The notes beneath the pieces were generated by a model that had not been told where the DNA came from, made no database searches, and worked only from the letters and a program-made list of their open reading frames with translations. A program made the translations under genes and the position numbers. Of a DNA stretch of 64,000 nt, positions 1 to 64,000 are shown piece after piece; the first letter of the stretch is position 1, and the number at the start of each line of letters is the position of its first letter. Source of the stretch: Paenibacillus sacheonensis (GTDB lineage: Bacteria > Bacillota > Bacilli > Paenibacillales > Paenibacillaceae); assembly GCF_009909195.1 (NCBI RefSeq), contig NZ_JAAAMU010000008.1:62001-126000 (forward strand), written 5' to 3'.

Positions 1-673
<673 letters not shown>

Positions 674-854
674 CGTTTGGGAACAAACGGTGACAGCAGG
701 ACAAATCAGCGGATTATGAAGGCGAAGTAAGTCCATTTATTGAACTCCCCAGGCAGCGAATTCGCCATAAGCTGGTAATTACGAAGGAATATGATGGATA
801 TTGTCGAATGAAATAAGCATAAATGTAGGCCTTACCTACCAGGGGAGATTAACG

Positions 855-1856
855 ATGACGATTCAATTGAACGAACAACGCAAAAAACAGCTTGCTTATA
901 TCGGCATTACGGACGAGGATTTGGCGTACCTGCACGGAAAACGCGAGCTTTTTGAACAAATCACGAGCCAGGTGGTCGACCAGCTGTACGAGCAAGTCGT
1001 GGCCGTTCCCGAGCTGTCGGCCATTATCCGCCAGCACAGCACGCTCGACCGGCTCAAGGAAACGCAGCGCTGGTACTTCATGTCCTTGACGAACGGCGTC
1101 ATCGACGAGGCTTTTATCGAGCGCCGCATTCTGATCGGCAACATCCATTCCCGGATCGGACTGACGACGGACTGGTATTTGGGCACCTATATGCTCTATC
1201 TCGACACGGCCGTGCAGCATTTCAAGCGCATCGCTCCGGATTCGTGGATGACCATTATCTTGGCGCTGTCCAAAATGTTCAACCTCGACTCCCAGCTGGT
1301 GCTCGAAGCCTACGAGAAGGACGAGAAGGATAAAATCCAGGCGCTGTCGGATGCCAAACAGACGACGCTGACGACCATCAGCCGAATCGTTCAAGAGCTC
1401 TCGGCCATGATCGTGGAACTGAGCAGCAGCAGCCAGTCCGTCGCGGATTCCGCCACCCATACGGCAGACATCCAGGACCAGGCGAACGTCAAAGTACGCG
1501 AGCTGCAGTCCAAGATCGGCGAGATCGACGGCATCGGGTCGCTGCTCCAGGAAATCTCCGACCAAAGCCAGCTGCTCGGCATCAACGCCGCCATTGAAGC
1601 GGCGCACGCAGCCGATCACGGCCGCGGCTTCGGCATCGTCGCGAACGAGATCCGCAAGCTGGCCAGCCATTCCAAGGAGTCGCTGGTCACCGTGCGCGAA
1701 AAGCTGCAGGAAATCACGGGCGTCATCGGCGAGGTCATGCAGGACGCCGAACGGACGTCCACGCTGGCGCGCGACCAGGCCGCGAGCTCGCAGGAGCTGA
1801 CGTCCTTCGTGCAAATGATCGAGACGATCACCTTGGAGCTCGAGAGCATCCAATAA
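855..1856 (+). CDS. Globin-coupled sensor with short methyl-accepting domain (HemAT-like)
   Basis: The N-terminal ~165 residues are a sensor globin (LAYIGITDEDLAYL; IGNIHSRIGLTTDWYLG with proximal His98). A helical signalling part follows, with the chemoreceptor hairpin tip near residue 245 (NAAIEAAHAADHGRGFG). There is no membrane segment, so it should be cytosolic. HemAT of Bacillus senses O2 and signals to CheA; this protein is shorter (333 against about 430 residues) and its signalling domain is reduced. I chose ATG 855 over the in-frame ATG at 801 because AGGGGAG at 841-847 is well spaced from it. The gene diverges from the flavohemoprotein, which suggests a shared gas theme (O2/NO). Its partner kinase is not in the window. 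Confidence 0.88.
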   Translation: MTIQLNEQRKKQLAYIGITDEDLAYLHGKRELFEQITSQVVDQLYEQVVAVPELSAIIRQHSTLDRLKETQRWYFMSLTNGVIDEAFIERRILIGNIHSRIGLTTDWYLGTYMLYLDTAVQHFKRIAPDSWMTIILALSKMFNLDSQLVLEAYEKDEKDKIQALSDAKQTTLTTISRIVQELSAMIVELSSSSQSVADSATHTADIQDQANVKVRELQSKIGEIDGIGSLLQEISDQSQLLGINAAIEAAHAADHGRGFGIVANEIRKLASHSKESLVTVREKLQEITGVIGEVMQDAERTSTLARDQAASSQELTSFVQMIETITLELESIQ

Positions 1857-1907
1857 TCGGCTTCATTGGACCGCCAACGAGTAAGCTTTTCGTCAAAACG
1901 GCTAAAC

Positions 1908-1944
1908 GGCTGGACCGGCGCTTTCACCGGTTCGGCCTTTTTTT
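1908..1944 (+). terminator. Rho-independent terminator after the globin sensor
   Basis: GGCtGGACCGG pairs with CCGGTTCgGCC around an 8-base loop and is followed by a run of seven T. Confidence 0.8.
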
Positions 1945-2041
1945 GCCGGTTGCATGCCGCGATTGCGATATTCCGGCATAATTGCCCATTCATTGGCGCA
2001 AAGTAAGGACTGAACACTCCCAGAAAGGTGGCAGCCCTCTT

Positions 2042-3610
2042 ATGCCTAACGACAAGAAAGATGACATGACGCTGACGGACCGGCAGGGCCATCCCATTTC
2101 GGACAATCAAAACATCCGTACGGTCGGCAGCCGCGGTCCGTCGACGCTGGAGAATTACCATTTTATCGAGAAGATCTCCCATTTCGACCGCGAGCGCATT
2201 CCGGAACGCGTCGTGCATGCACGGGGCGCGGGCGCATACGGTTACTTCGAGACCTACGGCAAGGTCGGCGACGAGGCGGTATCCAAATACACGCGCGCCA
2301 AGCTGTTCCAAGGTGCCGGCAAGCAGACGCCGGTGTTCGTCCGGTTCTCGACCGTCATTCACGGCGGCCACTCGCCGGAGACGCTTCGCGATCCGCGCGG
2401 CTTCGCGGTCAAGTTCTACGCCGAGGACGGCAACTGGGATCTCGTCGGCAACAATCTGAAAATTTTCTTCATCCGCGACCCGCTGAAATTCCCGGATATG
2501 GTGCATGCGTTCAAGCCCGACCCCGTCACGAACCTGTCCAATCCCGAGCGGATGTTCGATTTCATATCCGGTTCCCCGGAAGCGGTTCATATGGTGACGT
2601 TCCTGTTCTCGCCATGGGGCATTCCGGCCAACTACCGGCAGATGCAAGGATCCGGCGTCAATACATACAAGTGGGTAAACGCGGACGGCGAAGCCATGCT
2701 GGTCAAATACCACTGGGAGCCGCTGAAGCACAGCATCAAGAACCTGCGGCAGGCCGAGGCGAATGCCATTCAGGGCATGAATGCGAGCCATGCGACGCAG
2801 GATTTGTACGAGGCGATCGAGCGCGGCGACTATCCGGAGTGGGAGCTGTTCGTCCAGCTGATGAGCGATGACGAGCATGCGGAGCTCGACTACGATCCGC
2901 TCGATCCGACGAAGCTGTGGGACACCGAGCAATTCCCGTTCCTCCCTGTCGGTAAGATGGTGCTCGACCGCAATCCGGAGAATTATTTCGCCGAAGTCGA
3001 GCAGGCCGCGTTCGGTACCGGCGTTCTCGTGGACGGGCTGGATTTCTCCGATGACAAGCTGCTGCAGGGACGGACGTTCTCCTACTCCGACACGCAGCGG
3101 CACCGCGTCGGCACGAACTACCTGCAATTGCCGGTCAACGCCCCGCTTGCGCCCGTAGCCACGAATCAGCGCGACGGACAGATGGCCATCATCGTCGACC
3201 GGGCGAGCGGGCAGAATCCGCATGTCAATTATGAGCCTTCCCTGCTTGGCGGCCTGAAGGAAGCGCCGGCGGGGGGCAAGGATCATCAGCCTTCTTACGA
3301 CGCGAAGCTCGTGCGCCAGAAGCTCGAGCGGTCCAATGATTTCAAGCAAGCCGGCGAGACGTACCGGAAATTCGAGGATTGGGAACGGGAAGAGCTCATC
3401 GCCAATCTCGCCGATGCCCTGAAAGTATGCCAGCCGCAGATTCAAGAGACGATGATCGGCTATTTCACGCAGGCGGATCCGGACTACGGCAAGCGGGTCG
3501 CGGACAGCCTCGCGAAAGCCAGCGTCGACAGCTCCCACATCGGCGCCGTATCCCTCCGCGAAGGAGCGGAGATGGCCGAGAACGCAGGACGCGAAACCGA
3601 CGGTTATTAA
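2042..3610 (+). CDS. Heme catalase
   Basis: The 522-residue protein shows every catalase hallmark: distal His59 in [16 protein letters not shown], the Asn of the VGNN motif ([13 protein letters not shown]), and the heme-ligand Tyr in [12 protein letters not shown]. It splits H2O2 to water and O2 in the cytoplasm. The length sits between KatA-type (about 485) and KatX-type (about 547) enzymes of Bacillus, so I give no symbol. The start at 2042 is preceded by AAAGGTGG. An upstream in-frame extension to 1982 lacks a ribosome site and family similarity. The gene is monocistronic: it has its own terminator and faces the ferredoxin-NADP reductase gene. No PerR box was recognised in its short leader. 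Confidence 0.96.
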
Positions 3611-3625
3611 GCGCTGCGCAACGAG

Positions 3626-3676
3626 AAAATGCCTGCAAGCATGCGGCCATCTTGGCCGAGCTTGCAGGCATTTATA
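3626..3676. terminator. Bidirectional terminator between catalase and fpr
   Basis: AAAATGCCTGCAAGC pairs with GCTTGCAGGCATTT around a GC-rich loop. A/T runs on both sides let it serve both converging genes. Confidence 0.8.
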
Positions 3677-3690
3677 TTTAAAACTGCTGG

Positions 3691-4740
3691 CTACTTCATC
3701 ATTTGATTGACCAGCTCACGGTTGCGCTCCTTGAAGCGATGGTTGTGCGACGACACCATGCCGTATTTCTCGGCTTCCGGCTGAATGAAGCTCTTCGCCC
3801 GGTTCACCGCGTTCGCCGCGTCCTGGAAAGCGCCCGCGATCAGATGCAGCTTGCCGTCGTGCATCAGAATATCGCCTGCCGCGTAGAGGCCCGGCACGGA
3901 AGACTCGCTGCTGACGCTGCCGGAGACATAGAAATCCTCCAGCATGTCGATGTTCAGGTCGCTCGCCTGCAGCAGCGTCGAGTCGCGGTCGTACCCGTGA
4001 TTGATGACGATCTCGTCCACCTCGACGGTCGTTACATCGCCCGTCTGATGGTTCGTCAGCTCCACGCGCTCGATCGTCTCATGATTCTCGCTTGCGAGCA
4101 GCTTGGTGATCGATGAGTGGAACACGACGTTGGCGGAGCTGTTCAAGAGCTGCTGTACCTGCGCCTCGTGCCCGGACAACCCGCCTTTGCGATAGACGAC
4201 GATAACCTGATCCGCGATCGGCACCAGCTCGTTGGCCCAGTCGACGGCGGAATTGCCTCCGCCCGAGACGATGACGGTCTTGCCCTTGAATTGACGCAGC
4301 GACTTGACCGTATAATGCAGGTTGCTCACCTCGTACCGCTCCGCGCCCTCGATATCCAGCTTCGTCGGATTCAGGATGCCGCCGCCGACCGCGATGATTG
4401 CCGTTTTGGAATAATGGATCTGACCGGATGAACCGCGAAGCTCGAATAAGCCTTCTTCGTTGCGGCCGATCGATTCCACCTTCTCGTTCAGGACTACTTC
4501 GGGATTGAAGGTGAGCCCCTGCTCCACCAGCTGATCGATCAGCTGGGCGCCCGGAATCGGCTTCAGCCCGCCGACATCCCAGATCATTTTCTCCGGATAA
4601 ACATGCACTTTGCCGCCGAGAAAAGGCTGGAACTCGATGATTTTCGTTTTCATTTCCCGCAGTCCGCTATAGAATGCCGAGTAAAGCCCCGCAGGGCCGC
4701 CCCCGATAATGGTGATATCGAATATGTTCTCCGCGTTCAT
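3691..4740 (-). CDS. Ferredoxin--NADP reductase, thioredoxin-reductase-like type 2
   Basis: This 349-residue flavoprotein has the FAD Rossmann motif at the N-terminus (ITIIGGGPAGLYSAFYSG) and the NADPH motif near residue 160 (VSGGGNSAVDWANEL). It lacks the CxxC redox pair of thioredoxin reductase. That pattern fits the YumC/YcgT group of Bacillus, which reduces ferredoxin or flavodoxin with NADPH. Iron-responsive members help release iron from siderophores. A Fur box just downstream of its predicted promoter and the divergent siderophore-uptake operon support that role here. Confidence 0.93.
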   Translation of the reverse strand: MNAENIFDITIIGGGPAGLYSAFYSGLREMKTKIIEFQPFLGGKVHVYPEKMIWDVGGLKPIPGAQLIDQLVEQGLTFNPEVVLNEKVESIGRNEEGLFELRGSSGQIHYSKTAIIAVGGGILNPTKLDIEGAERYEVSNLHYTVKSLRQFKGKTVIVSGGGNSAVDWANELVPIADQVIVVYRKGGLSGHEAQVQQLLNSSANVVFHSSITKLLASENHETIERVELTNHQTGDVTTVEVDEIVINHGYDRDSTLLQASDLNIDMLEDFYVSGSVSSESSVPGLYAAGDILMHDGKLHLIAGAFQDAANAVNRAKSFIQPEAEKYGMVSSHNHRFKERNRELVNQMMK

Positions 4741-4771
4741 GGCCGATCGCCCCTTCGCCGCTCATTTTCAT

Positions 4772-4827
4772 TGATAATGATTCTCAATATCTCGACATGT
4801 ATTAATATACACGGCATCTCTCGTAAA
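4772..4827 (-). promoter_or_regulatory. fpr promoter with Fur box 1
   Basis: On the minus strand, -35 TTTACG (4822-4827) and -10 TAATAC (4799-4804) are 17 bp apart. TGATAATGATTCTCA (4772-4786) matches the Bacillus 7-1-7 Fur box (TGATAATnATTATCA) with one mismatch and lies just past the transcription start, a repressing position. Confidence 0.75.
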
Positions 4828-4839
4828 CACAAGATGATA

Positions 4840-4901
4840 TTGACAATCATTCTCATGTCAATTATCTTAATTAGTGTCACCGATACTGATAATCATTATC
4901 A
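4840..4901 (+). promoter_or_regulatory. Siderophore operon promoter with Fur boxes 2 and 3
   Basis: A sigma-A promoter TTGACA (4840-4845), 17-bp spacer, TATCTT (4863-4868) is overlapped at its -35 by TGACAATCATTCTCA (4841-4855), a Fur box with two mismatches. A perfect 7-1-7 Fur box, TGATAATCATTATCA, lies downstream at 4887-4901. Iron repression is strongly implied. Confidence 0.85.
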
Positions 4902-4947
4902 TTGTTCGTGATCCACAGAAACTAATTTAAAGGAGCTCTCCCCTATC

Positions 4948-5946
4948 ATGAGAAAAGCACTTATTCCGGTCCTCGCCATCCTCATCCTGGTTCTCGGCGC
5001 GTGTGGCACTTCGAAGAACAATGCCGACAACGCCAACGAAGGAAGCAGCAGTTCCAACAAGGCGGCGGCGAATAACGCGCAAAGCAATAATGCCGACGCA
5101 AATAACACGGCGGCCAACGATACGGCGGCGACCGGCACGATTACGTACGAATCCCAAAGCGGTCCGGTCGACGTCCCCGCCAATCCGCAGCGCGTCGTCG
5201 TGCTCGCCGCTTTCGCCGGCAGCGTCATGAAACTCGGCGTTCCCGTCGTCGGCGTGGACTCCTGGTCCAAGCAGAACCCCCGTTTCCAGGATCAGCTGAA
5301 GGATGCCCAAGAGGTCTCCGACGATAACCTGGAGAAGATCATCGAACTCGATCCCGATCTGATCATCGGACTGGATAACGTCAAGAACGTCGACAAGCTC
5401 AAAGAGATCGCGCCGACGGTCGTTTACACCTACAACAAAGTCGACTATCTCGCCCAGTTCGTCGAAATCGGCAAGCTGTTGAACAAAGGACAAGAAGCGC
5501 AGGCCTGGGTCGACGACTTCAAGCAACGCGCGGCCGAAGCCGGCACGGAGATCAAAGCGAAGATCGGCGAGAACGCGACCGTATCCGTAGTCGAGAGCTT
5601 CGACAAGCAGCTCTACGTATACGGCGACAGCTGGGGACGCGGCACGGAGATTCTCTATCAGGAGATGAAGCTGAAGATGCCGCAGAAGGTTATCGATACG
5701 GCGCTGAAAGACGGGTACTACGCGCTTTCCTCGGAAGTGCTTCCGCAGTTCGCCGGCGATTACATGATCGTCAGCAAATTCAAAGACTCCGATAATTCGT
5801 TCGAACAGACGGAGGCGTACAAGAACATTCCGGCGGTCAAGAACGGCCGCGTCTTCGACGTCGACGGCAGCGCCTTCTACTTCAACGATCCGATGACCCT
5901 GGACTATCAGCTCGACTTCTTCAAGCAGAAATTCCTGGGACAATAA
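4948..5946 (+). CDS. Iron-siderophore ABC transporter substrate-binding lipoprotein
   Basis: The N-terminus is a lipoprotein signal ending in LVLGAC (lipidated Cys19). A low-complexity Asn/Ala/Ser linker to about residue 60 is followed by a periplasmic-binding-protein-like domain (PF01497 type; residues ~70-330, e.g. NPQRVVVLA, LDPDLIIGLDN). It resembles the YclQ/FatB group that captures catecholate siderophores such as petrobactin; the ligand cannot be read from sequence. The start follows AAAGGAG with a rather long spacer. It leads the operon with two permeases and is under Fur boxes. No ATPase gene follows, so the energy subunit must be shared or encoded elsewhere. Confidence 0.93.
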   Translation: MRKALIPVLAILILVLGACGTSKNNADNANEGSSSSNKAAANNAQSNNADANNTAANDTAATGTITYESQSGPVDVPANPQRVVVLAAFAGSVMKLGVPVVGVDSWSKQNPRFQDQLKDAQEVSDDNLEKIIELDPDLIIGLDNVKNVDKLKEIAPTVVYTYNKVDYLAQFVEIGKLLNKGQEAQAWVDDFKQRAAEAGTEIKAKIGENATVSVVESFDKQLYVYGDSWGRGTEILYQEMKLKMPQKVIDTALKDGYYALSSEVLPQFAGDYMIVSKFKDSDNSFEQTEAYKNIPAVKNGRVFDVDGSAFYFNDPMTLDYQLDFFKQKFLGQ

Positions 5947-5950
5947 GGCG

Positions 5951-6961
5951 ATGGCAAGCGAAACAACGCGCCCCTATCCATTTGTTCTCAAGCTGACGGC
6001 GGGTCTGCTGTTCTTCGTGGCGATGTTCTTCATCGCCATGGTCTTCGGCGCCGCCCACACCACGGTGAAGGACGTCTGGCTCGCATTGACGACCAACCGG
6101 TCGGGAGAGAATCTCTCCATCCTCCGCGAAATCCGATTGCCGCGCGAAATCGCGGCCATCTTCGTCGGAGCGGCGCTTGCCGTATCCGGGTCCGTCATGC
6201 AGGGCATGACGCGCAATCCGCTGGCCGATCCCGGTCTGCTCGGCCTCACTGCCGGTGCCAACGCGGCACTCGCATTTACCGTCGCGTTCGCGCCATCGGC
6301 CAATTACTTCTGGATCACCGTGACATGCTTTATCGGCGCCGCGGTCGGTTCCCTGCTCGTGCTCGGCGTCGGATCCGCCAAGAAGGGCGGCTTCTCGCCG
6401 CTGCGCATCGTGCTGGCCGGTTCGGCCATTTCTGCGTTTCTCTACGCAATTGCCGAAGGCATCGGCCTTGCCTTCAAGGTATCCAAGGACGTCTCCATGT
6501 GGACGGCCGGCGGCATGATCGGCACGTCTTGGAGCCAGCTCCAGATTATCATTCCATTCATTACGGTCGGCATCCTGATCGCGCTCGTGATGTCGCGCCA
6601 GCTGACCATTCTCAGCCTGAGCGAGGACGTCGCCGTCGGACTCGGACAGAAGACGGGCCTGATCAAGGCCGTGCTGTTTCTCGTTACGGTGCTGCTCGCC
6701 GGCGCTTCGGTGGCGCTGGTCGGCAACCTGACCTTCCTTGGCCTGATGATTCCGCATATCGTTCGGGCGATCGTCGGTACGGATTATCGATTCGTGGTAC
6801 CGATGTCGGCCATTGCCGGCGCTTCGTTCATGCTGATCGCCGATACGGTGGCCCGCGTGATCAATGCTCCTTTTGAAACGCCGATCGCCGCGATCGTGGC
6901 CGTCGTGGGTCTGCCCTTCTTCCTCGTCATCATGCGCAGAGGGGGGAAAGCGATCAAATGA
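5951..6961 (+). CDS. FecCD-family siderophore ABC permease (first)
   Basis: This polytopic protein of 336 residues has the FecCD signatures LPREIAAIFVGAALAVSGSV and MTRNPLADPGLLGL in its first third, and GLMIPHIVRAIVG, the ATPase-contact loop, near residue 265. It forms half of the membrane channel for the upstream lipoprotein's cargo. It starts 4 bp after that gene's stop, with a weak AAGG site, and its stop overlaps the next start (ATGA). Confidence 0.94.
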   Translation: MASETTRPYPFVLKLTAGLLFFVAMFFIAMVFGAAHTTVKDVWLALTTNRSGENLSILREIRLPREIAAIFVGAALAVSGSVMQGMTRNPLADPGLLGLTAGANAALAFTVAFAPSANYFWITVTCFIGAAVGSLLVLGVGSAKKGGFSPLRIVLAGSAISAFLYAIAEGIGLAFKVSKDVSMWTAGGMIGTSWSQLQIIIPFITVGILIALVMSRQLTILSLSEDVAVGLGQKTGLIKAVLFLVTVLLAGASVALVGNLTFLGLMIPHIVRAIVGTDYRFVVPMSAIAGASFMLIADTVARVINAPFETPIAAIVAVVGLPFFLVIMRRGGKAIK

Positions 6962-7971
6962 TACACCAAGCGCTTATCCGCAGGCAGCGGCTCATTCTGC
7001 TGTCGTTCGCCGTCCTGATTCTGCTTACCGTCTTCGTCAGCATGGGACTCGGCTATTCCAAAGTGTCCTACGGCCGTATCATCCCGACGCTGCTCGGGAA
7101 CGGGACGTTCAAGGAACGTTTCGTCCTGTTCGACGTTCGGCTCCCGCGCATCATTATCACGGTCCTGGCAGGCATGGCGCTGGCGCTGTCCGGGTCCATC
7201 CTGCAAAGCGTGACGCGCAACGACTTGGCCGATCCCGGCATTATCGGCATTAATTCCGGCGCCGGGGTCGGCGTTGCCCTCTACTTCCTGTTCATGCCGA
7301 TCGATGCGGGCACGTTCGCTTACGTGCTGCCCATGGTCGCATTCGGCGGGGCGCTGGCGACGTCTGTGCTCATCTATCTGTTCTCGTACAAGCGGCATGC
7401 CGGCTTGCAGCCGGTCCGGCTCGTGCTGACCGGGGTCGGCTTCTCCATGGCGCTCTCCGGGGTCATGATCGTCCTGATCTCTTCCGCCGATCGGGAGAAG
7501 GTCGACTTTATCTCCAAATGGCTCGCGGGCAACATATGGGGGGCGGACTGGCCGTTCATCTGGGCGCTCCTCCCATGGCTGATTGTGCTCGTGCCGTTCG
7601 TGTTGTATAAGGCGAACAAATTGAATCTGCTGGCGCTGGACGATTCCGTCGCGATCGGCGTCGGCGTCTCCTTGACCAAGGAACGCCTCGTGCTGCTGCT
7701 CGCGGCCGTTGCGCTGGCTGCTTCCGCCGTATCCGTCGCGGGAGGCATCGCCTTCATCGGCCTGATGGCGCCGCATATCGCCAAGTCGCTGGTCGGCCCG
7801 CGCAACCAGCTCTTCGTCCCCGTCGCCGTGTTGATCGGCGGATGGCTGCTGGTGCTCGCGGATACGATCGGCCGGAACGTGTCCAGCGCGGCCGACGGCA
7901 TTCCGGCAGGCATCGTGGTCGCGCTCATCGGCGCGCCGTATTTTGTCTACTTGCTGCTGAAGAAGATATAA
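6958..7971 (+). CDS. FecCD-family siderophore ABC permease (second)
   Basis: The 337-residue partner permease has the same layout: LPRIIITVLAGMALALSGSI, RNDLADPGIIGINSG and the coupling segment GLMAPHIAKSLVG. The ATG overlaps the stop of the first permease by 4 bases, implying translational coupling and a heterodimeric channel. The operon ends here in a strong terminator. Confidence 0.94.
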   Translation: MIHQALIRRQRLILLSFAVLILLTVFVSMGLGYSKVSYGRIIPTLLGNGTFKERFVLFDVRLPRIIITVLAGMALALSGSILQSVTRNDLADPGIIGINSGAGVGVALYFLFMPIDAGTFAYVLPMVAFGGALATSVLIYLFSYKRHAGLQPVRLVLTGVGFSMALSGVMIVLISSADREKVDFISKWLAGNIWGADWPFIWALLPWLIVLVPFVLYKANKLNLLALDDSVAIGVGVSLTKERLVLLLAAVALAASAVSVAGGIAFIGLMAPHIAKSLVGPRNQLFVPVAVLIGGWLLVLADTIGRNVSSAADGIPAGIVVALIGAPYFVYLLLKKI

Positions 7972-8011
7972 GGCCTTCGCCGGCTGTTTCGCCTCGCGCC
8001 ATTTCATGTCG

Positions 8012-8049
8012 AAAAGCCCTTCGTCCCGCTCGGGGCGAAGAGCTTTTTT
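8012..8049 (+). terminator. Terminator of the siderophore operon
   Basis: AAGCCCTTCGTCCC pairs with GGGGCGAAGAGCTT around GCTC and is followed by a T run. Confidence 0.85.
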
Positions 8050-8178
8050 GTATTCCAGGGTTGGGAATTTACCATATCTTAGTGGAAGCGATCGGGAACG
8101 GCTTCATAATCCCGGCGGACAACTAATCGGGCAGCGTCAAGATAGGGTTGCAGCCTTGTCAACCGCGCCCGCGGAGCC

Positions 8179-9222
8179 TTAGGTCGGAAGGAGGAACCGG
8201 AAGTTGTCCTCGGCCCCGCCATGGGCCGTGCATGCGGCGCGGTTCGAATGATCGTAGAAGCTGCAGGCGAATTTGAAGACATGGCCGAAATCCCAGTCGA
8301 TCGCAGCAAAGTCGCGAAGCCAGAACGCCGCTTCCGCCGGCAGCCATTCCGACCGCCGAGCAAGCTCGAGCGGCAGCCGGTCTACCGGGGACATAAGCCG
8401 AATCGGCTTCTCCATGCCAAGGTCGCGGCTCGTCCGGAGCACCGCGGCGATGGCCAGCAGCTGCGGCAGACCGGCACGGAACAGCTCCTCGCGGCCGAGA
8501 TCATGCAGCAAATTAAGCGCGTGCGAGAAGGTAAGCATATGACCGATCAAATCATGATGCGCTTCCGCCCGATAGATGCGCTTGAACGCCGCAAGCTCCG
8601 ACAGTACAAGCCCCGATAACGCCGCAGGTCCATCGATTGCGGCCGACAATGCGGAAATTTCTTCCGAAGCGGACAGCTTCTTCACTTCGGATACCCGATA
8701 GCCGATCCAGGAACGGCCTGGTATCGTGCCTCGGAACGACCGCAGGAGCGACGCGATGCCGGCGATATCCTCCGCCGTTCCCCAGCCACCAAGCTCGCGC
8801 AGCGCCGAGAGGGCATGCGCCGCATAGATGAAGTTATGGCCGACCCAGTGCAGCCCTTCGAGCGTCTCGCCCAGCGCACGAACGATCGCCTGCTCCGCCT
8901 CGTGCGCGGCAATCGCCGCGCCGTCTTCGGCTTGCGGCGCATACACGGCTAGCATTGCCTCCGTCTGACGTGCGACGGCATCCGCCGTCCCGGGAGCCAG
9001 CCGGTTGTCCCACCGGAAGGAGACGCTCGCGATGGCCGCGGCGCCGTAGTGTGCCTGCCAGATATCGCCCGTCCGAGCCTTGCAGCCCGCGATTATGGAT
9101 AGTCCCGCCGCCAAGTGACTGCTGCCTGTCCCCTTGCTTGACCAGGCTCTCGACTCGGCGCTTGACCCGGCGCCTGCCCCATTGCTTGACGCGGCATTCG
9201 CTTTATCGCTGCGCTCCGTCAT
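8179..9222 (-). CDS. Unrecognised helical protein, possibly questin-oxidase-like
   Basis: I do not recognise this 347-residue protein with confidence. It begins with ~35 low-complexity Ser/Ala/Gly residues and is then largely alpha-helical. Three segments share a His plus small-helix pattern: GHNFIYAAHALSALRELGG (~129), GHMLTFSHALNLLHDLG (~226) and GHVFKFACSFYDH (~314). This spacing recalls the questin oxidase-like (DUF4243) family, but only weakly. The ATG at 9222 has GGAGAGGAGG upstream, so it is a real gene. It is co-directional with the HAD gene 45 bp upstream and probably co-transcribed. No signal peptide or membrane helix is seen. Confidence 0.7.
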   Translation of the reverse strand: MTERSDKANAASSNGAGAGSSAESRAWSSKGTGSSHLAAGLSIIAGCKARTGDIWQAHYGAAAIASVSFRWDNRLAPGTADAVARQTEAMLAVYAPQAEDGAAIAAHEAEQAIVRALGETLEGLHWVGHNFIYAAHALSALRELGGWGTAEDIAGIASLLRSFRGTIPGRSWIGYRVSEVKKLSASEEISALSAAIDGPAALSGLVLSELAAFKRIYRAEAHHDLIGHMLTFSHALNLLHDLGREELFRAGLPQLLAIAAVLRTSRDLGMEKPIRLMSPVDRLPLELARRSEWLPAEAAFWLRDFAAIDWDFGHVFKFACSFYDHSNRAACTAHGGAEDNFRFLLPT

Positions 9223-9267
9223 GATCCGCGTCCTCCTCTCCGACCCCTTCTCTTGTCAGGCCGTTCC

Positions 9268-9927
9268 TCATGACGACAGCCGCGAGATAACCGCCTCCAG
9301 CTTCATGTCCGTCATCGAGTCCAGCCGCAGATCAACCTCGCCGAACGTCAATTCGCGGGTGATGCCGTTGGGAACGGCAACGCAATAGAGTCCTGCCGCT
9401 TTGGCCGCTTTCGCGCCGTTCGGCGAATCCTCGAATGCGACCGCCTCGTTCGGCGCTATGCCGAAGGCTTCGATAACCTGCACGTACAGCTCGGGATCCG
9501 GCTTCACCAACCGGACGTCGTCGCGTACCCGAATGCACTCGAAATACGTCGCCACGTTCAGCTTGGCGAGATGCCCCGTTACCCATTCCCGGCTCGAGCT
9601 GGAAGCGAGTCCGACGCGCAGTCCAAGCGCCCGCGCCGTCGCCAAATAGGATTCCACGCCAGGACGAATCGTCTCGGCTTCCATCAAACGATCGAATTTG
9701 GCTTTATGCCTGCTCCTGAGCTCCTGGCGGTCGAGCGTCCGTCCCAAGCAGGCTTCCAAATGATCGTACGGGTTGAACGCGCTATTGTACGTGCCGATGC
9801 ACTGCCCCCAGACGCCAAGCTCCAGCTCATGGCCGTGCTCGGCGTAAATTTCTTGAAAAGCCTTATATTCCGGCACCTCGGTATCGTAAATCAAACCGTC
9901 GAAATCGAAAATAATCGCCTTGATCAC
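9268..9927 (-). CDS. HAD-family phosphatase, beta-phosphoglucomutase-like (YhcW type)
   Basis: The 219-residue protein has HAD motif I FDFDGLIYDTE (nucleophile Asp, acid/base Asp), motif II in LASSSSREWV, motif III Lys in KPDPELY, and motif IV FEDSPNGAKAA. The alpha-helical cap after motif I marks subclass IA. It closely resembles Bacillus YhcW, a phosphatase on small phosphorylated metabolites; the substrate is unknown. The start is a GTG (9925-9927) with GAGGAGG nine bases upstream. Confidence 0.9.
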   Translation of the reverse strand: MIKAIIFDFDGLIYDTEVPEYKAFQEIYAEHGHELELGVWGQCIGTYNSAFNPYDHLEACLGRTLDRQELRSRHKAKFDRLMEAETIRPGVESYLATARALGLRVGLASSSSREWVTGHLAKLNVATYFECIRVRDDVRLVKPDPELYVQVIEAFGIAPNEAVAFEDSPNGAKAAKAAGLYCVAVPNGITRELTFGEVDLRLDSMTDMKLEAVISRLSS

Positions 9928-10039
9928 GGGTATGTTCCTCCTCGGAATGGATCCTACCTAGTAGTTCTCGGTCTCCGCGCTTATTCCCTTCCTTCGACGT
10001 TTCGCCGCGCCGGCTGCCAGGCACCGGACATCCGGCCCC

Positions 10040-10912
10040 TCAATTAGTCCCGGCTGTGCTCTGCGTCGTCACGATAATGCCATCCGCATTATTGCCGCTC
10101 ACCGTATAGGCCCCATCGGCCGGGACGCGAATCGCCGTGTCCGCGGTGTCGGAAGCAGGATAATAAGTGACCGTATAGCTCACGCCGTCTACCTTAGCCG
10201 TCATCGCGCCCTGTTTCTTCAGAGCGGCCAGATATTCCTCCAGCGTCCAGTCATGCGCATGCATCAGTTGGCTGTGCGGCAGCCCGACGTATCGAAAATG
10301 CCACGGTTCATACTGGATGCCGGTGATGTCCGTTTTATCCTTGGGGTAGCGGAGGACAAAGCCGTATTTCCACGCATTATTGCTCAGCCACTTTCCTTCG
10401 GGAGCCCGATTCATCTCCGCTGCGGTCGAACCAACGTCCATGGACAGGCCCAGATTATGCTCGCTGTATCCCGGCGGCAGCGCATAGTCCGATCCCTTCT
10501 CCTCAAACAACTCCTCTTGCTGCGCATCGTCCCGATAGCCGCTGTTAATGACAAAATGGCTGATGCCGGCCTTCGCCGCAGCGTCGACCAGCACCTGCCA
10601 TTTCTCGGCCACGCGCTTCGAGAGCATGATCTTCGTATCCAGCAAGCCGTAACCATGCCTCAGCTCGGGATGCTCGAAGAGGTTAACGATATCGGTCAGT
10701 CTGCCATCGTCATCGACGGGGTGCAGCTGATCGACGAGCAGCAGGTTCCCTTGGCGCAGCTGATGCATGCCCGCCGTTACCGTGCGCATCGGCGTCGCGA
10801 GCGGAGCTCTCGCGGCGGCCTCGCCGCCGCCTGTCCATTCCTCCGCATGCTGCGCGGCTTGCACGCCGACGAGCACCAACAGGAGCAGGCCTGCCATTCG
10901 CATGTTCTTCAT
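10040..10912 (-). CDS. VanY-like D,D-carboxypeptidase
   Basis: Residues 1-25 are a signal or membrane anchor (MRMAGLLLLVLVGVQAAQ). The second half is a VanY peptidase domain: SGYRDDAQQEELFEEKG, the zinc motif SEHNLGLSMDVG (His and Asp ligands) and EPWHFRYVG (catalytic Glu, His ligand). Such enzymes trim the terminal D-Ala or D-Lac from peptidoglycan precursors outside the membrane. The C-terminal ~60 residues (TYYPASDTADTAIRVPADG...) are a short extra beta-rich tail. I chose ATG 10912, which has GAGAGGA upstream; ATG 10924 is an alternative. VanR/VanS-like genes lie about 2 kb away, so a link to glycopeptide or cell-wall stress is possible. Confidence 0.88.
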   Translation of the reverse strand: MKNMRMAGLLLLVLVGVQAAQHAEEWTGGGEAAARAPLATPMRTVTAGMHQLRQGNLLLVDQLHPVDDDGRLTDIVNLFEHPELRHGYGLLDTKIMLSKRVAEKWQVLVDAAAKAGISHFVINSGYRDDAQQEELFEEKGSDYALPPGYSEHNLGLSMDVGSTAAEMNRAPEGKWLSNNAWKYGFVLRYPKDKTDITGIQYEPWHFRYVGLPHSQLMHAHDWTLEEYLAALKKQGAMTAKVDGVSYTVTYYPASDTADTAIRVPADGAYTVSGNNADGIIVTTQSTAGTN

Positions 10913-10989
10913 TCTCGTTTCCATTCCTCTCGCAAAAACGTTCGTCTTGCAAGAATAGGGCAAACGGTTAAAGAAGACCTTTCGCAAAG

Positions 10990-11005
10990 CTTAACTTTTT
11001 CTTAA
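10990..11005 (-). promoter_or_regulatory. Direct repeat TTAAG-N6-TTAAG upstream of the VanY-like gene
   Basis: Read on the minus strand, TTAAG at 11001-11005 and 10990-10994 are exactly 11 bp apart, the helical spacing used by OmpR/PhoB-family response regulators. A near copy (TTAAG-N6-TTTAG) lies upstream of the VanR-like gene at 14902-14917. Control of both by that regulator is inference. Confidence 0.4.
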
Positions 11006-11048
11006 ATCACGCCGTCGGAGCATCAGCCAAGCGTGCATGGGACGCGTC

Positions 11049-11870
11049 TTAGTTATAGTTCCGCGCGATCGTCTCCAAATATTGCTCGATCGGAACCGAA
11101 TTCCGCAGCGCCAAGAGCCCTTTGCCCGCTTCGCCCACGACCGTGCGGAACTGCTTGCTCTCCCCGGTAGCCTGCGCCGCTATGGCATCGACGATGATTT
11201 GCGGGTCGTCCAGCCGGCTGCTATCCCCGCTGCTCATCATGCCGACGATTTTGTTCATCATATCATCGTAGGCCGTGATGTTCTCGTCCTTGTTCCAGCG
11301 AATGCTGTTTACGAAATTGTTGCCGGTCGAACCGCCCTGCTCGATGAGGCGAAGCTCGATATTCAGCGGTTTGAGCTCGTAATAGAGGCCCTCCGTCAAG
11401 CCCTCCAGCGCAAACTTGGACATGTTATACAAGGAGCCCAGCGGTACGGCCGTCGTGACTCCCATGAAGGAACTGATGTTGATGAACATGCCGCCGCCCT
11501 CGGCTCTGAAGTGGGGCAGAAACTTGCGAATGACGTTGATCGGACCGCGCGCGTTCACCGCGAACTGCCAATCGATGGTCGCTTCCTCGGCCAATTCCAG
11601 CGCCCCGTAGGATCCCATTCCCGCGTTGTTGACGACAACGTCGATCTTACCGAAAGCCGCGATCGCTTCATGGACGGCCGAGTCGACCTCAGCCAGGTTC
11701 GTGACGTCCAATTTGAACAGCTTGATGTTGTCGTAAGCCATCAGCTCCGTTTCTTTCTCCGGGGTGCGCATCGTTGCGGCGACGTTCCAGCCGAGCTTCG
11801 CGAAATGAATGGCCGTCAGCTTGCCGAGTCCTGAACTCGTTCCTGTAATAAAGATCGTTTTTGTCGTCAT
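11049..11870 (-). CDS. Short-chain dehydrogenase/reductase
   Basis: A classical SDR of 273 residues with the cofactor motif TGTSSGLG near residue 9, the structural motif NNAGMGSYGA, and catalytic Ser plus Tyr-x3-Lys (ISSFMG; LYNMSKFALEG). It reduces or oxidises a carbonyl/alcohol with NAD(P)(H); the substrate is unknown. The ATG at 11870 has GGAGG eight bases upstream; a longer frame to 11915 has none. A palindrome TGAACGTTCA sits just upstream. The TetR gene upstream on the same strand is the likely regulator. Confidence 0.9.
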   Translation of the reverse strand: MTTKTIFITGTSSGLGKLTAIHFAKLGWNVAATMRTPEKETELMAYDNIKLFKLDVTNLAEVDSAVHEAIAAFGKIDVVVNNAGMGSYGALELAEEATIDWQFAVNARGPINVIRKFLPHFRAEGGGMFINISSFMGVTTAVPLGSLYNMSKFALEGLTEGLYYELKPLNIELRLIEQGGSTGNNFVNSIRWNKDENITAYDDMMNKIVGMMSSGDSSRLDDPQIIVDAIAAQATGESKQFRTVVGEAGKGLLALRNSVPIEQYLETIARNYN

Positions 11871-11904
11871 AAGTAACGCCTCCGAATAGTCGTAGATTTT
11901 AAAT

Positions 11905-11914
11905 TGAACGTTCA
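11905..11914. promoter_or_regulatory. Candidate TetR operator at the SDR promoter
   Basis: TGAACGTTCA is a perfect 10-bp palindrome sharing the GAACGTTC core with the site at 12065-12074. Confidence 0.5.
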
Positions 11915-12064
11915 TTCTATGCCTTGCAAACCTTCACATGCAGACGGGACGACTAGCGGGCTAGGCTTCGATCCGCCTGAAGCTTGAGACAACGGTGCGA
12001 ATGGCGAGTTTCACGACAGAAACCATCCTGCCGCCTCCCCAATATCGCCTATCGCGCATTAAAC

Positions 12065-12074
12065 CGAACGTTCG
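12065..12074. promoter_or_regulatory. Second GAACGTTC palindrome between SDR and TetR genes
   Basis: CGAACGTTCG is a perfect palindrome lying between the TetR stop and the SDR start, in line with a promoter for the SDR gene. Confidence 0.45.
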
Positions 12075-12112
12075 ATCTATAAATCGCGAAAAGAAAGAGC
12101 CGGCCGCCGAAC

Positions 12113-12709
12113 CTACTCGTTCCAACCCTTTTCCTTGCTTACCGCGTTCCAGAAGGATCGAAGCGCCTGCTCTTCGACGTCTGCAGTCAGCTCCAGCATG
12201 TTCTGCTGGTGACTCTTCAGGAGATAAACGATGGAACCGTAATGCATCTGTACCATCATGTGCGGCTCCAATTCAACGAATAACCCTTGGTCAATAGCTT
12301 GCCGGTAAATCTTCTCCATCGGTCCACACCATCCGCCTTTGTAAGCTTCCAGCTTGGATTGCTCGTAAATATACGGCGAGAACGAATACTGCTCGATGAA
12401 CCGAAAGCCCTTCGGATGGTTCTTGCCCAGCTCGATGACGCTGCGCCAAGCCCGCCGAAACTGTTCCTGCACGGAATCGGCCGCGTTCAGATTCTTCGTC
12501 ACGAACTCTCCGTTGAACAGGACGATCGCCTTATACAGCTCGTTGATGATGTCTTCCTTGCTGCTGAAATAATGATAAATGTTGCCCGTGGATACGCCGG
12601 ACTCCTTCGCGATCAGCGACATCGACGTTGCCTGCAGCTCCTTGTCGATGATCAGATGAAGCGTCGTCTCCAATACGGCCCGCTGGACTTTGTTGTAACG
12701 CTCGAACAT
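12113..12709 (-). CDS. TetR/AcrR-family transcriptional regulator
   Basis: Residues 1-50 form a TetR helix-turn-helix domain (AVLETTLHLI... SLIAKESGVSTGNIYHYFSSKEDI); the rest is a helical ligand-binding and dimerisation domain. The ATG at 12709 has AGGAGG upstream; the longer frame to 12769 is rejected because the operator-like sequence falls inside it. Palindromes related to GAAC/GTTC occur upstream of this gene (12751-12762) and of the SDR gene, so it probably represses itself and the SDR. The inducer is unknown. Confidence 0.92.
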   Translation of the reverse strand: MFERYNKVQRAVLETTLHLIIDKELQATSMSLIAKESGVSTGNIYHYFSSKEDIINELYKAIVLFNGEFVTKNLNAADSVQEQFRRAWRSVIELGKNHPKGFRFIEQYSFSPYIYEQSKLEAYKGGWCGPMEKIYRQAIDQGLFVELEPHMMVQMHYGSIVYLLKSHQQNMLELTADVEEQALRSFWNAVSKEKGWNE

Positions 12710-12750
12710 GTTCGCCCGCTCCTCCTTTCCGATTCGTTTTCGTATAGATC

Positions 12751-12762
12751 GAATGATCGTTC
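12751..12762. promoter_or_regulatory. Imperfect operator-like palindrome upstream of the TetR gene
   Basis: GAATGATCGTTC has half-sites GAATGA/GAACGA and sits about 40 bp upstream of the TetR start. It is related to the two GAACGTTC sites downstream, which suggests autoregulation. Confidence 0.4.
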
Positions 12763-12966
12763 TAATCATAAAACATATCGATCGCTTCCGTCAACCCTCC
12801 GTCAAAAGATGGCGGTTTCGACGAGAGGAAGCGCAGTGAGCCTAACAGATGCGCGCGACTGCGTCTGCAAAACCGTATAGTACGATGCGCTGCAGAGCGC
12901 GCTCTCCACTAACGACGAGCTATAGCCAATCGTACTTCCCCACAATATGCCGAGAACCGCTTGCTG

Positions 12967-14142
12967 TCAGCGGCGGGAACGCCGCGTAATTTCCTTCTCT
13001 ACGCCTTCCTCGGCGCCGGCACTCTCGGCGGCAGCCGCGCTTTCCCCGCCGTCCAGCGGCAGCCTCACCTCGAAACAAGTGCGCTCGACATCGCTTTGGA
13101 CCGTGATCGTGCCGCCGTGCTGTTCGACGATATTGCGGACGATGTACAGACCGATGCCCGTCCCGCCGCTTTGCGTCGTCCGCGCCTGATCGCCGGTGTA
13201 GAACATATCGAAGATATGCGGCAGCTGCTGCGGAGGAATCGTATCCCCGTAATTGACGACCTGGATGACGGCTTCGCCCGCCTCCGCCGCGCAATGGATA
13301 TCGATGAACTGCCCGTCCCCGCCGTACCGGACGGCATTGGTCAGCAAATTCTCGAAAACGCGGGCCAGCAGCTCGCCGTCGCCGCTCATGACGACCTGCG
13401 AATCGATGTGCAGCCGGACCGTCAGCTCGGCATTCTCGAAGACCGGAAACAGCTCCTCGTTCAGCTGGACGAGCAGCTCGCTGACATCCAGCGTCGCCAG
13501 GTGAAGCGGCGCCTTGCCGTAGTTCATGCGGGTAATCTCGAACAGCTCGTCGATGAGCTTCTCGAGCCGCCGGGATTTCGTGAAGGCGATTCCCATGTAG
13601 TGCCGAACCTTCTCCTTGGACAGGCTCTCGTCCCGCAGGAGAATATCCAAGTAACCCAGCACCGACGTCAGCGGCGTCCGGAGATCATGCGCCAGGTTGA
13701 GCACGAGCTGATGCTTGCTGCTCTCCGCAAAATCCCCCCGTTCCATCGCCATCTGAAGGTTATCGCCCGCTTGGTTAAGATCATCGGCGATGCGGCCGAA
13801 CTCGTCCTGCGACCGGATGACGACCCGGCTGCTGAAGTCCCCCTGAGCCAGTCTTCGTATGCCCGCAGATATGTCCCCGAAATAGGCCGCGTACGGCTTC
13901 GTGAACAGATAGAAAAACAAGATGGTGAACGGAATCATCAGGATGATGGCGAACTGGAAATCGCCGATGTTCTCGATATACCGCCTCACCCGGAACAACG
14001 GATCGTTCGCAAACCAGACGTGGGATAAATAATACGTTTCCAGCGCCCTGTAGGCGAGGAATATGACAATCCCCGACAGAAGCATGCTCGCTCCGAGCAG
14101 CAGGAGCATCTTGGATCGGAAGCTGAAGGCCGGCTTATCCAT
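12967..14142 (-). CDS. VanS-like sensor histidine kinase
   Basis: A 391-residue membrane kinase: TM1 at about residues 12-32, a short extracytoplasmic loop, TM2 at about 63-83, HAMP, then the phospho-acceptor H-box LAHDLRTPLTSVLGYLDIL. The RRLEKLIDELFEITRMN stretch, N-box (ENLLTNAVRYG) and G-boxes (GTGIGLYIV) follow. The H-box region closely resembles VanS of glycopeptide resistance systems. The start overlaps the regulator's stop by 8 bp, so the two are translationally coupled. The C-terminal ~30 residues are low-complexity Ala/Glu. The loop is too small to identify a ligand. Confidence 0.92.
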   Translation of the reverse strand: MDKPAFSFRSKMLLLLGASMLLSGIVIFLAYRALETYYLSHVWFANDPLFRVRRYIENIGDFQFAIILMIPFTILFFYLFTKPYAAYFGDISAGIRRLAQGDFSSRVVIRSQDEFGRIADDLNQAGDNLQMAMERGDFAESSKHQLVLNLAHDLRTPLTSVLGYLDILLRDESLSKEKVRHYMGIAFTKSRRLEKLIDELFEITRMNYGKAPLHLATLDVSELLVQLNEELFPVFENAELTVRLHIDSQVVMSGDGELLARVFENLLTNAVRYGGDGQFIDIHCAAEAGEAVIQVVNYGDTIPPQQLPHIFDMFYTGDQARTTQSGGTGIGLYIVRNIVEQHGGTITVQSDVERTCFEVRLPLDGGESAAAAESAGAEEGVEKEITRRSRR

Positions 14143-14824
14143 TGAAGGTATACCCCACGCCCCAAACGGTCTTGATCCATTTGTCCTTGTCGTCGCCCAG
14201 CTTCTTGCGCAGGGTTCGGATATGCACCATGACCGTATTGCCGCTCTCCAGGTAAGTCTCCCCCCACACGCGCTCGAACAGGTGCTCGCCGCTGAACACT
14301 TGCTTCGGATGGCAGGCAAGCAGATACAGGATATCGAATTCCTTCGGCGTCAATTCGATGGGGCTGCCGTACTTCGTTACCGTATGCCTGCCCGTATCGA
14401 TGACGAGTCCGCCGATCTCCAGCACCGACGAGCTCCCGCCCGCCTGCTGATTGAATTGAGTCGCGCGCCGCAATTGGGCGCCCACGCGGGCGACCAGCTC
14501 CATCGGGTTGAACGGTTTCGTCATATAATCGTCGGCGCCGATGACGAGTCCCGTGATTTTGTCGAGATCGCTCGTCTTCGCGCTGAGGAAAATAATCGGC
14601 ATCGCGGAATGCTCCCGGATGCGCCGGGTCACCTCGTACCCGTCCAGCCCCGGCATCATGATATCGAGAATCGCAAGGTCGATCGTCTGCGACTGAACGG
14701 CTTGCACCGCTTCTTGGCCGGAGGCCGCCTTAATGCAGCGATAACCCTCCTTCTCCAAATGCAGCTCGACCAGATCGGCGATCTCCGCCTCGTCGTCCGC
14801 GATCAATATCGTATTTCGCTTCAT
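14135..14824 (-). CDS. VanR-like OmpR-family response regulator
   Basis: The 229-residue protein has a receiver domain (ADDEAEIADLVELHLEKEGY; phospho-Asp in DLAILDIMMPGLDGYEV; Lys in TKPFNPMELVARV) and a winged-helix DNA-binding domain (LTPKEFDILYLLACHP; HIRTLRKKLGDD). It ends in WIKTVWGVGYTFNG. The EIADLVEL start and the ITGLVIGADDYMTKPF segment are characteristic of the VanR group. It has a GGGAG site and leads the operon. A TTAAG-N6-TTTAG repeat lies upstream. No vanHAX genes are present, so resistance itself is not implied. Confidence 0.93.
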   Translation of the reverse strand: MKRNTILIADDEAEIADLVELHLEKEGYRCIKAASGQEAVQAVQSQTIDLAILDIMMPGLDGYEVTRRIREHSAMPIIFLSAKTSDLDKITGLVIGADDYMTKPFNPMELVARVGAQLRRATQFNQQAGGSSSVLEIGGLVIDTGRHTVTKYGSPIELTPKEFDILYLLACHPKQVFSGEHLFERVWGETYLESGNTVMVHIRTLRKKLGDDKDKWIKTVWGVGYTFNG

Positions 14825-14901
14825 TCGTTTCCAGCTCCCGATCCGGCAAGCGCAGACTTGCCGATTTTCAATAGGCTATAGAGGTAGTCTACCATTTAAA
14901 A

Positions 14902-14917
14902 CTAAAAAATATCTTAA
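14902..14917 (-). promoter_or_regulatory. Direct repeat TTAAG-N6-TTTAG upstream of the VanR-like gene
   Basis: Minus-strand TTAAG (14913-14917) and TTTAG (14902-14906) are 11 bp apart, in an A/T-rich stretch, the same spacing as upstream of the VanY-like gene. This is a candidate autoregulatory site. Confidence 0.35.
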
Positions 14918-15029
14918 AGTTCCGCGTTAGGCGCCCAAATGGAATCCTATTCGAACGGGAGCCGCCACCTTGAGCATGCAGGTGCGCGAATAGCGGCTTG
15001 TTCGACAAGGCCGGCTGGCAATGACGACA

Positions 15030-15067
15030 AGAAAAACCCGGTCCGCTCGATTCGGAGCGTACCGGGT
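15030..15067 (-). terminator. Terminator after the atypical SDR gene
   Basis: On the minus strand ACCCGGTACGCTCC pairs with GAGCGGACCGGGT and is followed by TTTTCTT. Confidence 0.8.
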
Positions 15068-15085
15068 CGCCTATCCATGAGCCAT

Positions 15086-15781
15086 TCACGAAAGCTCGCC
15101 CAGCCGGGCCAGCTTACGGATTTCTTTGCAGGGAAGAATCGACGGCTCGTACGTCCCATCGGCAGCATGAACCATCGCTTGCCCGAGCTCGCGCAGCGTA
15201 ATGACGCCGCTCGGCAGAACCGTCCTCAAGATCGGATACAGCCACTTCAGCGCGCGGTAATACGGATGCACGTTCTTGAGCCCTGGCGTGGGATGAATAT
15301 AGCCGGGACGGAACATGTAAGCCCGGCGGAAAGGCAGCCGCAGCAGCTCGTTCTCGGTCCTTCCTTTCACCCGCGCCCACATGCTTCTGCCCTGCTCGGT
15401 GCTGTCCGTTCCCGAACCCGTCACGTAGCAGAACACCATGTCCGGGTTCAAGCGCGCGAGCAGCTCCGCCGCATGAAGCGTCAAGTCATGCGTCACGCGG
15501 GTATAATCCGCTTCGTTCATGCCGACCGAGGAGACGCCCAGGCAGAAATAGCAGGCGTTATAGCCCGTCAGCTCTGCAGCCGCCGGCGATAAGTCGTACA
15601 AATCCGGAAGCACGAGCTCCCGAAGCTTGGGATGCGTGACGCCGCAAGGTTTCCGGCCGATAACCAGCACCTGCTCCACGCCCGGATGCAGCAGGCATTC
15701 ATGCAGCACGCCTTCGCCGACCATCCCGGTTGCGCCGGTAACGATCGCGCGGATCGGCTGCTTAAGTTCTTGCTGCTTCAT
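15086..15781 (-). CDS. NAD(P)-binding atypical SDR, epimerase-like
   Basis: The 231-residue Rossmann-fold protein has TGATGMVGEGVL (TGxxGxxG) near the N-terminus and YFCLGVSSVGMNEADYTRV in the middle, a pattern of the HTATIP2/NmrA-like atypical SDRs. Catalytic Tyr-x3-Lys is not obvious, so it may bind a dinucleotide without classical SDR chemistry. The ATG at 15781 has AGAAGGAGG nine bases upstream. It has its own terminator. Function is unknown. Confidence 0.85.
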   Translation of the reverse strand: MKQQELKQPIRAIVTGATGMVGEGVLHECLLHPGVEQVLVIGRKPCGVTHPKLRELVLPDLYDLSPAAAELTGYNACYFCLGVSSVGMNEADYTRVTHDLTLHAAELLARLNPDMVFCYVTGSGTDSTEQGRSMWARVKGRTENELLRLPFRRAYMFRPGYIHPTPGLKNVHPYYRALKWLYPILRTVLPSGVITLRELGQAMVHAADGTYEPSILPCKEIRKLARLGELS

Positions 15782-15821
15782 TTCCCCCGTCCTCCTTCTC
15801 CCCTGTGACACGCTGCGTTCG

Positions 15822-16286
15822 CTATCTGGTCAAGTATTTGCGAAGGCCGTCCACGGCGACTTGATGATCTTCCTCGCCCGTCAGCCCGGACACGGTAACC
15901 GTACCGACCTTGCCTTGACCGCGCACGACCAGCGGGAACGAGCCGCCTTCGCCTTGGTATTCGTCAAGCGATAACCCCGAGCCGTCCTTGAACGTGGTGC
16001 CTTCCGCCTTGTACTTCTCGCCCACGTACAGCGAGCTGTGGCCGAAACGGTCGACGACGTTCTTCTTCGTGTTGATCCAGTAAATGTTGTCCTTGGACGT
16101 CCCCGTCATATAGTGCGTGAAGAGCGGATACTCGCCGTTCTCGATATGTACGGCAATGCCTTTGCCGAGCACGTCCTTGGCATGCTTGACGATAATGCAG
16201 CCCAGCTCATAGGCGTCCTCGTTCGTAAACGATTCGAATTGCAGCTCTTCTTCTTGCGTCAATAAGGCTTCCAGGAATTCACTCAT
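15822..16286 (-). CDS. UPF0303 / heme-degrading-domain-like protein
   Basis: A 154-residue cytosolic protein that fits the UPF0303 (PF03928-type) family: DAYELGCIIVKHAKDVLGKGIAVHIE, then GTSKDNIYWINTKKNVVDRFGHSSL, and a C-terminal GGSFPLVVRGQGKVGTVTVSGL. Relatives (GlcG/HbpS-like) bind small ligands or heme; no reaction is established for this group. The start follows AGAGGGA. It lies just upstream of the atypical SDR gene on the same strand, 41 bp away. Confidence 0.85.
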   Translation of the reverse strand: MSEFLEALLTQEEELQFESFTNEDAYELGCIIVKHAKDVLGKGIAVHIENGEYPLFTHYMTGTSKDNIYWINTKKNVVDRFGHSSLYVGEKYKAEGTTFKDGSGLSLDEYQGEGGSFPLVVRGQGKVGTVTVSGLTGEEDHQVAVDGLRKYLTR

Positions 16287-16481
16287 CGTTGTCCCTCTTT
16301 CTGTAGGTGCTTCCCTCTTATAGTACGATAAAAGGGATGACAATATAAATCGGCCCGCCGCGGATCCCGGTCAAGGCTCAGCGACAACGAACATCGGAAG
16401 CATGACTGCCAGCCTTTTGCGTCTGCCCGCCTCTGCCACTTCGCTCACTCCTCTTGTCCATGTTCCTATGCTGCATCGCCG

Positions 16482-17462
16482 CTAGATCGTCAGCGCTCGA
16501 AAATACGCCATCTTCCCGTCGATGAAGCCATCGTCGAAATCCGCCGCCCCAATCAGCTCCGACTCGCTGAAGCACAGGGCAAAGAGCCATAACTGGCGCA
16601 GCGCGACGAAGATCGGCACGGCCTGCTCATCCTGCGCGCGCAAGATTCGCTCCGACCGGTAGCCGTCCAGAAAAGCCGACCATAACGCCTCGACTTCCGC
16701 CGGATCGTGCCCGCTGTGAATTTCCCGCGCCAAACGGAACTCGGCAATATCGTAGGCCCGCCAGCCATAGCCGCACAAGTCGAAGTCGTAATGCGTCATC
16801 CGCCCGTCTTCCGTATAAGCCACGTTGGTGTTGCCATGCAGATCGCCGTGGCAGATGCCGAAGTCCAATCCTTCGTCGATCAACGGCTGCAGCCGCTCTC
16901 TCAGCTCCGTAACGCGCTGCCGCAGGAAAGCAATATCTTCTTGGCGATGAGCGAGATGCTCCCCGATGACGTCCAGCGGTCGATCGATCAGAACGTCCAA
17001 TCCGATTCGGCTTCTAGGATGCCCGCTTGCGAACGTGCTCGCCGCTTCATGCATTCGCGCTACGGACTGCCCGAATCCCCGGCTGTCATCCGCCGTCCGA
17101 ACCCGCCGCTCCGTTCCTTCCGCGAAGGTGAACAGCACGCCGTGCTTCGTCCCTTCCGCGGCCGGGAACGCGTTAATGAGCGTACCGTCGCGCCTCGCGA
17201 TCGGCGTCGATACCGGCACCCCCTTCCCGGCGAGATGGGTTAACAGGTCAAGCTCGAACGCGATATCGGAGATCGTCCGTCGATCCGCCCGATAGACGCG
17301 GAACATATAACGGGCGGTCTCCGTTTCCAAGAGATACGTGTCATTCATCCCCCGCAGGAAATAGTGCAAGAAACGAGGTTCGTCGATGTCGTACTGCTGC
17401 CGGATGTGCGCGAGCAGCGCCTCCCGGGAGAGCAGCGTATAGCTGGCAGGAAAGAGATGCAT
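16482..17462 (-). CDS. Aminoglycoside phosphotransferase-family kinase
   Basis: The 326-residue protein has the APH/choline-kinase fold motifs: HGDLHGNTN (catalytic Asp, with Asn for metal) and YDFDLCGYGWRAYDIAEF (the second metal Asp region). The N-terminal YMFRVYRADRRT supplies the ATP-lobe Lys region. Such proteins phosphorylate antibiotics or, more often, small metabolites such as homoserine or choline; no substrate can be assigned. AGGAGG precedes the ATG. It is monocistronic and diverges from the UvrA-like gene. Confidence 0.87.
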   Translation of the reverse strand: MHLFPASYTLLSREALLAHIRQQYDIDEPRFLHYFLRGMNDTYLLETETARYMFRVYRADRRTISDIAFELDLLTHLAGKGVPVSTPIARRDGTLINAFPAAEGTKHGVLFTFAEGTERRVRTADDSRGFGQSVARMHEAASTFASGHPRSRIGLDVLIDRPLDVIGEHLAHRQEDIAFLRQRVTELRERLQPLIDEGLDFGICHGDLHGNTNVAYTEDGRMTHYDFDLCGYGWRAYDIAEFRLAREIHSGHDPAEVEALWSAFLDGYRSERILRAQDEQAVPIFVALRQLWLFALCFSESELIGAADFDDGFIDGKMAYFRALTI

Positions 17463-17678
17463 GGAATGGCGATCCTCCTAGCACTGAGGTCTCTCCACTA
17501 TACCATATTTCGGAAGCGTGTCCGCTGTCCAAAAGGCTTAACGCTTAAGCTTTAAGCACGATGATAAGGTTTGGAATAGGATCTGCTTTGTGCGTATAGC
17601 TGTCCTCTTATCCAACCTTCCAACTTGCACCAATGTTCTATAATAAGGATGATCACGCTTAAGAAGGAGCTGTGTCCA

Positions 17679-20189
17679 TTGAAAGATACGATTCAAATTG
17701 TAGGAGCCTTCGAGAATAACTTGAAGAACGTCTCGCTGCATATCCCGAAATACAAACTCGTCGTGCTGACGGGGCCATCCGGATCCGGCAAATCGACGCT
17801 CGCCATGGACACGCTGCAGCGGGAGTGCCAGCGCCAATACATGGAGTCCATGGGCATGGTATCGGATTCCATCAACAAGCCGAAGGTCGGCGCCATCGTC
17901 GGGCTCTCGCCGTCCATCAGCGTCGGGCAGCATGTGACGAACCGCAATCCGCGGTCCACGGTCGGCACCGTGACGGACATTTACACGTACATGCGCACGA
18001 TTTATGCCCGGGCAGGCGAGCGCCCTTGCCCGCATTGCGGCGGCCTCGTGCCGCCTCCCCCGGCGGAAGCGGCCGGCATGAATATCGCGAATGAAGAAGA
18101 GCGTCAGGAATGGATCCACTGCCCGCACTGCGACGCCAAGCTGGAGAAGCTCACGATGACGCATTTCTCGTTCAACACGCTGCAGGGAGCCTGCGAAACC
18201 TGCTCCGGACTCGGATCGGTGGCGACGCTGCGGATGGATGCGATTTTCCATACGGACAAAGGGCTTCGCGGCGGCGGCGTTCCGCATCTCTATGACATGA
18301 TGGTGGAGTATTACGCGAATATTTTGACTGCCAGCGCAAAGCATTACGGATTCGCCTTCGATCCCGAGCTGCCGCTGAAAGATTACCCCGAAGCACAGCT
18401 GGACCTGCTCTACTACGGCACGGAGAGCGAGCAGTTCACGCGCCACTACCCGGACGTGAAGCCCCCGCGAACGGTGGCGCTCGGCAAATTCGAAGGCATC
18501 GTGACCGGCATCTGGCGCCGGTACAAGGAAAAAGGCGTCGAAGCCGAAGGCGGCATGAACGCGGCCGACTTCTTCCACCAGCAGGAATGCCCGGCTTGCC
18601 GCGGAGCGAAGCTGAACGCGGTCAGCCGTTCGGTCCAAGTAGGCGGCTCGGCTATCCACGAGGTCACGGAGCTGCCGCTCGAAGAGGTGCTGGCTTGGAC
18701 GGAGCGCGTAACCGCCGAGCTGCCCTCTGCCATTCTGGAGATGCTGGCAACCTTCATCAGCGACGAAATCCCCTCCCGCCTGAAGCGGATCTTGCATGTC
18801 GGCCTCGGCTATCTGTCGCTGAACCGGCAGACGGTGACCCTCTCCGGCGGCGAAGCCCAGCGCCTGCGGCTCGCTTCCCTGCTCGGTTCCGGTCTGACCG
18901 GCGTGCTGTATATTCTCGATGAACCGACCGCAGGCCTCCATCCCCGCGACACGGCTGGCCTCATTCTCGTGATGAAGCAGCTGCGCGATCTCGGCAATAC
19001 GGTGCTCGTCATCGAGCATGATGTCGACATGATGCGGGCTGCCGACCACGTCATCGACATGGGGCCCGGGGCCGGCAGCATGGGTGGACGCGTCGTCGGC
19101 GAAGGCACGCTTGCGGATCTGATGGCATCGCCGGAGTCCGTCACCGGCGCCTACCTGCGGGAGGAGTCCGCTTATCGAGCACGCCCTAGCCGCCGCCCGG
19201 GCAACGGCAGCGCGCTTACCGTACGCGGCGCCACTGCGCGGAACCTCAAGAACGTCACGGTGTCGTTCCCGCTCGGCCGCCTCGTTGCGGTGACCGGCGT
19301 CTCCGGATCCGGCAAATCCACGCTGCTCTTTGACCTGCTTGCCGAAGGCGCGAACGACAATCTGCGCCCGGAGGGCTGCGCAGGCATCGAAGGCACGGAC
19401 AACGTCGGCAATTGGATCACCGTCGACCAATCGCCGATCGGGCGGATGCAGCGCTCCAACGTGGCGACGTACACCGATCTTTTCACGGCGATGCGCAATC
19501 TGTTCGCCGGTCTGCCGGCAGCGAAGAAGCTGAAGCTGACGTCCAAGCATTTCTCCTTCAACACGGCCGGCGGACGCTGCGAGAACTGCCAAGGCCTCGG
19601 CGTGCTGACCGTGGACATGCACTTCCTGCCGGATATCGAAGTCCGCTGCCCGGCCTGCAAAGGGCGCCGCTTCCAGGATGAGGTGCTGCAGGTCACCTAT
19701 GAAGGCTACTCGATCTCGGATCTGCTCGACATGACCGTTCAGGAGAGCCTCGCCGTGTTCGAAAACAACGACAAAATGGCCGAAACGATCCGCCTCCTCT
19801 GCGAAGTCGGCCTCGGCTACCTGCACTGGGGACAATCGGTGCGCACGCTGTCCGGCGGCGAAGGCCAGCGGCTGCGCCTCGCCAAGGAGCTCGCCAAACG
19901 CACGAAGAAGCATACGCTCTATTTGCTGGACGAACCGACGACCGGCCTGCATCCCGCCGACGTCCGCCAGCTCACGCTGCTGCTCGACAAGCTCGTCGAT
20001 GCCGGGAACACCGTGATCGTCGTGGAGCACAACCTGGAGCTGATCCGCGAATGCGACTGGATCATCGACATCGGCCCCGAAGGCGGCGAAGGCGGCGGCT
20101 CGGTCGTCGCGGAAGGCACGCCGGAACAGGTGGCGCAGGTGCGCCAGTCGCATACGGGCCGCTATTTGCGGGAAGCGCTGGGCAGCTGA
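17679..20189 (+). CDS. UvrA-like ABC ATPase (short UvrA paralogue)
   Basis: Two ABC modules are complete: Walker A GPSGSGKSTLAMDTL and GVSGSGKSTLLFDLL, signatures TLSGGEAQRLRLA and TLSGGEGQRLRLA, and Walker B YILDEPTAGLHP and YLLDEPTTGLHP. Zinc-type Cys pairs are present (CPHC; CENCQGLG with CPAC). At 836 residues it is about 100 shorter than UvrA, and the part after the first Walker A that normally binds UvrB is reduced. Such paralogues are linked to tolerance of DNA-damaging drugs. The start is probably TTG (17679) with AAGGAG nine bases upstream. It is followed by a long repeat array. Confidence 0.92.
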   Translation: MKDTIQIVGAFENNLKNVSLHIPKYKLVVLTGPSGSGKSTLAMDTLQRECQRQYMESMGMVSDSINKPKVGAIVGLSPSISVGQHVTNRNPRSTVGTVTDIYTYMRTIYARAGERPCPHCGGLVPPPPAEAAGMNIANEEERQEWIHCPHCDAKLEKLTMTHFSFNTLQGACETCSGLGSVATLRMDAIFHTDKGLRGGGVPHLYDMMVEYYANILTASAKHYGFAFDPELPLKDYPEAQLDLLYYGTESEQFTRHYPDVKPPRTVALGKFEGIVTGIWRRYKEKGVEAEGGMNAADFFHQQECPACRGAKLNAVSRSVQVGGSAIHEVTELPLEEVLAWTERVTAELPSAILEMLATFISDEIPSRLKRILHVGLGYLSLNRQTVTLSGGEAQRLRLASLLGSGLTGVLYILDEPTAGLHPRDTAGLILVMKQLRDLGNTVLVIEHDVDMMRAADHVIDMGPGAGSMGGRVVGEGTLADLMASPESVTGAYLREESAYRARPSRRPGNGSALTVRGATARNLKNVTVSFPLGRLVAVTGVSGSGKSTLLFDLLAEGANDNLRPEGCAGIEGTDNVGNWITVDQSPIGRMQRSNVATYTDLFTAMRNLFAGLPAAKKLKLTSKHFSFNTAGGRCENCQGLGVLTVDMHFLPDIEVRCPACKGRRFQDEVLQVTYEGYSISDLLDMTVQESLAVFENNDKMAETIRLLCEVGLGYLHWGQSVRTLSGGEGQRLRLAKELAKRTKKHTLYLLDEPTTGLHPADVRQLTLLLDKLVDAGNTVIVVEHNLELIRECDWIIDIGPEGGEGGGSVVAEGTPEQVAQVRQSHTGRYLREALGS

Positions 20190-21385
20190 GCGGGGGCAAA
20201 CGTATAAGGCAGCACGCATGGGCGCGCTTTGCGCTTGGGGAGAACGCATAGACGCGCTTCGCGCTTGGGGCAGAACGCATAGATGCGCTTCGCGCTTGAA
20301 GTGGCATGGCAGCTGCGCTCCAGTTCCGGCATTGCCGATGAGCGCTCCCGTGGTGCTTCGCACCAAAGTCGCTCTCCTTCGGCATGCCGGCGCTTGCGCT
20401 TCGGTCTCTGGCTCAGTGCATGGACGCGCTCCGCGCTTGGGGCAGAACGCATAGACGCGCTTCGCGCTTGAAGCGGCATGGCAGCTGCGCTCCAGTTCCG
20501 GCATTGCCGATGAGCGCTCCCGTGGTGCTCCGCACCAAAGTCGCTCTCCTTCGGCATGCCGGCGCTTGCGCTTCGGCCTCTGGCCAAGAGCATGAACGCG
20601 CTCCGCGCTTAGGGCAGCGTGGCAGCTGCGCTCCAGTTCCGGCATTGCCGATGAGCGCTCCCGTGGTGCTCCGCACCAAAGTCGCTCTCCTTCGGCATGC
20701 CGGCGCTTGCGCTTCGGCCTCTGGCCAAGAGCATGGACGCGCTCCGCGCTTGGGGCAGAACGCATAGACGCGCTTCGCGCTTGAAGTGGCATGGCAGCTG
20801 CGCTCCAGTTCCGGCATTGCCGATGAGCGCTCCCGTGGTGCTTCGCACCAAAGTCGCTCTCCTTCGGCATGCCGGCGCTCGCGCTCGGCCTCTGGCCAAG
20901 AGCATGGGCGCACTTTGTGCTTGAGGCAGATGCACTGCCTTCGGCTGGGGCAGAGCGAATTGCCGCGCTTCGCGCTTGAAGCTCATGGCAGCTGCGCTCC
21001 AGTCCCGGCTTTGCCGATGAGCGCTCCCGTGTTGCTTCGCACCATAGTCGCTCTACTTCGGCATGCCGGCGCTTGCGCTTGGCCTCTGGCCAAGAGTATG
21101 CGCGCGCTTTGCGCTTGGGGGGAACACATAGACGCGCTTCGCGCTTAGGGCAGCATGGCAGCTGCGCTCCAGTGTCCTGGCATTGCCGATGAGCGCTCCC
21201 GTGGTGCTCCGCACCAAAGTCGCTCTCCTTCGGCATGCCGGCGCTTGCGCTCGGCCTCTGGCCAAGAGCATGGGCGCGCTTTGCGCCGCTCGGGGCTAAA
21301 CGCACAAACGCGCTCCGCGCATAGGGACAAGCACGGCTGCTGCCTTCGGCTTGGGACACAACCCATGGACGCGCTTCGCGACTAA
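20190..21385. repeat. Hairpin-rich tandem repeat array, six ~170-bp units
   Basis: Six copies of a core begin with GCAGCTGCGCTCCAG at 20309, 20481, 20622, 20794, 20988 and 21158 (offsets 172, 141, 172, 194, 170). Each core of about 115 bp strings together short palindromes: GCAGCTGC, GAGCGCTC, GGTGCTTCGCACC, GGCATGCC, GGCCTCTGGCC. Cores are joined by variable linkers rich in GCGCTTCGCGC. Copies are near identical, so the array is recent or homogenised. Frames stay open on both strands only because stops are rare in this sequence; no ribosome site is seen. Confidence 0.85.
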
Positions 21386-21425
21386 TGCGTTGGGGCAGCC
21401 CCCTGTACCCCCAAGCACGAAAATT

Positions 21426-21610
21426 CTAACGAATATAGAAAGCGCTATTCGCGCGTTTTGCCCTCTTTTCCAGCGCTAACGAATGTAGGAATCGCTATTA
21501 GTTCAAATTGGAGTGGAAACTGTAGCATTTCAGGCAAATAGCGTCTGTGAGTTGCGTTAGATTTCCAATTGGCCATTTTTGACCTGAATAACGCTTGTGA
21601 GGTTCGTTAG
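21426..21610. repeat. 24-bp repeat quartet A (two direct, two inverted)
   Basis: Four 24-bp units, each CTAACG...CGYTATT with a variable centre, lie at 21426-21449, 21476-21499 (forward) and 21537-21560, 21587-21610 (inverted). The gaps are 26, 37 and 26 bp. Ends are conserved and near-palindromic while the centre changes. The layout allows nested pairing of units 2/3 and 1/4. It is non-coding. Between 21611 and 21804 only a terminator hairpin is seen. Confidence 0.85.
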
Positions 21611-21664
21611 AACCTCTCCGCCCACTTGCAGCAGCGCAGGAACCGCATCAATTCGGCTCCACGC

Positions 21665-21716
21665 AAAAAAACCGCTTCGCCTCGGATGCCATCCATCCGT
21701 AGCGAAGCGGTTTTTG
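21665..21716. terminator. Bidirectional terminator downstream of the DUF2306 gene
   Basis: AAAAACCGCTTCGC pairs with GCGAAGCGGTTTTT around a 23-base loop, with A/T runs on both sides. Confidence 0.75.
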
Positions 21717-21804
21717 TTTGCATAGCTCGGGGCATGCAGCGCCTCCTTAGGTTTACCGCCCCTCCGACCCCGCGACCCCGCGCTCCTGTACCACCAGCGG
21801 GCCA

Positions 21805-22440
21805 TCAGCGCTTCGGCTTCAGAAATACCCATTCCACAAGCATGAAGTTCACGATCAAGCCTGCCCAAATGTTCACGTTCAGCACGGCATCGACCATCCC
21901 CTCCCTGCCTTCCGGAAGCGAGAAGCCGTGCAGCACGCCGTACGTCAGCAGCAGCACCGGCACGAGCAGCCGGCCGCTTACCGCGACGAGCGTAATGCCG
22001 AAGCTGCGGATCATCCATCTGCGATGGGCAGTGAAGTCCCGATTAACGGCGCTGCGATATCCTCGCCAGGTGGTGAACAGCCAGATCAACGCCAAGGCGA
22101 TGAATCCGACCGCTTTCGAGAAATCGTCCATGTAGCCGGTCAGCGGCAGCGCCAGCAAGGCGCTGATCATCACGCTGACCACATATATTCGGCCCAGATT
22201 CCGATGCAGCTTCGGCCGCTGCGTTCGGACGCGTTCCATGAACTGCGTGAAGCCCGTCACCAGCGCCGCGAAGGCAAATAAAATGTGCGTGACCAGTACC
22301 GGAAACTGCAGACTCCCCGGTGCCGTGTCCACGCGGCTGTTCGCCGAATCGAACGTCAGGTACGGCGCGGAAAACCCAATCATGATGCCCAGCGATACGA
22401 TGACAAGCAGCCACCAGCTTCTTTTCATGCCCAACCCCAT
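21805..22440 (-). CDS. DUF2306-type integral membrane protein
   Basis: A 211-residue protein with about six hydrophobic helices. The motif FTQFMERVRTQRPKLHRNLGRIYV and the later FTAHRRWMIRSF are typical of the DUF2306 family, whose conserved His residues suggest a cytochrome-b561-like or heme-related membrane fold. No function is established. The ATG at 22440 has GGGAG five bases upstream; ATG 22428 is possible. It stands alone between a repeat array and an efflux gene. Confidence 0.85.
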   Translation of the reverse strand: MGLGMKRSWWLLVIVSLGIMIGFSAPYLTFDSANSRVDTAPGSLQFPVLVTHILFAFAALVTGFTQFMERVRTQRPKLHRNLGRIYVVSVMISALLALPLTGYMDDFSKAVGFIALALIWLFTTWRGYRSAVNRDFTAHRRWMIRSFGITLVAVSGRLLVPVLLLTYGVLHGFSLPEGREGMVDAVLNVNIWAGLIVNFMLVEWVFLKPKR

Positions 22441-22549
22441 GCACGCTCCCGAACGACAATCATCCCATCCATGCGCAGACGACCGCCTATAATAGCTCTA
22501 TCGTAGCACAAGTCCGCCGCCGTTCAGTCCGTCCCCGGACGGAGACGGC

Positions 22550-22594
22550 AAAAAACCTTGAAACGCTGCATGCGTCCCAAGGTTCGTTGTCGTA
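22550..22594 (-). terminator. Terminator of the DHA2 efflux gene
   Basis: Minus-strand AACCTTGGGACGC pairs (with G-T pairs) with GCGTTTCAAGGTT, followed by TTTT. Confidence 0.75.
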
Positions 22595-22634
22595 GCGTTC
22601 AAATTCTCTTTAGTCGCGATCCCTATGATTCTAG

Positions 22635-24161
22635 TTACACATCCGCAGGAGCCGCTGTTCCCGGAAGTCCGTCTTTCGCGGACGCCGTGCGATCCTTCGC
22701 GGCTTGCGACTCGACCGGCACCGCGGCCGAAGGCTTCACCCGGCCGACGAACATGGCCAGCGGCAGCGCGATTACGGCAACGATCGTCGCGACGACGTAG
22801 ACATCGTTGACGCTCATCGTGAACGACATCATGCCGATATGCACCTCGTTCGTATCTCCGGCCTTCGCCAGGTCCGTCGCATGATGCGTAGAACGGGAGG
22901 CCAGCATGGTCGTGAACAGCGCGATGGCGAAGGAGCCGAACACGTTCCGCAGCCAGTTCGAGATCGAGGACGCATGCCCGGTCATCGTCCGGGAGATGCG
23001 TTCCATCGCCGCGTTGCTCGCCGGCATCATGACCATCGCGATCCCCAGGTTACGCACGATCATCCACCACAGAATGTAGCTGTGCGAGATATCGATGCTC
23101 GACCAGCTGAGCATCAGCGTGCCCAGCGCGAGGAGCGGAATGCCGATGCCCATCAGCCAGCGCGGACCGACCGACGTATAGAGCTTCCCGATGATCGGCA
23201 TGACGAGCGCCATGACGAGCGAGGCGGGAAGGAGGATCAGCCCCGTATCCATCGTGGATACCATTTGGATGCGCTGCAGGAAGAGCGGCGTTAGCAGCGT
23301 ACCGGAATAAAGGCTGATCGTCAGAATAATCGTGATGATCAGATTGAGCGTATAACGTCCGTTCGCCAGAACGCGCAGCTCCAGCAGAGGCGATTCCGTA
23401 CGAAGCTCCTGCCAGACGAACGCCGCCAGCAGGATACCGCCGGCAATGAACAGCGAGATGACTTTGGCGGAGCCCCAGCCCCAGGCATGGCCTTGGCCAA
23501 GCGCGAGCAGCAGCGCGACGCTGCCGAACAGCACGGTAACGAACCCGATCGCGTCGAATTTCTTCGGCACGCTGAGCCGGTAATACGGAATGTAGGCAGC
23601 TACGAGGACGATGGCGATCAGACCGATCGGAAGGTTCATCCAGAAGAGCCATTGCCAATCGAAGTTCTGCAGCAGCCAGCCGCTGAAGGTCGGTCCGAGC
23701 GCCGGTGCCATCATCGCGGCGAGCGACCATAAGGCGATCGCCATCGCTTGCTTATCCCGCGGGACGACCTGGTAGATGATGGCCATCGATGCCGGCAGGA
23801 TCAACCCGCTGAAAATACCCTGCATAACACGGAACGCGATCAGGGAATATTCATCCCAAGCGAGCGCGCAGAGCACCGAAGCCAGCGTGAAGCCGCCAAG
23901 CGCGAACAGAAACAGCCGTTTATAGCTGAACTTCTCGCCCAAGTAACCGACGATCGGCGCGAACGTTCCCATTGCCAGCATGAAGCCGGTCAGCGTCCAT
24001 TGAATCGTACCCAGACTGGTATGGAAGTGATCCTGCAAAATCGGAAGTGCGATATTGATCGTGCTGGATGCCAGCACGCATAAGAACGAGCCGACGAATA
24101 TCGCGATCATAATCGGCCAAAAGCTGATTTTCGGCGCCGTTTGTTCCCCCTGTTGTTCCAT
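22635..24161 (-). CDS. MFS multidrug efflux transporter, DHA2 (EmrB/QacA) family
   Basis: About 508 residues with 14 predicted membrane helices. DHA2 marks include LDHFHTSLGTIQWTLTGFML-like helix 2, GYLGEKFSYKRLFLF (motif A) and MQGIFSGLILPASMAII (motif C region). It should export cationic or lipophilic drugs by proton antiport. I prefer ATG 24161 (GGAGAG upstream); ATG 24185 is possible. It diverges from a PadR regulator, the usual repressor partner, with an inverted repeat between them. Confidence 0.92.
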   Translation of the reverse strand: MEQQGEQTAPKISFWPIMIAIFVGSFLCVLASSTINIALPILQDHFHTSLGTIQWTLTGFMLAMGTFAPIVGYLGEKFSYKRLFLFALGGFTLASVLCALAWDEYSLIAFRVMQGIFSGLILPASMAIIYQVVPRDKQAMAIALWSLAAMMAPALGPTFSGWLLQNFDWQWLFWMNLPIGLIAIVLVAAYIPYYRLSVPKKFDAIGFVTVLFGSVALLLALGQGHAWGWGSAKVISLFIAGGILLAAFVWQELRTESPLLELRVLANGRYTLNLIITIILTISLYSGTLLTPLFLQRIQMVSTMDTGLILLPASLVMALVMPIIGKLYTSVGPRWLMGIGIPLLALGTLMLSWSSIDISHSYILWWMIVRNLGIAMVMMPASNAAMERISRTMTGHASSISNWLRNVFGSFAIALFTTMLASRSTHHATDLAKAGDTNEVHIGMMSFTMSVNDVYVVATIVAVIALPLAMFVGRVKPSAAVPVESQAAKDRTASAKDGLPGTAAPADV

Positions 24162-24205
24162 CGTTTCCCCATCTCTCCGTTTCATTTGCCCCTATGTTGA
24201 TTTTT

Positions 24206-24255
24206 ACATATAATTTGAAGGCAGGACTATTATAAATCGCCTCCCAATCATATGT
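24206..24255. promoter_or_regulatory. Candidate PadR operator in the efflux/PadR intergenic region
   Basis: ACATATAATTTG (24206-24217) and its near inverse CAATCATATGT (24245-24255) form an inverted repeat across the divergent promoters. PadR operators usually contain ATGT/ACAT half-sites, which fits. Confidence 0.5.
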
Positions 24256-24283
24256 CAAAATATATATACAGAAGGGGAATGCA

Positions 24284-24829
24284 ATGAATACGCTCTCGTA
24301 CGGTCTGCTCAGTCTGCTCTCCAATTCGGCAGATTCCGGTTACGATCTCATGCGGAAAATTCAGCCGTTTTGGCCGGCCAAGCACAGTCAAATCTACCCG
24401 CTTCTCGCCCAGCTGGAAAGCGGCGGCTATGTCCAGCACACGCTCGTCGTCCAATCCGACAAGCCGGATAAAAAAGTCTATTCCATCACGCCCATCGGAA
24501 AGGAAGCTCTCCGAAGCTGGCTGACGGAGCCGGCGTGCGAGCCGAATACGCGCGACGAGCTGGTGCTCAAGCTCTACTGCATGGAACAGGGCGAACTCGC
24601 CGATATCCGCCGGCTGCTGGAAACGCGCGTCGCTTATAGTCAGGACAAGCTGGCGTGGCTTCAGGCCAAGCTGGAGGTGTATAGCTTGCAGCAGCCTCCG
24701 CCGCCTTTGGGCACCCTCCTGCTGATGAAGAAGGCCGAATACCATTTCGAATCCGATCTGTCTTGGTCGGAATGGGCGCTGCGGCAGCTCGTAGAACGAC
24801 AAAACCAAGAAGAGCCGAATCCCCGTTGA
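24284..24829 (+). CDS. PadR-family transcriptional regulator
   Basis: The 181-residue protein has the PadR winged helix (NTLSYGLLSLLSNSADSGYDL; KHSQIYPLLAQLESGGYV; KKVYSITPIGKEALRSWL) and a C-terminal helical dimerisation domain. PadR proteins repress neighbouring efflux genes and respond to aromatic compounds or drugs. GAAGGGG precedes the ATG. The 3' end lies within the terminator stem. Confidence 0.93.
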   Translation: MNTLSYGLLSLLSNSADSGYDLMRKIQPFWPAKHSQIYPLLAQLESGGYVQHTLVVQSDKPDKKVYSITPIGKEALRSWLTEPACEPNTRDELVLKLYCMEQGELADIRRLLETRVAYSQDKLAWLQAKLEVYSLQQPPPPLGTLLLMKKAEYHFESDLSWSEWALRQLVERQNQEEPNPR

Positions 24830-24850
24830 AGGGAATTCGGCTCTTCTTCT
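24807..24850. terminator. Terminator between padR-type and universal stress genes
   Basis: AAGAGCCGAATCCCC pairs with GGGAATTCGGCTCTT. CTTCTT follows, and the other strand has a T-rich tail, so it may serve both converging genes. Confidence 0.75.
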
Positions 24851-24878
24851 CTCGACTTGTATCCTTAGAGTCAGGATA

Positions 24879-25301
24879 CTACTTTACTAACAGGACCGGG
24901 CAATGCGCATGCTGTACGACGCCGTGGCTGACGCTGCCGAGCAGTAGCTCGGAGACGATGCCGACGCCGCGCGTACCCATGACGATCAGATCGGCATCTG
25001 CGTCCTTCGCCGTCCGGACGATCACCGCTGCCGGATCGCCGTCCGCGGTAAGCGTATCGAATGCAAAGCCCGCTGCTCTCAGCTTGACCGCTGCAGGCTC
25101 AAGAATATGCTTGCCTTCTTCCTCCAACGCCTGCTCTAGATCCATGCCGATGACCGGCTCGTTCAGCGTCAACGCCGGGTTCACGTGAAGCACGGTCAAT
25201 CGGACATCCGCGGATAGTGCACGGGCTAATCCGATTGCGTTTTCCAATGCCTTGCCGGCTTGTTCCGACCCGTCGATGGGAATAAGAATATGCTTGTACA
25301 T
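24879..25301 (-). CDS. Universal stress protein, UspA family
   Basis: A single-domain Usp of 140 residues. It starts ILIPIDGSEQAGKAL and contains the ATP-binding motif GTRGVG-x9-GSVSHGVV (positions ~110-128), so it is probably an ATP-binding type. Usp proteins act in the cytoplasm in stress tolerance by ill-defined means. GGGAGG precedes the ATG. Confidence 0.93.
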   Translation of the reverse strand: MYKHILIPIDGSEQAGKALENAIGLARALSADVRLTVLHVNPALTLNEPVIGMDLEQALEEEGKHILEPAAVKLRAAGFAFDTLTADGDPAAVIVRTAKDADADLIVMGTRGVGIVSELLLGSVSHGVVQHAHCPVLLVK

Positions 25302-25352
25302 CGTGACGACCTCCCAATCATTTTGGCAATGATATGCTTGCTGCGAATTAGC

Positions 25353-26621
25353 TTAATGCGCGCTCTCCACATCATCTACGTGCTTCAGATGCTTCGTATT
25401 AACCAGAAGATATAACGCCGCAATCACAACGAACGCCCCGCCTACGACGAACGGCATGTGCGGGTTGAACCACTCTGCCAGCTTACCGGCCAGGTAAGGC
25501 GCAATCGCGCCGCCGATAAAACGCAGGAAGCTGTAGGCAGCCGAAGCCGTCGGACGCTCGACCGGCGCGGCATTCATGACCGCTGTCGTAATGAGCGTAT
25601 TGTTGTTGCCGAGGAAAGCGCCGGCTACGATAACCATAATAATAATGACTGTTTTATCCGTCGTCCAATACGCCATCACGAACAAGGTTGCGGCGAACAG
25701 CAGCAGCTGCACGACCATGGAAGGCAAGGTTCCGAAGCGCTTCTGCAGCACGGGTGCCGTGAAGACGGATGTAAAGGCCAGCATCAAACCCCAGCCCAGG
25801 AATACGAGGCCAAGCTGATGCTCGTCCAGTCCCAGATGGCCGAGGACAAGCGCTGCGTAGACAAGCAGCGTGAAGAACCCGAAGTTGTACAGCATAGCCG
25901 CGATACCGAAGGTGCGAAGCGCGCGGAATCTCAGCGCGCGGAAAGGATCGGCGAGCGAAGCTTTCTTCTTCTTGGCCGCGGAAGCCGGCAGCGACGCCAT
26001 TAGTTTGGCACGGGACGGCATCAGAACAAGAATCAGGATGAAGGCGAGAACCATGAGACATGCGACGCCGAAGAACGGACCTCTCCAGGAGACGGAGCCG
26101 AGCTCGCCGCCCAGCAGCGGGCCGACGGAGATGCCGAGGCCGACCGCTACCTCGAATAGAATGATGGACTTGCCGACGCCCGTCTTGGACATCGATACGA
26201 TCGCCGCCAGCGCCGTGGCAACGAACATCGCGTTGCCGAGACCCCAGCCGCCGCGCAGCCATACAAGGGACCATATACTATTCGACATGCCGCCCAGCGC
26301 GGAGAAGACGGCAATGACGATAATGCCCGTAAGCAGCGTCCATTTCATGCCGAGTCTGGAGGAAACGACGCCCGTAATGAGCATGGCGATCGCCATAACG
26401 GCATTATAGCTGGTGAACAATAAGGTGACATCGCTGCTGGAGGCATGAAGCTTCTTGGCGATGGCCGGGAGAATCGGGTCGACGAGACCCAGTCCCATGA
26501 AAGCGATAATGCTGGCGAATACGACCGCCCATACCGCGATCGGCTGGCTGAACATACTGACTTTCTTCGCTGGCTGCGCGTTCGTCGCAGCGCTCGTGCT
26601 GGTGCTTGCTGAGGATTGCAT
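25353..26621 (-). CDS. MFS drug-efflux transporter, DHA1 type
   Basis: A 422-residue MFS carrier with 12 predicted helices. It has the loop 2-3 motif (VVSSRLGMKWTLLTG) and a motif C-like stretch in helix 5 (VGLGISVGPLLGGELG) that marks drug/proton antiporters. The first ~30 residues are a Ser/Thr/Ala-rich cytoplasmic tail. Its ribosome site (AAGGAG) lies in the last codons of the MerR gene 5 bp upstream, so the two form an operon like bltR-blt systems of Bacillus. Drug range is unknown. Confidence 0.92.
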   Translation of the reverse strand: MQSSASTSTSAATNAQPAKKVSMFSQPIAVWAVVFASIIAFMGLGLVDPILPAIAKKLHASSSDVTLLFTSYNAVMAIAMLITGVVSSRLGMKWTLLTGIIVIAVFSALGGMSNSIWSLVWLRGGWGLGNAMFVATALAAIVSMSKTGVGKSIILFEVAVGLGISVGPLLGGELGSVSWRGPFFGVACLMVLAFILILVLMPSRAKLMASLPASAAKKKKASLADPFRALRFRALRTFGIAAMLYNFGFFTLLVYAALVLGHLGLDEHQLGLVFLGWGLMLAFTSVFTAPVLQKRFGTLPSMVVQLLLFAATLFVMAYWTTDKTVIIIMVIVAGAFLGNNNTLITTAVMNAAPVERPTASAAYSFLRFIGGAIAPYLAGKLAEWFNPHMPFVVGGAFVVIAALYLLVNTKHLKHVDDVESAH

Positions 26622-26626
26622 GTTTC

Positions 26627-27064
26627 TTAGGACTCCTTTTCTTTCGAGAATTTGGCAATGCCGTCCGTGACGCGTTTCTGGATGCGTTCGATGTCCTTGC
26701 GGAACTCGTTCATCTTGGCGAGCTTCTGATCCACCATATCCAACTGCCGGCTTACGATCGCCTCGATATCGCGCAGCTGCGCCAGCTTCGCGTCGACCTC
26801 TTCGATTTTCACGTACTGCTCCTTCAGTTCATCCAAGTTCTCGCCGACCGCTACGAAATCCAGGATCTCCTGCAGGGAAAAACCGAGCACGTCGCGGGCG
26901 TTCATGATTTGCTTCAACCGCTCGATATGCGTTCGAGTATAGAGCCGCATGCCGCCTTCGCTGCGTTCCGGGGGCGGTATAAGACCCAGTTCCTCATAGT
27001 AGCGAATGGTCCGCTTCGTTAACCCGCACTCTTTGGCGACGTCGTCTATCTTAAGATGCTCCAC
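26627..27064 (-). CDS. MerR-family regulator of the adjacent efflux gene
   Basis: Residues 1-75 form the MerR DNA-binding domain (KIDDVAKECGLTKRTIRYYEELGLIPPP; GGMRLYTRTHIERL). A long dimerisation coiled coil follows to the end (145 residues), without a drug-binding domain or metal-ligand Cys residues. The start is GTG 27064 with GGGAGG seven bases upstream; a longer frame to 27106 has none. A palindrome upstream (27124-27141) is a likely operator. Confidence 0.9.
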   Translation of the reverse strand: MEHLKIDDVAKECGLTKRTIRYYEELGLIPPPERSEGGMRLYTRTHIERLKQIMNARDVLGFSLQEILDFVAVGENLDELKEQYVKIEEVDAKLAQLRDIEAIVSRQLDMVDQKLAKMNEFRKDIERIQKRVTDGIAKFSKEKES

Positions 27065-27105
27065 GTGAATGCCTCCCTTTCGTACACATCCGGTGATATG
27101 ATTCA

Positions 27106-27141
27106 AGCATATTCCAATCTAACGTTAACGTCAACGTTAAC
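27106..27141 (-). promoter_or_regulatory. MerR-gene promoter and operator palindrome
   Basis: GTTAACGTCAACGTTAAC (27124-27141) is an 8-2-8 inverted repeat of the type bound by MerR proteins. It overlaps a minus-strand -35 TTGACG (27129-27134), with -10 TATGCT at 27106-27111 and a 17-bp spacer. Autoregulation of the operon is inferred. Confidence 0.55.
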
Positions 27142-27261
27142 TTTTGCTTGCGCCTCTTGCTGTCACAAATTGATCTTATTAAGATGTCCACGACGGTTCA
27201 ACACGATTCATCTGCTTGTCCATCATGAAATACCGGCAAACGCACACGCGGACTGGATGCG

Positions 27262-27296
27262 AAAAAAAGGCTCCCGCCTAACCGGAGCCTTTCTTT
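27262..27296. terminator. Terminator downstream of the collagen-like gene
   Basis: AAAGGCTCCCGCC pairs with GGAGCCTTT and has A and T runs on both sides. It lies about 140 bp past the collagen-like gene's stop. The remaining 27142-27434 sequence shows no credible gene: a 57-codon frame there lacks a ribosome site and runs through this hairpin. Confidence 0.7.
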
Positions 27297-27434
27297 CTGA
27301 CAGCGCGGGGCGGACGGACGAAGATACGACCGGCGCAAATCCGCCTTCCGCGATCGGCCTCCAGATGGGATAAAGCTGCTGCTCCCTGCCACTCATGGTT
27401 AAACGTACAGGGGCGCTTGCGCGTTTCTTGTTCC

Positions 27435-28214
27435 TTAAGCCAGCGAGAGACCCGCGCTCGCATAACCGACAACCGTATCGACGAGCGCAACCCCCGTCGC
27501 TGTCGCGGAGAAGACCATTAATAGCCGCGTTCCCGGCGTTACGGGTATCGCAAGCCCCGTCGTGATTCCGCTCGAGATGGCGCCGAGCGCGAGGATGCCC
27601 GTAAGCGGAGGCGTCAAGACGACGACCGCTCCCGGAATCGGGTTGAAGATATTGTTTGGCGTCGGAGAGCTGTAAAGCTGTGCCGTAATGGTAACGGTCG
27701 TGCCTACAAGCGTCAGAGCCAAGGTCGTGCTGAAATAAGCCGCAATGGATGTAATCGTCCGGGCATCCGGAACGGAGAATGCCATGTTCAGCAGCGTACC
27801 TGCGGCACCGGTGAGGTCGATCGTCGTACCCAGGAGCGCAACTCCCGGAGCAGAGCTGCCGAAACCGACCAGCGTCGTCGTACCGACAAGCCCGCCGAGC
27901 ACCGTCGTCAGGATGGCCGGCGTCCCCGAAGCGAACGGGATGAGCGCGCTTGATCCCGTCGGCCCGGTTGGTCCGGTCAGGCCCGTAGCTCCCGTTGCTC
28001 CCGTTGCTCCCGTAGCGCCGGCTGCTCCCGCCGCTCCTGTCGGCCCCGTCGGGCCTGTTGCACCTACTCCCGGGCCGGTAGCTCCCGTTGGTCCCGTAGG
28101 TCCGGTGATTCCTATTCCTGCAGGTCCGGCTGCGCCTGTCGAGCCTGTTGCTCCTGTCGCTCCTGTTGCTCCGCGCGGTCCCGGTGGACCGGGAGGCCCT
28201 GGATGTCTGCCCAT
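27435..28214 (-). CDS. Collagen-like exosporium-type protein with BclB C-terminal domain
   Basis: The first ~95 of 259 residues are Gly-X-Y repeats, mostly GPTGPTG and GATGATG, typical of BclA/BclB filaments on Bacillus spore surfaces. The rest ([17 protein letters not shown]... GFGSSAPG...) matches the BclB-type C-terminal beta-rich trimerising domain. No classical signal peptide is seen, as usual for exosporium proteins assembled from the mother cell. The ATG has GGGAG eight bases upstream. The YheC/YheD-like gene on the other side supports a sporulation context, but no sporulation promoter was convincingly identified. Confidence 0.85.
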
Positions 28215-28414
28215 TCACTCATCTCCCTAATTATAGACTTACGACATCATACAAAACGGGAGCGATAAGGCGCACGACATACGCCCACGCCGGCAAAAAT
28301 AGGCTGAGCACGCGCACCATTGGCTGATTTTCCGTCCTGGCATGCCATTGTCCCATACCGTTCGGCAGCATTTGCATTACATGTAAGAGGATTGTCTGCC
28401 GGGGAGTGACAAGA

Positions 28415-29569
28415 GTGGAGAAGCTCAAACTTATCGCGATCATGGTGCCGACCAGAAGCAGCCGGGCACGCACCTTGCGCATCTATCAACGTTATTGCGA
28501 TCCTTCCATCCGACTGATCGCGTTTTGTCCGAACGATCTGCTCTGGGCCAAACGGCGGGTTATCGGGCTGTCCGCTTACAAAGGCCGCCGGAAGCAGCGG
28601 GTCTTCCCTTTGCCGGACGTCGTCTATAATCGCTGCTTCAACCAGAAAACGGAGACCATCGCGCGTCTCGAAGCGGCGATCGGGCATAATAAGTGCTTCA
28701 ACATCATCAACTTCTTCAACAAATGGTACCTGTACAACATCCTAAAGCCATCCGGCGTCTCGCCATACGTACCGGATACGTACCTCTATGATCGGGACGA
28801 ACTGCCGGGGCTGCTGAAACGGTACAGGCTGATGTACATCAAGCCGGTGTACGGGTCCATGGGCAAGTTCGTATACCGGATCGAATGGATGGAAACCGGC
28901 GAGATCCATGTGGCCCTGCACAGCCTGACGGCGAAATTTATATGCAACAGCCCCGAGGACGTGCAGAAGCTGCTGGATAAGCATCTGGACGGACGAAAAT
29001 ATCTCGTGCAGCAAGGCATTCGCAGCCAGCTGCTGGGCCGGCGGTATTTTGATTTTCGGGTGCTGATGCAGAAGAACCGGAGCGGCCAATGGGCCATTAC
29101 CAATATCGTGACGAGATTCGCTTATCGCCAATACTTCAATACGGCTGTCTGCGAAGCCGTCGTGGACGCGGCCGAGATTCTTCCGCTCGTATTCGGGCCG
29201 AACGAGATCGGAGACATCGCGCAGGGTCTCGAGGTTACGAGCCGCGGCGCCGCGCTGGCGGCCGAGGAGCAGCTCGGTCTGTTGGGGGAGCTGAGCGTGG
29301 ATTTTATCGTCGATACGGAGAACCGGCTATGGATCATCGAGCTGAACGGCAAGCCCCATAAGAGCATCTATGAGGACTTAAAAGGGCGTGCCTTCCAGCA
29401 GCATATCTTCCGGCGGCCGATGGAGTATGCCGCTTATCTCGCAGAAACGAAAGCGTACCCTGCGACTCCGTCGGACACCCGGCTGGTCACCCGGCCGGAC
29501 CCCAAGCCGGCCATCCGGACGGACGCCCCGCCCAGCACAAATAACCCCGCTCCCTCCAAGCCGGAGTAG
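28415..29569 (+). CDS. YheC/YheD-family spore-coat-associated protein (ATP-grasp-like)
   Basis: 384 residues. The middle fits the YheC/YheD group: VVYNRCFNQKTE, FNKWYLYNILKPSGV..PDTYLY, YIKPVYGSMGKFVYRIE, and a C-terminal ELSVDFIVDTENRLWIIELNGKP that resembles the ATP-grasp metal site (Asp, Glu, Asn). Family members are coat-associated in Bacillus spores; their chemistry is unknown. The start is probably GTG 28415 with GGGAG eight bases upstream. The last ~30 residues are a Pro/Thr-rich tail. Confidence 0.85.
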   Translation: MEKLKLIAIMVPTRSSRARTLRIYQRYCDPSIRLIAFCPNDLLWAKRRVIGLSAYKGRRKQRVFPLPDVVYNRCFNQKTETIARLEAAIGHNKCFNIINFFNKWYLYNILKPSGVSPYVPDTYLYDRDELPGLLKRYRLMYIKPVYGSMGKFVYRIEWMETGEIHVALHSLTAKFICNSPEDVQKLLDKHLDGRKYLVQQGIRSQLLGRRYFDFRVLMQKNRSGQWAITNIVTRFAYRQYFNTAVCEAVVDAAEILPLVFGPNEIGDIAQGLEVTSRGAALAAEEQLGLLGELSVDFIVDTENRLWIIELNGKPHKSIYEDLKGRAFQQHIFRRPMEYAAYLAETKAYPATPSDTRLVTRPDPKPAIRTDAPPSTNNPAPSKPE

Positions 29570-29683
29570 AACGGGGTTCGTACCGGTCCATATCCCGACC
29601 GGCCGCCGACATTATGTGGTTGAATCGCGCAGCGCTAAGCTTCTCCGACTAGCGAAGTTAAGCTGCGCTAAACCTTGCGCCGC

Positions 29684-30088
29684 TTACTTGTGCGTCAGCA
29701 CGATATTGCGTTCTTGGAACACCTTGCGAACGACGTCGAGCGCGCCGCAGGCCTTCGGAAATCCCGCATATCCCCCGCAGTGGAGGACGATCTCGAGAAT
29801 TTCCTCCGGGCGCATGCCGACGTTCAGCGCCGCGTGAAGATGGAAGGGCAGCTGTTCCATCGCTCCTTGCGTGATGAGCGAGGTGATCGTGATGGTCTCG
29901 CGCTGCTGAATGCTGAGCGTCTCCCGCGAATACAGGTCGCCGAAGCCGAACGCAATCAGCGTATGGCCGAAATCGGGGAAGAACTCCCCGATCTGCTTGA
30001 TCATGCTCACGCCATGGTCGCCGACCATCGTCTTCAGCGTCTCGATGCCCGTGTCATAACGTTCCTGATTGGTTTGCGATGGATTCAT
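29684..30088 (-). CDS. Carboxymuconolactone decarboxylase-family protein
   Basis: A small helical protein (134 residues) with the CMD core LITQGAMEQLPFHLHAALNVGMRPEEILEIV and HCGGYAGFPKACGAL given in order. Family members act as decarboxylases or AhpD-like peroxidase partners. Only one Cys lies in the AhpD-like region, so no CxxC redox pair is seen. It starts 12 bp after the TPP-enzyme gene with AAGGAGG, hence one operon. Confidence 0.9.
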   Translation of the reverse strand: MNPSQTNQERYDTGIETLKTMVGDHGVSMIKQIGEFFPDFGHTLIAFGFGDLYSRETLSIQQRETITITSLITQGAMEQLPFHLHAALNVGMRPEEILEIVLHCGGYAGFPKACGALDVVRKVFQERNIVLTHK

Positions 30089-30100
30089 GCCGTCTCCTCC

Positions 30101-31723
30101 TTAGCCCCGTTTCATGGTCGGGGGAATTTCCCTAGGATCCATAATAATATCGATGACGCAGGTTTGATTGGATTGAATGGCATCCGCGACGGCGCTTCGC
30201 AGCTCTTCCTCCGTCGTGCAGCGGTAGCCTCTGGCGCCGAGCGCCTCGCCGAACTTGGCCGCATCGAGCGGTACCTTGTACGTCGTCCCGACCGCTCTGC
30301 CCAAGTTCCGTTCCATGCCTTTATCGACCATGTCGATGCTTTGATTGTTTGCGACGAAGTAGAGCACGGGAGCGTCATAGTTAACGGACGTCGACAGCTC
30401 CGTGCCGTTCATGAGCATGCAGCCGTCGCCCGTCAGGCACGCGATCGTTCTATCCGGAGCCCCGAACTTCGCCCCGACCGCATAGCCGATGCCCCTTCCC
30501 ATCGTGGCATAGACTTCCTCGAAATAAAACGTGCCCGGCACTTGAATGTCGAAATATTTGATCGCATAGAAGGAATGACTGCCCGCATCCCCGTAAACGA
30601 TCGTATCCGCAGGGAGCTGCTCGCGAAGTACGTCCATCACCTGCCGGCCGCGCAGATAACCGTTCGGCTCATGCTCCGGTTCAATCTCGAGCGTATCCGG
30701 AAGCTCCCGGCGAGGAAGCTCGATATCCGCGAACTTCAACATTGCCTGCAGGTTCAAGCGAATGTTTCCCAGCACCGCCGTCGTCGGGATCGGCAGCGCC
30801 CTGCCGATAAACCGCGAATCGAAATCGAAGTGAAGCACATGCTTCGGATACACGGTTGGCGAGAGCCCCGGCACCTCCAGATCGCTCAGTTGGCTGCCGA
30901 TGACGATCAGCAAGTCGACGCCTTCGCGAAGATAGTCTTCCGTATTGGCGTTACCTCCAAGGCCGTATGGCCCGAGATGCAGCGGATGATCGGTGCGGAT
31001 TACCCCTTTGCCTCCTGGCGTCGTCGCCACGGGAAGGGCCCACTTCTCGGCAAAAGCCTCGATCTCGCGGTAAGCCTGCTCCGCGTGCAGCGCCCCGCCA
31101 ACGAGCAGCAGCGGACGCTTCGCATCGGCCAGCAGGGATGCCGCCATGTCCAAGTTCGATGCCACGGTCCCCGGGTATCGGTCCGGAAGCTGCAGATCGA
31201 AGTCCTCGATCTGTTCCGTCAGGACATCCAGCGGGATACATAGATGGACAGGTCCCCGAACGCCGGTGAACGCGCGGTCCATGGCGTGCTCCAAGTAGTT
31301 CCGGAGCAGCCCGCCGCGGTCCACGCGAGCGCTGAATTTGGTGACGGGCTCGAACATCTTGACGAGATCCGTTCCGAACATCGTGCTGTCCTGGCCAAGC
31401 ACTTTTCCGATGTCGCGAATAGGCGGAGAACCGGTAATGAACAATACGGGCAGATGGGTGAAGAGCGCTTGCCCGGCGGCGGTCAGCATATTGATGCCCC
31501 CGGGTCCGGCCGTTCCGACCGCGACGCCAAGGCCGTCCCGTACGAACGAATAGCCCGCTGCCGCGAGGCCGGCTCCTTCCTCATGCTTGCTGAGCACGAA
31601 CGCGATGCCCGCGTTGTCCATCTCGAGAATGAGCGGCGTAATCGGCTTCCCTGGTATTCCAAACGTATGGGTGACACCCCATCGGGCCAAATGCTTGACG
31701 AGAACGCTGCTTACTGTAGGCAT
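30101..31723 (-). CDS. Thiamine-diphosphate enzyme, acetolactate synthase / pyruvate oxidase-like
   Basis: The three-domain TPP fold is complete in 540 residues: an N-terminal Pyr domain with the catalytic Glu (LSKHEEGAGLAAAGYSF), a central domain, and a C-terminal PP domain with the Mg/TPP motif GDGCMLMNGTELSTSVN. It could act on pyruvate or another 2-keto acid; the FAD-binding marks of pyruvate oxidase are not clear. AGGGGGA precedes the ATG. It lies 24 bp after the GGDEF-EAL gene and ahead of a CMD protein, so all three may be co-transcribed. Confidence 0.9.
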   Translation of the reverse strand: MPTVSSVLVKHLARWGVTHTFGIPGKPITPLILEMDNAGIAFVLSKHEEGAGLAAAGYSFVRDGLGVAVGTAGPGGINMLTAAGQALFTHLPVLFITGSPPIRDIGKVLGQDSTMFGTDLVKMFEPVTKFSARVDRGGLLRNYLEHAMDRAFTGVRGPVHLCIPLDVLTEQIEDFDLQLPDRYPGTVASNLDMAASLLADAKRPLLLVGGALHAEQAYREIEAFAEKWALPVATTPGGKGVIRTDHPLHLGPYGLGGNANTEDYLREGVDLLIVIGSQLSDLEVPGLSPTVYPKHVLHFDFDSRFIGRALPIPTTAVLGNIRLNLQAMLKFADIELPRRELPDTLEIEPEHEPNGYLRGRQVMDVLREQLPADTIVYGDAGSHSFYAIKYFDIQVPGTFYFEEVYATMGRGIGYAVGAKFGAPDRTIACLTGDGCMLMNGTELSTSVNYDAPVLYFVANNQSIDMVDKGMERNLGRAVGTTYKVPLDAAKFGEALGARGYRCTTEEELRSAVADAIQSNQTCVIDIIMDPREIPPTMKRG

Positions 31724-31747
31724 TGAGCTAAATCCCCCTATTTGATA

Positions 31748-34003
31748 TCAATAAAGCTTCTTCATCTTGGAAACCAGCTCCGGAAACGACCGTTCGAATT
31801 CTTCCGCAGGGATGGGAGGACTGAAATAATAGCCCTGTACCTCATCGCATTTCTGAACCTGCAGAAAACGAAGCTGATCCTTCTCCTCCACGCCTTCGGC
31901 AACCACTTCGAGATTCATGCTGTGGGCCATCGCAATAATGACGCTTACGATATTCGTCCCGTTCAACCCTCTGCTGATGTCCCTCACGAAGCTTTGATCG
32001 ATTTTCAAGCGGTTGATCGAGAAATTCTTCAAGTAGCTCAACGAACTGTAACCCGTTCCGAAGTCGTCGATGCTGATTTGGATGCCGAGCGAATGCAGCT
32101 TGCGCAGCATCGGGATGGCGTGCTCGACGTTCATCGTCATCGTCTCGGTAATCTCGAGGTCCAGATACTTCGGATTCAGGCCCGTCTCGTCCAGCGCCGC
32201 CTTCACGACGTCGACGAGGCCGTCGTCCAGAAATTCCATGGAAGACAAGTTGACGGAGACGCGGAATGGCGGAAGCCCCTGCTCCTGCCACTTCTTGTTC
32301 TGCCTGCAGGCGGTGCGCAGCACCCAGGTATCGATTTGATGAATCAGGCCTGTCTCTTCCGCGATGGGAATGAAGTCGTTCGGCGGAATCAAGCCCTTCG
32401 CGGGATGCTGCCAGCGGACCAGCGCCTCCACGCCCTTCAGCTCCCCGGTGCTGATATCCACCTGCGGCTGATAGTACAGACGGAACTCATTGTTCTCGAT
32501 CGCTTTGCGAAGCGAGCTCTCCAGCACGATTCGCTCGCGGGTGGTAATGTTCATATCCGGAGAATACAAGGCATACGTGTTGAGCCCTCGGCCCTTCGCG
32601 CTGTACATCGCCGTATCCGCCGTGATCATCAGCTCTTCCAAGTTCGATCCGTCCTTCGGATAGATCGAGATTCCGGCGCTTGCGGTCAGATGGAAGTCGT
32701 AGCCGTTCAGGTTAAGCGGCTCCTTGAAGACCTGCAGGATGTCCTTGACCCGCTTCACCGCTTCCTGCTCGCAATTCACATGGGAGAAGGCGAACATGAA
32801 TTCATCGCCGCCCATCCTTGCGACGAATTCGTCAGGCGCCAGGATCTCCCGAAGCCGGGAAGCAACCATAACGAGCAGCGTGTCCCCGCTCGAGTGGCCG
32901 AGCGTATCGTTGATAATCTTGAAACGGTCCAAATCCAGGCAGACGACGGCAACCTGCCTGTCCGATTCCTGCATCTGCTGGATCAACGCGGTCACTCTGT
33001 TCTTATAGAACCGGCGATTCGGGAGCTTCGTAAGATCATCGTGATTCGCCAAGTAATTGTACCGCTCCTCGGCCTTGACCCGATCCGTGATGCTCCTGAA
33101 TTGGCCGAAAGCGCCGAGCAGCGTCTTCTTCTCGTCGTAGAGCGGGAAAGCGTCGAACAGGCAGACGAGCCGGTCCTCGGCCTCGTTGTGCTCGAAGCTC
33201 ATTTGGATATCCTCGAAGGTCGTCCCGTTCTGGATGACCTCGTAGATATATTCGCCCATGCTCGGCAGGTAGCGTACTTCCGTGCCCAGCATCTCCTCCT
33301 TGGACCTTCCGGTAAACAGCTCCGCGTATTGATTGAAGGCGATGATCTCCCCTTCCCGGCTCGTGAGCACGATGCCGTTGCGGGTATTGTCCATGATGAT
33401 CTGGTTTAAAATATTGAGCTTCTGGTTCTGCTTGCGCAGGAGCAGCTCCCGTTCGATCGAATCGACCGTCGTGGCCAGCATCGTAATCATCATCGGATTC
33501 TGGAATTCCTTGGCCGTCATGATCGTGACGCTGCCGAGCAGATCGTTGACGTCCGTGTAATGGAACGCGACGGCATAGCATGCGGAGCCATGCAAATATT
33601 CGTGGTAATGGTCGTCGCCGATCAGTTCGATGGGCGACTGGTTATACTTCAGCGAGAGATTCACCACGTTGGTGCCCATGCTCGCTTCCGTAAACTGCAC
33701 GCCGGGCCGGATGCCGAGATCGTTGATCGTCTTGCGAATCGTTTCGTCGCCCATCATGTGAAGCACGAAGCCCCGGTCGTCGTTGACCGACAAGAGCAGC
33801 GGCGTCCCTTGGAGAAGCTGCAGGATCTTATCGCCGAAGAAGCTGACGACGGACAGGATCTCGTCGTACTCCTCCCGTAAATTCCGGAGTTCATCGGGAG
33901 TCAGGATTTTCTGGGGGAAGGGGATGATTTTCGGGTCCATGCCGATGTCCAAACAATACCGATTTGATTCCAGAATAAAGCCAGGCTTTTCTGTCCTAAT
34001 CAT
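31748..34003 (-). CDS. GAF-PAS-GGDEF-EAL cyclic-di-GMP enzyme
   Basis: 751 residues: an N-terminal GAF-like region (~40-195, GIRPGVQFTEASMGTNVV, resembling sigma-54 activator input domains), PAS (~205-310), GGDEF (~325-485) and EAL (~495-745). The cyclase motif GGDEF is intact (MGGDEFMF). The phosphodiesterase has EALVRWQHP, the ITET Glu, IDDFGTGYSSL, KIDQSFVRD and AEGVEE, so both activities are possible. No membrane segment is seen. It should set c-di-GMP levels in response to a small ligand or redox signal sensed by GAF/PAS. GGGGG precedes the ATG. Confidence 0.93.
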   Translation of the reverse strand: MIRTEKPGFILESNRYCLDIGMDPKIIPFPQKILTPDELRNLREEYDEILSVVSFFGDKILQLLQGTPLLLSVNDDRGFVLHMMGDETIRKTINDLGIRPGVQFTEASMGTNVVNLSLKYNQSPIELIGDDHYHEYLHGSACYAVAFHYTDVNDLLGSVTIMTAKEFQNPMMITMLATTVDSIERELLLRKQNQKLNILNQIIMDNTRNGIVLTSREGEIIAFNQYAELFTGRSKEEMLGTEVRYLPSMGEYIYEVIQNGTTFEDIQMSFEHNEAEDRLVCLFDAFPLYDEKKTLLGAFGQFRSITDRVKAEERYNYLANHDDLTKLPNRRFYKNRVTALIQQMQESDRQVAVVCLDLDRFKIINDTLGHSSGDTLLVMVASRLREILAPDEFVARMGGDEFMFAFSHVNCEQEAVKRVKDILQVFKEPLNLNGYDFHLTASAGISIYPKDGSNLEELMITADTAMYSAKGRGLNTYALYSPDMNITTRERIVLESSLRKAIENNEFRLYYQPQVDISTGELKGVEALVRWQHPAKGLIPPNDFIPIAEETGLIHQIDTWVLRTACRQNKKWQEQGLPPFRVSVNLSSMEFLDDGLVDVVKAALDETGLNPKYLDLEITETMTMNVEHAIPMLRKLHSLGIQISIDDFGTGYSSLSYLKNFSINRLKIDQSFVRDISRGLNGTNIVSVIIAMAHSMNLEVVAEGVEEKDQLRFLQVQKCDEVQGYYFSPPIPAEEFERSFPELVSKMKKLY

Positions 34004-34065
34004 ATTTAGCCCCCATTTTGCTAACCGCTTTGCAAGCGTTGAAATGCTGAACCGAACGCCATACT

Positions 34066-34080
34066 TGTAATTAACTTACA
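34066..34080 (-). promoter_or_regulatory. Palindrome upstream of the GGDEF-EAL gene
   Basis: TGTAATTAACTTACA is a TGTAA-N5-TTACA palindrome 63 bp upstream of the start codon, in an A/T-rich stretch. The binding protein is unknown. Confidence 0.35.
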
Positions 34081-34160
34081 TTTATAAAATTGTCCTTCTT
34101 CTAGTTGTCGTCATTCGTCATGCGGGCAATAGAATAATAGAGCGTCTGGAATGAGCAAGG

Positions 34161-34311
34161 ATGATGAAAATGAGGTTTGACCGCAAATACAAGTACGGAG
34201 GCATTAATGAGTAGAAAAGCGGTTTGTCAAGCTCCGACGGGACCATTGACACCCATCGTAGCAAATGATAAAAAACCGGTAAAAAATGCAAGTATTTTAA
34301 TAGTATTGTAG
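34161..34311 (+). CDS. Two overlapping micro-ORFs, the second a 34-residue peptide
   Basis: ORF 1 (34161-34214, 17 residues) overlaps the start of ORF 2 (34207-34311). ORF 2 has GGAGG five bases before its ATG and encodes a 34-residue peptide, MSRKAVCQAPTGPLTP followed by a basic stretch and a hydrophobic end ASILIVL. The ATGAGTAG overlap and strong ribosome site suggest coupled translation. I recognise no family, and no modification or export gene is adjacent. The rest of the 34004-34461 gap holds only a palindrome and a terminator. Confidence 0.35.
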
Positions 34312-34383
34312 ACGATTTCTATTTTTTTGTCGATAAATGTCTCTCCTCGGGCAGCAGGACTGTAGCCCTGTTTCCGCATGCCG

Positions 34384-34415
34384 AAAAACACCCAAGCGCG
34401 GAGGCTTCGGTGTTT
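34384..34415 (-). terminator. Terminator of the MDR dehydrogenase gene
   Basis: Minus-strand AAACACCGAAGC pairs with GCTTGGGTGTTT and ends in T residues. Confidence 0.75.
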
Positions 34416-34461
34416 GGCCGGGAACGGAAACGACGTATGGGCAAAGGGCGGGCAGCTTCGC

Positions 34462-35442
34462 TTATTTCTCTCCCGGACGGCTCCAATCGAACAGCACGAA
34501 CGGTTCCTCGAAACGGCGGTTCAATAAGCCGTCATAGGCCTCCTGCGCGTCATGCGGAGACATCGTTCGCGTATGCGGCTTCACGTCCAGGAAGCCTTCC
34601 GCGAGCCATCGCAGCGCCAGGGCGAGGCCGCCCATGATGCTGTGCGGCTGGAAGTGCCCCGGATGGATCGGCAGCTCCCATTCCCATCCGCTCCGCAGGA
34701 CGACATAGTTGTAGAAAACCTCCTGCAGCAGCTCCTGCGCGTAGAGGTCGGTGCTGCGCTTCCACGGAACGCCGATCATGACGACCTCGCCGCGCGGACG
34801 GACGATGCGGCATGCGTCCAGCACCGCGGATTCGTGGCCGGAGCAGTCCACCGCGAGCGCCGTTTGCCGCTTCCACGCCGGATTTTCGAGCGGCATTGCC
34901 GCCGCCGTCTGCGAAATGCCGGAGTCTCTTGCCGTCTCCAGCCGGCTCTCTATCGGATCGACGATCAGGACGTCATAGCCGCTGCGCTTGAACAGATGGG
35001 CGGCCAGCAGTCCGACGGGGCCAGCACCCGAGATGACGACCCGTTCCCCCGGGCGGGCTGCGGTCGTCATCAGCGTCGTCATGCTGACGTTCATCAGCCG
35101 CGCGATCGTCGCCGCGGCCGGATCCAGCCCCTCCGGAACGAGGACGGCTTCATCGGCCGGAATGTGCTGGAAGCTTCGGTGAGGGCTCATGCTGAACACG
35201 CGGTCGCCGGGCTTGAAGCCCTCCACGCCTTCGCCGACCTGCTCGATCTCGAACACGGCCGCATAACCGGGCTTCGCCGGCGCCGTCCGCTCGTTGAGAA
35301 AATAATAGTGCAGCTCCGTTCCCGGGCTGATGAACGAATAGAGCGTTCTCCCCAGCATATGGTTCGGCGCCGGCCGCTCGGGCTTCTCGATGGCCCCGAG
35401 ACCCGCCTGCTGCTTGCCTGTGATCAATATCTCGGCTTCCAT
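34462..35442 (-). CDS. Zinc-type alcohol dehydrogenase-like (MDR family) oxidoreductase
   Basis: 326 residues. The N-terminal GroES-like part (LYSFISPGTELHYYF; PGYAAVFEIEQVGEGV) is followed by a Rossmann domain with GAGPVGLLAAHLFKRSG and Asp after beta-2 (IVDP), indicating NAD. The structural-zinc Cys cluster is absent. The SPGTE motif recalls the bacteriochlorophyllide/threonine-dehydrogenase-like MDR subgroup that acts on sugars or polyols. The ATG at 35442 has GAGGAGG upstream; longer frames lack similarity. It diverges from an AraC regulator, so it probably belongs to a sugar-utilisation switch. Confidence 0.88.
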   Translation of the reverse strand: MEAEILITGKQQAGLGAIEKPERPAPNHMLGRTLYSFISPGTELHYYFLNERTAPAKPGYAAVFEIEQVGEGVEGFKPGDRVFSMSPHRSFQHIPADEAVLVPEGLDPAAATIARLMNVSMTTLMTTAARPGERVVISGAGPVGLLAAHLFKRSGYDVLIVDPIESRLETARDSGISQTAAAMPLENPAWKRQTALAVDCSGHESAVLDACRIVRPRGEVVMIGVPWKRSTDLYAQELLQEVFYNYVVLRSGWEWELPIHPGHFQPHSIMGGLALALRWLAEGFLDVKPHTRTMSPHDAQEAYDGLLNRRFEEPFVLFDWSRPGEK

Positions 35443-35761
35443 GCTCATCCTCCTCCTCGCTTGAATCGCTGCGGCTGCGCCGATGCGGCGTGCCCTCGCT
35501 TCTATTTCTTCTTCCTCTTCTACCGCGGCAGCCGGAGGAAGCGCCCTCCAATGACAGGCCTTTATCCTCTTCACTATACGACTGCGGCCGCCGAGCCGGA
35601 ATAGCTGGAAGTGCGAAGAATATATCTGAAAATCGCAGTGTATGCCGACGCTGGCATCGTGTATTCTGAGGATAGGTTGTCCTCAGCAGTTTTCAAGTCG
35701 GCCTGGTGCTGACCATGATGGCCGTCACATATATCTTGCCGTATGAACGAGGAGGAAGCTC

Positions 35762-36610
35762 ATGAGAGGCGTCGATCTGATCGGCATACGCATTCCCCAC
35801 ATGGAGGTCGGAAGCAGCGCCGGCTTTCCCGACGGCTGGGTGCACGAGAAGACCGTTCCGTTCGGCATCGTGGCGCAGGCCACCGCCGGATCGTACAAGC
35901 TGCAGACGGAGTCGGGCACGTATGTCGTCACGGGTTCGGAAGCGTTTCTGACGCCCGCTCACCTGCCGCTTCGCATCACGCATATTGCCGACCCGGATAC
36001 CGGCCTCATGTCGGCGCGATTCGTGCATTTTCAATTCGTCGTGATGGACACGTTCGACCTGTTCCACTTGTACGAGCTGCCGCTTACCTGCGACGCCGAG
36101 ACAGGACGACGCTTCGGGGAGCTGATTGAAGCGATGCTGGCGCTTCGGGAGACGGGGCCGGACGGAGCCTCGTCGATTGCCGTCATCGCGAAGAACAATG
36201 AGCTGGCCTATCGGCTGCTCTCCCTGCTGCTGGAACTCGCGACGCCGACCGAACGAAGCGCCTCGCTGCTGAACGCCGCCCAAGAGCTGCAGCCGGTGCT
36301 GGCCCATATCCGCGATCATTGGGCGGATGCGATCGATATCGACGTGCTTCTCCGGAAGTTCGCGGGGTCGCGCTCGCTATTGTTCCAGCTGTTCCGCAAG
36401 CAGTTCCAGCAATCGCCGATGGACTACGTGAAATCCACGCGCCTGAACGAAGCCTATCGGAAACTGTGCACCACGGATATGCCTGTTGCCGAGATCGCGC
36501 TGATGAGCGGCTTCGCCAACTCCTTTCATTTCAGCCGCGAGTTCAAGGCGAAGTTCGGGAGGACGCCTACGGAGGCGCGCCGAGCGAATCGGCTGTGGAT
36601 GTCGACTTGA
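35762..36610 (+). CDS. AraC-family transcriptional regulator
   Basis: 282 residues. An N-terminal cupin-like sensing part (PFGIVAQATAGSYKLQTESG) precedes two C-terminal helix-turn-helix units (ID​VLLRKFAGSRSLLFQLF; PVAEIALMSGFANSFHFSREF), ending KFGRTPTEARR as usual. AraC proteins of this layout bind a sugar and activate nearby catabolic genes; the divergent dehydrogenase is the obvious target. GAGGAGG precedes the ATG. Confidence 0.93.
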   Translation: MRGVDLIGIRIPHMEVGSSAGFPDGWVHEKTVPFGIVAQATAGSYKLQTESGTYVVTGSEAFLTPAHLPLRITHIADPDTGLMSARFVHFQFVVMDTFDLFHLYELPLTCDAETGRRFGELIEAMLALRETGPDGASSIAVIAKNNELAYRLLSLLLELATPTERSASLLNAAQELQPVLAHIRDHWADAIDIDVLLRKFAGSRSLLFQLFRKQFQQSPMDYVKSTRLNEAYRKLCTTDMPVAEIALMSGFANSFHFSREFKAKFGRTPTEARRANRLWMST

Positions 36611-36662
36611 GGTACTAGAGTGCGGAGCGAATGCTGCCCGCCGTTCTCGGCCTTGCTATCCA

Positions 36663-36928
36663 CCAACGCTCGAGAAGACAAAAAATCTGCCATACTGCAG
36701 CTTTTCAGCACATTTTAACCACACGGAGCTTAAAAAGCTGCATCTATACAGCTTTTTCGATCCGCCGACGCTCGAGAAGACAAAAAAGCTGCCATACTGC
36801 AGCTTTTCAGCACATTCTAGCCACACGGAGCTTAAAAAGCTGCATCTATGCAGCTTTTTCGATCCGCCAACGCTCGAGAAGACAAAAAGCTGTCTCGCAG
36901 CAGCTTTTCCGACTCCACCAACGCTCGA
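36663..36928. repeat. Repeat array B: five 24-bp hairpins at 51-bp spacing
   Basis: Palindromic 24-bp units AAAAGCTG...CAGCTTTT lie at 36682-36705, 36733-36756, 36784-36807, 36835-36858 and 36885-36908. Gaps are 27, 27, 27 and 26 bp and alternate between two sequences (one with ACACGGAG, one with ACGCTCGAGAAGAC), giving a 102-bp super-unit. Each hairpin has A and T tails and can act as a terminator on either strand, which suits the convergent AraC and YesM genes. The stretch is non-coding. Confidence 0.85.
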
Positions 36929-36965
36929 GCGAGCGATACAGCTGCCCGCTTCTCACATTGCCCCC

Positions 36966-38822
36966 TTATAATTCCTCGCGCTTGGCCCTCAGCCGCACCA
37001 TCACCGTCGTCCCGGCGCCGAGCTCCGAAACGATGCGAATGCCGTACTCGTCGCCGGCATACAGCTTGATCCGCTCGTTGACGTTGAACAGACCGTAGGA
37101 GCTTCCTCCGCCGTCGCCATCGCCCCTGACTTCGGGCAGCGCCTCCGTCAGCAGCTGGCGAACCAGACCTTCATCCATGCCGATGCCGTTGTCCGACACG
37201 ACGAAGAGAAGGTCGCCGTTGTCCTCCCGGGCCGAGATCGCGATGAGGCCCCGTTTCCCCTTCGCCTTGCGAATGCCGTGCAGCAGCGCGTTCTCGACGA
37301 TCGGCTGGAGGATGAGCTTCGGCATCTGGCAGGCTTCGACGCCCGGCTGCACGTCCAGCTCGAAAGCGAACGTATTCGGGAACCTGCTCTGCTGGATTTC
37401 GAGATACACCTGCGCGAGCCGGAGCTCGTCTTCGACGCTTACGATCGTTCTGCCCTTGTTAAGGCTGAGCCGGAAATACTTCGCCAAGCTGTCGATCATT
37501 TGGCTGATATCGCTTGCCCCCTTGCCGATGGCGATCCAGTTGATCGTATCCAGCGTGTTATATAGGAAATGCGGGTTGATCTGCGCCTGCAGCGCCTGCA
37601 GCTGCGCTTCGCGTTCGTGAAGCTCCGCCTTGTACTTCTCCTCGACCAGCGTCCGTACGCGGATAATCAGATGGTCGACGCTCCGCTCCAGCATGTGGAA
37701 GTCCCCGTTGACCGGCGACAGCTCGTTCAAGCCTTCCGAGCCTTCCTTCCGGATGACGGTAATGACCTGCTTCACCCGCCGGTTCATCCCCCTGACGATT
37801 ATCGCGAGCAGCACGAAAGGCAGCGCCAGGAACAACGCGATATATTCCAGCAAGGACGCCCATTCCGACCGCTGCGTCAGCTTCACCGCGCGGTGCGACA
37901 GCTGCGAGTCGGTCCCCTGCGCCACCAGCCTCCATCCGACGGGCGACAACGTCGTATAAAGCACGTCATTGACGTCGCTGCCCCGCTTGAAGGAATGGCT
38001 GCCCTCGCCGCCGTGCTTTAATGCGTCCTGGACGGCCGAATCGACCTTGGTCCCGATCCGCGTGCGATCCGGATGATAGACGATGGTGCCGGAAGCATCC
38101 ACGAGATAGACCTGCGTACCCGGGGTAAACTGCAAATCGCCCAGAATATCCGCGATCATGCTCTCTTTCACGTCGATCATGAGCACGCCGGAGATCCGGT
38201 CGAAATGATTCGGATCGCGGAGCATCCGGGCGGCGGAGAACACGCGCAGCTTCCCGGCGTCCAGGTAGCTCTCCTCGTAGTCCCCCGTCCAGACGATGCC
38301 CCCACCAGCGCCGATGATCGGCGTATACCAAGGCCGATCCTTCAGGCTGTCGAGCGAGAAGAAGTTCACGCGCTCCCCCGCGTACAGCTTCGAGCTGTCG
38401 ACGAACAACCGGACGCGGAAGACATCGGAATTCGACTGTACGGTATCCACGAGATACCGCAAATCCTTAATGACCTGCAGTTGAACGGCGATCGAGCGGT
38501 CGTCAGGGCCGATAGACAGGTACGAATGCAGATTCCCGTTCATGAACGCGGCGTTGCTGATATCCTCGATATGCTCCAGCCGATAAGACAAATTGCTGCC
38601 CGCTTGCCGCAGCGTCTGCTGCATCGTCCGAACGACCTCGTCTTTCAGGATCTTGGCCGAGCGTTCGTAGTAGCCGTAGAGGAAGAGGCCCGCCGGCACG
38701 ACGATCAGCAGCAGGTACGCGATCAGCCACTGGCGCGGAATGGTGAAGCGGCGCAGGAACCTCAAGCCCGCTCCGGCCTTCGCTGCCCATGTCCTCCGAA
38801 CGCCGCCGCCCTCGCTAGGCAT
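36966..38822 (-). CDS. YesM-type sensor histidine kinase
   Basis: A 618-residue kinase of the LytS/YesM class: TM1 (~31-50), a large extracellular Cache-type sensor (~55-290), TM2 (~308-330), HAMP, the His-kinase segment with phospho-acceptor His in INPHFLYNTLD, and an ATPase domain (QPIVENALLHGI; SDNGIGMD). It senses an extracytoplasmic sugar signal with the upstream lipoprotein's system. Its ATG overlaps the regulator's stop by 8 bp. It is the last gene of a leftward operon that ends in array B. Confidence 0.93.
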   Translation of the reverse strand: MPSEGGGVRRTWAAKAGAGLRFLRRFTIPRQWLIAYLLLIVVPAGLFLYGYYERSAKILKDEVVRTMQQTLRQAGSNLSYRLEHIEDISNAAFMNGNLHSYLSIGPDDRSIAVQLQVIKDLRYLVDTVQSNSDVFRVRLFVDSSKLYAGERVNFFSLDSLKDRPWYTPIIGAGGGIVWTGDYEESYLDAGKLRVFSAARMLRDPNHFDRISGVLMIDVKESMIADILGDLQFTPGTQVYLVDASGTIVYHPDRTRIGTKVDSAVQDALKHGGEGSHSFKRGSDVNDVLYTTLSPVGWRLVAQGTDSQLSHRAVKLTQRSEWASLLEYIALFLALPFVLLAIIVRGMNRRVKQVITVIRKEGSEGLNELSPVNGDFHMLERSVDHLIIRVRTLVEEKYKAELHEREAQLQALQAQINPHFLYNTLDTINWIAIGKGASDISQMIDSLAKYFRLSLNKGRTIVSVEDELRLAQVYLEIQQSRFPNTFAFELDVQPGVEACQMPKLILQPIVENALLHGIRKAKGKRGLIAISAREDNGDLLFVVSDNGIGMDEGLVRQLLTEALPEVRGDGDGGGSSYGLFNVNERIKLYAGDEYGIRIVSELGAGTTVMVRLRAKREEL

Positions 38823-40455
38823 AATTCTCCCGGTAGACGCTTGGCGTGACGCCCGTCGCTTTCTTGAAGAGCTTCGTGAAGTAACTCGGATCCGTATATC
38901 CGATCGCGTAGCAGATATCGTAGAACTTGTACTGCGGATCGCGCAGCAGCTCCTTCGCCTTCTCGACCCGAACCTGCGTCAAATATTCGTTGACCGTCTG
39001 TCCCGTCTCTTGCTTGAAGAGCAGACTGACATAGGTCGGCGTCAGATACACTTCCTTGCCGATCTCCGCAACGGTCAGCCCGCCGTTGGCATAGCTTCGC
39101 TCGATGATGGCCCGAACCCGCTCGACGAGATTGGCCGTCTTGCCGGTCCGCTTCTCGCGGATCCGATCGCAGGCCGCGGTTACGTGCGATTCCAGCAGCT
39201 GCCGCATCTCGCCTAACGTCTCCTGCGCGAGGAGCGATTCCCACAGCGTCGATTCCGCCGATTCCAGCTCGGGCGACTGCACGTTCAGCTCCATGAGAAG
39301 CTGTCCGACCGCGAGCGCGAGCTGCAGGCAGACGTTGCGGCCGTATTTCAGGCCGTCCCGCCTGCCGCGATTCAAGTCCAGGAACACCTTGTCGAGAATG
39401 TCCCTCAGCTTGTCCGCATTCGCCGCCTTAAGAGCGGACAAGAGCTCTTCGTGATCCGGAGGATCATGGCGCTTATAACCGCCGTCATCCGTCTCTGGGC
39501 CGCGAAGGCTGTCCATCGAAATGATCCGGTTTTTGCCCAAATACCACTTGTGGTCCGCGGCTTCTCGAGCTCCCCTATATGCCTCGGACAGCTCGGACAG
39601 CGTCGTCACCCGCTCGCTGATGCCGATCGTGACGCCGATCTTCAGCCACTGTTCCAGGTTGGACCGCACCTCTCCGGCCAGCGCGAGTATCGCTTCGACC
39701 GCATCCGACGAAGCCGTGTCGCTCTCGTCGTTCCCCAGCAGAATCCCGATGAACTCCCCCGCGCGGTGCTCGAAGGCGTATCCGCCGAGATAACGGTCAA
39801 TCAGTTCGCCGAAGATATTCAGCACGGAATACCACAGCAGCTGACGGTCTCGTTCCGTCCGGCTTCCCATTACGCCCGCCATATCGTCGACGGCAATCAC
39901 CATGACCCAGTACGAAGCGTCCACCGGCAGCCGCAGGCCTAGGAAATCGAGCCGTTCCCGCAGATCCTGCTTCGGCACCCCGCTGCCGATCAGCGACAGC
40001 AGGAATTTCTCCCGCAGCAGCGGCATGCCTTCCTTCAGCTTGACCTGCAGCTCTTCCTTCAGCCGCCGCTCCGCGCGCTCCGCGTCCAGATCCGCCACGA
40101 CGCGCTTGATGACCGCGCTGAGCTCGTCCAGGTTCACCGGCTTGAATATATAATCGACCGCGCTCACCTTCAGCGCGGACTTCAAATAATCGGCATCGTC
40201 ATGGCCGCTGACGAAAATAATCTTCGCCCCCGGGAAGCGCGCGGAGACCTCCCGCGACAACGTAATGCCGTCCATGGTCGGCATGCGCACGTCCGTCAGG
40301 ATCAGGTCAGGCGGCTGCTGCTCGATCATGCCGAGCGCCACGTCCCCGTCGTCCGCCTCTCCCATGACTTCCACGCCGAACGACGACCAATTGAAATACG
40401 ACCGCAAGCCCGCTCTCACCGTCGGCTCGTCGTCCACGATCAGCAATTTGTACAA
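38815..40455 (-). CDS. YesN-type response regulator with AraC output
   Basis: 546 residues: a receiver (LLIVDDEPTVRAGL; phospho-Asp in DLILTDVRMPTMDG; Lys in DYIFKPVN), a long central helical/dimerisation region, and a C-terminal AraC domain (LTVAEIGKEVYLTPTYVSLLF; FYDICYAIGYTDPSYFTKLF). The start is probably TTG 40455 with GGGAGG eight bases upstream; an ATG at 40512 has no ribosome site. It should activate the sugar ABC operon on command from the YesM-type kinase. Confidence 0.93.
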   Translation of the reverse strand: MYKLLIVDDEPTVRAGLRSYFNWSSFGVEVMGEADDGDVALGMIEQQPPDLILTDVRMPTMDGITLSREVSARFPGAKIIFVSGHDDADYLKSALKVSAVDYIFKPVNLDELSAVIKRVVADLDAERAERRLKEELQVKLKEGMPLLREKFLLSLIGSGVPKQDLRERLDFLGLRLPVDASYWVMVIAVDDMAGVMGSRTERDRQLLWYSVLNIFGELIDRYLGGYAFEHRAGEFIGILLGNDESDTASSDAVEAILALAGEVRSNLEQWLKIGVTIGISERVTTLSELSEAYRGAREAADHKWYLGKNRIISMDSLRGPETDDGGYKRHDPPDHEELLSALKAANADKLRDILDKVFLDLNRGRRDGLKYGRNVCLQLALAVGQLLMELNVQSPELESAESTLWESLLAQETLGEMRQLLESHVTAACDRIREKRTGKTANLVERVRAIIERSYANGGLTVAEIGKEVYLTPTYVSLLFKQETGQTVNEYLTQVRVEKAKELLRDPQYKFYDICYAIGYTDPSYFTKLFKKATGVTPSVYRENYA

Positions 40456-40553
40456 GGCGCTGTCCTCCCCTGCCGGATTCTCGAAAACGGCCGAGCCCCA
40501 GTCGCTGCGCATGCGCAGGTCGACTGGGGCGGCGGATCCGTTATTGTGTTAGC

Positions 40554-41819
40554 TCAGACTTCGATCGACTGCCCGAGGAAGCGAACGCCTTGGCGCGCCA
40601 GCTCCGCATGCAGCTTAGCCATCGGAACGTCCTTCATCGCGCCGCCGCCGTCCAGCGAGATCGCGGCCGCGGCGCCCGCCGCCTGCCCGAGCGCATAGCA
40701 GGTTGCCTGGACGCGCATCGAAGACATCGCCACGTGCGTCGCCGAGATGGCCCGGCCGGCCACGAGCAGGTTGTCGAACGCCTCCGGCACCATGCAGCGA
40801 TACGGGATATCGTAGCCGTCGACTTTGCGTTCGTCGGTCGTTTTCTGCGCATCGGGACTGTGGATGTCGATCTCGTAATTCGTCTGCGCGACCACGTCCG
40901 GGAATCGCGTGCCCTGCACGACGTCCTGCTCGGTTAGCGTGTAGAGGCCCTCGATCTGATTCGTCTCCCTGACCCCCGTCTGCGGCGCGATATGCGCGAT
41001 CGTATAATTCTCGAATCCGGTACGCTGCAAATAGTTCGCGATCGAGAAGACCTGTCGCAGCGCTTCCGTCTCCGCGTAATTGACGTCTTCGATCTTCGCG
41101 CCGTTCGCTTTGACCCGGGACATATTCACCAGCAGCGAGCCGTCGCCGTTCCGCTCCCAGTAGAGCCTCCGGCCTTGCGGCAGATCGGCGACGTCATTGT
41201 AGACGTAGCAGCCCTCCGGCAGCACCTGCTTGACCGGCTTGCCGGTATCCTGCATCGTGAACATGAGCGTCATCGGCTGGGTCAGTCCGTCCTCTTCCCG
41301 GCCGGCATGGTAAGGTACGCCCGCATCGATCGCCACCCGGGCATCGCCCGTGCAGTCGATGAACACGTCGGCCTCGAACGCCCGCAAGCCCTCGCGTGTC
41401 GAGACGATGACCGCCTTGATCTCGCGCTCCTCCCGCACCGCGCCGACGAACTCGCTGTGGAAGAACACCTGCACGTTCTCCTTCTTCATCTTCTCGTTAA
41501 AATATTGCCGGAACAGGAAGGGCGAGTACTGCGGCGCGATGGATTGATCATGGCCCTCCGGCAGGTATTCCGCCAGCATCTCGGATATCAGCTCGCGGTA
41601 GATGCCCGTCACGTTGCCGACCGGCATGAAGATGCTTACGTTCGCGAGCGTGCCCATGCCGCCGAGCTGCGCGGATTTCTCCAGCAGCACGACCCGTTTC
41701 CCGCTTCTGGCCGCGGAGATGGCCGCCGCCGTGCCCGCGGGCCCGCCGCCGATGACGACGACATCCGAATGCGAATAGGTTTCGACGTTCCGGTTAAACG
41801 AATAATGAGTGCTTTCCAT
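40554..41819 (-). CDS. FAD-dependent oxidoreductase (FAD_oxidored family)
   Basis: 421 residues with the N-terminal FAD motif DVVVIGGGPAGTAAAISAA and the LLEK Glu that binds ribose. Then come LGGMGTLANVSIFMPVG and DVFIDCTGDARVAIDAG, and the C-terminal VAGRAISATHVAMSSMRVQA. This pattern is the PF12831 group often found beside sugar ABC transporters, acting on unknown carbohydrate-related substrates. AGAGGAG precedes the ATG at 41819. It lies between the binding lipoprotein and the two-component genes on one strand. Confidence 0.9.
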   Translation of the reverse strand: MESTHYSFNRNVETYSHSDVVVIGGGPAGTAAAISAARSGKRVVLLEKSAQLGGMGTLANVSIFMPVGNVTGIYRELISEMLAEYLPEGHDQSIAPQYSPFLFRQYFNEKMKKENVQVFFHSEFVGAVREEREIKAVIVSTREGLRAFEADVFIDCTGDARVAIDAGVPYHAGREEDGLTQPMTLMFTMQDTGKPVKQVLPEGCYVYNDVADLPQGRRLYWERNGDGSLLVNMSRVKANGAKIEDVNYAETEALRQVFSIANYLQRTGFENYTIAHIAPQTGVRETNQIEGLYTLTEQDVVQGTRFPDVVAQTNYEIDIHSPDAQKTTDERKVDGYDIPYRCMVPEAFDNLLVAGRAISATHVAMSSMRVQATCYALGQAAGAAAAISLDGGGAMKDVPMAKLHAELARQGVRFLGQSIEV

Positions 41820-41887
41820 GAATAGGACTCCTCTCAATTCAAGCGGGCGACAGCTCCCCCGAGGCGAGCCGCCGCCGCTTGCGACGT

Positions 41888-43450
41888 TTATTTCGTTGCT
41901 GCGTACCAGTCGTTGATTTCCTTCGCGCTGGCTTCTTCCCCGGCTGCCTTGTACTTCGCTTGGAATGCCTCCAGGCCGGAAAGCGATTCCGCCCCCGCGA
42001 TCAGCTTGATCGTGTAGTCGCCGACCATGGATTCGAGCTGCAGATTGTCCTTCGCGTATTCCGGCATAAACGGTGCCAGTCCGAGCTTGTTCGGGATCTT
42101 CACGTTGTCCGGCTGCTTGTTGTTCAGGAAGTCGAACGCTTCGAACATCACCGGGCTCTTGCGCACGCGGGCCTGCCAGTAGAGCGGATAATTGGTTTCG
42201 TCCGTGCCCGCCATGTAGTTGTTCGCCAAGTTGCGCTCATCGGTGAAGATCGGCAGAATCGGCGTATACGCGCCGTTCTCGAATTTGAAATGCTTGCCTT
42301 CCTCGCCGATCGCGAGGTCCTTGAACGTCTCCGGATCCAGGCTGGCGTTGATCCATTTGATCGCGTCTTCGGGATGCTTGGAAGCCTTCGGAATGAACGT
42401 CAGGCGGTCGAAGCCGGAGTTCGCCGCGAAGCCTGCTTTGCCCGCCGGTCCTTTGAGCGCCGGCACGAACGCGAACTTGGCGTCCGGCGCGGTCTTCGCG
42501 ATCGCATCGGAGATCGTCGGAATGTCGGCCCAGTGGACGATGATGGCGCCCGCTTTCCCGCTGGAGAATTTCTCTTTGGCCGTCGCGTCCTTATTGACGA
42601 CGAATTCCTTGTCGAGCAGTCCTTGTTTGTACAGGTCGGACATGTAGGCGATGTAATCCTTGTACGCCGGATCCAGGACGCGCGGCACGAGCTTGCCGTC
42701 CACGTCGTTCCATGCATTCGGCAGGCCGAACGCGCCGACGATGTTATCCAGCATCGGAAGATCGCCGCGGATCGTGAGCGGGACGTTCTGATTGCCGTTG
42801 CTGCCCGGATCCTTGTCTTTAAACGCTTTCAATACCGTCGTCAGTTCCTCGGTCGTGGTCGGCATCTGCAGGCCCAGCTTCTCCAGCCAGTCCATCCGGA
42901 TCAGGATGCTGCTGTTCACGGCATACGTGACCGCCGTCGGAATCGCGTACAGCTTGCCGTCGACCTTCAGCGCATCGATGGATGGCTGCGAGATCGCCGC
43001 CTTGATGTTCGGACCGTACTTGTCGATCAGCGGAAGCAGGTCGACGAGCGCGCCCTTCTGGGCATAGTCCGAATAGAGCGCCATGTCGCTGCTGGCCGAA
43101 ACGAGATCGTACGGTTCGCCGGAGGACATGATCAGGTTCAGCTTCTCGGACGGTTTGTCTTGCGGGAGCATGTCGTATTTCACTTTGTAGCCTGTTTTGT
43201 CCTCCAGCATTTTCGCGACCGGGTACGTGTTGTAGTCTTCGTTCTGCCAGACATCCAGCCGTTTCAATTCCGGTTTGGACGCATCCCCGGAAGCCGCGTT
43301 CTCCCCGTTCGCCGCTTGATTGCCGGCATTCGCATCCTGGTTCCCGTTGCTGCCGCCGTTGCCGTTATTGCCGGACGAGCAGGCCGCCATCATTGCCACG
43401 AGCAGCACGACGATGGCGGTAACCATCCCTAATCTCTTATAATTGCGCAT
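41888..43450 (-). CDS. Extracellular solute-binding lipoprotein (LplA-like)
   Basis: 520 residues. A lipoprotein signal ends in VAMMAAC (lipidated Cys24), followed by a Gly/Asn-rich linker and a family-1 binding-protein fold. It matches the LplA/YtcQ type that delivers oligosaccharides to LplB/LplC permeases. The permease genes lie directly upstream on the same strand. No ATPase is encoded; such systems usually share MsmX. AGGAGGG precedes the ATG. Confidence 0.94.
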   Translation of the reverse strand: MRNYKRLGMVTAIVVLLVAMMAACSSGNNGNGGSNGNQDANAGNQAANGENAASGDASKPELKRLDVWQNEDYNTYPVAKMLEDKTGYKVKYDMLPQDKPSEKLNLIMSSGEPYDLVSASSDMALYSDYAQKGALVDLLPLIDKYGPNIKAAISQPSIDALKVDGKLYAIPTAVTYAVNSSILIRMDWLEKLGLQMPTTTEELTTVLKAFKDKDPGSNGNQNVPLTIRGDLPMLDNIVGAFGLPNAWNDVDGKLVPRVLDPAYKDYIAYMSDLYKQGLLDKEFVVNKDATAKEKFSSGKAGAIIVHWADIPTISDAIAKTAPDAKFAFVPALKGPAGKAGFAANSGFDRLTFIPKASKHPEDAIKWINASLDPETFKDLAIGEEGKHFKFENGAYTPILPIFTDERNLANNYMAGTDETNYPLYWQARVRKSPVMFEAFDFLNNKQPDNVKIPNKLGLAPFMPEYAKDNLQLESMVGDYTIKLIAGAESLSGLEAFQAKYKAAGEEASAKEINDWYAATK

Positions 43451-43525
43451 TGCATGACCCTCCTAAATATAATATATATCATTAATCTCGCAAGCATCCC
43501 CGCAAGAATTAACGCATGCCCGGGT

Positions 43526-44395
43526 TCACCCTTTGACCGAGCCGATCAGTACGCCTTTGATAAAATATTTCTGCAGGAACGGATAGACCAGCAGGATCGG
43601 AACCGTCGACGCGATCACCGTCGCGGACCGCACGCCTTCCGCCGGAACGTTCATCAGATCGTCGGCGCTCAAGGCCGAGGACGCGTCGGCATTCATGACG
43701 ATGTCCTGCAGGTACAATTGCAGCGGCTTCAAGGACGAGCTGTTGATGTAGAGCATCGGGTTGAAATAATCGTTCCAGTAATACACGGCGTAGAACAGCC
43801 CGATCGTCGCGAGGACGGGCCCGCTGAGAGGCAGGATGATACGGAACAGGATCGCGTAATTCCGCGCCCCGTCCAGCCGGGCGGACTCCTCCAAGCTCCG
43901 CGGCAGGCTTTCGAAATAGCTCTTGATCACCAGCAGGTTGAACACGTTAACGAGCGCCGGCAGAACGAGCGAGCCGAGACTGTCGATCAAGTGAAGCTGC
44001 CGCACGAGCAGGTAATTCGGAATGATGCCGCCGTTGAACATCATCGTGAAGATGAAGAGCACGATGATCGCGCCCATGCCCGGCAGCTCCCGCTTCGATA
44101 ACGGGTACGCCGTCATCGCCGTAATGAGCAGGGACGCCAGCGTTCCGATCACGGTGACGAGCGCCGAGATGAACAGCGCGTGCAGGAATTGGTTGTTCGT
44201 CGCCACGTACCGCAGCGTATCGAGCTGGAACCCGACGGGGAAAATGCCGACTTTGCCCGCCACGATCGCCCACTCTTCGCTGATCGATTTGGAGAATACG
44301 TTGGCGAATGGCAGCAGCGTAATGAGTCCCATCGCCGTTAGAAAGATATAAATGAAGGCGTCCAGCACGTAATCGCCCGTTTTTTTACCGCGCAT
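43526..44395 (-). CDS. Sugar ABC transporter permease, LplC/YtcP type
   Basis: 289 residues, six predicted helices. The ATPase-contact EAA loop is EESARLDGARNYAILFRI at about residue 185, and the C-terminus KYFIKGVLIGSVKG is typical of the LplC/YtcP group. AGGAGG precedes the ATG. It pairs with the permease gene 12 bp upstream. Confidence 0.94.
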   Translation of the reverse strand: MRGKKTGDYVLDAFIYIFLTAMGLITLLPFANVFSKSISEEWAIVAGKVGIFPVGFQLDTLRYVATNNQFLHALFISALVTVIGTLASLLITAMTAYPLSKRELPGMGAIIVLFIFTMMFNGGIIPNYLLVRQLHLIDSLGSLVLPALVNVFNLLVIKSYFESLPRSLEESARLDGARNYAILFRIILPLSGPVLATIGLFYAVYYWNDYFNPMLYINSSSLKPLQLYLQDIVMNADASSALSADDLMNVPAEGVRSATVIASTVPILLVYPFLQKYFIKGVLIGSVKG

Positions 44396-44407
44396 CCCGA
44401 TCGCCTC

Positions 44408-45397
44408 CTACCATATGCTGCGCTGCAGAAATTTTCGGCTGAGCATGTTCCCGATCACGACCAGCAGGAAGCCGAACGCGGAATTAAACAGGCCCACCGC
44501 CGTACTGAAGCTGTAATCCTGCTGCCCCAGCCCGATGCGGTACACGAACGTGCCGATGACGTCTCCGCTCTTGTACACCAGCGGATTGTACATCGTGAGG
44601 ATTTGCTCCGTTCCCGCCTCCAGCAGGCTCCCGATCCGCAGAATGAACATCAGCATGATCGTGGGCAGCATGCCCGGCAGCGAGATCGACGCCATCTGGC
44701 GGATTCGTCCGGCGCCGTCGATCGCCGCCGCTTCGTACTGCTCCTGGTCGATGCCGGCGATCGCGGCGATGAAGACGATGGCGTTCCAGCCGATCTCCTT
44801 CCAGCCCGCGGTGAAGACGACCACGCTGCGGAAGAAATGGTTGTCCGTCAGGAACGATATCGGCTGCCCGCCCAAGGAGCGGATGATTTCGTTCACCAGC
44901 CCGCCGGAGGGCGAGAGGATATTCAGGAACAGCCCGGAAATGATGACCCACGAGAGAAAATGGGGCAAATAAATGATCGTTTGGATCGTGCGCTTGAAGA
45001 ACATGCGCCGCACTTCGTTCAGCAGCAGCGCGAGCACGATCGGGATCGGAAACAAGATCACGATCTTGTAGAGGCTGATCAGGAGCGTATTGCCGAGCAC
45101 CTGCAGAAACTCTTCCGAGTGAATCAGCTTCCGAAACTGCTCCAGCCCCACCCAGTCGCTGCCCTTGATGCCGCCGAAGATGTTGAAATCCTGAAACGCG
45201 ATCACAATGCCGTACATCGGCGTGTATTTGAATAAGAGGAGGAAGATCAACCCCGGAATCAGCAGCGCGTACATATCGAGATTGCCGCGGATCAGCTTCC
45301 ATTTGGCGCCTCCGGTCTGCTTGCGCGCCCGCTCTCCGGCACGCGGCCGCTCGCCCGGACCCGCTTTTCCCCCTATCGCAAGATCGACCTTGCTCAT
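44408..45397 (-). CDS. Sugar ABC transporter permease, LplB/YteP type
   Basis: 329 residues. A basic cytoplasmic N-terminus (~35 residues) precedes six helices, with the EAA loop YEAAAIDGAGRIRQMASISL at about 223 and the family motif FKYTPMYGIVIAFQDFN near residue 55. It is the first gene of the operon permease-permease-lipoprotein-oxidoreductase-YesN-YesM. AGAGGG precedes the ATG. No clear catabolite-control site was found in its leader. Confidence 0.94.
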   Translation of the reverse strand: MSKVDLAIGGKAGPGERPRAGERARKQTGGAKWKLIRGNLDMYALLIPGLIFLLLFKYTPMYGIVIAFQDFNIFGGIKGSDWVGLEQFRKLIHSEEFLQVLGNTLLISLYKIVILFPIPIVLALLLNEVRRMFFKRTIQTIIYLPHFLSWVIISGLFLNILSPSGGLVNEIIRSLGGQPISFLTDNHFFRSVVVFTAGWKEIGWNAIVFIAAIAGIDQEQYEAAAIDGAGRIRQMASISLPGMLPTIMLMFILRIGSLLEAGTEQILTMYNPLVYKSGDVIGTFVYRIGLGQQDYSFSTAVGLFNSAFGFLLVVIGNMLSRKFLQRSIW

Positions 45398-45507
45398 GAC
45401 GTCACCCTCTTTGCTTCTGTCGTGTCTTTATTGTAGAAGAACCGACTTTGCGCCAGTAGAAGACAATCCTTTGATTTCTGGTCGAATCGTATAGGGTTTC
45501 GGATACG

Positions 45508-45538
45508 CAAAAAGGGGAGCCCGGAATCGGCTCCCCAA
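45508..45538 (-). terminator. Terminator of the epimerase gene
   Basis: Minus-strand GGGGAGCC pairs with GGCTCCCC and is followed by TTTTT. It separates the epimerase gene from the sugar operon. Confidence 0.8.
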
Positions 45539-45581
45539 ATCTAACTATATCTGCGGCTTCGAGAGATTGCGGTTGACCCCG

Positions 45582-46598
45582 CTATTCCCTAATCGCCGCC
45601 AGCGCTCCTTCAAGCGCCCCGATTACCCGATCGCACCAGGCATCGAATTCGCGGTCCTCCGTTTGGAGCTCCGGATGTGCCAGAATATGTTCCACCGTTC
45701 CTCTGATCCCTTGATCGAAGCGCGTCGTCGCGACGAATCCCGGCACGAGCCGCTTCAGCTTCGCATTATCGAACACGACGGAGTTCGCCTTGTCCCCGAT
45801 CAGGCCGCCCGTATAATCCTCGCTGCTGCTTGCCGCGAGAAATTCCGACGACACATGCACCGCCTGCAGCTTCACCCCGAGCGCGTCCGCGATCGCGGCG
45901 TAGATCTGATTCCAGGTCAGCGTCTCGTCCGACGTGATCTGCACGGACTCTCCGATGGCATGCAGATTGCCCATCAGCCCGATGAAACCTCTCGCGAAAT
46001 CGCCGTTATGGGTCATCGTCCACAAGGACGTGCCGTCTCCGTGGATGATAACGGGCTTGTTCTCCAGCATGCGCTTCGCGACCTGCCAAGAGCCCTTGCT
46101 GCCATGGACGCCGAGCGGAATGGAACGCTCATCGTACGTATGGCTCGGGCGCACGATCGTGATCGGGAACCCGTTCTCCCGATACTGCTTCATCAAGTAG
46201 TCCTCGCACGCGATTTTGTTGCGGGAATATTCCCAATACGAGTTCGCGAGCGGCGTGCTCTCGGATACCCGGTAATCGGACAACGGCTTCTGGTAAGCCG
46301 AAGCCGAGCTGATGAAGATAAACTGCTTCGTCTTGCCGGCAAACAGCCGATAATCCCGCTCGAGCTGCTCCGGCCGGAAGGCGATAAAGTCCGCTACTAC
46401 GTCGAACGACAAGTCCTCGATGAGCCGCGCGACATGTGCCTCGTCGTTAATATCCGCCTGCAGGGTCTTTACGTTGGCCGGCAGACTTTCGTTACGATTG
46501 CCTCGATTCAGAAGATAAAGCTCGCACCCGGTCTCCGATAGTTGCTTCGTGATCGCGGAACTGATGATTCCCGTTCCTCCGATGAACAGCGCTTTCAT
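45582..46598 (-). CDS. NAD-dependent epimerase/dehydratase family protein
   Basis: 338 residues of the extended SDR class: cofactor motif ALFIGGTGIISSAI, Ser in FIFISSASAYQ, and Tyr-x3-Lys in YWEYSRNKIACEDYL. The middle HGDGTSLWTMTHNGDFARGFI is typical of sugar-nucleotide epimerase-like proteins that act on small carbohydrates. GGAGG precedes the ATG. It lies upstream of the sugar ABC operon on the same strand but has its own terminator. Confidence 0.9.
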   Translation of the reverse strand: MKALFIGGTGIISSAITKQLSETGCELYLLNRGNRNESLPANVKTLQADINDEAHVARLIEDLSFDVVADFIAFRPEQLERDYRLFAGKTKQFIFISSASAYQKPLSDYRVSESTPLANSYWEYSRNKIACEDYLMKQYRENGFPITIVRPSHTYDERSIPLGVHGSKGSWQVAKRMLENKPVIIHGDGTSLWTMTHNGDFARGFIGLMGNLHAIGESVQITSDETLTWNQIYAAIADALGVKLQAVHVSSEFLAASSSEDYTGGLIGDKANSVVFDNAKLKRLVPGFVATTRFDQGIRGTVEHILAHPELQTEDREFDAWCDRVIGALEGALAAIRE

Positions 46599-46696
46599 AC
46601 GCCACCTCCAACAAGAATAATCAAGCCTCTATAGGTATTCGCGCTGCAGCCTCATAGTCCTCCAGCGGATGCGCTTCCTAGCCGCTCCTCCAAGAC

Positions 46697-46740
46697 AAAA
46701 CCGGCTCCCCGTACGGAGACGGGGAAGCCGGTTCTGTTTT
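46697..46740. terminator. Terminator after the small membrane protein gene
   Basis: AACCGGCTCCCCGT and ACGGGGAAGCCGGTT form a long stem; on the minus strand the tail is TTTTGTC. Confidence 0.75.
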
Positions 46741-46763
46741 CTTGTGCCGCTTGATCGCGACCC

Positions 46764-47107
46764 CTACTGCCAGCCCGTCAAGACGATGACCAGCCACGCG
46801 ATGCGGTAGACGGCCACGATGCCATAGAGCATCGTTACGGGAAGGACCCCCTTCGCAATGAACGAAGGCCTGTTCACGCGACGGACCAGCGTCAGCAGAA
46901 TCAGCGGCAGGATGAGCTTGTACGCGTAGAAGAGGAGAATATCCGTGTCGTACAGCATCGCGGCAAAAGATTCGCTTCTTCAATCGCCTGCATGCGAAGG
47001 CCGGTATCCGTTGCCATGGCATCGAAGCAAGGTAACGCCGCCAGCCAGACCGGCAAGCCTCTGCTCATCTGCAGGCCAGCCAATGAAGCGGTCAACCGAG
47101 TCTGCAC
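46764..47107 (-). pseudogene. Frameshifted DUF5658-like small membrane protein gene
   Basis: Two minus-strand frames join into one plausible protein. From GTG 47107 (GAGGCG upstream) the first frame gives LAALPCFDAMATDTGLRMQA then IEEAN. A shift of one base near 46970, in CGAATCTTTTGCC, leads into AAMLYDTDILLFYAYKLILP and two more hydrophobic stretches to 46764. The order (Asp-Thr helix, EAN loop, two helices) fits the DUF5658 family. Unshifted, the first frame goes basic and non-hydrophobic. It may be a true frameshift or a sequencing error. Confidence 0.5.
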
Positions 47108-47221
47108 GGCGCCTCGCCTCTATTGATACATATTGTATCACTGCTAGGCTTAACATGCATGTCGAAATTTCATTGTCGGCGGTTGTCCCCCGTCCGAACG
47201 GGCAGCAATACCCCGTCAGCC

Positions 47222-48151
47222 TCAGCCCATCGCGGCGCCCAATTCCTTGGCCTGCGCATCAAGAAGCCGCGAGGCTTCGCCGATGCTCATGAATTCGTTG
47301 AGGGCCAGCCGGATGCGGTGCTGGCTCTCGGCAACGACTTGCTGGGAATGCTTCGTTCCCTGGGCCATCTCCTGCACATGCGCGATGATTCCTTCCACAT
47401 AGCCGCCGACTTCCTTGGCCGCTTCCTGAACCTGCGCCGCCAGCTTGCGGACTTCGCTTGCGACCACGTTGAAGCCGCGGCCGTGCTCGCCCGCATGCGC
47501 GGCCTCGATGGCAGCGTTCAGCGAGAGAAGAGTCGTTTGCGAGGCCACTTCGCGAATCGTGCGCACGATTCCCCGAATCGAAGCGATCTGCCGCTCAAGC
47601 TGCAGGAGCGACTCGATGTTGCCGCCGGCTCCTTGAACGGCTTTGGCGATGGCGGATTCCACTTCTTGACTCCTGGCGATCCCCTCGTTCGCCCGGGACA
47701 GCAGTTCCTCGGACATATGCAGCAGTTCGCCGGTGATCTTGGTCGTCGCCTGCTCCCTGGCGTTGATATCCGTCGCGATCTTCAGAACCGCCTGCGCTTG
47801 GCCATGTTCATTCATGATGGGCATATAAGCCGCCTCTAACCATATGAGGCGGCCGTCCTTGGTAACGCGCATGATTTTGTCCTGAAACGCCCTTCCGTTC
47901 CCCAGCCCTTCCCACAAATCGCGATATGCCGGACTCGCGGCGAACTCAGGCGTGCAGAACCTGCGATGCTGCATCCCGATCAGCTCTTCGGAACGGTAAC
48001 CGAGCGCCATGGCAAAGTTATCGTTGGCCCACAGCACATATCCCTGCAGATCGAATTGAATCATCGCCAGCGATTGTTCGATGGCCGCGAGAACGCTCTC
48101 CCGATCCAGTTCTTGCGTGGACGCGGCCGATACCGACTTGCTTTCCCTCAT
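47222..48151 (-). CDS. Soluble PAS-domain chemoreceptor-like protein
   Basis: 309 residues: a PAS domain at ~20-130 (MIQFDLQGYVLWANDNFAMA; FQDKIMRVTKDGRLIWLEA), then a helical signalling part with the methyl-accepting tip NAAIEAAHAGEHGRGFNVV. No membrane segment. Such short PAS-MCP proteins feed CheA or other coiled-coil partners. AGGTGA precedes the ATG. It diverges from a CarH/LitR-like regulator, and its promoter is covered by operator-like TGTACA/TATACA repeats, so light or B12 may control it. Confidence 0.9.
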   Translation of the reverse strand: MRESKSVSAASTQELDRESVLAAIEQSLAMIQFDLQGYVLWANDNFAMALGYRSEELIGMQHRRFCTPEFAASPAYRDLWEGLGNGRAFQDKIMRVTKDGRLIWLEAAYMPIMNEHGQAQAVLKIATDINAREQATTKITGELLHMSEELLSRANEGIARSQEVESAIAKAVQGAGGNIESLLQLERQIASIRGIVRTIREVASQTTLLSLNAAIEAAHAGEHGRGFNVVASEVRKLAAQVQEAAKEVGGYVEGIIAHVQEMAQGTKHSQQVVAESQHRIRLALNEFMSIGEASRLLDAQAKELGAAMG

Positions 48152-48191
48152 TTATGGAATCACCTGCACCTTTCCAGTTTCGTAGCGATTA

Positions 48192-48229
48192 TGTATAGTT
48201 ATTAACCTCAACTGTACAAAACCTATACA
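48192..48229 (-). promoter_or_regulatory. PAS-receptor promoter overlapped by CarH-like operator repeats
   Basis: On the minus strand -35 TTGTAC (48214-48219) and -10 TATACA (48192-48197) are 16 bp apart. On the plus strand TGTACA (48213-48218) and TATACA (48224-48229) form a direct repeat of 11 bp, the spacing at which CarH monomers bind. A further TATACA in reverse orientation coincides with the -10. Confidence 0.5.
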
Positions 48230-48285
48230 ATATGTGCAAGTTTTTTCTAGTTTCTTCCGCGATAACAGATGGATATGACTGCATA

Positions 48286-48314
48286 TAGTCACAACCGTAG
48301 AGGTTATGTATAAT
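48286..48314 (+). promoter_or_regulatory. Promoter of the CarH/LitR-like gene
   Basis: TATAAT at 48309-48314 is a perfect -10, with a weak -35 (TAGTCA, 48286-48291) 17 bp upstream. TGTATA (reverse TATACA) overlaps the -10 at 48307-48312, suggesting autorepression. Confidence 0.5.
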
Positions 48315-48338
48315 AATCCCAATGGAAGGGGTTATCGG

Positions 48339-49259
48339 ATGTATAGTATTAAGAAAGTAGCCGAACTGCTGGGCATGCAGGTGGTCACCATTCGCGCATG
48401 GGAGAATCGATACGGGGTGATTGCTCCCCGCCGCAGCGAAGGCGGACATCGCATTTACAGCGAGGAGGATGTTCTCACGCTCCGTTTCCTGAAGCGGCAG
48501 CTCGATGAGAACGGGCTTAAGATCAGCGAAGCCGTTCGTCTGCTGCGGCAATCGGAGCCGGCCGCGGACCTTGTGTCCCGGTCCAAGGAAGAACCGCCTA
48601 ACGCGCCTGCGCATGCGAACACGATCAATCGGCTCTACGAAAGCTTGATTGCCTACGATTCGGCCAAAGCGAACGAGTGGGTCGATTACGCTTTCTCGAT
48701 GTGCGATGTCGACGAGGTCTTCCATCGCATTCTCGTCCCCGTCCTCTACCGCGCGGGAGCGGAATGGGAAGCGGGTGTGATTACCGTGGCGCAGGAGCAT
48801 TTTGCCTCTCAGCTGGTGATGTCCCGGATCAGCGCGTTCTTCCGCGTGTTCCCGGTGGATGCCGCGCTTCCGGTGACGCTCGCCTTCTGTCCCGAAGGGG
48901 AAAGCCATCACTTGGGACTGATGCTCTTCAGCCTGTTCTTGAGACAGAAGGGTTCGGAGGTCATCTACCTCGGACCGGACACGCCATTCGGCGGCCTGCT
49001 GGACATGATGCGCAAGAAGCGCGTCTCCATCGTCGCCATATCCGTTACAGATTCGGACAAAATCGGGTCGCTCGGGGATTGGATCGGTTCCTCCCTGCGA
49101 GAAGCGCCTTATATGCGATTCGTGCTGGGCGGGGCTGCGTTCGAGGAGCATAAGCCAATTACGCATGAACATGTGCATTATTTACATGCAAATGACTGGG
49201 AGCTGTGGTATCGGACGCACATCCGCGCATTGATCGGACTTTATCTAGGTCCCGTCTGA
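48339..49259 (+). CDS. CarH/LitR-like MerR regulator with cobalamin-binding domain
   Basis: 306 residues: a MerR DNA-binding domain (1-70), a helical bundle (~90-170) with the CarH motif W143-x9-E153-H154 (WEAGVITVAQEH), and a B12-binding Rossmann domain with E188-x-H190-x2-G193 and GG (264-265). In CarH, dark adenosylcobalamin makes a repressing tetramer that light breaks. One key change is visible: the residue after Trp is Glu144, where Thermus CarH has the His that captures cobalt after photolysis. The ATG has AAGGGG seven bases upstream; 11 more in-frame residues upstream are unlikely. It probably represses itself and the divergent receptor gene. Confidence 0.9.
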   Translation: MYSIKKVAELLGMQVVTIRAWENRYGVIAPRRSEGGHRIYSEEDVLTLRFLKRQLDENGLKISEAVRLLRQSEPAADLVSRSKEEPPNAPAHANTINRLYESLIAYDSAKANEWVDYAFSMCDVDEVFHRILVPVLYRAGAEWEAGVITVAQEHFASQLVMSRISAFFRVFPVDAALPVTLAFCPEGESHHLGLMLFSLFLRQKGSEVIYLGPDTPFGGLLDMMRKKRVSIVAISVTDSDKIGSLGDWIGSSLREAPYMRFVLGGAAFEEHKPITHEHVHYLHANDWELWYRTHIRALIGLYLGPV

Positions 49260-49384
49260 GGGCAGGCTGCCGCGACTATTTCGCGTTTTCTACACTGGAC
49301 GAGGCCTTCGCGGTCACGTGGCTAGGCCATCTGTGAACGCGTTAGTTGCCCATGTCGCCACGGCGCGCGACGTCGAGAACGATT

Positions 49385-49570
49385 AATAAGTGCAAATATG
49401 CACTTATTTCGCAGCGGCACATGCCTTCGCGGCTGAATAGATGCAAATATGCACTTATTCCCAAGGTTTCTGCTCCCATATGACGATTATGGTTATAGTA
49501 GTTGCATTTTTGCACTTATTCCTTTTATTTGTAATTTTTCATGCGGAATAGTTGCATTTCCACACCTATT
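49385..49570. repeat. 24-bp repeat quartet C (two direct, two inverted)
   Basis: Four 24-bp palindromic units of the type AATAxxTGCA...TGCACTTATT lie at 49385-49408, 49436-49459, 49497-49520 and 49547-49570. Units 3 and 4 are closer to the consensus when reversed. Gaps are 27, 37 and 26 bp, almost exactly those of quartet A. Unit 1 is a perfect inverted repeat. No gene is seen in 49260-49880; apart from this array there is one more inverted repeat and a terminator. Confidence 0.8.
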
Positions 49571-49718
49571 TTCCATATGCATCGGATTAGTAATTGCGGT
49601 CTTGTCCCCTCGGAGACATACGGTCCGAGATCCGTAATCTATGCGCGAATCCGACAGACGTAATCTAGATCATTCGACCGGGTTACGTGACCGAGGTCTG
49701 GCGTATGCGGTCCGCTTC

Positions 49719-49765
49719 GCGTATACATTTGCATACTCATAACTCTTGTATACAAATGTGTACGC
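49719..49765. repeat. 18-bp inverted repeat
   Basis: GCGTATACATTTGCATAC (49719-49736) and GTATACAAATGTGTACGC (49748-49765) are inverted copies with two mismatches and an 11-base loop. No T run follows, so it is not an obvious terminator; it may be an operator or structured RNA. Confidence 0.6.
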
Positions 49766-49816
49766 CGTTGGTGTGGATTTCAAGAAGTCGAAGCAGAAAG
49801 AAGAAGAAGAAGAAGA

Positions 49817-49851
49817 AACAAAAAGGGGATTCCCCTGGTCAGGAAATCCCC
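49817..49851 (-). terminator. Terminator of the alpha/beta hydrolase gene
   Basis: Minus-strand AAGGGGATTTCC pairs with GGAATCCCCTT and ends in a T run. Confidence 0.8.
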
Positions 49852-49880
49852 TTCGCTCCAACACCGCTTATAGCATCCCG

Positions 49881-50909
49881 CTAGACCTCATCCGACTCTG
49901 AGGCGTCACTACCCGCCATCAAATGCTCGATGAAGGCCTTGCTTTCGCGCGCGATCTGTTCGTACTTGAAATCCTGAACATAATGTCCGCAATCGAGCAC
50001 GACCTGTTCGCTGTCGTTGACATGGGTTAGGAATTCGATCTGATAATGCTGCCAATCTGCCGTATCGATTCCCGTTCCCTTGCCGTTCGAAGTAAAGAAC
50101 AGCATCGGAACCTGCGGCAGGGGCCGTTCATTTACCTGGCGGGCATTATCCTTCACGCTCTCGATTTCCGTTATCATCGGCCGCGTCTCCGTCCTGCGGT
50201 AGTAGACGGCTTTATAAATCTCTTTGTCATGCGCCGTCAGCGTGCCCGCTTCATGGGCCGGCTCGCCTTGGACAAGCGCGGGAATGAACCGCGTAATGCC
50301 CGTCTTCGCTCCGAACGAGAACAGCTCCAGCAGCAGTTTGTTGGGGATTTTCGCATCCGCATACGCACCCGGAACCGCCGGATCCAGTCCTACGATCCCC
50401 GACACTTCCTCGGGGTACTTCTGCGCCCAATACAGTGCCTCTAATCCCGACATCGAGTGCGGGAACAGGATGTACGGACCTTTCTCGCCCGCGGCGCGCA
50501 AGGCCCCCCTCGTCTCTTCCAGCACGGTGTCCAGATCTCTGGGAACATCCGCAGCTTCGCTGAAGCCATATCCCACCCGCTCCACGACAGCGACCCGGTA
50601 TGCATCGCTTAAGCGCGAATACAGGCTTCTGAAGTCCAAAATCGGGGATACCGTACCGCCTCCCGCCAGAAACACCAGCGTCGCCGGGCCGCTGCCCTCC
50701 GTATATACGCTCATCTGATGTCCGTCGACGGCGACCATCCGGCCGAGCGGTTGAAACAGCCTCGCCTCTTGATTTAATTTCACCTTATGATGAATATAGC
50801 TGCCCGCGACAGCAACGATCACGATTCCGATCAGAGCCCCGATCGTCGTTCCGATCCGCTTCCATGTCCGCTTCTTTTTCTTGCCTATACCCATACTTAA
50901 CTCTGCCAT
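49881..50909 (-). CDS. Membrane-anchored alpha/beta hydrolase
   Basis: 342 residues. A basic N-terminus (GKKKKRTWK) and one hydrophobic helix (~21-40) anchor the enzyme with its body outside. The body has the alpha/beta-hydrolase core: oxyanion region FLAGGGTVSP, nucleophile elbow FPHSMSGLEALYW (Ser in HSMSG), and a late His in LDCGHYVQDF. It should hydrolyse an ester or similar bond; substrate unknown. The start has GGAG upstream. It is monocistronic. Confidence 0.88.
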   Translation of the reverse strand: MAELSMGIGKKKKRTWKRIGTTIGALIGIVIVAVAGSYIHHKVKLNQEARLFQPLGRMVAVDGHQMSVYTEGSGPATLVFLAGGGTVSPILDFRSLYSRLSDAYRVAVVERVGYGFSEAADVPRDLDTVLEETRGALRAAGEKGPYILFPHSMSGLEALYWAQKYPEEVSGIVGLDPAVPGAYADAKIPNKLLLELFSFGAKTGITRFIPALVQGEPAHEAGTLTAHDKEIYKAVYYRRTETRPMITEIESVKDNARQVNERPLPQVPMLFFTSNGKGTGIDTADWQHYQIEFLTHVNDSEQVVLDCGHYVQDFKYEQIARESKAFIEHLMAGSDASESDEV

Positions 50910-51062
50910 TTCATCAGCTCCAATTGCGCTTCATTTTGCCTGCGATTCCGTTAACCGAAAGTCACTGTTTCATCATAGATCGGCAGGTTAGGAGCGGCAA
51001 TGGACCGCAGTCGAGTCCGTGCTGGACCAAAGTCCAAGACGGCCGACTGCCGGCGGGAATAG

Positions 51063-51102
51063 AAAAAAGCATCCTTCAAGCGCGATGCGCTTCAAAGATG
51101 CT
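51063..51102 (-). terminator. Terminator of the GH31 gene
   Basis: Minus-strand AGCATCTTTGAAGCGC pairs with GCGCTTGAAGGATGCT and is followed by TTTT. Confidence 0.85.
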
Positions 51103-51138
51103 CGTGTAGAGGATATCTCGGCTGCCGAGGCGCCATGC

Positions 51139-53274
51139 TTATCCATTCGATTGCATGTACGTCCACTTCATTTCTCCGTACGTGAACGCCCGATCGTCCG
51201 CTCTCTGCGATAATTCCGCGTGCATGACGCTCGTGCCGTCCGCATGCAGGTCGATCCAGCGGCAATGGCCCGCTTCATGGGCCGTCGTTTCCCCGTCGTC
51301 GTCGTACAGCCGGAACACGCATTGCTTGCTGCCATAGCATCTAACCTCCAGCGGCACCTTCTCCCCCGGCCGCGGCGCGCTCGGGCGAACGGGCATGAGC
51401 GGAATAATCCCGCCGTCTTTGACGAAGAGCGGAATCTCGTCGAGCCCTGCCGCATACGCGATGAATTGCCCGCCCCTATGCCGAACGCCGGTGTGGAATT
51501 CAAACCAGTCTCCCGGCGGCAAATAAACGTCCCGCGACGTCTCTCCAGCGAATAATGGGGCGACCAGGATGCTCTCCCCCATCATATATTGGTCGTCGAT
51601 GCTGAAGTCCTCCCCGTACAAGCCGTACGGCGCGGAAGAAGAATCGAACTGGCCGAGATCCTGATCCGTCGGCTGCTTCTCGCATGGGCGTCCCATCTCG
51701 AGCGCCATCGCACGGAAAGGCGGTATCCCCTCTTCGCGGTACGCGGCGAAGGCCGAATACAAATACGGCATCAGCCGCATGCGCAATTCGATCGTCGACC
51801 TTACGATGCTCTCGTATTCGGGGAAGGACCACGGCGCGGTTCCGCTCGCCCAGCCGTTCAGCATGGCCAGCGGCGAGCAGCAGGTCGTCTGCAGCCTGCG
51901 GATGAACTCCTCCGCCGTATCCGCCTCTCGCAGCTCGGGCGTCCACAGAAGCCCGCTGAAGCCGGAGTTGCAAAGCGCACGCACATATTCGCGGTGGCCG
52001 TACAGATCCGAGTAGAGTACGTACGGCTTGGAGGCGCCGCCGGCGTTCGTAGCGCGGACAAGGCCAAGCGTACGCACGTTTTTCTTCTTGAATGCGCGCT
52101 CCGTTATATTCTGCATGAGCAGGCCGTAAATCTGCCTCATCCGCCCGCCGTCGAGCCCGGACGGGAATCGGGCCTGCGCCGGAAACATCCAGGAGTTGCC
52201 CGTAAGCTCGCTGCCGTCGACCTCGTCGATTTTGTAACCGGAGACGCCGATATTCACATGCCGCTGCGCGTGCTGCCGCTCTAAGATCGCCGCCGCTTCC
52301 GGCAAGGTATAGTCCGGCGCGATGCCGCACCAGACGGAATGCGTGCCGGCATAAGGCAGCAGCTCCTCATAGATCGGCGCTTCCGGAGACACGTAAGGAT
52401 GCTCCCAGAGATTAATGCGGAAGCCTTCCTCGGCCATCGACCGCACGAACGCCTCCGGGTCCGGGAATCGCTCTTCGCTCCATTCGTAAGATACCGGATA
52501 CGCATGCGAATGCCAGCCCGGCTCCAAGCCGATCACGTCGCACGGTATATTCCGTTCCCTGAATTGCCGCGCCTCGCGCAGCGTCTCCTCTGCGTTCGCA
52601 TGGATGGAGACGCGGTGCCAGAATCCAAGCCCCCACCGCGGCGGAAGAACGCCTCCCCCGCTGAACAGAATATATCGGCGCACGGCGTCCAGCAGAGACG
52701 ATTCGCTCCGCTCCCCGGAGGCGCTGCCGGCGAATAGATAGACGGTCGCTCCTTGCTCGTAAGGAATCAGGACCTCCAGCGTGTCCGACAACGGGGTCGC
52801 CATCCAGTCTGCGTCATCCACCCGATTTTTGGCCGCCGGCGGTCGCTTGCTGTCTACTCTCACGGCCGAGCCGGCATAGACGGTAAGGGGCCGGGCGGAG
52901 TCGATCAGGATGGCATACCCTTCGCTAGTCACCCAGAATGGCAGGGGCGCGTGCGTCTCGCCCGTATCTTCCTTCGGGTCGCTGTTGACGCGCAGATGCC
53001 GCGTGCGTCCGCGGTGATTCGTACGCATGAACTGCAGGCCGAATCCATAGATGCGTTCCGTTTCCTGAAGCGGCATTTGGATAACCGTGCCCTCAGGAGA
53101 CACGTAAGCTTCGATCGCTTCGGGAAACAACGGCATCGCGGCGTCGCCCATCCGCTCCAGCGCATCCCGCTTCGGCTGCACGGCGGCCGCGCTTAACGGC
53201 GTCACCGTCTCCGTAACCCCAACCGTCCCTTTCCAAATTCCCGCTTCGACCTTTGTCCACTGCCAAGCTAACAA
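51139..53274 (-). CDS. Glycoside hydrolase family 31 (alpha-glucosidase/alpha-xylosidase-like)
   Basis: 711 residues without a signal peptide, so probably intracellular. The N-terminal beta domain (ERIYGFGLQFMRTNHRGR) leads to the catalytic barrel: PPRWGLGFWHRVS, DVIGLEPGWHS, and the nucleophile Asp in GYKIDEVDGSE. Then come GLVRATNAGGASKPYVLY..., MRLMPYLYSAFAAYREEG, and the C-terminal beta sandwiches (PLFVKDGGIIPLMP). The acid/base Asp is not certain. The start is probably TTG 53274 with GGGGGGA upstream; an earlier in-frame TTG (53289) overlaps that site. It would cleave alpha-linked sugars imported by an uptake system such as the Lpl-type one. Confidence 0.92.
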   Translation of the reverse strand: MLAWQWTKVEAGIWKGTVGVTETVTPLSAAAVQPKRDALERMGDAAMPLFPEAIEAYVSPEGTVIQMPLQETERIYGFGLQFMRTNHRGRTRHLRVNSDPKEDTGETHAPLPFWVTSEGYAILIDSARPLTVYAGSAVRVDSKRPPAAKNRVDDADWMATPLSDTLEVLIPYEQGATVYLFAGSASGERSESSLLDAVRRYILFSGGGVLPPRWGLGFWHRVSIHANAEETLREARQFRERNIPCDVIGLEPGWHSHAYPVSYEWSEERFPDPEAFVRSMAEEGFRINLWEHPYVSPEAPIYEELLPYAGTHSVWCGIAPDYTLPEAAAILERQHAQRHVNIGVSGYKIDEVDGSELTGNSWMFPAQARFPSGLDGGRMRQIYGLLMQNITERAFKKKNVRTLGLVRATNAGGASKPYVLYSDLYGHREYVRALCNSGFSGLLWTPELREADTAEEFIRRLQTTCCSPLAMLNGWASGTAPWSFPEYESIVRSTIELRMRLMPYLYSAFAAYREEGIPPFRAMALEMGRPCEKQPTDQDLGQFDSSSAPYGLYGEDFSIDDQYMMGESILVAPLFAGETSRDVYLPPGDWFEFHTGVRHRGGQFIAYAAGLDEIPLFVKDGGIIPLMPVRPSAPRPGEKVPLEVRCYGSKQCVFRLYDDDGETTAHEAGHCRWIDLHADGTSVMHAELSQRADDRAFTYGEMKWTYMQSNG

Positions 53275-53447
53275 CTCGATTCCCCCCAACGGTCATATGC
53301 ATCGCTTTGCGCCGCCTGCGAATCCCTCATGCTGCCATAGCCTTTATACCATATCGGCTCATATTCTGGATATACGATCTCAATAGCAAAGGCTGCCCCG
53401 AGCCGCGCTAGACTCCGAAACAGCCCCTCCTAAGGCAAACCTCTCCT

Positions 53448-53900
53448 CTACCCTTCTTTATACTTTTCTTTCACGATACCGGAGCCGATTCCTCCTCCGA
53501 TCATCAGGATGAGCGGACCGATATTCAGCAGCCATAAGTTGCCGGCCAAATCAATGTCCGCATCGGCAATCCTATTGAGCAGCAGCGCGCCGAGTTTGAC
53601 CGCCAGCAGCACGACGCCCAGCATGAACAACGCGTCGAACATCCATTTCAGCTTGGGATAGGCCAACTGCTTGCCGTCATGAATGACTTTCTTGGTCAAT
53701 TCTTCATCGCTCCTTAATAGTTCGTCGATGGTGACGCCGAAGAGATCGCTCACTTTGATGATGATTTCAATGCTCGGGTAATTCTGATTGTTCTCCCATT
53801 TGGACACGGACTGCCGGCTGACGAACAGCTTCTCGGCTAATTCCTCCTGCGACCAGCCTTTGTTCTTTCGTTCGTTCTTCAGCTTCTCACCAAAGATCAT
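53448..53900 (-). CDS. XRE-family regulator with C-terminal membrane helices
   Basis: 150 residues: residues 5-65 form a Cro/CI helix-turn-helix (LKNERKNKGWSQEELAEKLF; SRQSVSKWENNQNYPSIE), followed by two hydrophobic helices (~90-110 and ~122-142). Membrane-tethered XRE proteins of this kind are common in Firmicutes and of unknown signal. AAGGGG precedes the ATG. It lies upstream of the GH31 gene on the same strand, 158 bp apart. Confidence 0.9.
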   Translation of the reverse strand: MIFGEKLKNERKNKGWSQEELAEKLFVSRQSVSKWENNQNYPSIEIIIKVSDLFGVTIDELLRSDEELTKKVIHDGKQLAYPKLKWMFDALFMLGVVLLAVKLGALLLNRIADADIDLAGNLWLLNIGPLILMIGGGIGSGIVKEKYKEG

Positions 53901-54117
53901 CTCGGAATCCCCTTCCTGCGCTCTACATCCACATTGTTAGTAAACGGACGGCCATAAGTAAAGCTACTTCTAGTTACGTCCCCCCGCAACCTTAGGTTGC
54001 CAGCGCGGAAATGCATGTCCAGTGCTGCTTTGCGGCGTCAAAATCATGTTGACAGTTTCAGCGCATTGCAGCTGCTGGATGCATAATTCCACTTTGAGAT
54101 GCCTTACTATAGAAATC

Positions 54118-54146
54118 AAAAGCCACCCCTTGTTAGGAGTGGCTTT
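54118..54146. terminator. Hairpin bounding the segregation-type locus
   Basis: AAAGCCACcCC pairs with GGaGTGGCTTT around a short loop. On the minus strand it ends TTTTGATTTC and may terminate a transcript that runs through parM, parR and the 10-bp repeats. Between 53901 and 54117 no other feature is seen. Confidence 0.6.
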
Positions 54147-54170
54147 GGATATTTCTTAGTTTTCGCAGTA

Positions 54171-54336
54171 TTATTTCGTACTACCGAGCGTTTCCGAGCA
54201 TTACTTTGCATCACTTGGTATTACTTCGTATAACTTAGAATTACCCGGCATCACCCGAATGAGTGTAGTCGCGTATTTCTAAATACCACTAAGTAATACC
54301 TAGTATGTCTAAGTAACGTTTAGGATTACAAAGTAT
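54171..54336. repeat. Candidate parC centromere: fifteen 10-bp repeats in two opposed blocks
   Basis: Nine consecutive 10-bp units (54171-54260) follow TTACTTnGTA, for example TTACTTTGCA, TCACTTGGTA and TTACTTCGTA. After 16 bp, six consecutive units (54277-54336) follow the reverse, TACnAAGTAA, for example CACTAAGTAA and GTCTAAGTAA. The ends differ most from the consensus. Direct repeats at helical pitch are how ParR proteins load on plasmid centromeres, and this array lies 92 bp past the ParR-like stop. Function is inferred from context. Confidence 0.75.
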
Positions 54337-54427
54337 TACTTGACAAAAAACCTCTTGTTATTCGGCATTACATGATGGCATTCAGTCACTGCTAGCATCC
54401 AATTCGTATAAGCCTAAAGGGCTGCAC

Positions 54428-54850
54428 TCAGCTCCATGCCTCGATATCCTCGTCATCGATTTCTTCCGCGGCAGGCTCGGAGGAAGTATCGGACCCTTCC
54501 GCCTCTTCGTCTGACTCTGCCTCCGCTTCCGCTGCTGCGTCGAACGCGTCGAATTCCGCGGTCTCTTCCGCGCCAGCGGCCAGCTGCTGGCGCGCCGACG
54601 CCACTACCGCGCGGCTGTCAGGCGGCTCCCCTGCCGCCCGAGCCCCCGGCCACTCCTGCAGGCCCGATCGTTCCATCGGGATATATGACTGCAAATTCCG
54701 GATGCCATGCAGCTTGATTTCGTTCTCCACCAAATACCGGAGGGAATCCATCAGGTTCGTTTGCGCATTCAACCACGCCATCACTTGCGGATCTTCCGTC
54801 TTCTTCGTCTTCAGGCTGATATTGCCGCCCGGAAGCTTGGTCTTCTTCAT
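54428..54850 (-). CDS. ParR-like small ribbon-helix-helix protein with acidic tail
   Basis: 140 residues. Residues 10-50 read as a ribbon-helix-helix unit: strand NISLKTKK, helix DPQVMAWLNAQTN, helix LMDSLRYLVENEIKL. This is the shape and position of ParR/Alp7R adaptors of Gram-positive actin-type plasmid systems. The tail (96-140) is very acidic (EAEAESDEEAEG... EIDDEDIEAW), as expected of a segment that touches the filament. It starts 55 bp after the ParM-like gene. I chose ATG 54850 (AGGTGA upstream); GTG 54862 and two ATGs lie just before. The family call rests on shape and neighbours, not strong identity. Confidence 0.7.
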   Translation of the reverse strand: MKKTKLPGGNISLKTKKTEDPQVMAWLNAQTNLMDSLRYLVENEIKLHGIRNLQSYIPMERSGLQEWPGARAAGEPPDSRAVVASARQQLAAGAEETAEFDAFDAAAEAEAESDEEAEGSDTSSEPAAEEIDDEDIEAWS

Positions 54851-54905
54851 CGCCATCATCACCTGCCGGTTCCATAGAACTTATATCCGTGCTTCGGCAT
54901 GCCCC

Positions 54906-56108
54906 TTATGCCGGCTGTTCCACATCCGCTTTATGCTTCAGCGCATCGAAGATTTTGCCCCGCACGAAAGCATCGAGTCCTGCCGCGTTCAGCTCGACGG
55001 CATAATCGGCCGGAATATACAGCAGCTTGATTTCCCGTTCATCGCAAAGGGCTTTCAAATTCGGATACAGCACGGTTCGCATGAGAATGCTGCCGCCTCC
55101 GTATACGCAGATCAGGTCGATCTCATTGCGCGCTTTGGTCAGCTGCTTCTTCACATGCTGCACGATCTGCTTCACTTGGCTCTCGAGCGGCCGGCGCAAG
55201 GTTTTGAGCGCCCTGGCATGGTACTTATGCTTCGGGTTCTTGAGCACGTCGCTGAAGAACTGCCTCGGGCTGTCCGGCAGATGAATCAGCCGATTGAACT
55301 CCTGCAACGCCTCTTCGATCGCATAACCCGCCCCATGGTGGCTGCCATGCACGAATTGCCGCAGGAAGCGATTGCCCTCCGTGATCGGATATTCCGTAGA
55401 GCCGTCTCCGATGTCGACATGCAGGATACGCTTATCCTTGAAGTAGCTGCCGTTGAACTTCTTCTCGATGCCGTATGCTGCCGAAAATTCGGCAAAGATG
55501 TCGCCTTCCCTCCAGTTCCCGGCCGCATCCTTCTGCAGCGTGAAAATAACCGGCGTCGCTTCGGGTACGACCTTCACGAACTGGAATACGATCTTCACCG
55601 CTACGCGCTGGATGCCGAGATGCACGGTCACATGATGCGAGCCGGAGGTAAACCGTTTCTCGAACTTGGCCGAGCTCTCATCCGTATGCTGCGTGACGGG
55701 CAGGGCGGTCGCCATGTCCACTTCGACGTCGATCTGAGGCGGAATCTGCTTCTCCTCCTCATACGCCTTCTGCACGGCCACGGCGGCAATCTGGGCCAGC
55801 GTATTCACGATCGGCAGGTCCATGTCGCTCTTGGAATCGATGCCGATTTGGATATTATCGATAATCTCGCCACTCTCCAGCGCGAATTTGCCGACGTAGT
55901 ACATGCCCGGTCTTGCCGCAGGCGAGTCCACCGTCACGACCAGATGGTCCTGCAGCTGCTTCACGAAGCCTTCCGGCGCCTGCTCTTCCCTCCACGGCAG
56001 CTCGTCCACCGGGCAATTCACATTGGGCTGTTGGATCAGTCTGCCGTCAATCACCAAGTCATGCTCGCTGTTACCGTTATCGTTACCTACGAAGAAATGA
56101 TAGTTCAT
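54906..56108 (-). CDS. ParM-like actin-fold segregation ATPase
   Basis: 400 residues with the actin-type nucleotide motifs: phosphate 1 FFVGNDNGNSEH (5-16), phosphate 2 VDIGDGSTEYP (231-241) and the adenosine motif VYGGGSILM (335-343). The layout fits ParM/Alp proteins that polymerise with ATP and push plasmid copies apart, rather than MreB or FtsA. The ATG at 56108 has AGGAGG upstream. Its promoter carries two of the 10-bp repeats. With the downstream ParR-like gene and repeat array it completes a three-part partition module. No replication gene is in view, so whether it sits on a chromosome or integrated plasmid is open. Confidence 0.88.
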   Translation of the reverse strand: MNYHFFVGNDNGNSEHDLVIDGRLIQQPNVNCPVDELPWREEQAPEGFVKQLQDHLVVTVDSPAARPGMYYVGKFALESGEIIDNIQIGIDSKSDMDLPIVNTLAQIAAVAVQKAYEEEKQIPPQIDVEVDMATALPVTQHTDESSAKFEKRFTSGSHHVTVHLGIQRVAVKIVFQFVKVVPEATPVIFTLQKDAAGNWREGDIFAEFSAAYGIEKKFNGSYFKDKRILHVDIGDGSTEYPITEGNRFLRQFVHGSHHGAGYAIEEALQEFNRLIHLPDSPRQFFSDVLKNPKHKYHARALKTLRRPLESQVKQIVQHVKKQLTKARNEIDLICVYGGGSILMRTVLYPNLKALCDEREIKLLYIPADYAVELNAAGLDAFVRGKIFDALKHKADVEQPA

Positions 56109-56187
56109 CGTTGCTTTCCTCCTGGAATTCGATTTTTGGTCAAGCCTTAGAGCCGCCAACGCACGTCACAACAACAAAAGCATTCCA

Positions 56188-56217
56188 TAGTATTACTTTG
56201 CCATACGAAGTGTTAGC
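56188..56217 (-). promoter_or_regulatory. parM promoter with two ParR-type half-sites in the spacer
   Basis: On the minus strand -35 TTGCTA (56212-56217) and -10 TAATAC (56188-56193) are 18 bp apart. The spacer is filled by TTACTTTGCC (56191-56200) and ATACGAAGTG (56201-56210), one forward and one reverse copy of the array unit. This predicts autorepression by the ParR-like protein. Confidence 0.6.
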
Positions 56218-56321
56218 AAGCATCATGCCAGAGTCCCACGCAACATTAGTTCTCTCTCATTTGAACTTGTCGGATATTGCGAAGCGGCGGCGTTCTTATG
56301 CGGATCCAGCGCGCAACGCAA

Positions 56322-56354
56322 ATAAAGAGACGACCCGCGGGGGGTCGCCTCTCG
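56322..56354 (-). terminator. Terminator of the SLH surface-protein gene
   Basis: Minus-strand AGAGGCGACCC pairs with GGGTCGTCTCT and is followed by TTTATTT. Confidence 0.75.
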
Positions 56355-56359
56355 AATGG

Positions 56360-59300
56360 TTAATCGGTAATCAAACCGGCGCGGAGCAGAAGCCTCCGCA
56401 CGATGACCGCCGTTTCTGCCCGAGTCATGTCGCGCTCAGGCGCGAGCTCCTCCCGGGAGCCTTGGATAAGCCCGTTCTTTACGGCCGCGGCGACCGCCTG
56501 ACCGGACCATGCGCGGACGGCCGCGCCGTCCGCAAATCCGGCCAATACGCCCTTGACCTCCGCTTCGTCCACATTCGCGGGCAGCCCGATCAGCGTCATC
56601 GTCCTATCGATCATGACGATCGCTTCCTCCCGCGTAATCGAGCCGGCGGGGCGGAACGTTCCGTCCGCATAGCCTTCAATCAGCCCGTATGCCACGGCTG
56701 CGGCGATGGCGCCGTCATACCATGCGCCGCGTCTCACATCCGAGAACGAAGCGGATGCCGCGGCCTCCGGCAAGCCGAGCGCGCGAACGAGAATGGCCGC
56801 AAATTCAGACCGCGTGATCGGCGCATCCGGATCGAAGTGCCGCTGGTCGACGCCGCCCGTCACCATTCTCGCCGCCATGTCGTTTACTTCGTCCTTGGCC
56901 CAGTGGGCCGCGACATCCGCGAATTGCACCTTGTTGGCAATCAGCGCAATGACGCCGTCGGTCAGACTATTCACGATGGCCGCCGCTTTCCCATCCCTGT
57001 CAATCACGAACCGCGTAGGTACGTGGCGCAGCGTCCCATCCGGATCCATGAGCGCTGCCGTAGCAAGGCCGTCCGCGCTCACCCCGTCCGGAAGCGGAAT
57101 TTCCCTCTCGACATAGGCATGAAAGGCAGGTGCTTCCAGCCTGTTGCCATGATAAAGAGTCGTTACCTCGAAGTCCACGGGGGAACCGCTCAGGGTCACT
57201 CCAGCTTTATGTGCTGCGTCCGTTAGCCCCGCAAGCTGGGCAGTATCGCTCTTGGCGATGCCGATTTGAACGGTTATATCCGACGGTTCTGGTCGCTGCT
57301 CGCCTAATGCCGCCGTCCAGGAATCGAATAGAAGCTGATCCAGAGGCAGCTTGCAGCTCCCGTTCCGGGTCTGGACGACTACGGTCCCTTGTTTGCCGGC
57401 AAGCCCGTTGACGACAGTCCCGTTTAACGCGACCGTTATTGCATCGACGTCCTGTTCGACGGCAACGATGACCTCCGGCTTTGCCGCCGTACGATCCAGC
57501 TGGGCCTGCAATGCAGCCGCATCCACGCTTACTGCCATAGAGGTTCGCTGATCTGACCTGGTCATGGACAGCGTACCGATTAAGTCATGCCTTTCCCCGT
57601 TCACGGTCACTTGCAATCCCATAGCCGTTTCCAATGAATACCCGCTAGATGGCGGGCTTGTCGGAACGTCTCCGGGATCATCGCCGCCATCGCCTTCGCC
57701 GTCGCCATCCGTTGGGCTCTCATCCGAATCGGGCGTCCACTTCGCGTACAACTCGACATCCTCCGCTCCCATGCTGAACGCAGCCCCTGCCGCATAGGGC
57801 GTTCCTTCCCCGTCCGCTTGGGTATTCCAGCCCGCGAACGTATACCCCGGCTTCGTCAGACCGCCGCCGCTAAGCACCGTTACCTGCACTCCCTGCTCGT
57901 ACGCGTTACCGTCGACAGGCGCTTCTCCCGTTCCGCCGTTGCTGTCGTACGTCACGCTGTACGTCGGATTCGTCGTCCACTTCGCATACAGCTCAACATT
58001 CGCCACTCCCATACTGAACGCAGCCCCCGCCGCATAGGGCGTTCCTGCTCCGTCCGCTTGGGTATTCCAGCCCGCGAACGTATACCCCGGCTTCGTCAGA
58101 CCGTCGCCGCTAAGCACCGTTACCTGCGCTCCCTGCTCGTACGCGTTACCGTCGACCGGCGCTTCTCCGATTCCGCCATTGCTGTCGTACCTCACGCTGT
58201 ACGTCGGATTCGTCGTCCACTTCGCGTACAACTCGACATCCCCCGCACCAATCGTGAACGTGGATCCCGCCGCATAGGGCGTTCCTTCCCCGTCCGCTTG
58301 GGTATTCCAGCCCGCGAACGTATACCCCGGCTTCGTCAGACCGCCGCCGCTAAGCACCGTTACCTGCGCTCCCTGCTCGTACGCGTTGCCGTCGACCGGC
58401 GCTTCTCCCGTTCCGCCATTGCTGTCGTACGTCACGCTGTACGTCGGATTCGTCGTCCACTTCGCATACAGCTCAACATTCGCCGCTCCCATGCTGAACG
58501 CAGCTCCCGCCGCATAGGCCGTTCCTTCCCCGTCCGCTTGGGTATTCCAGCCAGCGAACGTATAGCCCGGCTTCGTCAGACCGTCGCCGCTAAGCACCGT
58601 TACCTGCGTGCCCTGCTCGTACGCGTTGCCGTCGACAGGTGCTTCTCCCGTTCCGCTATTGCTGTCGTACGTCACGCTGTACGTCGGATTCGTCGTCCAC
58701 TTCGCATACAGCTCAACATTCGTCGCTCCCATGCTGAACGCAGCTCCCGCAGCATAGGCCGTTCCTTCCCCGTCCGCTTGGGTATTCCAGCCCGCGAACG
58801 TATACCCCGGCTTCGTCAGACCGTCGCCGCTAAGCACCGTTACCTGTGTGCCCTGCTCATACGCGTTGCCGTCGACAGGCGCTTCTCCCGTTCCGCCATT
58901 GCTGTCGTACGTCACGCCGTACGTCGGATTCGCCGTCCACTTCGCGTACAACTCGACATCCTCCGCACCAATCGTGAACGTGGATCCCGCCGCATAGGGC
59001 GTTCCTTCCCCGTCCGCTTGGGTATTCCACCCTGCGAACGTATACCCCGGCTTAGTCAGACCGCTGTCCCCAAGCACGGTCACCTGCTCGTTCTCGTAGT
59101 AGACATAATCGTCCGTCGGCACGTTCCCCGTGCCGCCATTGGCATGATAGGTGACGGCGTATGTCGGAATCGCGAGCGTTCGAACGGCTATTTTATCGTA
59201 AATGCTCTTCCGGCCATCCTTGTCCTTCACGATGACGGTGAAGTTGTAGGTCTGACCGTCATAGAGATCCGTGACTTGCTTCGTATCCATATCCGCCGTG

Positions 59301-60649
59301 TAGGTTCCGATCCGGACGCCGCCCGCTTCAACGGCGCTGACGGTCACCGCCGTCCGGCTGCTGATCTGGTAGACCTGGTATTGCAGCTCTGCCTGCTTGC
59401 TGAGATTGTCCGTCGCTCGCGCCCACGACAGCGTGACGCCGGTCTCCGTAATGTTGGCGGCCGTCAGCGCCGGATTCGCGATGGCAGGCGGCGTCACATC
59501 CACGCTCGCCGCGTTGCGAACAGGGATGCTGCGCGATTCTCTCGTGGTGTCGCCCAGCTCGCCGTATCCGTTATAGCCCCAAGCCCATATAGCCCCGCCC
59601 GACTGCATCGCGATGCCGTTGTACCCGCCGGCACCCAGGGAAACCACGTCCGTCAACCCGCTTACTTGCACCGGACTCAGCCTCGTCGACGTCGTCCCGT
59701 CGCCCAATTGGCCGTAATTATTAATTCCCCAACTCCAGACCGTCCCGTCGTCCTTCAGGGCATAGCTGAAATGCGTGCCGCCCGCAACGCTCTTCACATG
59801 GTCGATCCCGACCGCCTGCACGGGCGATACCCGGTTTACGGCGGTTCCGTCGCCCAGCGTTCCGTAGGTATTCCTGCCCCACGTCCAGACCGTCCCGTCG
59901 TCCTTCACCGCCATGCTGTGATGATCGCCCGCGGCGATCGCCTTCACGCCATCGATCGCCACTTGGTAAGGGACCGTACGGTCTGCGGACACGCCGCCTC
60001 CGGACTCCCCGTACGAATTTCGGCCCCACGCCCAGACCGTTCCGTCCGACTTCAGCGCCAGGCTGTGATACCCGGCATTCACAAGCGCCACGACGTTCGT
60101 CAACCCCGCTACCTGGACCGGCAATTGCCGCTGCGTCGTCGTCCCGTCGCCCAGCTCCCCGTTATCGTTGCGTCCCCATGCCCATACGGTGCCGTCGTTC
60201 TTGAGAGCGAGCACATGATAACCGAGACCGGTCGATATGGCCGTTACTCCGCTTATCCCCTTTACCTGTACCGGCGCCGCGCGATTCTCCAACGTGCCGT
60301 CGCCCAGCTGTCCGTTTTCGTTCAACCCCCATGCCCACAGGGTTCCATCTTCCTTCAGCGCGTACGTGCTCATAATGCTGGAAGCGATCTGCTTGACGCG
60401 GTCCAGCCCTTTGATCTGCACCGGCTTCGCCGAGTAGGTCCCCGAACTCGCGGCTAGCTGCCCTCTATCGTTGCGCCCCCACGCCCACACCGATCCGTCG
60501 CTCAGCAGCACGGTGCTGTGGTAATAACCCGTGGCCAGCTGCGGAGCCGTGAGATAGGCATCGGCATGCGCGAACTTCATGGGAGCCGCCGGAATAATCC
60601 CCCATAAAACAACAAGCGCGAGTATGATTTTGTTCAGTCGCATCGACAT
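56360..60649 (-). CDS. RCC1 / fibronectin / InlB-repeat / SLH surface protein
   Basis: 1429 residues. A signal peptide (~1-30) is followed by seven RCC1 repeats (~32-385; VWAWGRNDNGELGDG type), which would close into a seven-bladed propeller. Then a fibronectin-III-like domain (~395-495), six 80-residue InlB B-type (Flg_new) repeats (~497-975; KPGYTFAGWNTQADGEG), an acidic Pro/Asp linker, a beta-rich domain (~1000-1235) and three SLH domains to the end (FADVAAHWAKDEV; FSDVRRGAWYDGAI; GFADGAAVRAWSGQ). It is exported and held on the secondary cell-wall polymer. Its ligand is unknown. GGAGG is six bases before the ATG. It diverges from a MalT-like regulator. Confidence 0.93.
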   Translation of the reverse strand: MSMRLNKIILALVVLWGIIPAAPMKFAHADAYLTAPQLATGYYHSTVLLSDGSVWAWGRNDRGQLAASSGTYSAKPVQIKGLDRVKQIASSIMSTYALKEDGTLWAWGLNENGQLGDGTLENRAAPVQVKGISGVTAISTGLGYHVLALKNDGTVWAWGRNDNGELGDGTTTQRQLPVQVAGLTNVVALVNAGYHSLALKSDGTVWAWGRNSYGESGGGVSADRTVPYQVAIDGVKAIAAGDHHSMAVKDDGTVWTWGRNTYGTLGDGTAVNRVSPVQAVGIDHVKSVAGGTHFSYALKDDGTVWSWGINNYGQLGDGTTSTRLSPVQVSGLTDVVSLGAGGYNGIAMQSGGAIWAWGYNGYGELGDTTRESRSIPVRNAASVDVTPPAIANPALTAANITETGVTLSWARATDNLSKQAELQYQVYQISSRTAVTVSAVEAGGVRIGTYTADMDTKQVTDLYDGQTYNFTVIVKDKDGRKSIYDKIAVRTLAIPTYAVTYHANGGTGNVPTDDYVYYENEQVTVLGDSGLTKPGYTFAGWNTQADGEGTPYAAGSTFTIGAEDVELYAKWTANPTYGVTYDSNGGTGEAPVDGNAYEQGTQVTVLSGDGLTKPGYTFAGWNTQADGEGTAYAAGAAFSMGATNVELYAKWTTNPTYSVTYDSNSGTGEAPVDGNAYEQGTQVTVLSGDGLTKPGYTFAGWNTQADGEGTAYAAGAAFSMGAANVELYAKWTTNPTYSVTYDSNGGTGEAPVDGNAYEQGAQVTVLSGGGLTKPGYTFAGWNTQADGEGTPYAAGSTFTIGAGDVELYAKWTTNPTYSVRYDSNGGIGEAPVDGNAYEQGAQVTVLSGDGLTKPGYTFAGWNTQADGAGTPYAAGAAFSMGVANVELYAKWTTNPTYSVTYDSNGGTGEAPVDGNAYEQGVQVTVLSGGGLTKPGYTFAGWNTQADGEGTPYAAGAAFSMGAEDVELYAKWTPDSDESPTDGDGEGDGGDDPGDVPTSPPSSGYSLETAMGLQVTVNGERHDLIGTLSMTRSDQRTSMAVSVDAAALQAQLDRTAAKPEVIVAVEQDVDAITVALNGTVVNGLAGKQGTVVVQTRNGSCKLPLDQLLFDSWTAALGEQRPEPSDITVQIGIAKSDTAQLAGLTDAAHKAGVTLSGSPVDFEVTTLYHGNRLEAPAFHAYVEREIPLPDGVSADGLATAALMDPDGTLRHVPTRFVIDRDGKAAAIVNSLTDGVIALIANKVQFADVAAHWAKDEVNDMAARMVTGGVDQRHFDPDAPITRSEFAAILVRALGLPEAAASASFSDVRRGAWYDGAIAAAVAYGLIEGYADGTFRPAGSITREEAIVMIDRTMTLIGLPANVDEAEVKGVLAGFADGAAVRAWSGQAVAAAVKNGLIQGSREELAPERDMTRAETAVIVRRLLLRAGLITD
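57730..59165. repeat. Six 240-bp tandem DNA repeats inside the surface-protein gene
   Basis: The InlB-type protein repeats are encoded by 240-bp units that remain almost identical in DNA, including silent positions, over the central copies; the copy nearest the N-terminus is the most diverged. This suggests recent unequal exchange, and copy number may vary between strains. Confidence 0.85.
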
Positions 60650-60730
60650 GCTTTACCTCCGTCAATCTGTCCGTTTTCTGCTTCCACCTCCATTTTACGA
60701 GCTCATTCGACGCGTGACGATTGACGAATG

Positions 60731-60759
60731 TTAACTTTCCGCTTGTTATTTCGTATAAT
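60731..60759 (+). promoter_or_regulatory. Promoter of the MalT-like regulator
   Basis: TATAAT (60754-60759) has TTAACT (60731-60736) 17 bp upstream. Confidence 0.5.
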
Positions 60760-60813
60760 AAAGCCATTGATTGCTACTTCTTGCAAGCATATGTCGCAAT
60801 ATGGGAGGGCTCC

Positions 60814-63417
60814 ATGATGCACGAACCATCCCCCATCTTATTAAAAGCCAAAACCACCCTTCCGCTGCTGAAAGAAGCCCCTGTCGCGCGTGGTCGGCTG
60901 CATGAGGCTCTTACGTTCGGGTTGAAAGGCAAGCTTACGCTCGTGTCCGCGCCCGCGGGCTACGGGAAGACGACGCTGCTCTCGCAGTGGGCGCATGATC
61001 GGCAGCGCGTTCCCGCCTGGCTCTCGCTTGACGAGACGGATAACGACCATGTCCGCTTTTGGCGGTATATCGTCCGGACGCTGGCCGCCGTCGTCCCCGA
61101 ACCGGTCGGGCAGCGGATCTTCCGGTTGGCCGAGGCGCTGCCGCAAGTATCCATCCATACCTTCCTCGATGCGCTGCTGAATGAACTGTACTCGCTCTCG
61201 GAAGCGCCGGCGGAAGAGATCATCCTGATCGTGGACGATTATCAGCGCATCCATAATGAGCGCATCCACGACAGCCTTTCCTATTTCATCGATTATTTGC
61301 CCGCAACCGCGCACGTGCTCCTTGCCAGCCGGACCGAACTGCCTTTTCCGACCGTCAAGTGGCTGGCCAACGGGGACTTTCATGCCATAGACGCCGCGCA
61401 GCTTTCTTTCACGGCGCGCGAGACCGCGTCGTATTTCGACGCGCTGCCCGGGCCGAAGCTCTCGGATGCCGAGACGGAACGATTGACGCTTCGGACGGAA
61501 GGCTGGATCACGGCGCTGAAGCTGGTCTCGATAAGTCTGCACGCGGGGACTCCGCATTCCCGTCTGCTGGATTCGTTGGAAGGAAATCACCGGAACGTCG
61601 CCGATTATTTAGTTCACGAGGTCGTCTCCAAGCTGCCCGCGGACGTCTACGGCTTTCTCCTCCGAACCTCCGTCCTGGACCGGATGGATGCGGTCGTCTG
61701 CAATGCCGTCACCGGGGAGAACGGCGCCATGCTGTTGGAACGCCTCCGAAGCCTGAATCTGTTCGTGATTCCGCTCGACGACCATAACCGCTGGTTTCGC
61801 TACCACCATCTATTCGCGCAGTTTCTGCAGGAGCTGGCGAAGAATGCAGGAGTATGGAACCAAGCCAACCGACTGGCCGGGGAGTGCTTCGCCGCGCGCG
61901 GCATGATGGAGGAGGCTCTTGGACATGCCGCGCAGGCGGAGGATTCCGTCGGCATGCGCGTTTATTTGGAGCGGCATATTCCGACCGTGCTGGGCAAAGG
62001 CGAACTGGCGACGGCGCTGCACTGGTTCCAGCGCATGCCGGCGGAGACCGAAATTTCACTCGAGCTGTCTCTCCTTCGCGCTTTCGTGCTCGTTCTGACC
62101 GGGAATCTTGGACAAGCGGAGCAGGAGCTGTCGCGCATTGAACGCGCCTGCCAAAGCATTGACCGTAACGGGAGATGGGAGCAATTGCAGAGTGGAATTC
62201 TCTTCGTGACGTCGAATTTGGTCTTCTCGAACGGGGACTTCGGCAGGTGGTTCGCCTTCTCCGAAGGCATACTGGATCGCATTCTTCCGGCTGACCCGAC
62301 CTATTACAATTTTAACTACAACACGACCGAACCGCTCGTGCGGCGGACGGCCCTCGGTCTGAAAGGCATGCTATCGCAGGACACGGAAACGATCGGCAGC
62401 CTGTTCACGGGCGTTCTGCAATCCCACGGCTGGCAGGAGTCCCTGATTCATCTGTACGTGAAGCAATCCTTGTGCGAAGGCTACTACGAGTGGAATCGGC
62501 TGGAGCATTGCCGAGAGCTCCTCGCCGCGCTTCGGAAGTCATCGGCCGCCAGGCAAACGCCCGGCTTGCTCGTTCCGCTCCGCATTACGGAAGCCCGCAT
62601 TCATCTAGCCGTGGGCCGCAGCCAGCTGGCCCATGATCGCATCGACGAGGCGCTCTCGGAATTGGCCGGCCTCCCGTCGGCTGACATTCACTGGATCGAC
62701 GCGCTGCGCGCGTTCAAGGCCCGGATCTACATGCAGGAAGAGCGGATCCCGCTAGCCAAGAAGGAATTGGCCGCGCTTCGCCTGAACGCCGCAGCCAAGC
62801 CGGCGTTCAATCAAGAGTTCCCGTTCCTGACGTTATGCCGCCTGCTGGGCAAACAGCGGCAAGAGAACGAAGCGCTTCGGCTGCTCGAACAGCTTCGGCC
62901 CCAATCCGAACGGGAGCAGCTCTATTCAAGCCTGGCGGAGATCTCATGCCTGCAGGCTCTGCTGGAAGCGCAGCGCGGGCAAACCGGCGCCGCGCTGCAA
63001 TACCTGCGCGAAGCGCTTGCGATCGGCGAGAAATTCGGTTACGTCCGGACTTTCCTGGATGAAGGACCGGCGATGGCGGATTTGCTGGCGGCCTATCTGA
63101 CCCGAGGCGGCGAACAAGCCGCCGGCTCCTCTCCGGATGCGATGCACGGCTATGTCCGCAGGCTGCTGGAACTGTTCCCCGAGACGCACGCGCCAATCCC
63201 TCGTCTAGATGCCCAGCCGGCCGAGAGGCTGACCGCAAGGGAGTGCAACCTCCTGCGGCTTCTCCGGCAGGGGGCGACCAATAAACAAATCGCGGCCGGC
63301 CTCGCCTTGTCCGAGGGCACCGTAAGAATCTACCTCTCCCGGCTCTACGATAAGCTCGGCGTCTCGTCCCGCACGCAAGCGCTGATGATCACGCAGGAGC
63401 TGCAGTTATTGGGATAA
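60814..63417 (+). CDS. MalT-type LuxR-family ATP-dependent regulator
   Basis: 867 residues: an N-terminal STAND ATPase with Walker A APAGYGKTTLLSQW (~50) and Walker B IILIVDDYQRIH (~140), winged-helix region, a long TPR-like helical middle, and a C-terminal LuxR helix-turn-helix (LTARECNLLRLLRQGATNKQ; SEGTVRIYLSRLYDKLGVSS). Such regulators integrate an inducer and ATP to activate transcription. GGGAGGG precedes the start; ATG 60814 or the adjacent ATG 60817 may be used. The divergent surface-protein gene is a possible target. Confidence 0.92.
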   Translation: MMHEPSPILLKAKTTLPLLKEAPVARGRLHEALTFGLKGKLTLVSAPAGYGKTTLLSQWAHDRQRVPAWLSLDETDNDHVRFWRYIVRTLAAVVPEPVGQRIFRLAEALPQVSIHTFLDALLNELYSLSEAPAEEIILIVDDYQRIHNERIHDSLSYFIDYLPATAHVLLASRTELPFPTVKWLANGDFHAIDAAQLSFTARETASYFDALPGPKLSDAETERLTLRTEGWITALKLVSISLHAGTPHSRLLDSLEGNHRNVADYLVHEVVSKLPADVYGFLLRTSVLDRMDAVVCNAVTGENGAMLLERLRSLNLFVIPLDDHNRWFRYHHLFAQFLQELAKNAGVWNQANRLAGECFAARGMMEEALGHAAQAEDSVGMRVYLERHIPTVLGKGELATALHWFQRMPAETEISLELSLLRAFVLVLTGNLGQAEQELSRIERACQSIDRNGRWEQLQSGILFVTSNLVFSNGDFGRWFAFSEGILDRILPADPTYYNFNYNTTEPLVRRTALGLKGMLSQDTETIGSLFTGVLQSHGWQESLIHLYVKQSLCEGYYEWNRLEHCRELLAALRKSSAARQTPGLLVPLRITEARIHLAVGRSQLAHDRIDEALSELAGLPSADIHWIDALRAFKARIYMQEERIPLAKKELAALRLNAAAKPAFNQEFPFLTLCRLLGKQRQENEALRLLEQLRPQSEREQLYSSLAEISCLQALLEAQRGQTGAALQYLREALAIGEKFGYVRTFLDEGPAMADLLAAYLTRGGEQAAGSSPDAMHGYVRRLLELFPETHAPIPRLDAQPAERLTARECNLLRLLRQGATNKQIAAGLALSEGTVRIYLSRLYDKLGVSSRTQALMITQELQLLG

Positions 63418-63439
63418 TATCATTCGCGTTACGCAGCAA

Positions 63440-63478
63440 GGGGGCTCGTGCCATCCATCGGATGGCGAGCCCCCTTTT
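63440..63478 (+). terminator. Terminator of the MalT-like regulator
   Basis: GGGGGCTCG pairs with CGAGCCCCC, with TTTT after it. Confidence 0.85.
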
Positions 63479-63480
63479 CG

Positions 63481-64000
63481 TCGTCTTCAAACTCCTGCCT
63501 CCGCGATTCCGCTCTCCATGCAAGATCGCGCCCCTTCCGGTTATCACGGATGATGTGATATTCGACAAAAACAGCAATCTACTGACCGCATTCGCCAAGA
63601 ACCCCTTCGGGACCAATACCGTCGAAGACACATCGACGATCGCGGCCAGCCACAATGCCGTATTCGCGATCAACGGCGATTATTACGGCTTCCGTAACGA
63701 CAGCGTCATCATACGCAACGGCACCGTATGCCGCGAATATCCTGCGCATGACGGCCTGGCGCTGCTCGAGAGCGGCACCCTCCAGCCCTATAAAGAAGAG
63801 GAACCCTCTTCGGACGCACTGCTGGCCGGGGGCGTCACGAACACTTCTCCTCCGGTCCGATTCTCATCGAAAACGGCGAGATCGCGGGCGATTTCAGAAG
63901 TGTGAGAATCGATAAAAATTTCGGGAATCATTCCATTTAAGACGCCAATCCGCGCACCGGTACCGGTATGATGGCGCCGAATCACTTTCTGTTCATCGTG
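63481..64000 (+). pseudogene. Decayed phosphodiester glycosidase (NAGPA-domain) gene, runs off the right edge
   Basis: The reading DDVIFDKNSNLLTAFAKNP, TSTIAASHNAVFAINGDYYG and SVIIRNGTVCREYPAHDG is the start of a phosphodiester glycosidase domain. It has no signal peptide and no start: the only ATG lies inside the upstream terminator. After LLAGGVTNT one base is missing near 63844; the next frame continues GPILIENGEIAGDFRSVRID and then meets TAA at 63938-63940, where CAA (SIQDANPRTG) is expected, and continues GTGMMAPNHFLFIV to the edge. Truncation, frameshift and nonsense together mark a dead gene. Confidence 0.8.

Follow-up and report, generated by a model that had tools for sequence, protein, structure and literature searches.

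A chromosome-borne ParMRC-type cassette with a repeat array after parR, close to dnaA in Paenibacillus and related genera

Organization of the cassette

The window analyzed here, a stretch of 64 kb from the genome of Paenibacillus sacheonensis, carries on its minus strand (54119-56274) a compact cassette that runs from a leader through a parM-like gene, a parR-like gene and a repeat array to a terminator-like stem. The parM-like gene (54906-56108, ATG at 56108 and stop at 54906) encodes an actin-fold ATPase of 400 residues, and the parR-like gene (54428-54850, stop at 54428; 140 residues) begins with an ATG at 54850, 55 bp from the parM-like stop, with a GTG at 54862. The parC-like array of near-palindromic 10-bp units occupies 54161-54350 and is followed by a stem-loop of 12 pairs with a T-rich tail (54119-54146). 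Alignment of the leaders of 52 loci revealed two conserved features, the element AACAC..GTATGGCAAAGTAATAC (56190-56214) and, close to the upstream limit of what the loci share, the block TCCGACA...TGAGAGA (56253-56274). The gene pair and the array agree with the complete ParMRC-like module proposed in an initial annotation of this DNA, including the small acidic-tailed protein that it had placed 55 bp past the ATPase gene. The leader element, the terminator-like stem, the place near the origin and the probable transfer between genera did not figure in that annotation. The gene directly upstream of the cassette, also on the minus strand (56360-60649), encodes a large protein in which RCC1 repeats occur together with six List_Bact repeats and three SLH domains.

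The ParM-like protein bears the signature of an actin-fold ATPase, since the stretches D10-x-G-N-S, D232-x-G-D-G and Y336-G-G-G-S, which we take to be the phosphate-1, phosphate-2 and adenosine motifs, are invariant in alignments of 24 close and 15 wider relatives, in line with the three nucleotide motifs noted in the initial annotation. Its Pfam values (0.001 for ALP_N and 0.003 for MreB-like_C) fall below the curated cut-off; the best values among 15 ParM-like members were 5.5e-6 and 6.7e-7, respectively, and E < 0.01 was reached in nine of the 15 for ALP_N and in 12 for MreB-like_C. Direct searches of Pfam, NCBIfam and PDB sequences returned sub-threshold or zero ParM or ParR matches for the two cassette proteins, and neither has a sequence match to solved ParM or ParR structures in the PDB. 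The AlphaFold model of the ParM-like protein is of low confidence (pLDDT 57, pTM 0.47), and its ten Foldseek matches with E ≤ 0.001, which comprise Alp7A, pCBH ParM, the archaeal Ta0583, Alp12 and R1 ParM, superpose poorly (TM ~0.4, rmsd 10-15 A). The models of both proteins were considered too weak a source of fine detail. Over 60 genomes, the ParM-like protein is nearly as conserved as DnaA, with mean pairwise identities of 80% and 83%, respectively.

Alignment of 29 ParR-like sequences showed conservation of the first 60 residues, a variable acidic linker and a conserved C-terminal EEIDDEDIEAWS tail, which is acidic and ends in D-E-D-I-E-A-W. The monomer model contains a confident helix at residues 21-48 and a short helix at 133-139; it has no beta strand, and no Pfam or PDB match supported a ribbon-helix-helix fold. 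Matches such as those to DUF6912 or an astrovirus capsid were dismissed because they fall in the acidic low-complexity part. By analogy, the N-terminal domain would be the DNA-binding head and the C-terminal tail the ParM-binding part.

The array is the strongest 10-bp-periodic stretch within the 64 kb. Mean identity at lags of 10, 20 and 30 over 54161-54350 was 0.486, compared with a mean of 0.266 (sd 0.019) and a maximum of 0.347 in 5000 dinucleotide shuffles, which confirms the 10-bp repeats described earlier and gives the locus tandem short repeats of the parC kind. The consensus of the units, GTAWTAC and three loosely conserved bp, is nearly palindromic, so that a site scores on either strand with an offset of three bases; a symmetrised unit model found 13 sites scoring above 3.0 at 54168-54339, and the phase of the array shifts by half a turn between 54248 and 54273. 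The initial annotation had read nine units facing six reversed ones, but the asymmetry of the units is weak, and a fixed unit orientation in two blocks was rejected; whether the blocks look opposed depends largely on the reading chosen for the centre base and the spacer. The parC of plasmid systems usually lies upstream of parM (PMC9426499, in the part of the article available), a rule that is not universal, and an engineered parC downstream of parR has been employed (PMC4911067, likewise available in part). Here the long array is downstream of parR, at the place already assigned to it in the initial annotation, and a short element is upstream. In the window's own genome, a three-unit pattern allowing up to three mismatches matched this array alone, with six hits over both strands against two for the control; the pattern is so strict that it misses the degenerate half of the window array, and weak arrays elsewhere in this genome are thus possible. 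A 41-bp DNA match was recorded on contig C42.

Relatives carrying the gene pair with no such repeats nearby had been named in advance as evidence against the proposed module, and they turned out to be the exception: at least four units occur within 320 bp downstream of the parR stop in 45 of 53 loci (52 relatives plus the window), and fewer than four in the other eight. Among these eight, L050, L073 and L078 have a unit cluster elsewhere nearby and L048 has three units, while scanning with the unit model found no convincing array near L057, L064, L070 and L074. Because these downstream regions also served to train the unit model, the site counts are not independent; training did not impose the 10-bp phasing, and unit pairs at exactly 10 bp averaged 2.77 per locus over the 53 loci, against 0.014 per spacing for spacings of 8, 9, 11 and 12 bp.

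The element at 56190-56214 is the most conserved stretch of the leader; one unit within it matches the array model, and two further, degenerate units that keep its 10-bp phase were recognised by eye. The 200-bp leaders held on average 3.1 unit-model matches, compared with 1.3 after shuffling, and at least two strand-wise matches (approximately one palindromic site) were present in 51 of the 52 loci. This element is likely a ParR operator. Similarity in blastn comparisons starts 121-133 bp before the parM ATG in five of eight pairs from different groups and later in three, and the block at 56253-56274 may be a promoter or regulator site. The TCCGACA block lies ~145-166 bp before the window parM and reads TTCGACA in loci L035-L040 and TCCGACA in many others; it resembles what we assume to be a Spo0A box (0A-box), a lead to a possible sporulation or promoter link. 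Three terminator-like stems were found in the region, compared with 2.3 expected from shuffles, which makes the stem at 54119-54146 weak evidence by itself.

Distribution, plasmid relatives and probable movement between genera

A scan of species genomes recovered 53 related loci, 52 at 75-91% identity and one a decayed fragment (L085). They are distributed over Paenibacillus, Cohnella and Aneurinibacillus, and two come from genomes labelled Bacillus sp.; the scan employed exact peptide patterns of the query and thus favours close relatives. Any parM match was found in 80 of 394 family genomes, and apart from one decayed copy (G364) and one gene in pieces (G034) the matches split into those of at least 72% and those of at most 47% identity. 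In addition, two genomes of another family carry ParM-like proteins at 55-56%. The decayed copy belongs to one P. glycanilyticus strain. The presence of a match in 80 of 394 genomes, together with a decayed copy, indicates that the cassette is dispensable.

The whole-genome context of replication genes, which the initial annotation had suggested examining, places dnaA on the contig of the cassette, in line with the chromosome-like context that it had described. Of the three origins it had offered, a large plasmid is practically excluded, because dnaA and two ParB-family genes share this contig; a recently integrated plasmid is unsupported, since blastn over 13-kb stretches of eight pairs of loci from different groups found only the cassette in common; and a domesticated segregation locus is the best fit. 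The cassette is not plasmid-borne, and megablast against plasmids gave no match to it. Eleven carrier assemblies consist of a single contig, and in these there is no plasmid for the cassette to serve. No homolog was detected in the phage collection at E 0.01.

Among plasmid homologs of the ParM-like protein (best 20 of 103 records), one stood at 67% identity and 102 below 60%. Homologous ParM/StbA proteins (41-67%) are encoded by Paenibacillaceae plasmids, namely pTHECO01, plasmids of P. rhizovicinus and P. sonchi, and pBbsI of Brevibacillus brevis, in all of which ParR follows ParM and shares the core DS(I/L)RYL...NLQ with the cassette ParR. The D-I-E-A-W tail is kept in pBbsI and absent from the P. 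sonchi, pTHECO01 and P. rhizovicinus plasmids. Periodicity near these genes was assessed as the best of lags 7-24 against 200 single-base shuffles. Upstream of parM it reached 0.53 at 11 bp in the P. sonchi plasmid (0/200 shuffles as high) and 0.43 at 11 bp in pTHECO01 (1/200), in contrast to the 10-bp array after parR in the cassette; pBbsI showed a weak 0.41 at 17 bp (3/200), and the P. rhizovicinus plasmid, at 0.37, did not rise above shuffles (89/200). An 11-bp upstream array in all three plasmid relatives at 41-45% was accordingly discarded as wrong for P. rhizovicinus. Downstream of parR no periodicity stood out in any of the four (28-58 of 200 shuffles as high). The two loci at 55-56% from another family have periodic stretches upstream of parM, at 10 bp in L024 (0.53, 0/200 shuffles) and at 15 and 10 bp in L025 (0.50 and 0.46, 0/200), and the array may thus have changed sides within the lineage. 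The pBbsI locus, with 67% identity to chromosomal ParM, the same ParR tail and no 10-bp array seen, is a possible donor or escapee. P. rhizovicinus carries the chromosomal cassette on one contig (C1) and a 44%-identical plasmid ParM on another (C2), which offers a natural test of orthogonality.

The DnaA tree of 60 genomes has one branch per genus code, and the ParM tree only partly so. In these quick trees (LG+G4), a single ParM clade was rejected by the AU test for genus groups g34 (p 1.4e-7) and g1 (p 3.8e-8), and the ParM of three g34 species (G361, G391 and G363) is nested in the g1 type. The conflict with DnaA suggests that the cassette probably moved between genera. Purely vertical inheritance was set aside, as neither g34 nor g1 forms one clade in ParM; hidden paralogy with losses is possible. 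Blastn between loci of different groups (eight pairs, 13-kb stretches) found only the cassette in common, over 1.2-1.8 kb. For example, the DNA common to the locus of G363 (L036) and that of G018 (L037) begins ~120 bp before parM, extends for 1.8 kb and ends within the array; no further similarity was detected over 13 kb at E 1e-5. Comparison of G361 with G001 and G018 found no called gene in common over a flank of 20-40 kb, with gene calling by longest open frames so crude that it missed the parR of G361 itself, while the flanks of G001 and G018 have many genes in common. In all three genomes parM lies 56-60 kb from dnaA (60 kb in G361) in the same orientation. A conserved gene neighbourhood across genera was rejected; the NDH-like gene was seen beside parM in groups g34 and g4 only. 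After its probable transfer between genera, the cassette is thus still found near the origin although its neighbours differ, which could reflect targeted insertion, retention of origin-proximal copies only, or fast neighbour turnover around a fixed place.

Position relative to dnaA

The position of parM was tallied in the 67 genomes of the family and order sets, the window genome among them, whose copy reaches 70% identity or more. The tally leaves out G034 (parM in three pieces), G094 (dnaA not sought), the decayed G364, the copies of G054, G057 and G047 (46-56% identity) and hits below 50%; G063 duplicates the G383 genome and G064 the G360 genome. In 42 of the 67 genomes parM and dnaA share a contig, and in the other 25 they are on different contigs and are not placeable. 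In all 42, parM is upstream of dnaA on the opposite strand, on the same side and transcribed away from the origin, at a distance of 27-358 kb in 41 and of 739 kb in one genome of another family (G036). Four further named genomes have parM at 160, 37, 81 and 52 kb from dnaA on the same side. Of 13 single-contig chromosomes, in which the position is free of bias from contig breaks, 12 have parM within 305 kb.

For 18 chromosomes or large scaffolds, parM was within 360 kb on that side in 17, compared with 22 of 35 control orthologs of five neighbour genes (Fisher p 0.012), with 12 of 23 when the RlmN-like gene was omitted (p 0.003) and with 24 of 37 when a YitT-like gene was included (p 0.016); these p-values are a guide only, because the 360-kb limit was chosen after the distances were known and related genomes are not independent. 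Control orthologs had at least 63% identity and lower matches were dropped, such as epimerase-like genes at 48-54% and a MerR-like gene at 54% in G032; the YitT-like control, which lies beside the cassette in G386 and G388, was dropped as well. The names of the control genes (Fnr, epimerase, TPP enzyme, RlmN-like, NDH-like and YitT-like) are our presumptive assignments from sequence.

No role in segregation is known for the RlmN-like gene, yet it alone is origin-proximal in 10 of 12 genomes, so that conserved gene order in the region accounts in part for where parM lies. The order of the two genes differs, parM being nearer the origin than the RlmN-like gene in G001, G004 and G008 and farther from it in G009, G024, G032, G343, G349, G386 and G388, which indicates that one moved relative to the other. 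Selection for the position of the cassette is thus likely but not proven, and given the RlmN-like control the position was not accepted as full proof of it.

In each of 14 genomes examined, two ParB-family genes, presumably parB and noc, lie ~8-11 kb from dnaA, and the cassette would therefore supplement ParABS rather than replace it. Four genomes, among them that of the window, carry a second full-strength DnaA-domain gene (open frame of 449-462 aa) apart from the one at the origin, at G000:C43:331610-332095, G008:C1:6799151-6799636, G384:C33 and G367:C2.

Possible role of the cassette and relation to known systems

An actin-fold ATPase, a small adaptor and tandem repeats are the components of Alp7ARC of pLS32, and Alp7A and pCBH ParM are the best fold matches of the low-confidence ParM-like model. 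The same architecture, with tandem repeats of 10-20 bp, characterizes the plasmid ParMRC systems of R1, pB171, pSK41 and pCW3 in the available part of PMC9426499; unlike these, the present cassette is chromosomal, has its main array after parR and lacks a sequence match to solved ParM or ParR. ParABS/Noc is likewise an origin-proximal chromosomal system for positioning DNA, but it works with a ParA ATPase and ParB/parS and no actin filament.

Chromosome-encoded ParMs were published in 2025 (JBC; PMC12270681), with Dh-cParM1 of Desulfitobacterium hafniense and Cb-cParM of Clostridium botulinum as examples; the portion of that article available describes filaments and shows no role. The present cassette, a ParM homolog with parR on the chromosome conserved in its lineage, resembles these cParMR pairs, which are also highly conserved within a lineage, some of whose carriers were reported without plasmids, and beside which ParA and ParB are also present (PMC12270681, same portion). 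There, the palindromic repeats of Cb-cparC are bound by ParR, and a figure legend places the Clostridium cparC after cParR while the text has it upstream. There are also differences: Dh-cParM1 clusters are syntenic within one genus, whereas the Paenibacillus-type cassette spans genera with tree conflict, and the same portion of the article found no conserved cparC among Clostridium strains, whereas the cassette has a conserved array after parR, besides its conserved leader element and origin-proximal place. The words Paenibacillus, dnaA and terminus are absent from the main text of PMC12270681, and oriC appears only in the title of a reference. The literature searched on chromosomal ParM, with thin coverage of subscription journals, contained no description of the Paenibacillus family. 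Chromosomal ParM is thus a known kind, and its origin-linked placement was not found in the literature searched.

Our favoured reading, at a probability of roughly 0.57, is that a ParMRC-type cassette has been domesticated on the chromosome and acts on the origin region of the chromosome that carries it. By analogy with ParMRC systems, ParR dimers would use their N-terminal domain to coat the 10-bp array, the conserved C-terminal tail would hold or track the ends of ParM filaments, and ATP-driven filaments would push sister origin regions apart or anchor them, while ParR at the leader element would probably repress its own operon. The origin-proximal place suggests that the cassette may help in moving or holding the chromosome itself, as an addition to the ParB/Noc machinery. 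A more specific proposal, which we advance tentatively and at less than even odds, is a second, actin-based system of origin segregation or anchoring in Paenibacillaceae, namely a mobile ParMRC of ~2 kb that passes between genera and is retained only after landing on the left arm close to the origin. On this proposal it would be the first ParMRC with the chromosome as its natural cargo.

The conserved leader element points to autoregulation, and the available portion of PMC12270681 leaves the roles of chromosomal ParMs open, both of which would suit a chromosomal system whose filaments have a job other than segregation, be it cytoskeletal, regulatory or in sporulation, and whose array serves mainly for ParR titration or autoregulation. 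We regard such a system as unlikely, because a long phased array apart from the leader element is unneeded for autoregulation and its retention argues for a DNA cargo. Similarly improbable is a selfish or defensive role, in which the chromosomal centromere and ParR would destabilise incoming plasmids with a related parC by centromere-based incompatibility, or the module would hitchhike, positioned by regional inheritance alone. Patchy presence, the ParM tree conflict, the coexistence in P. rhizovicinus of the chromosomal cassette and the 44%-identical plasmid copy, the RlmN-like control staying in the same region and the incompatibility of C. perfringens plasmids set by ParR specificity (PMC9426499, available part) are all compatible with it; the plasmid relatives compared, however, either differ in the ParR tail or show no visible 10-bp array, and 11-bp repeats lie upstream of parM in two of the four, which makes cross-binding doubtful, and one-sided placement after relocation is not explained by this role itself. 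The least probable explanation is that the cassette was left behind by the integration of a plasmid or element, persists by chance and is on its way to being lost, as homology to plasmid ParMs and the decayed copy in one P. glycanilyticus strain might suggest, since ParM is about as conserved as DnaA, the ParR tail and array are maintained across genera and no other gene beside the cassette is common to the groups.

The cassette would also represent plasmid-type partition machinery adopted by chromosomes, its repeats arranged differently from those of the plasmid relatives. In this widespread family, the intact centromere-like array at a near-constant origin-proximal place provides a concrete hypothesis for Paenibacillus and its relatives, namely that origin movement or anchoring may be driven by actin-like filaments.
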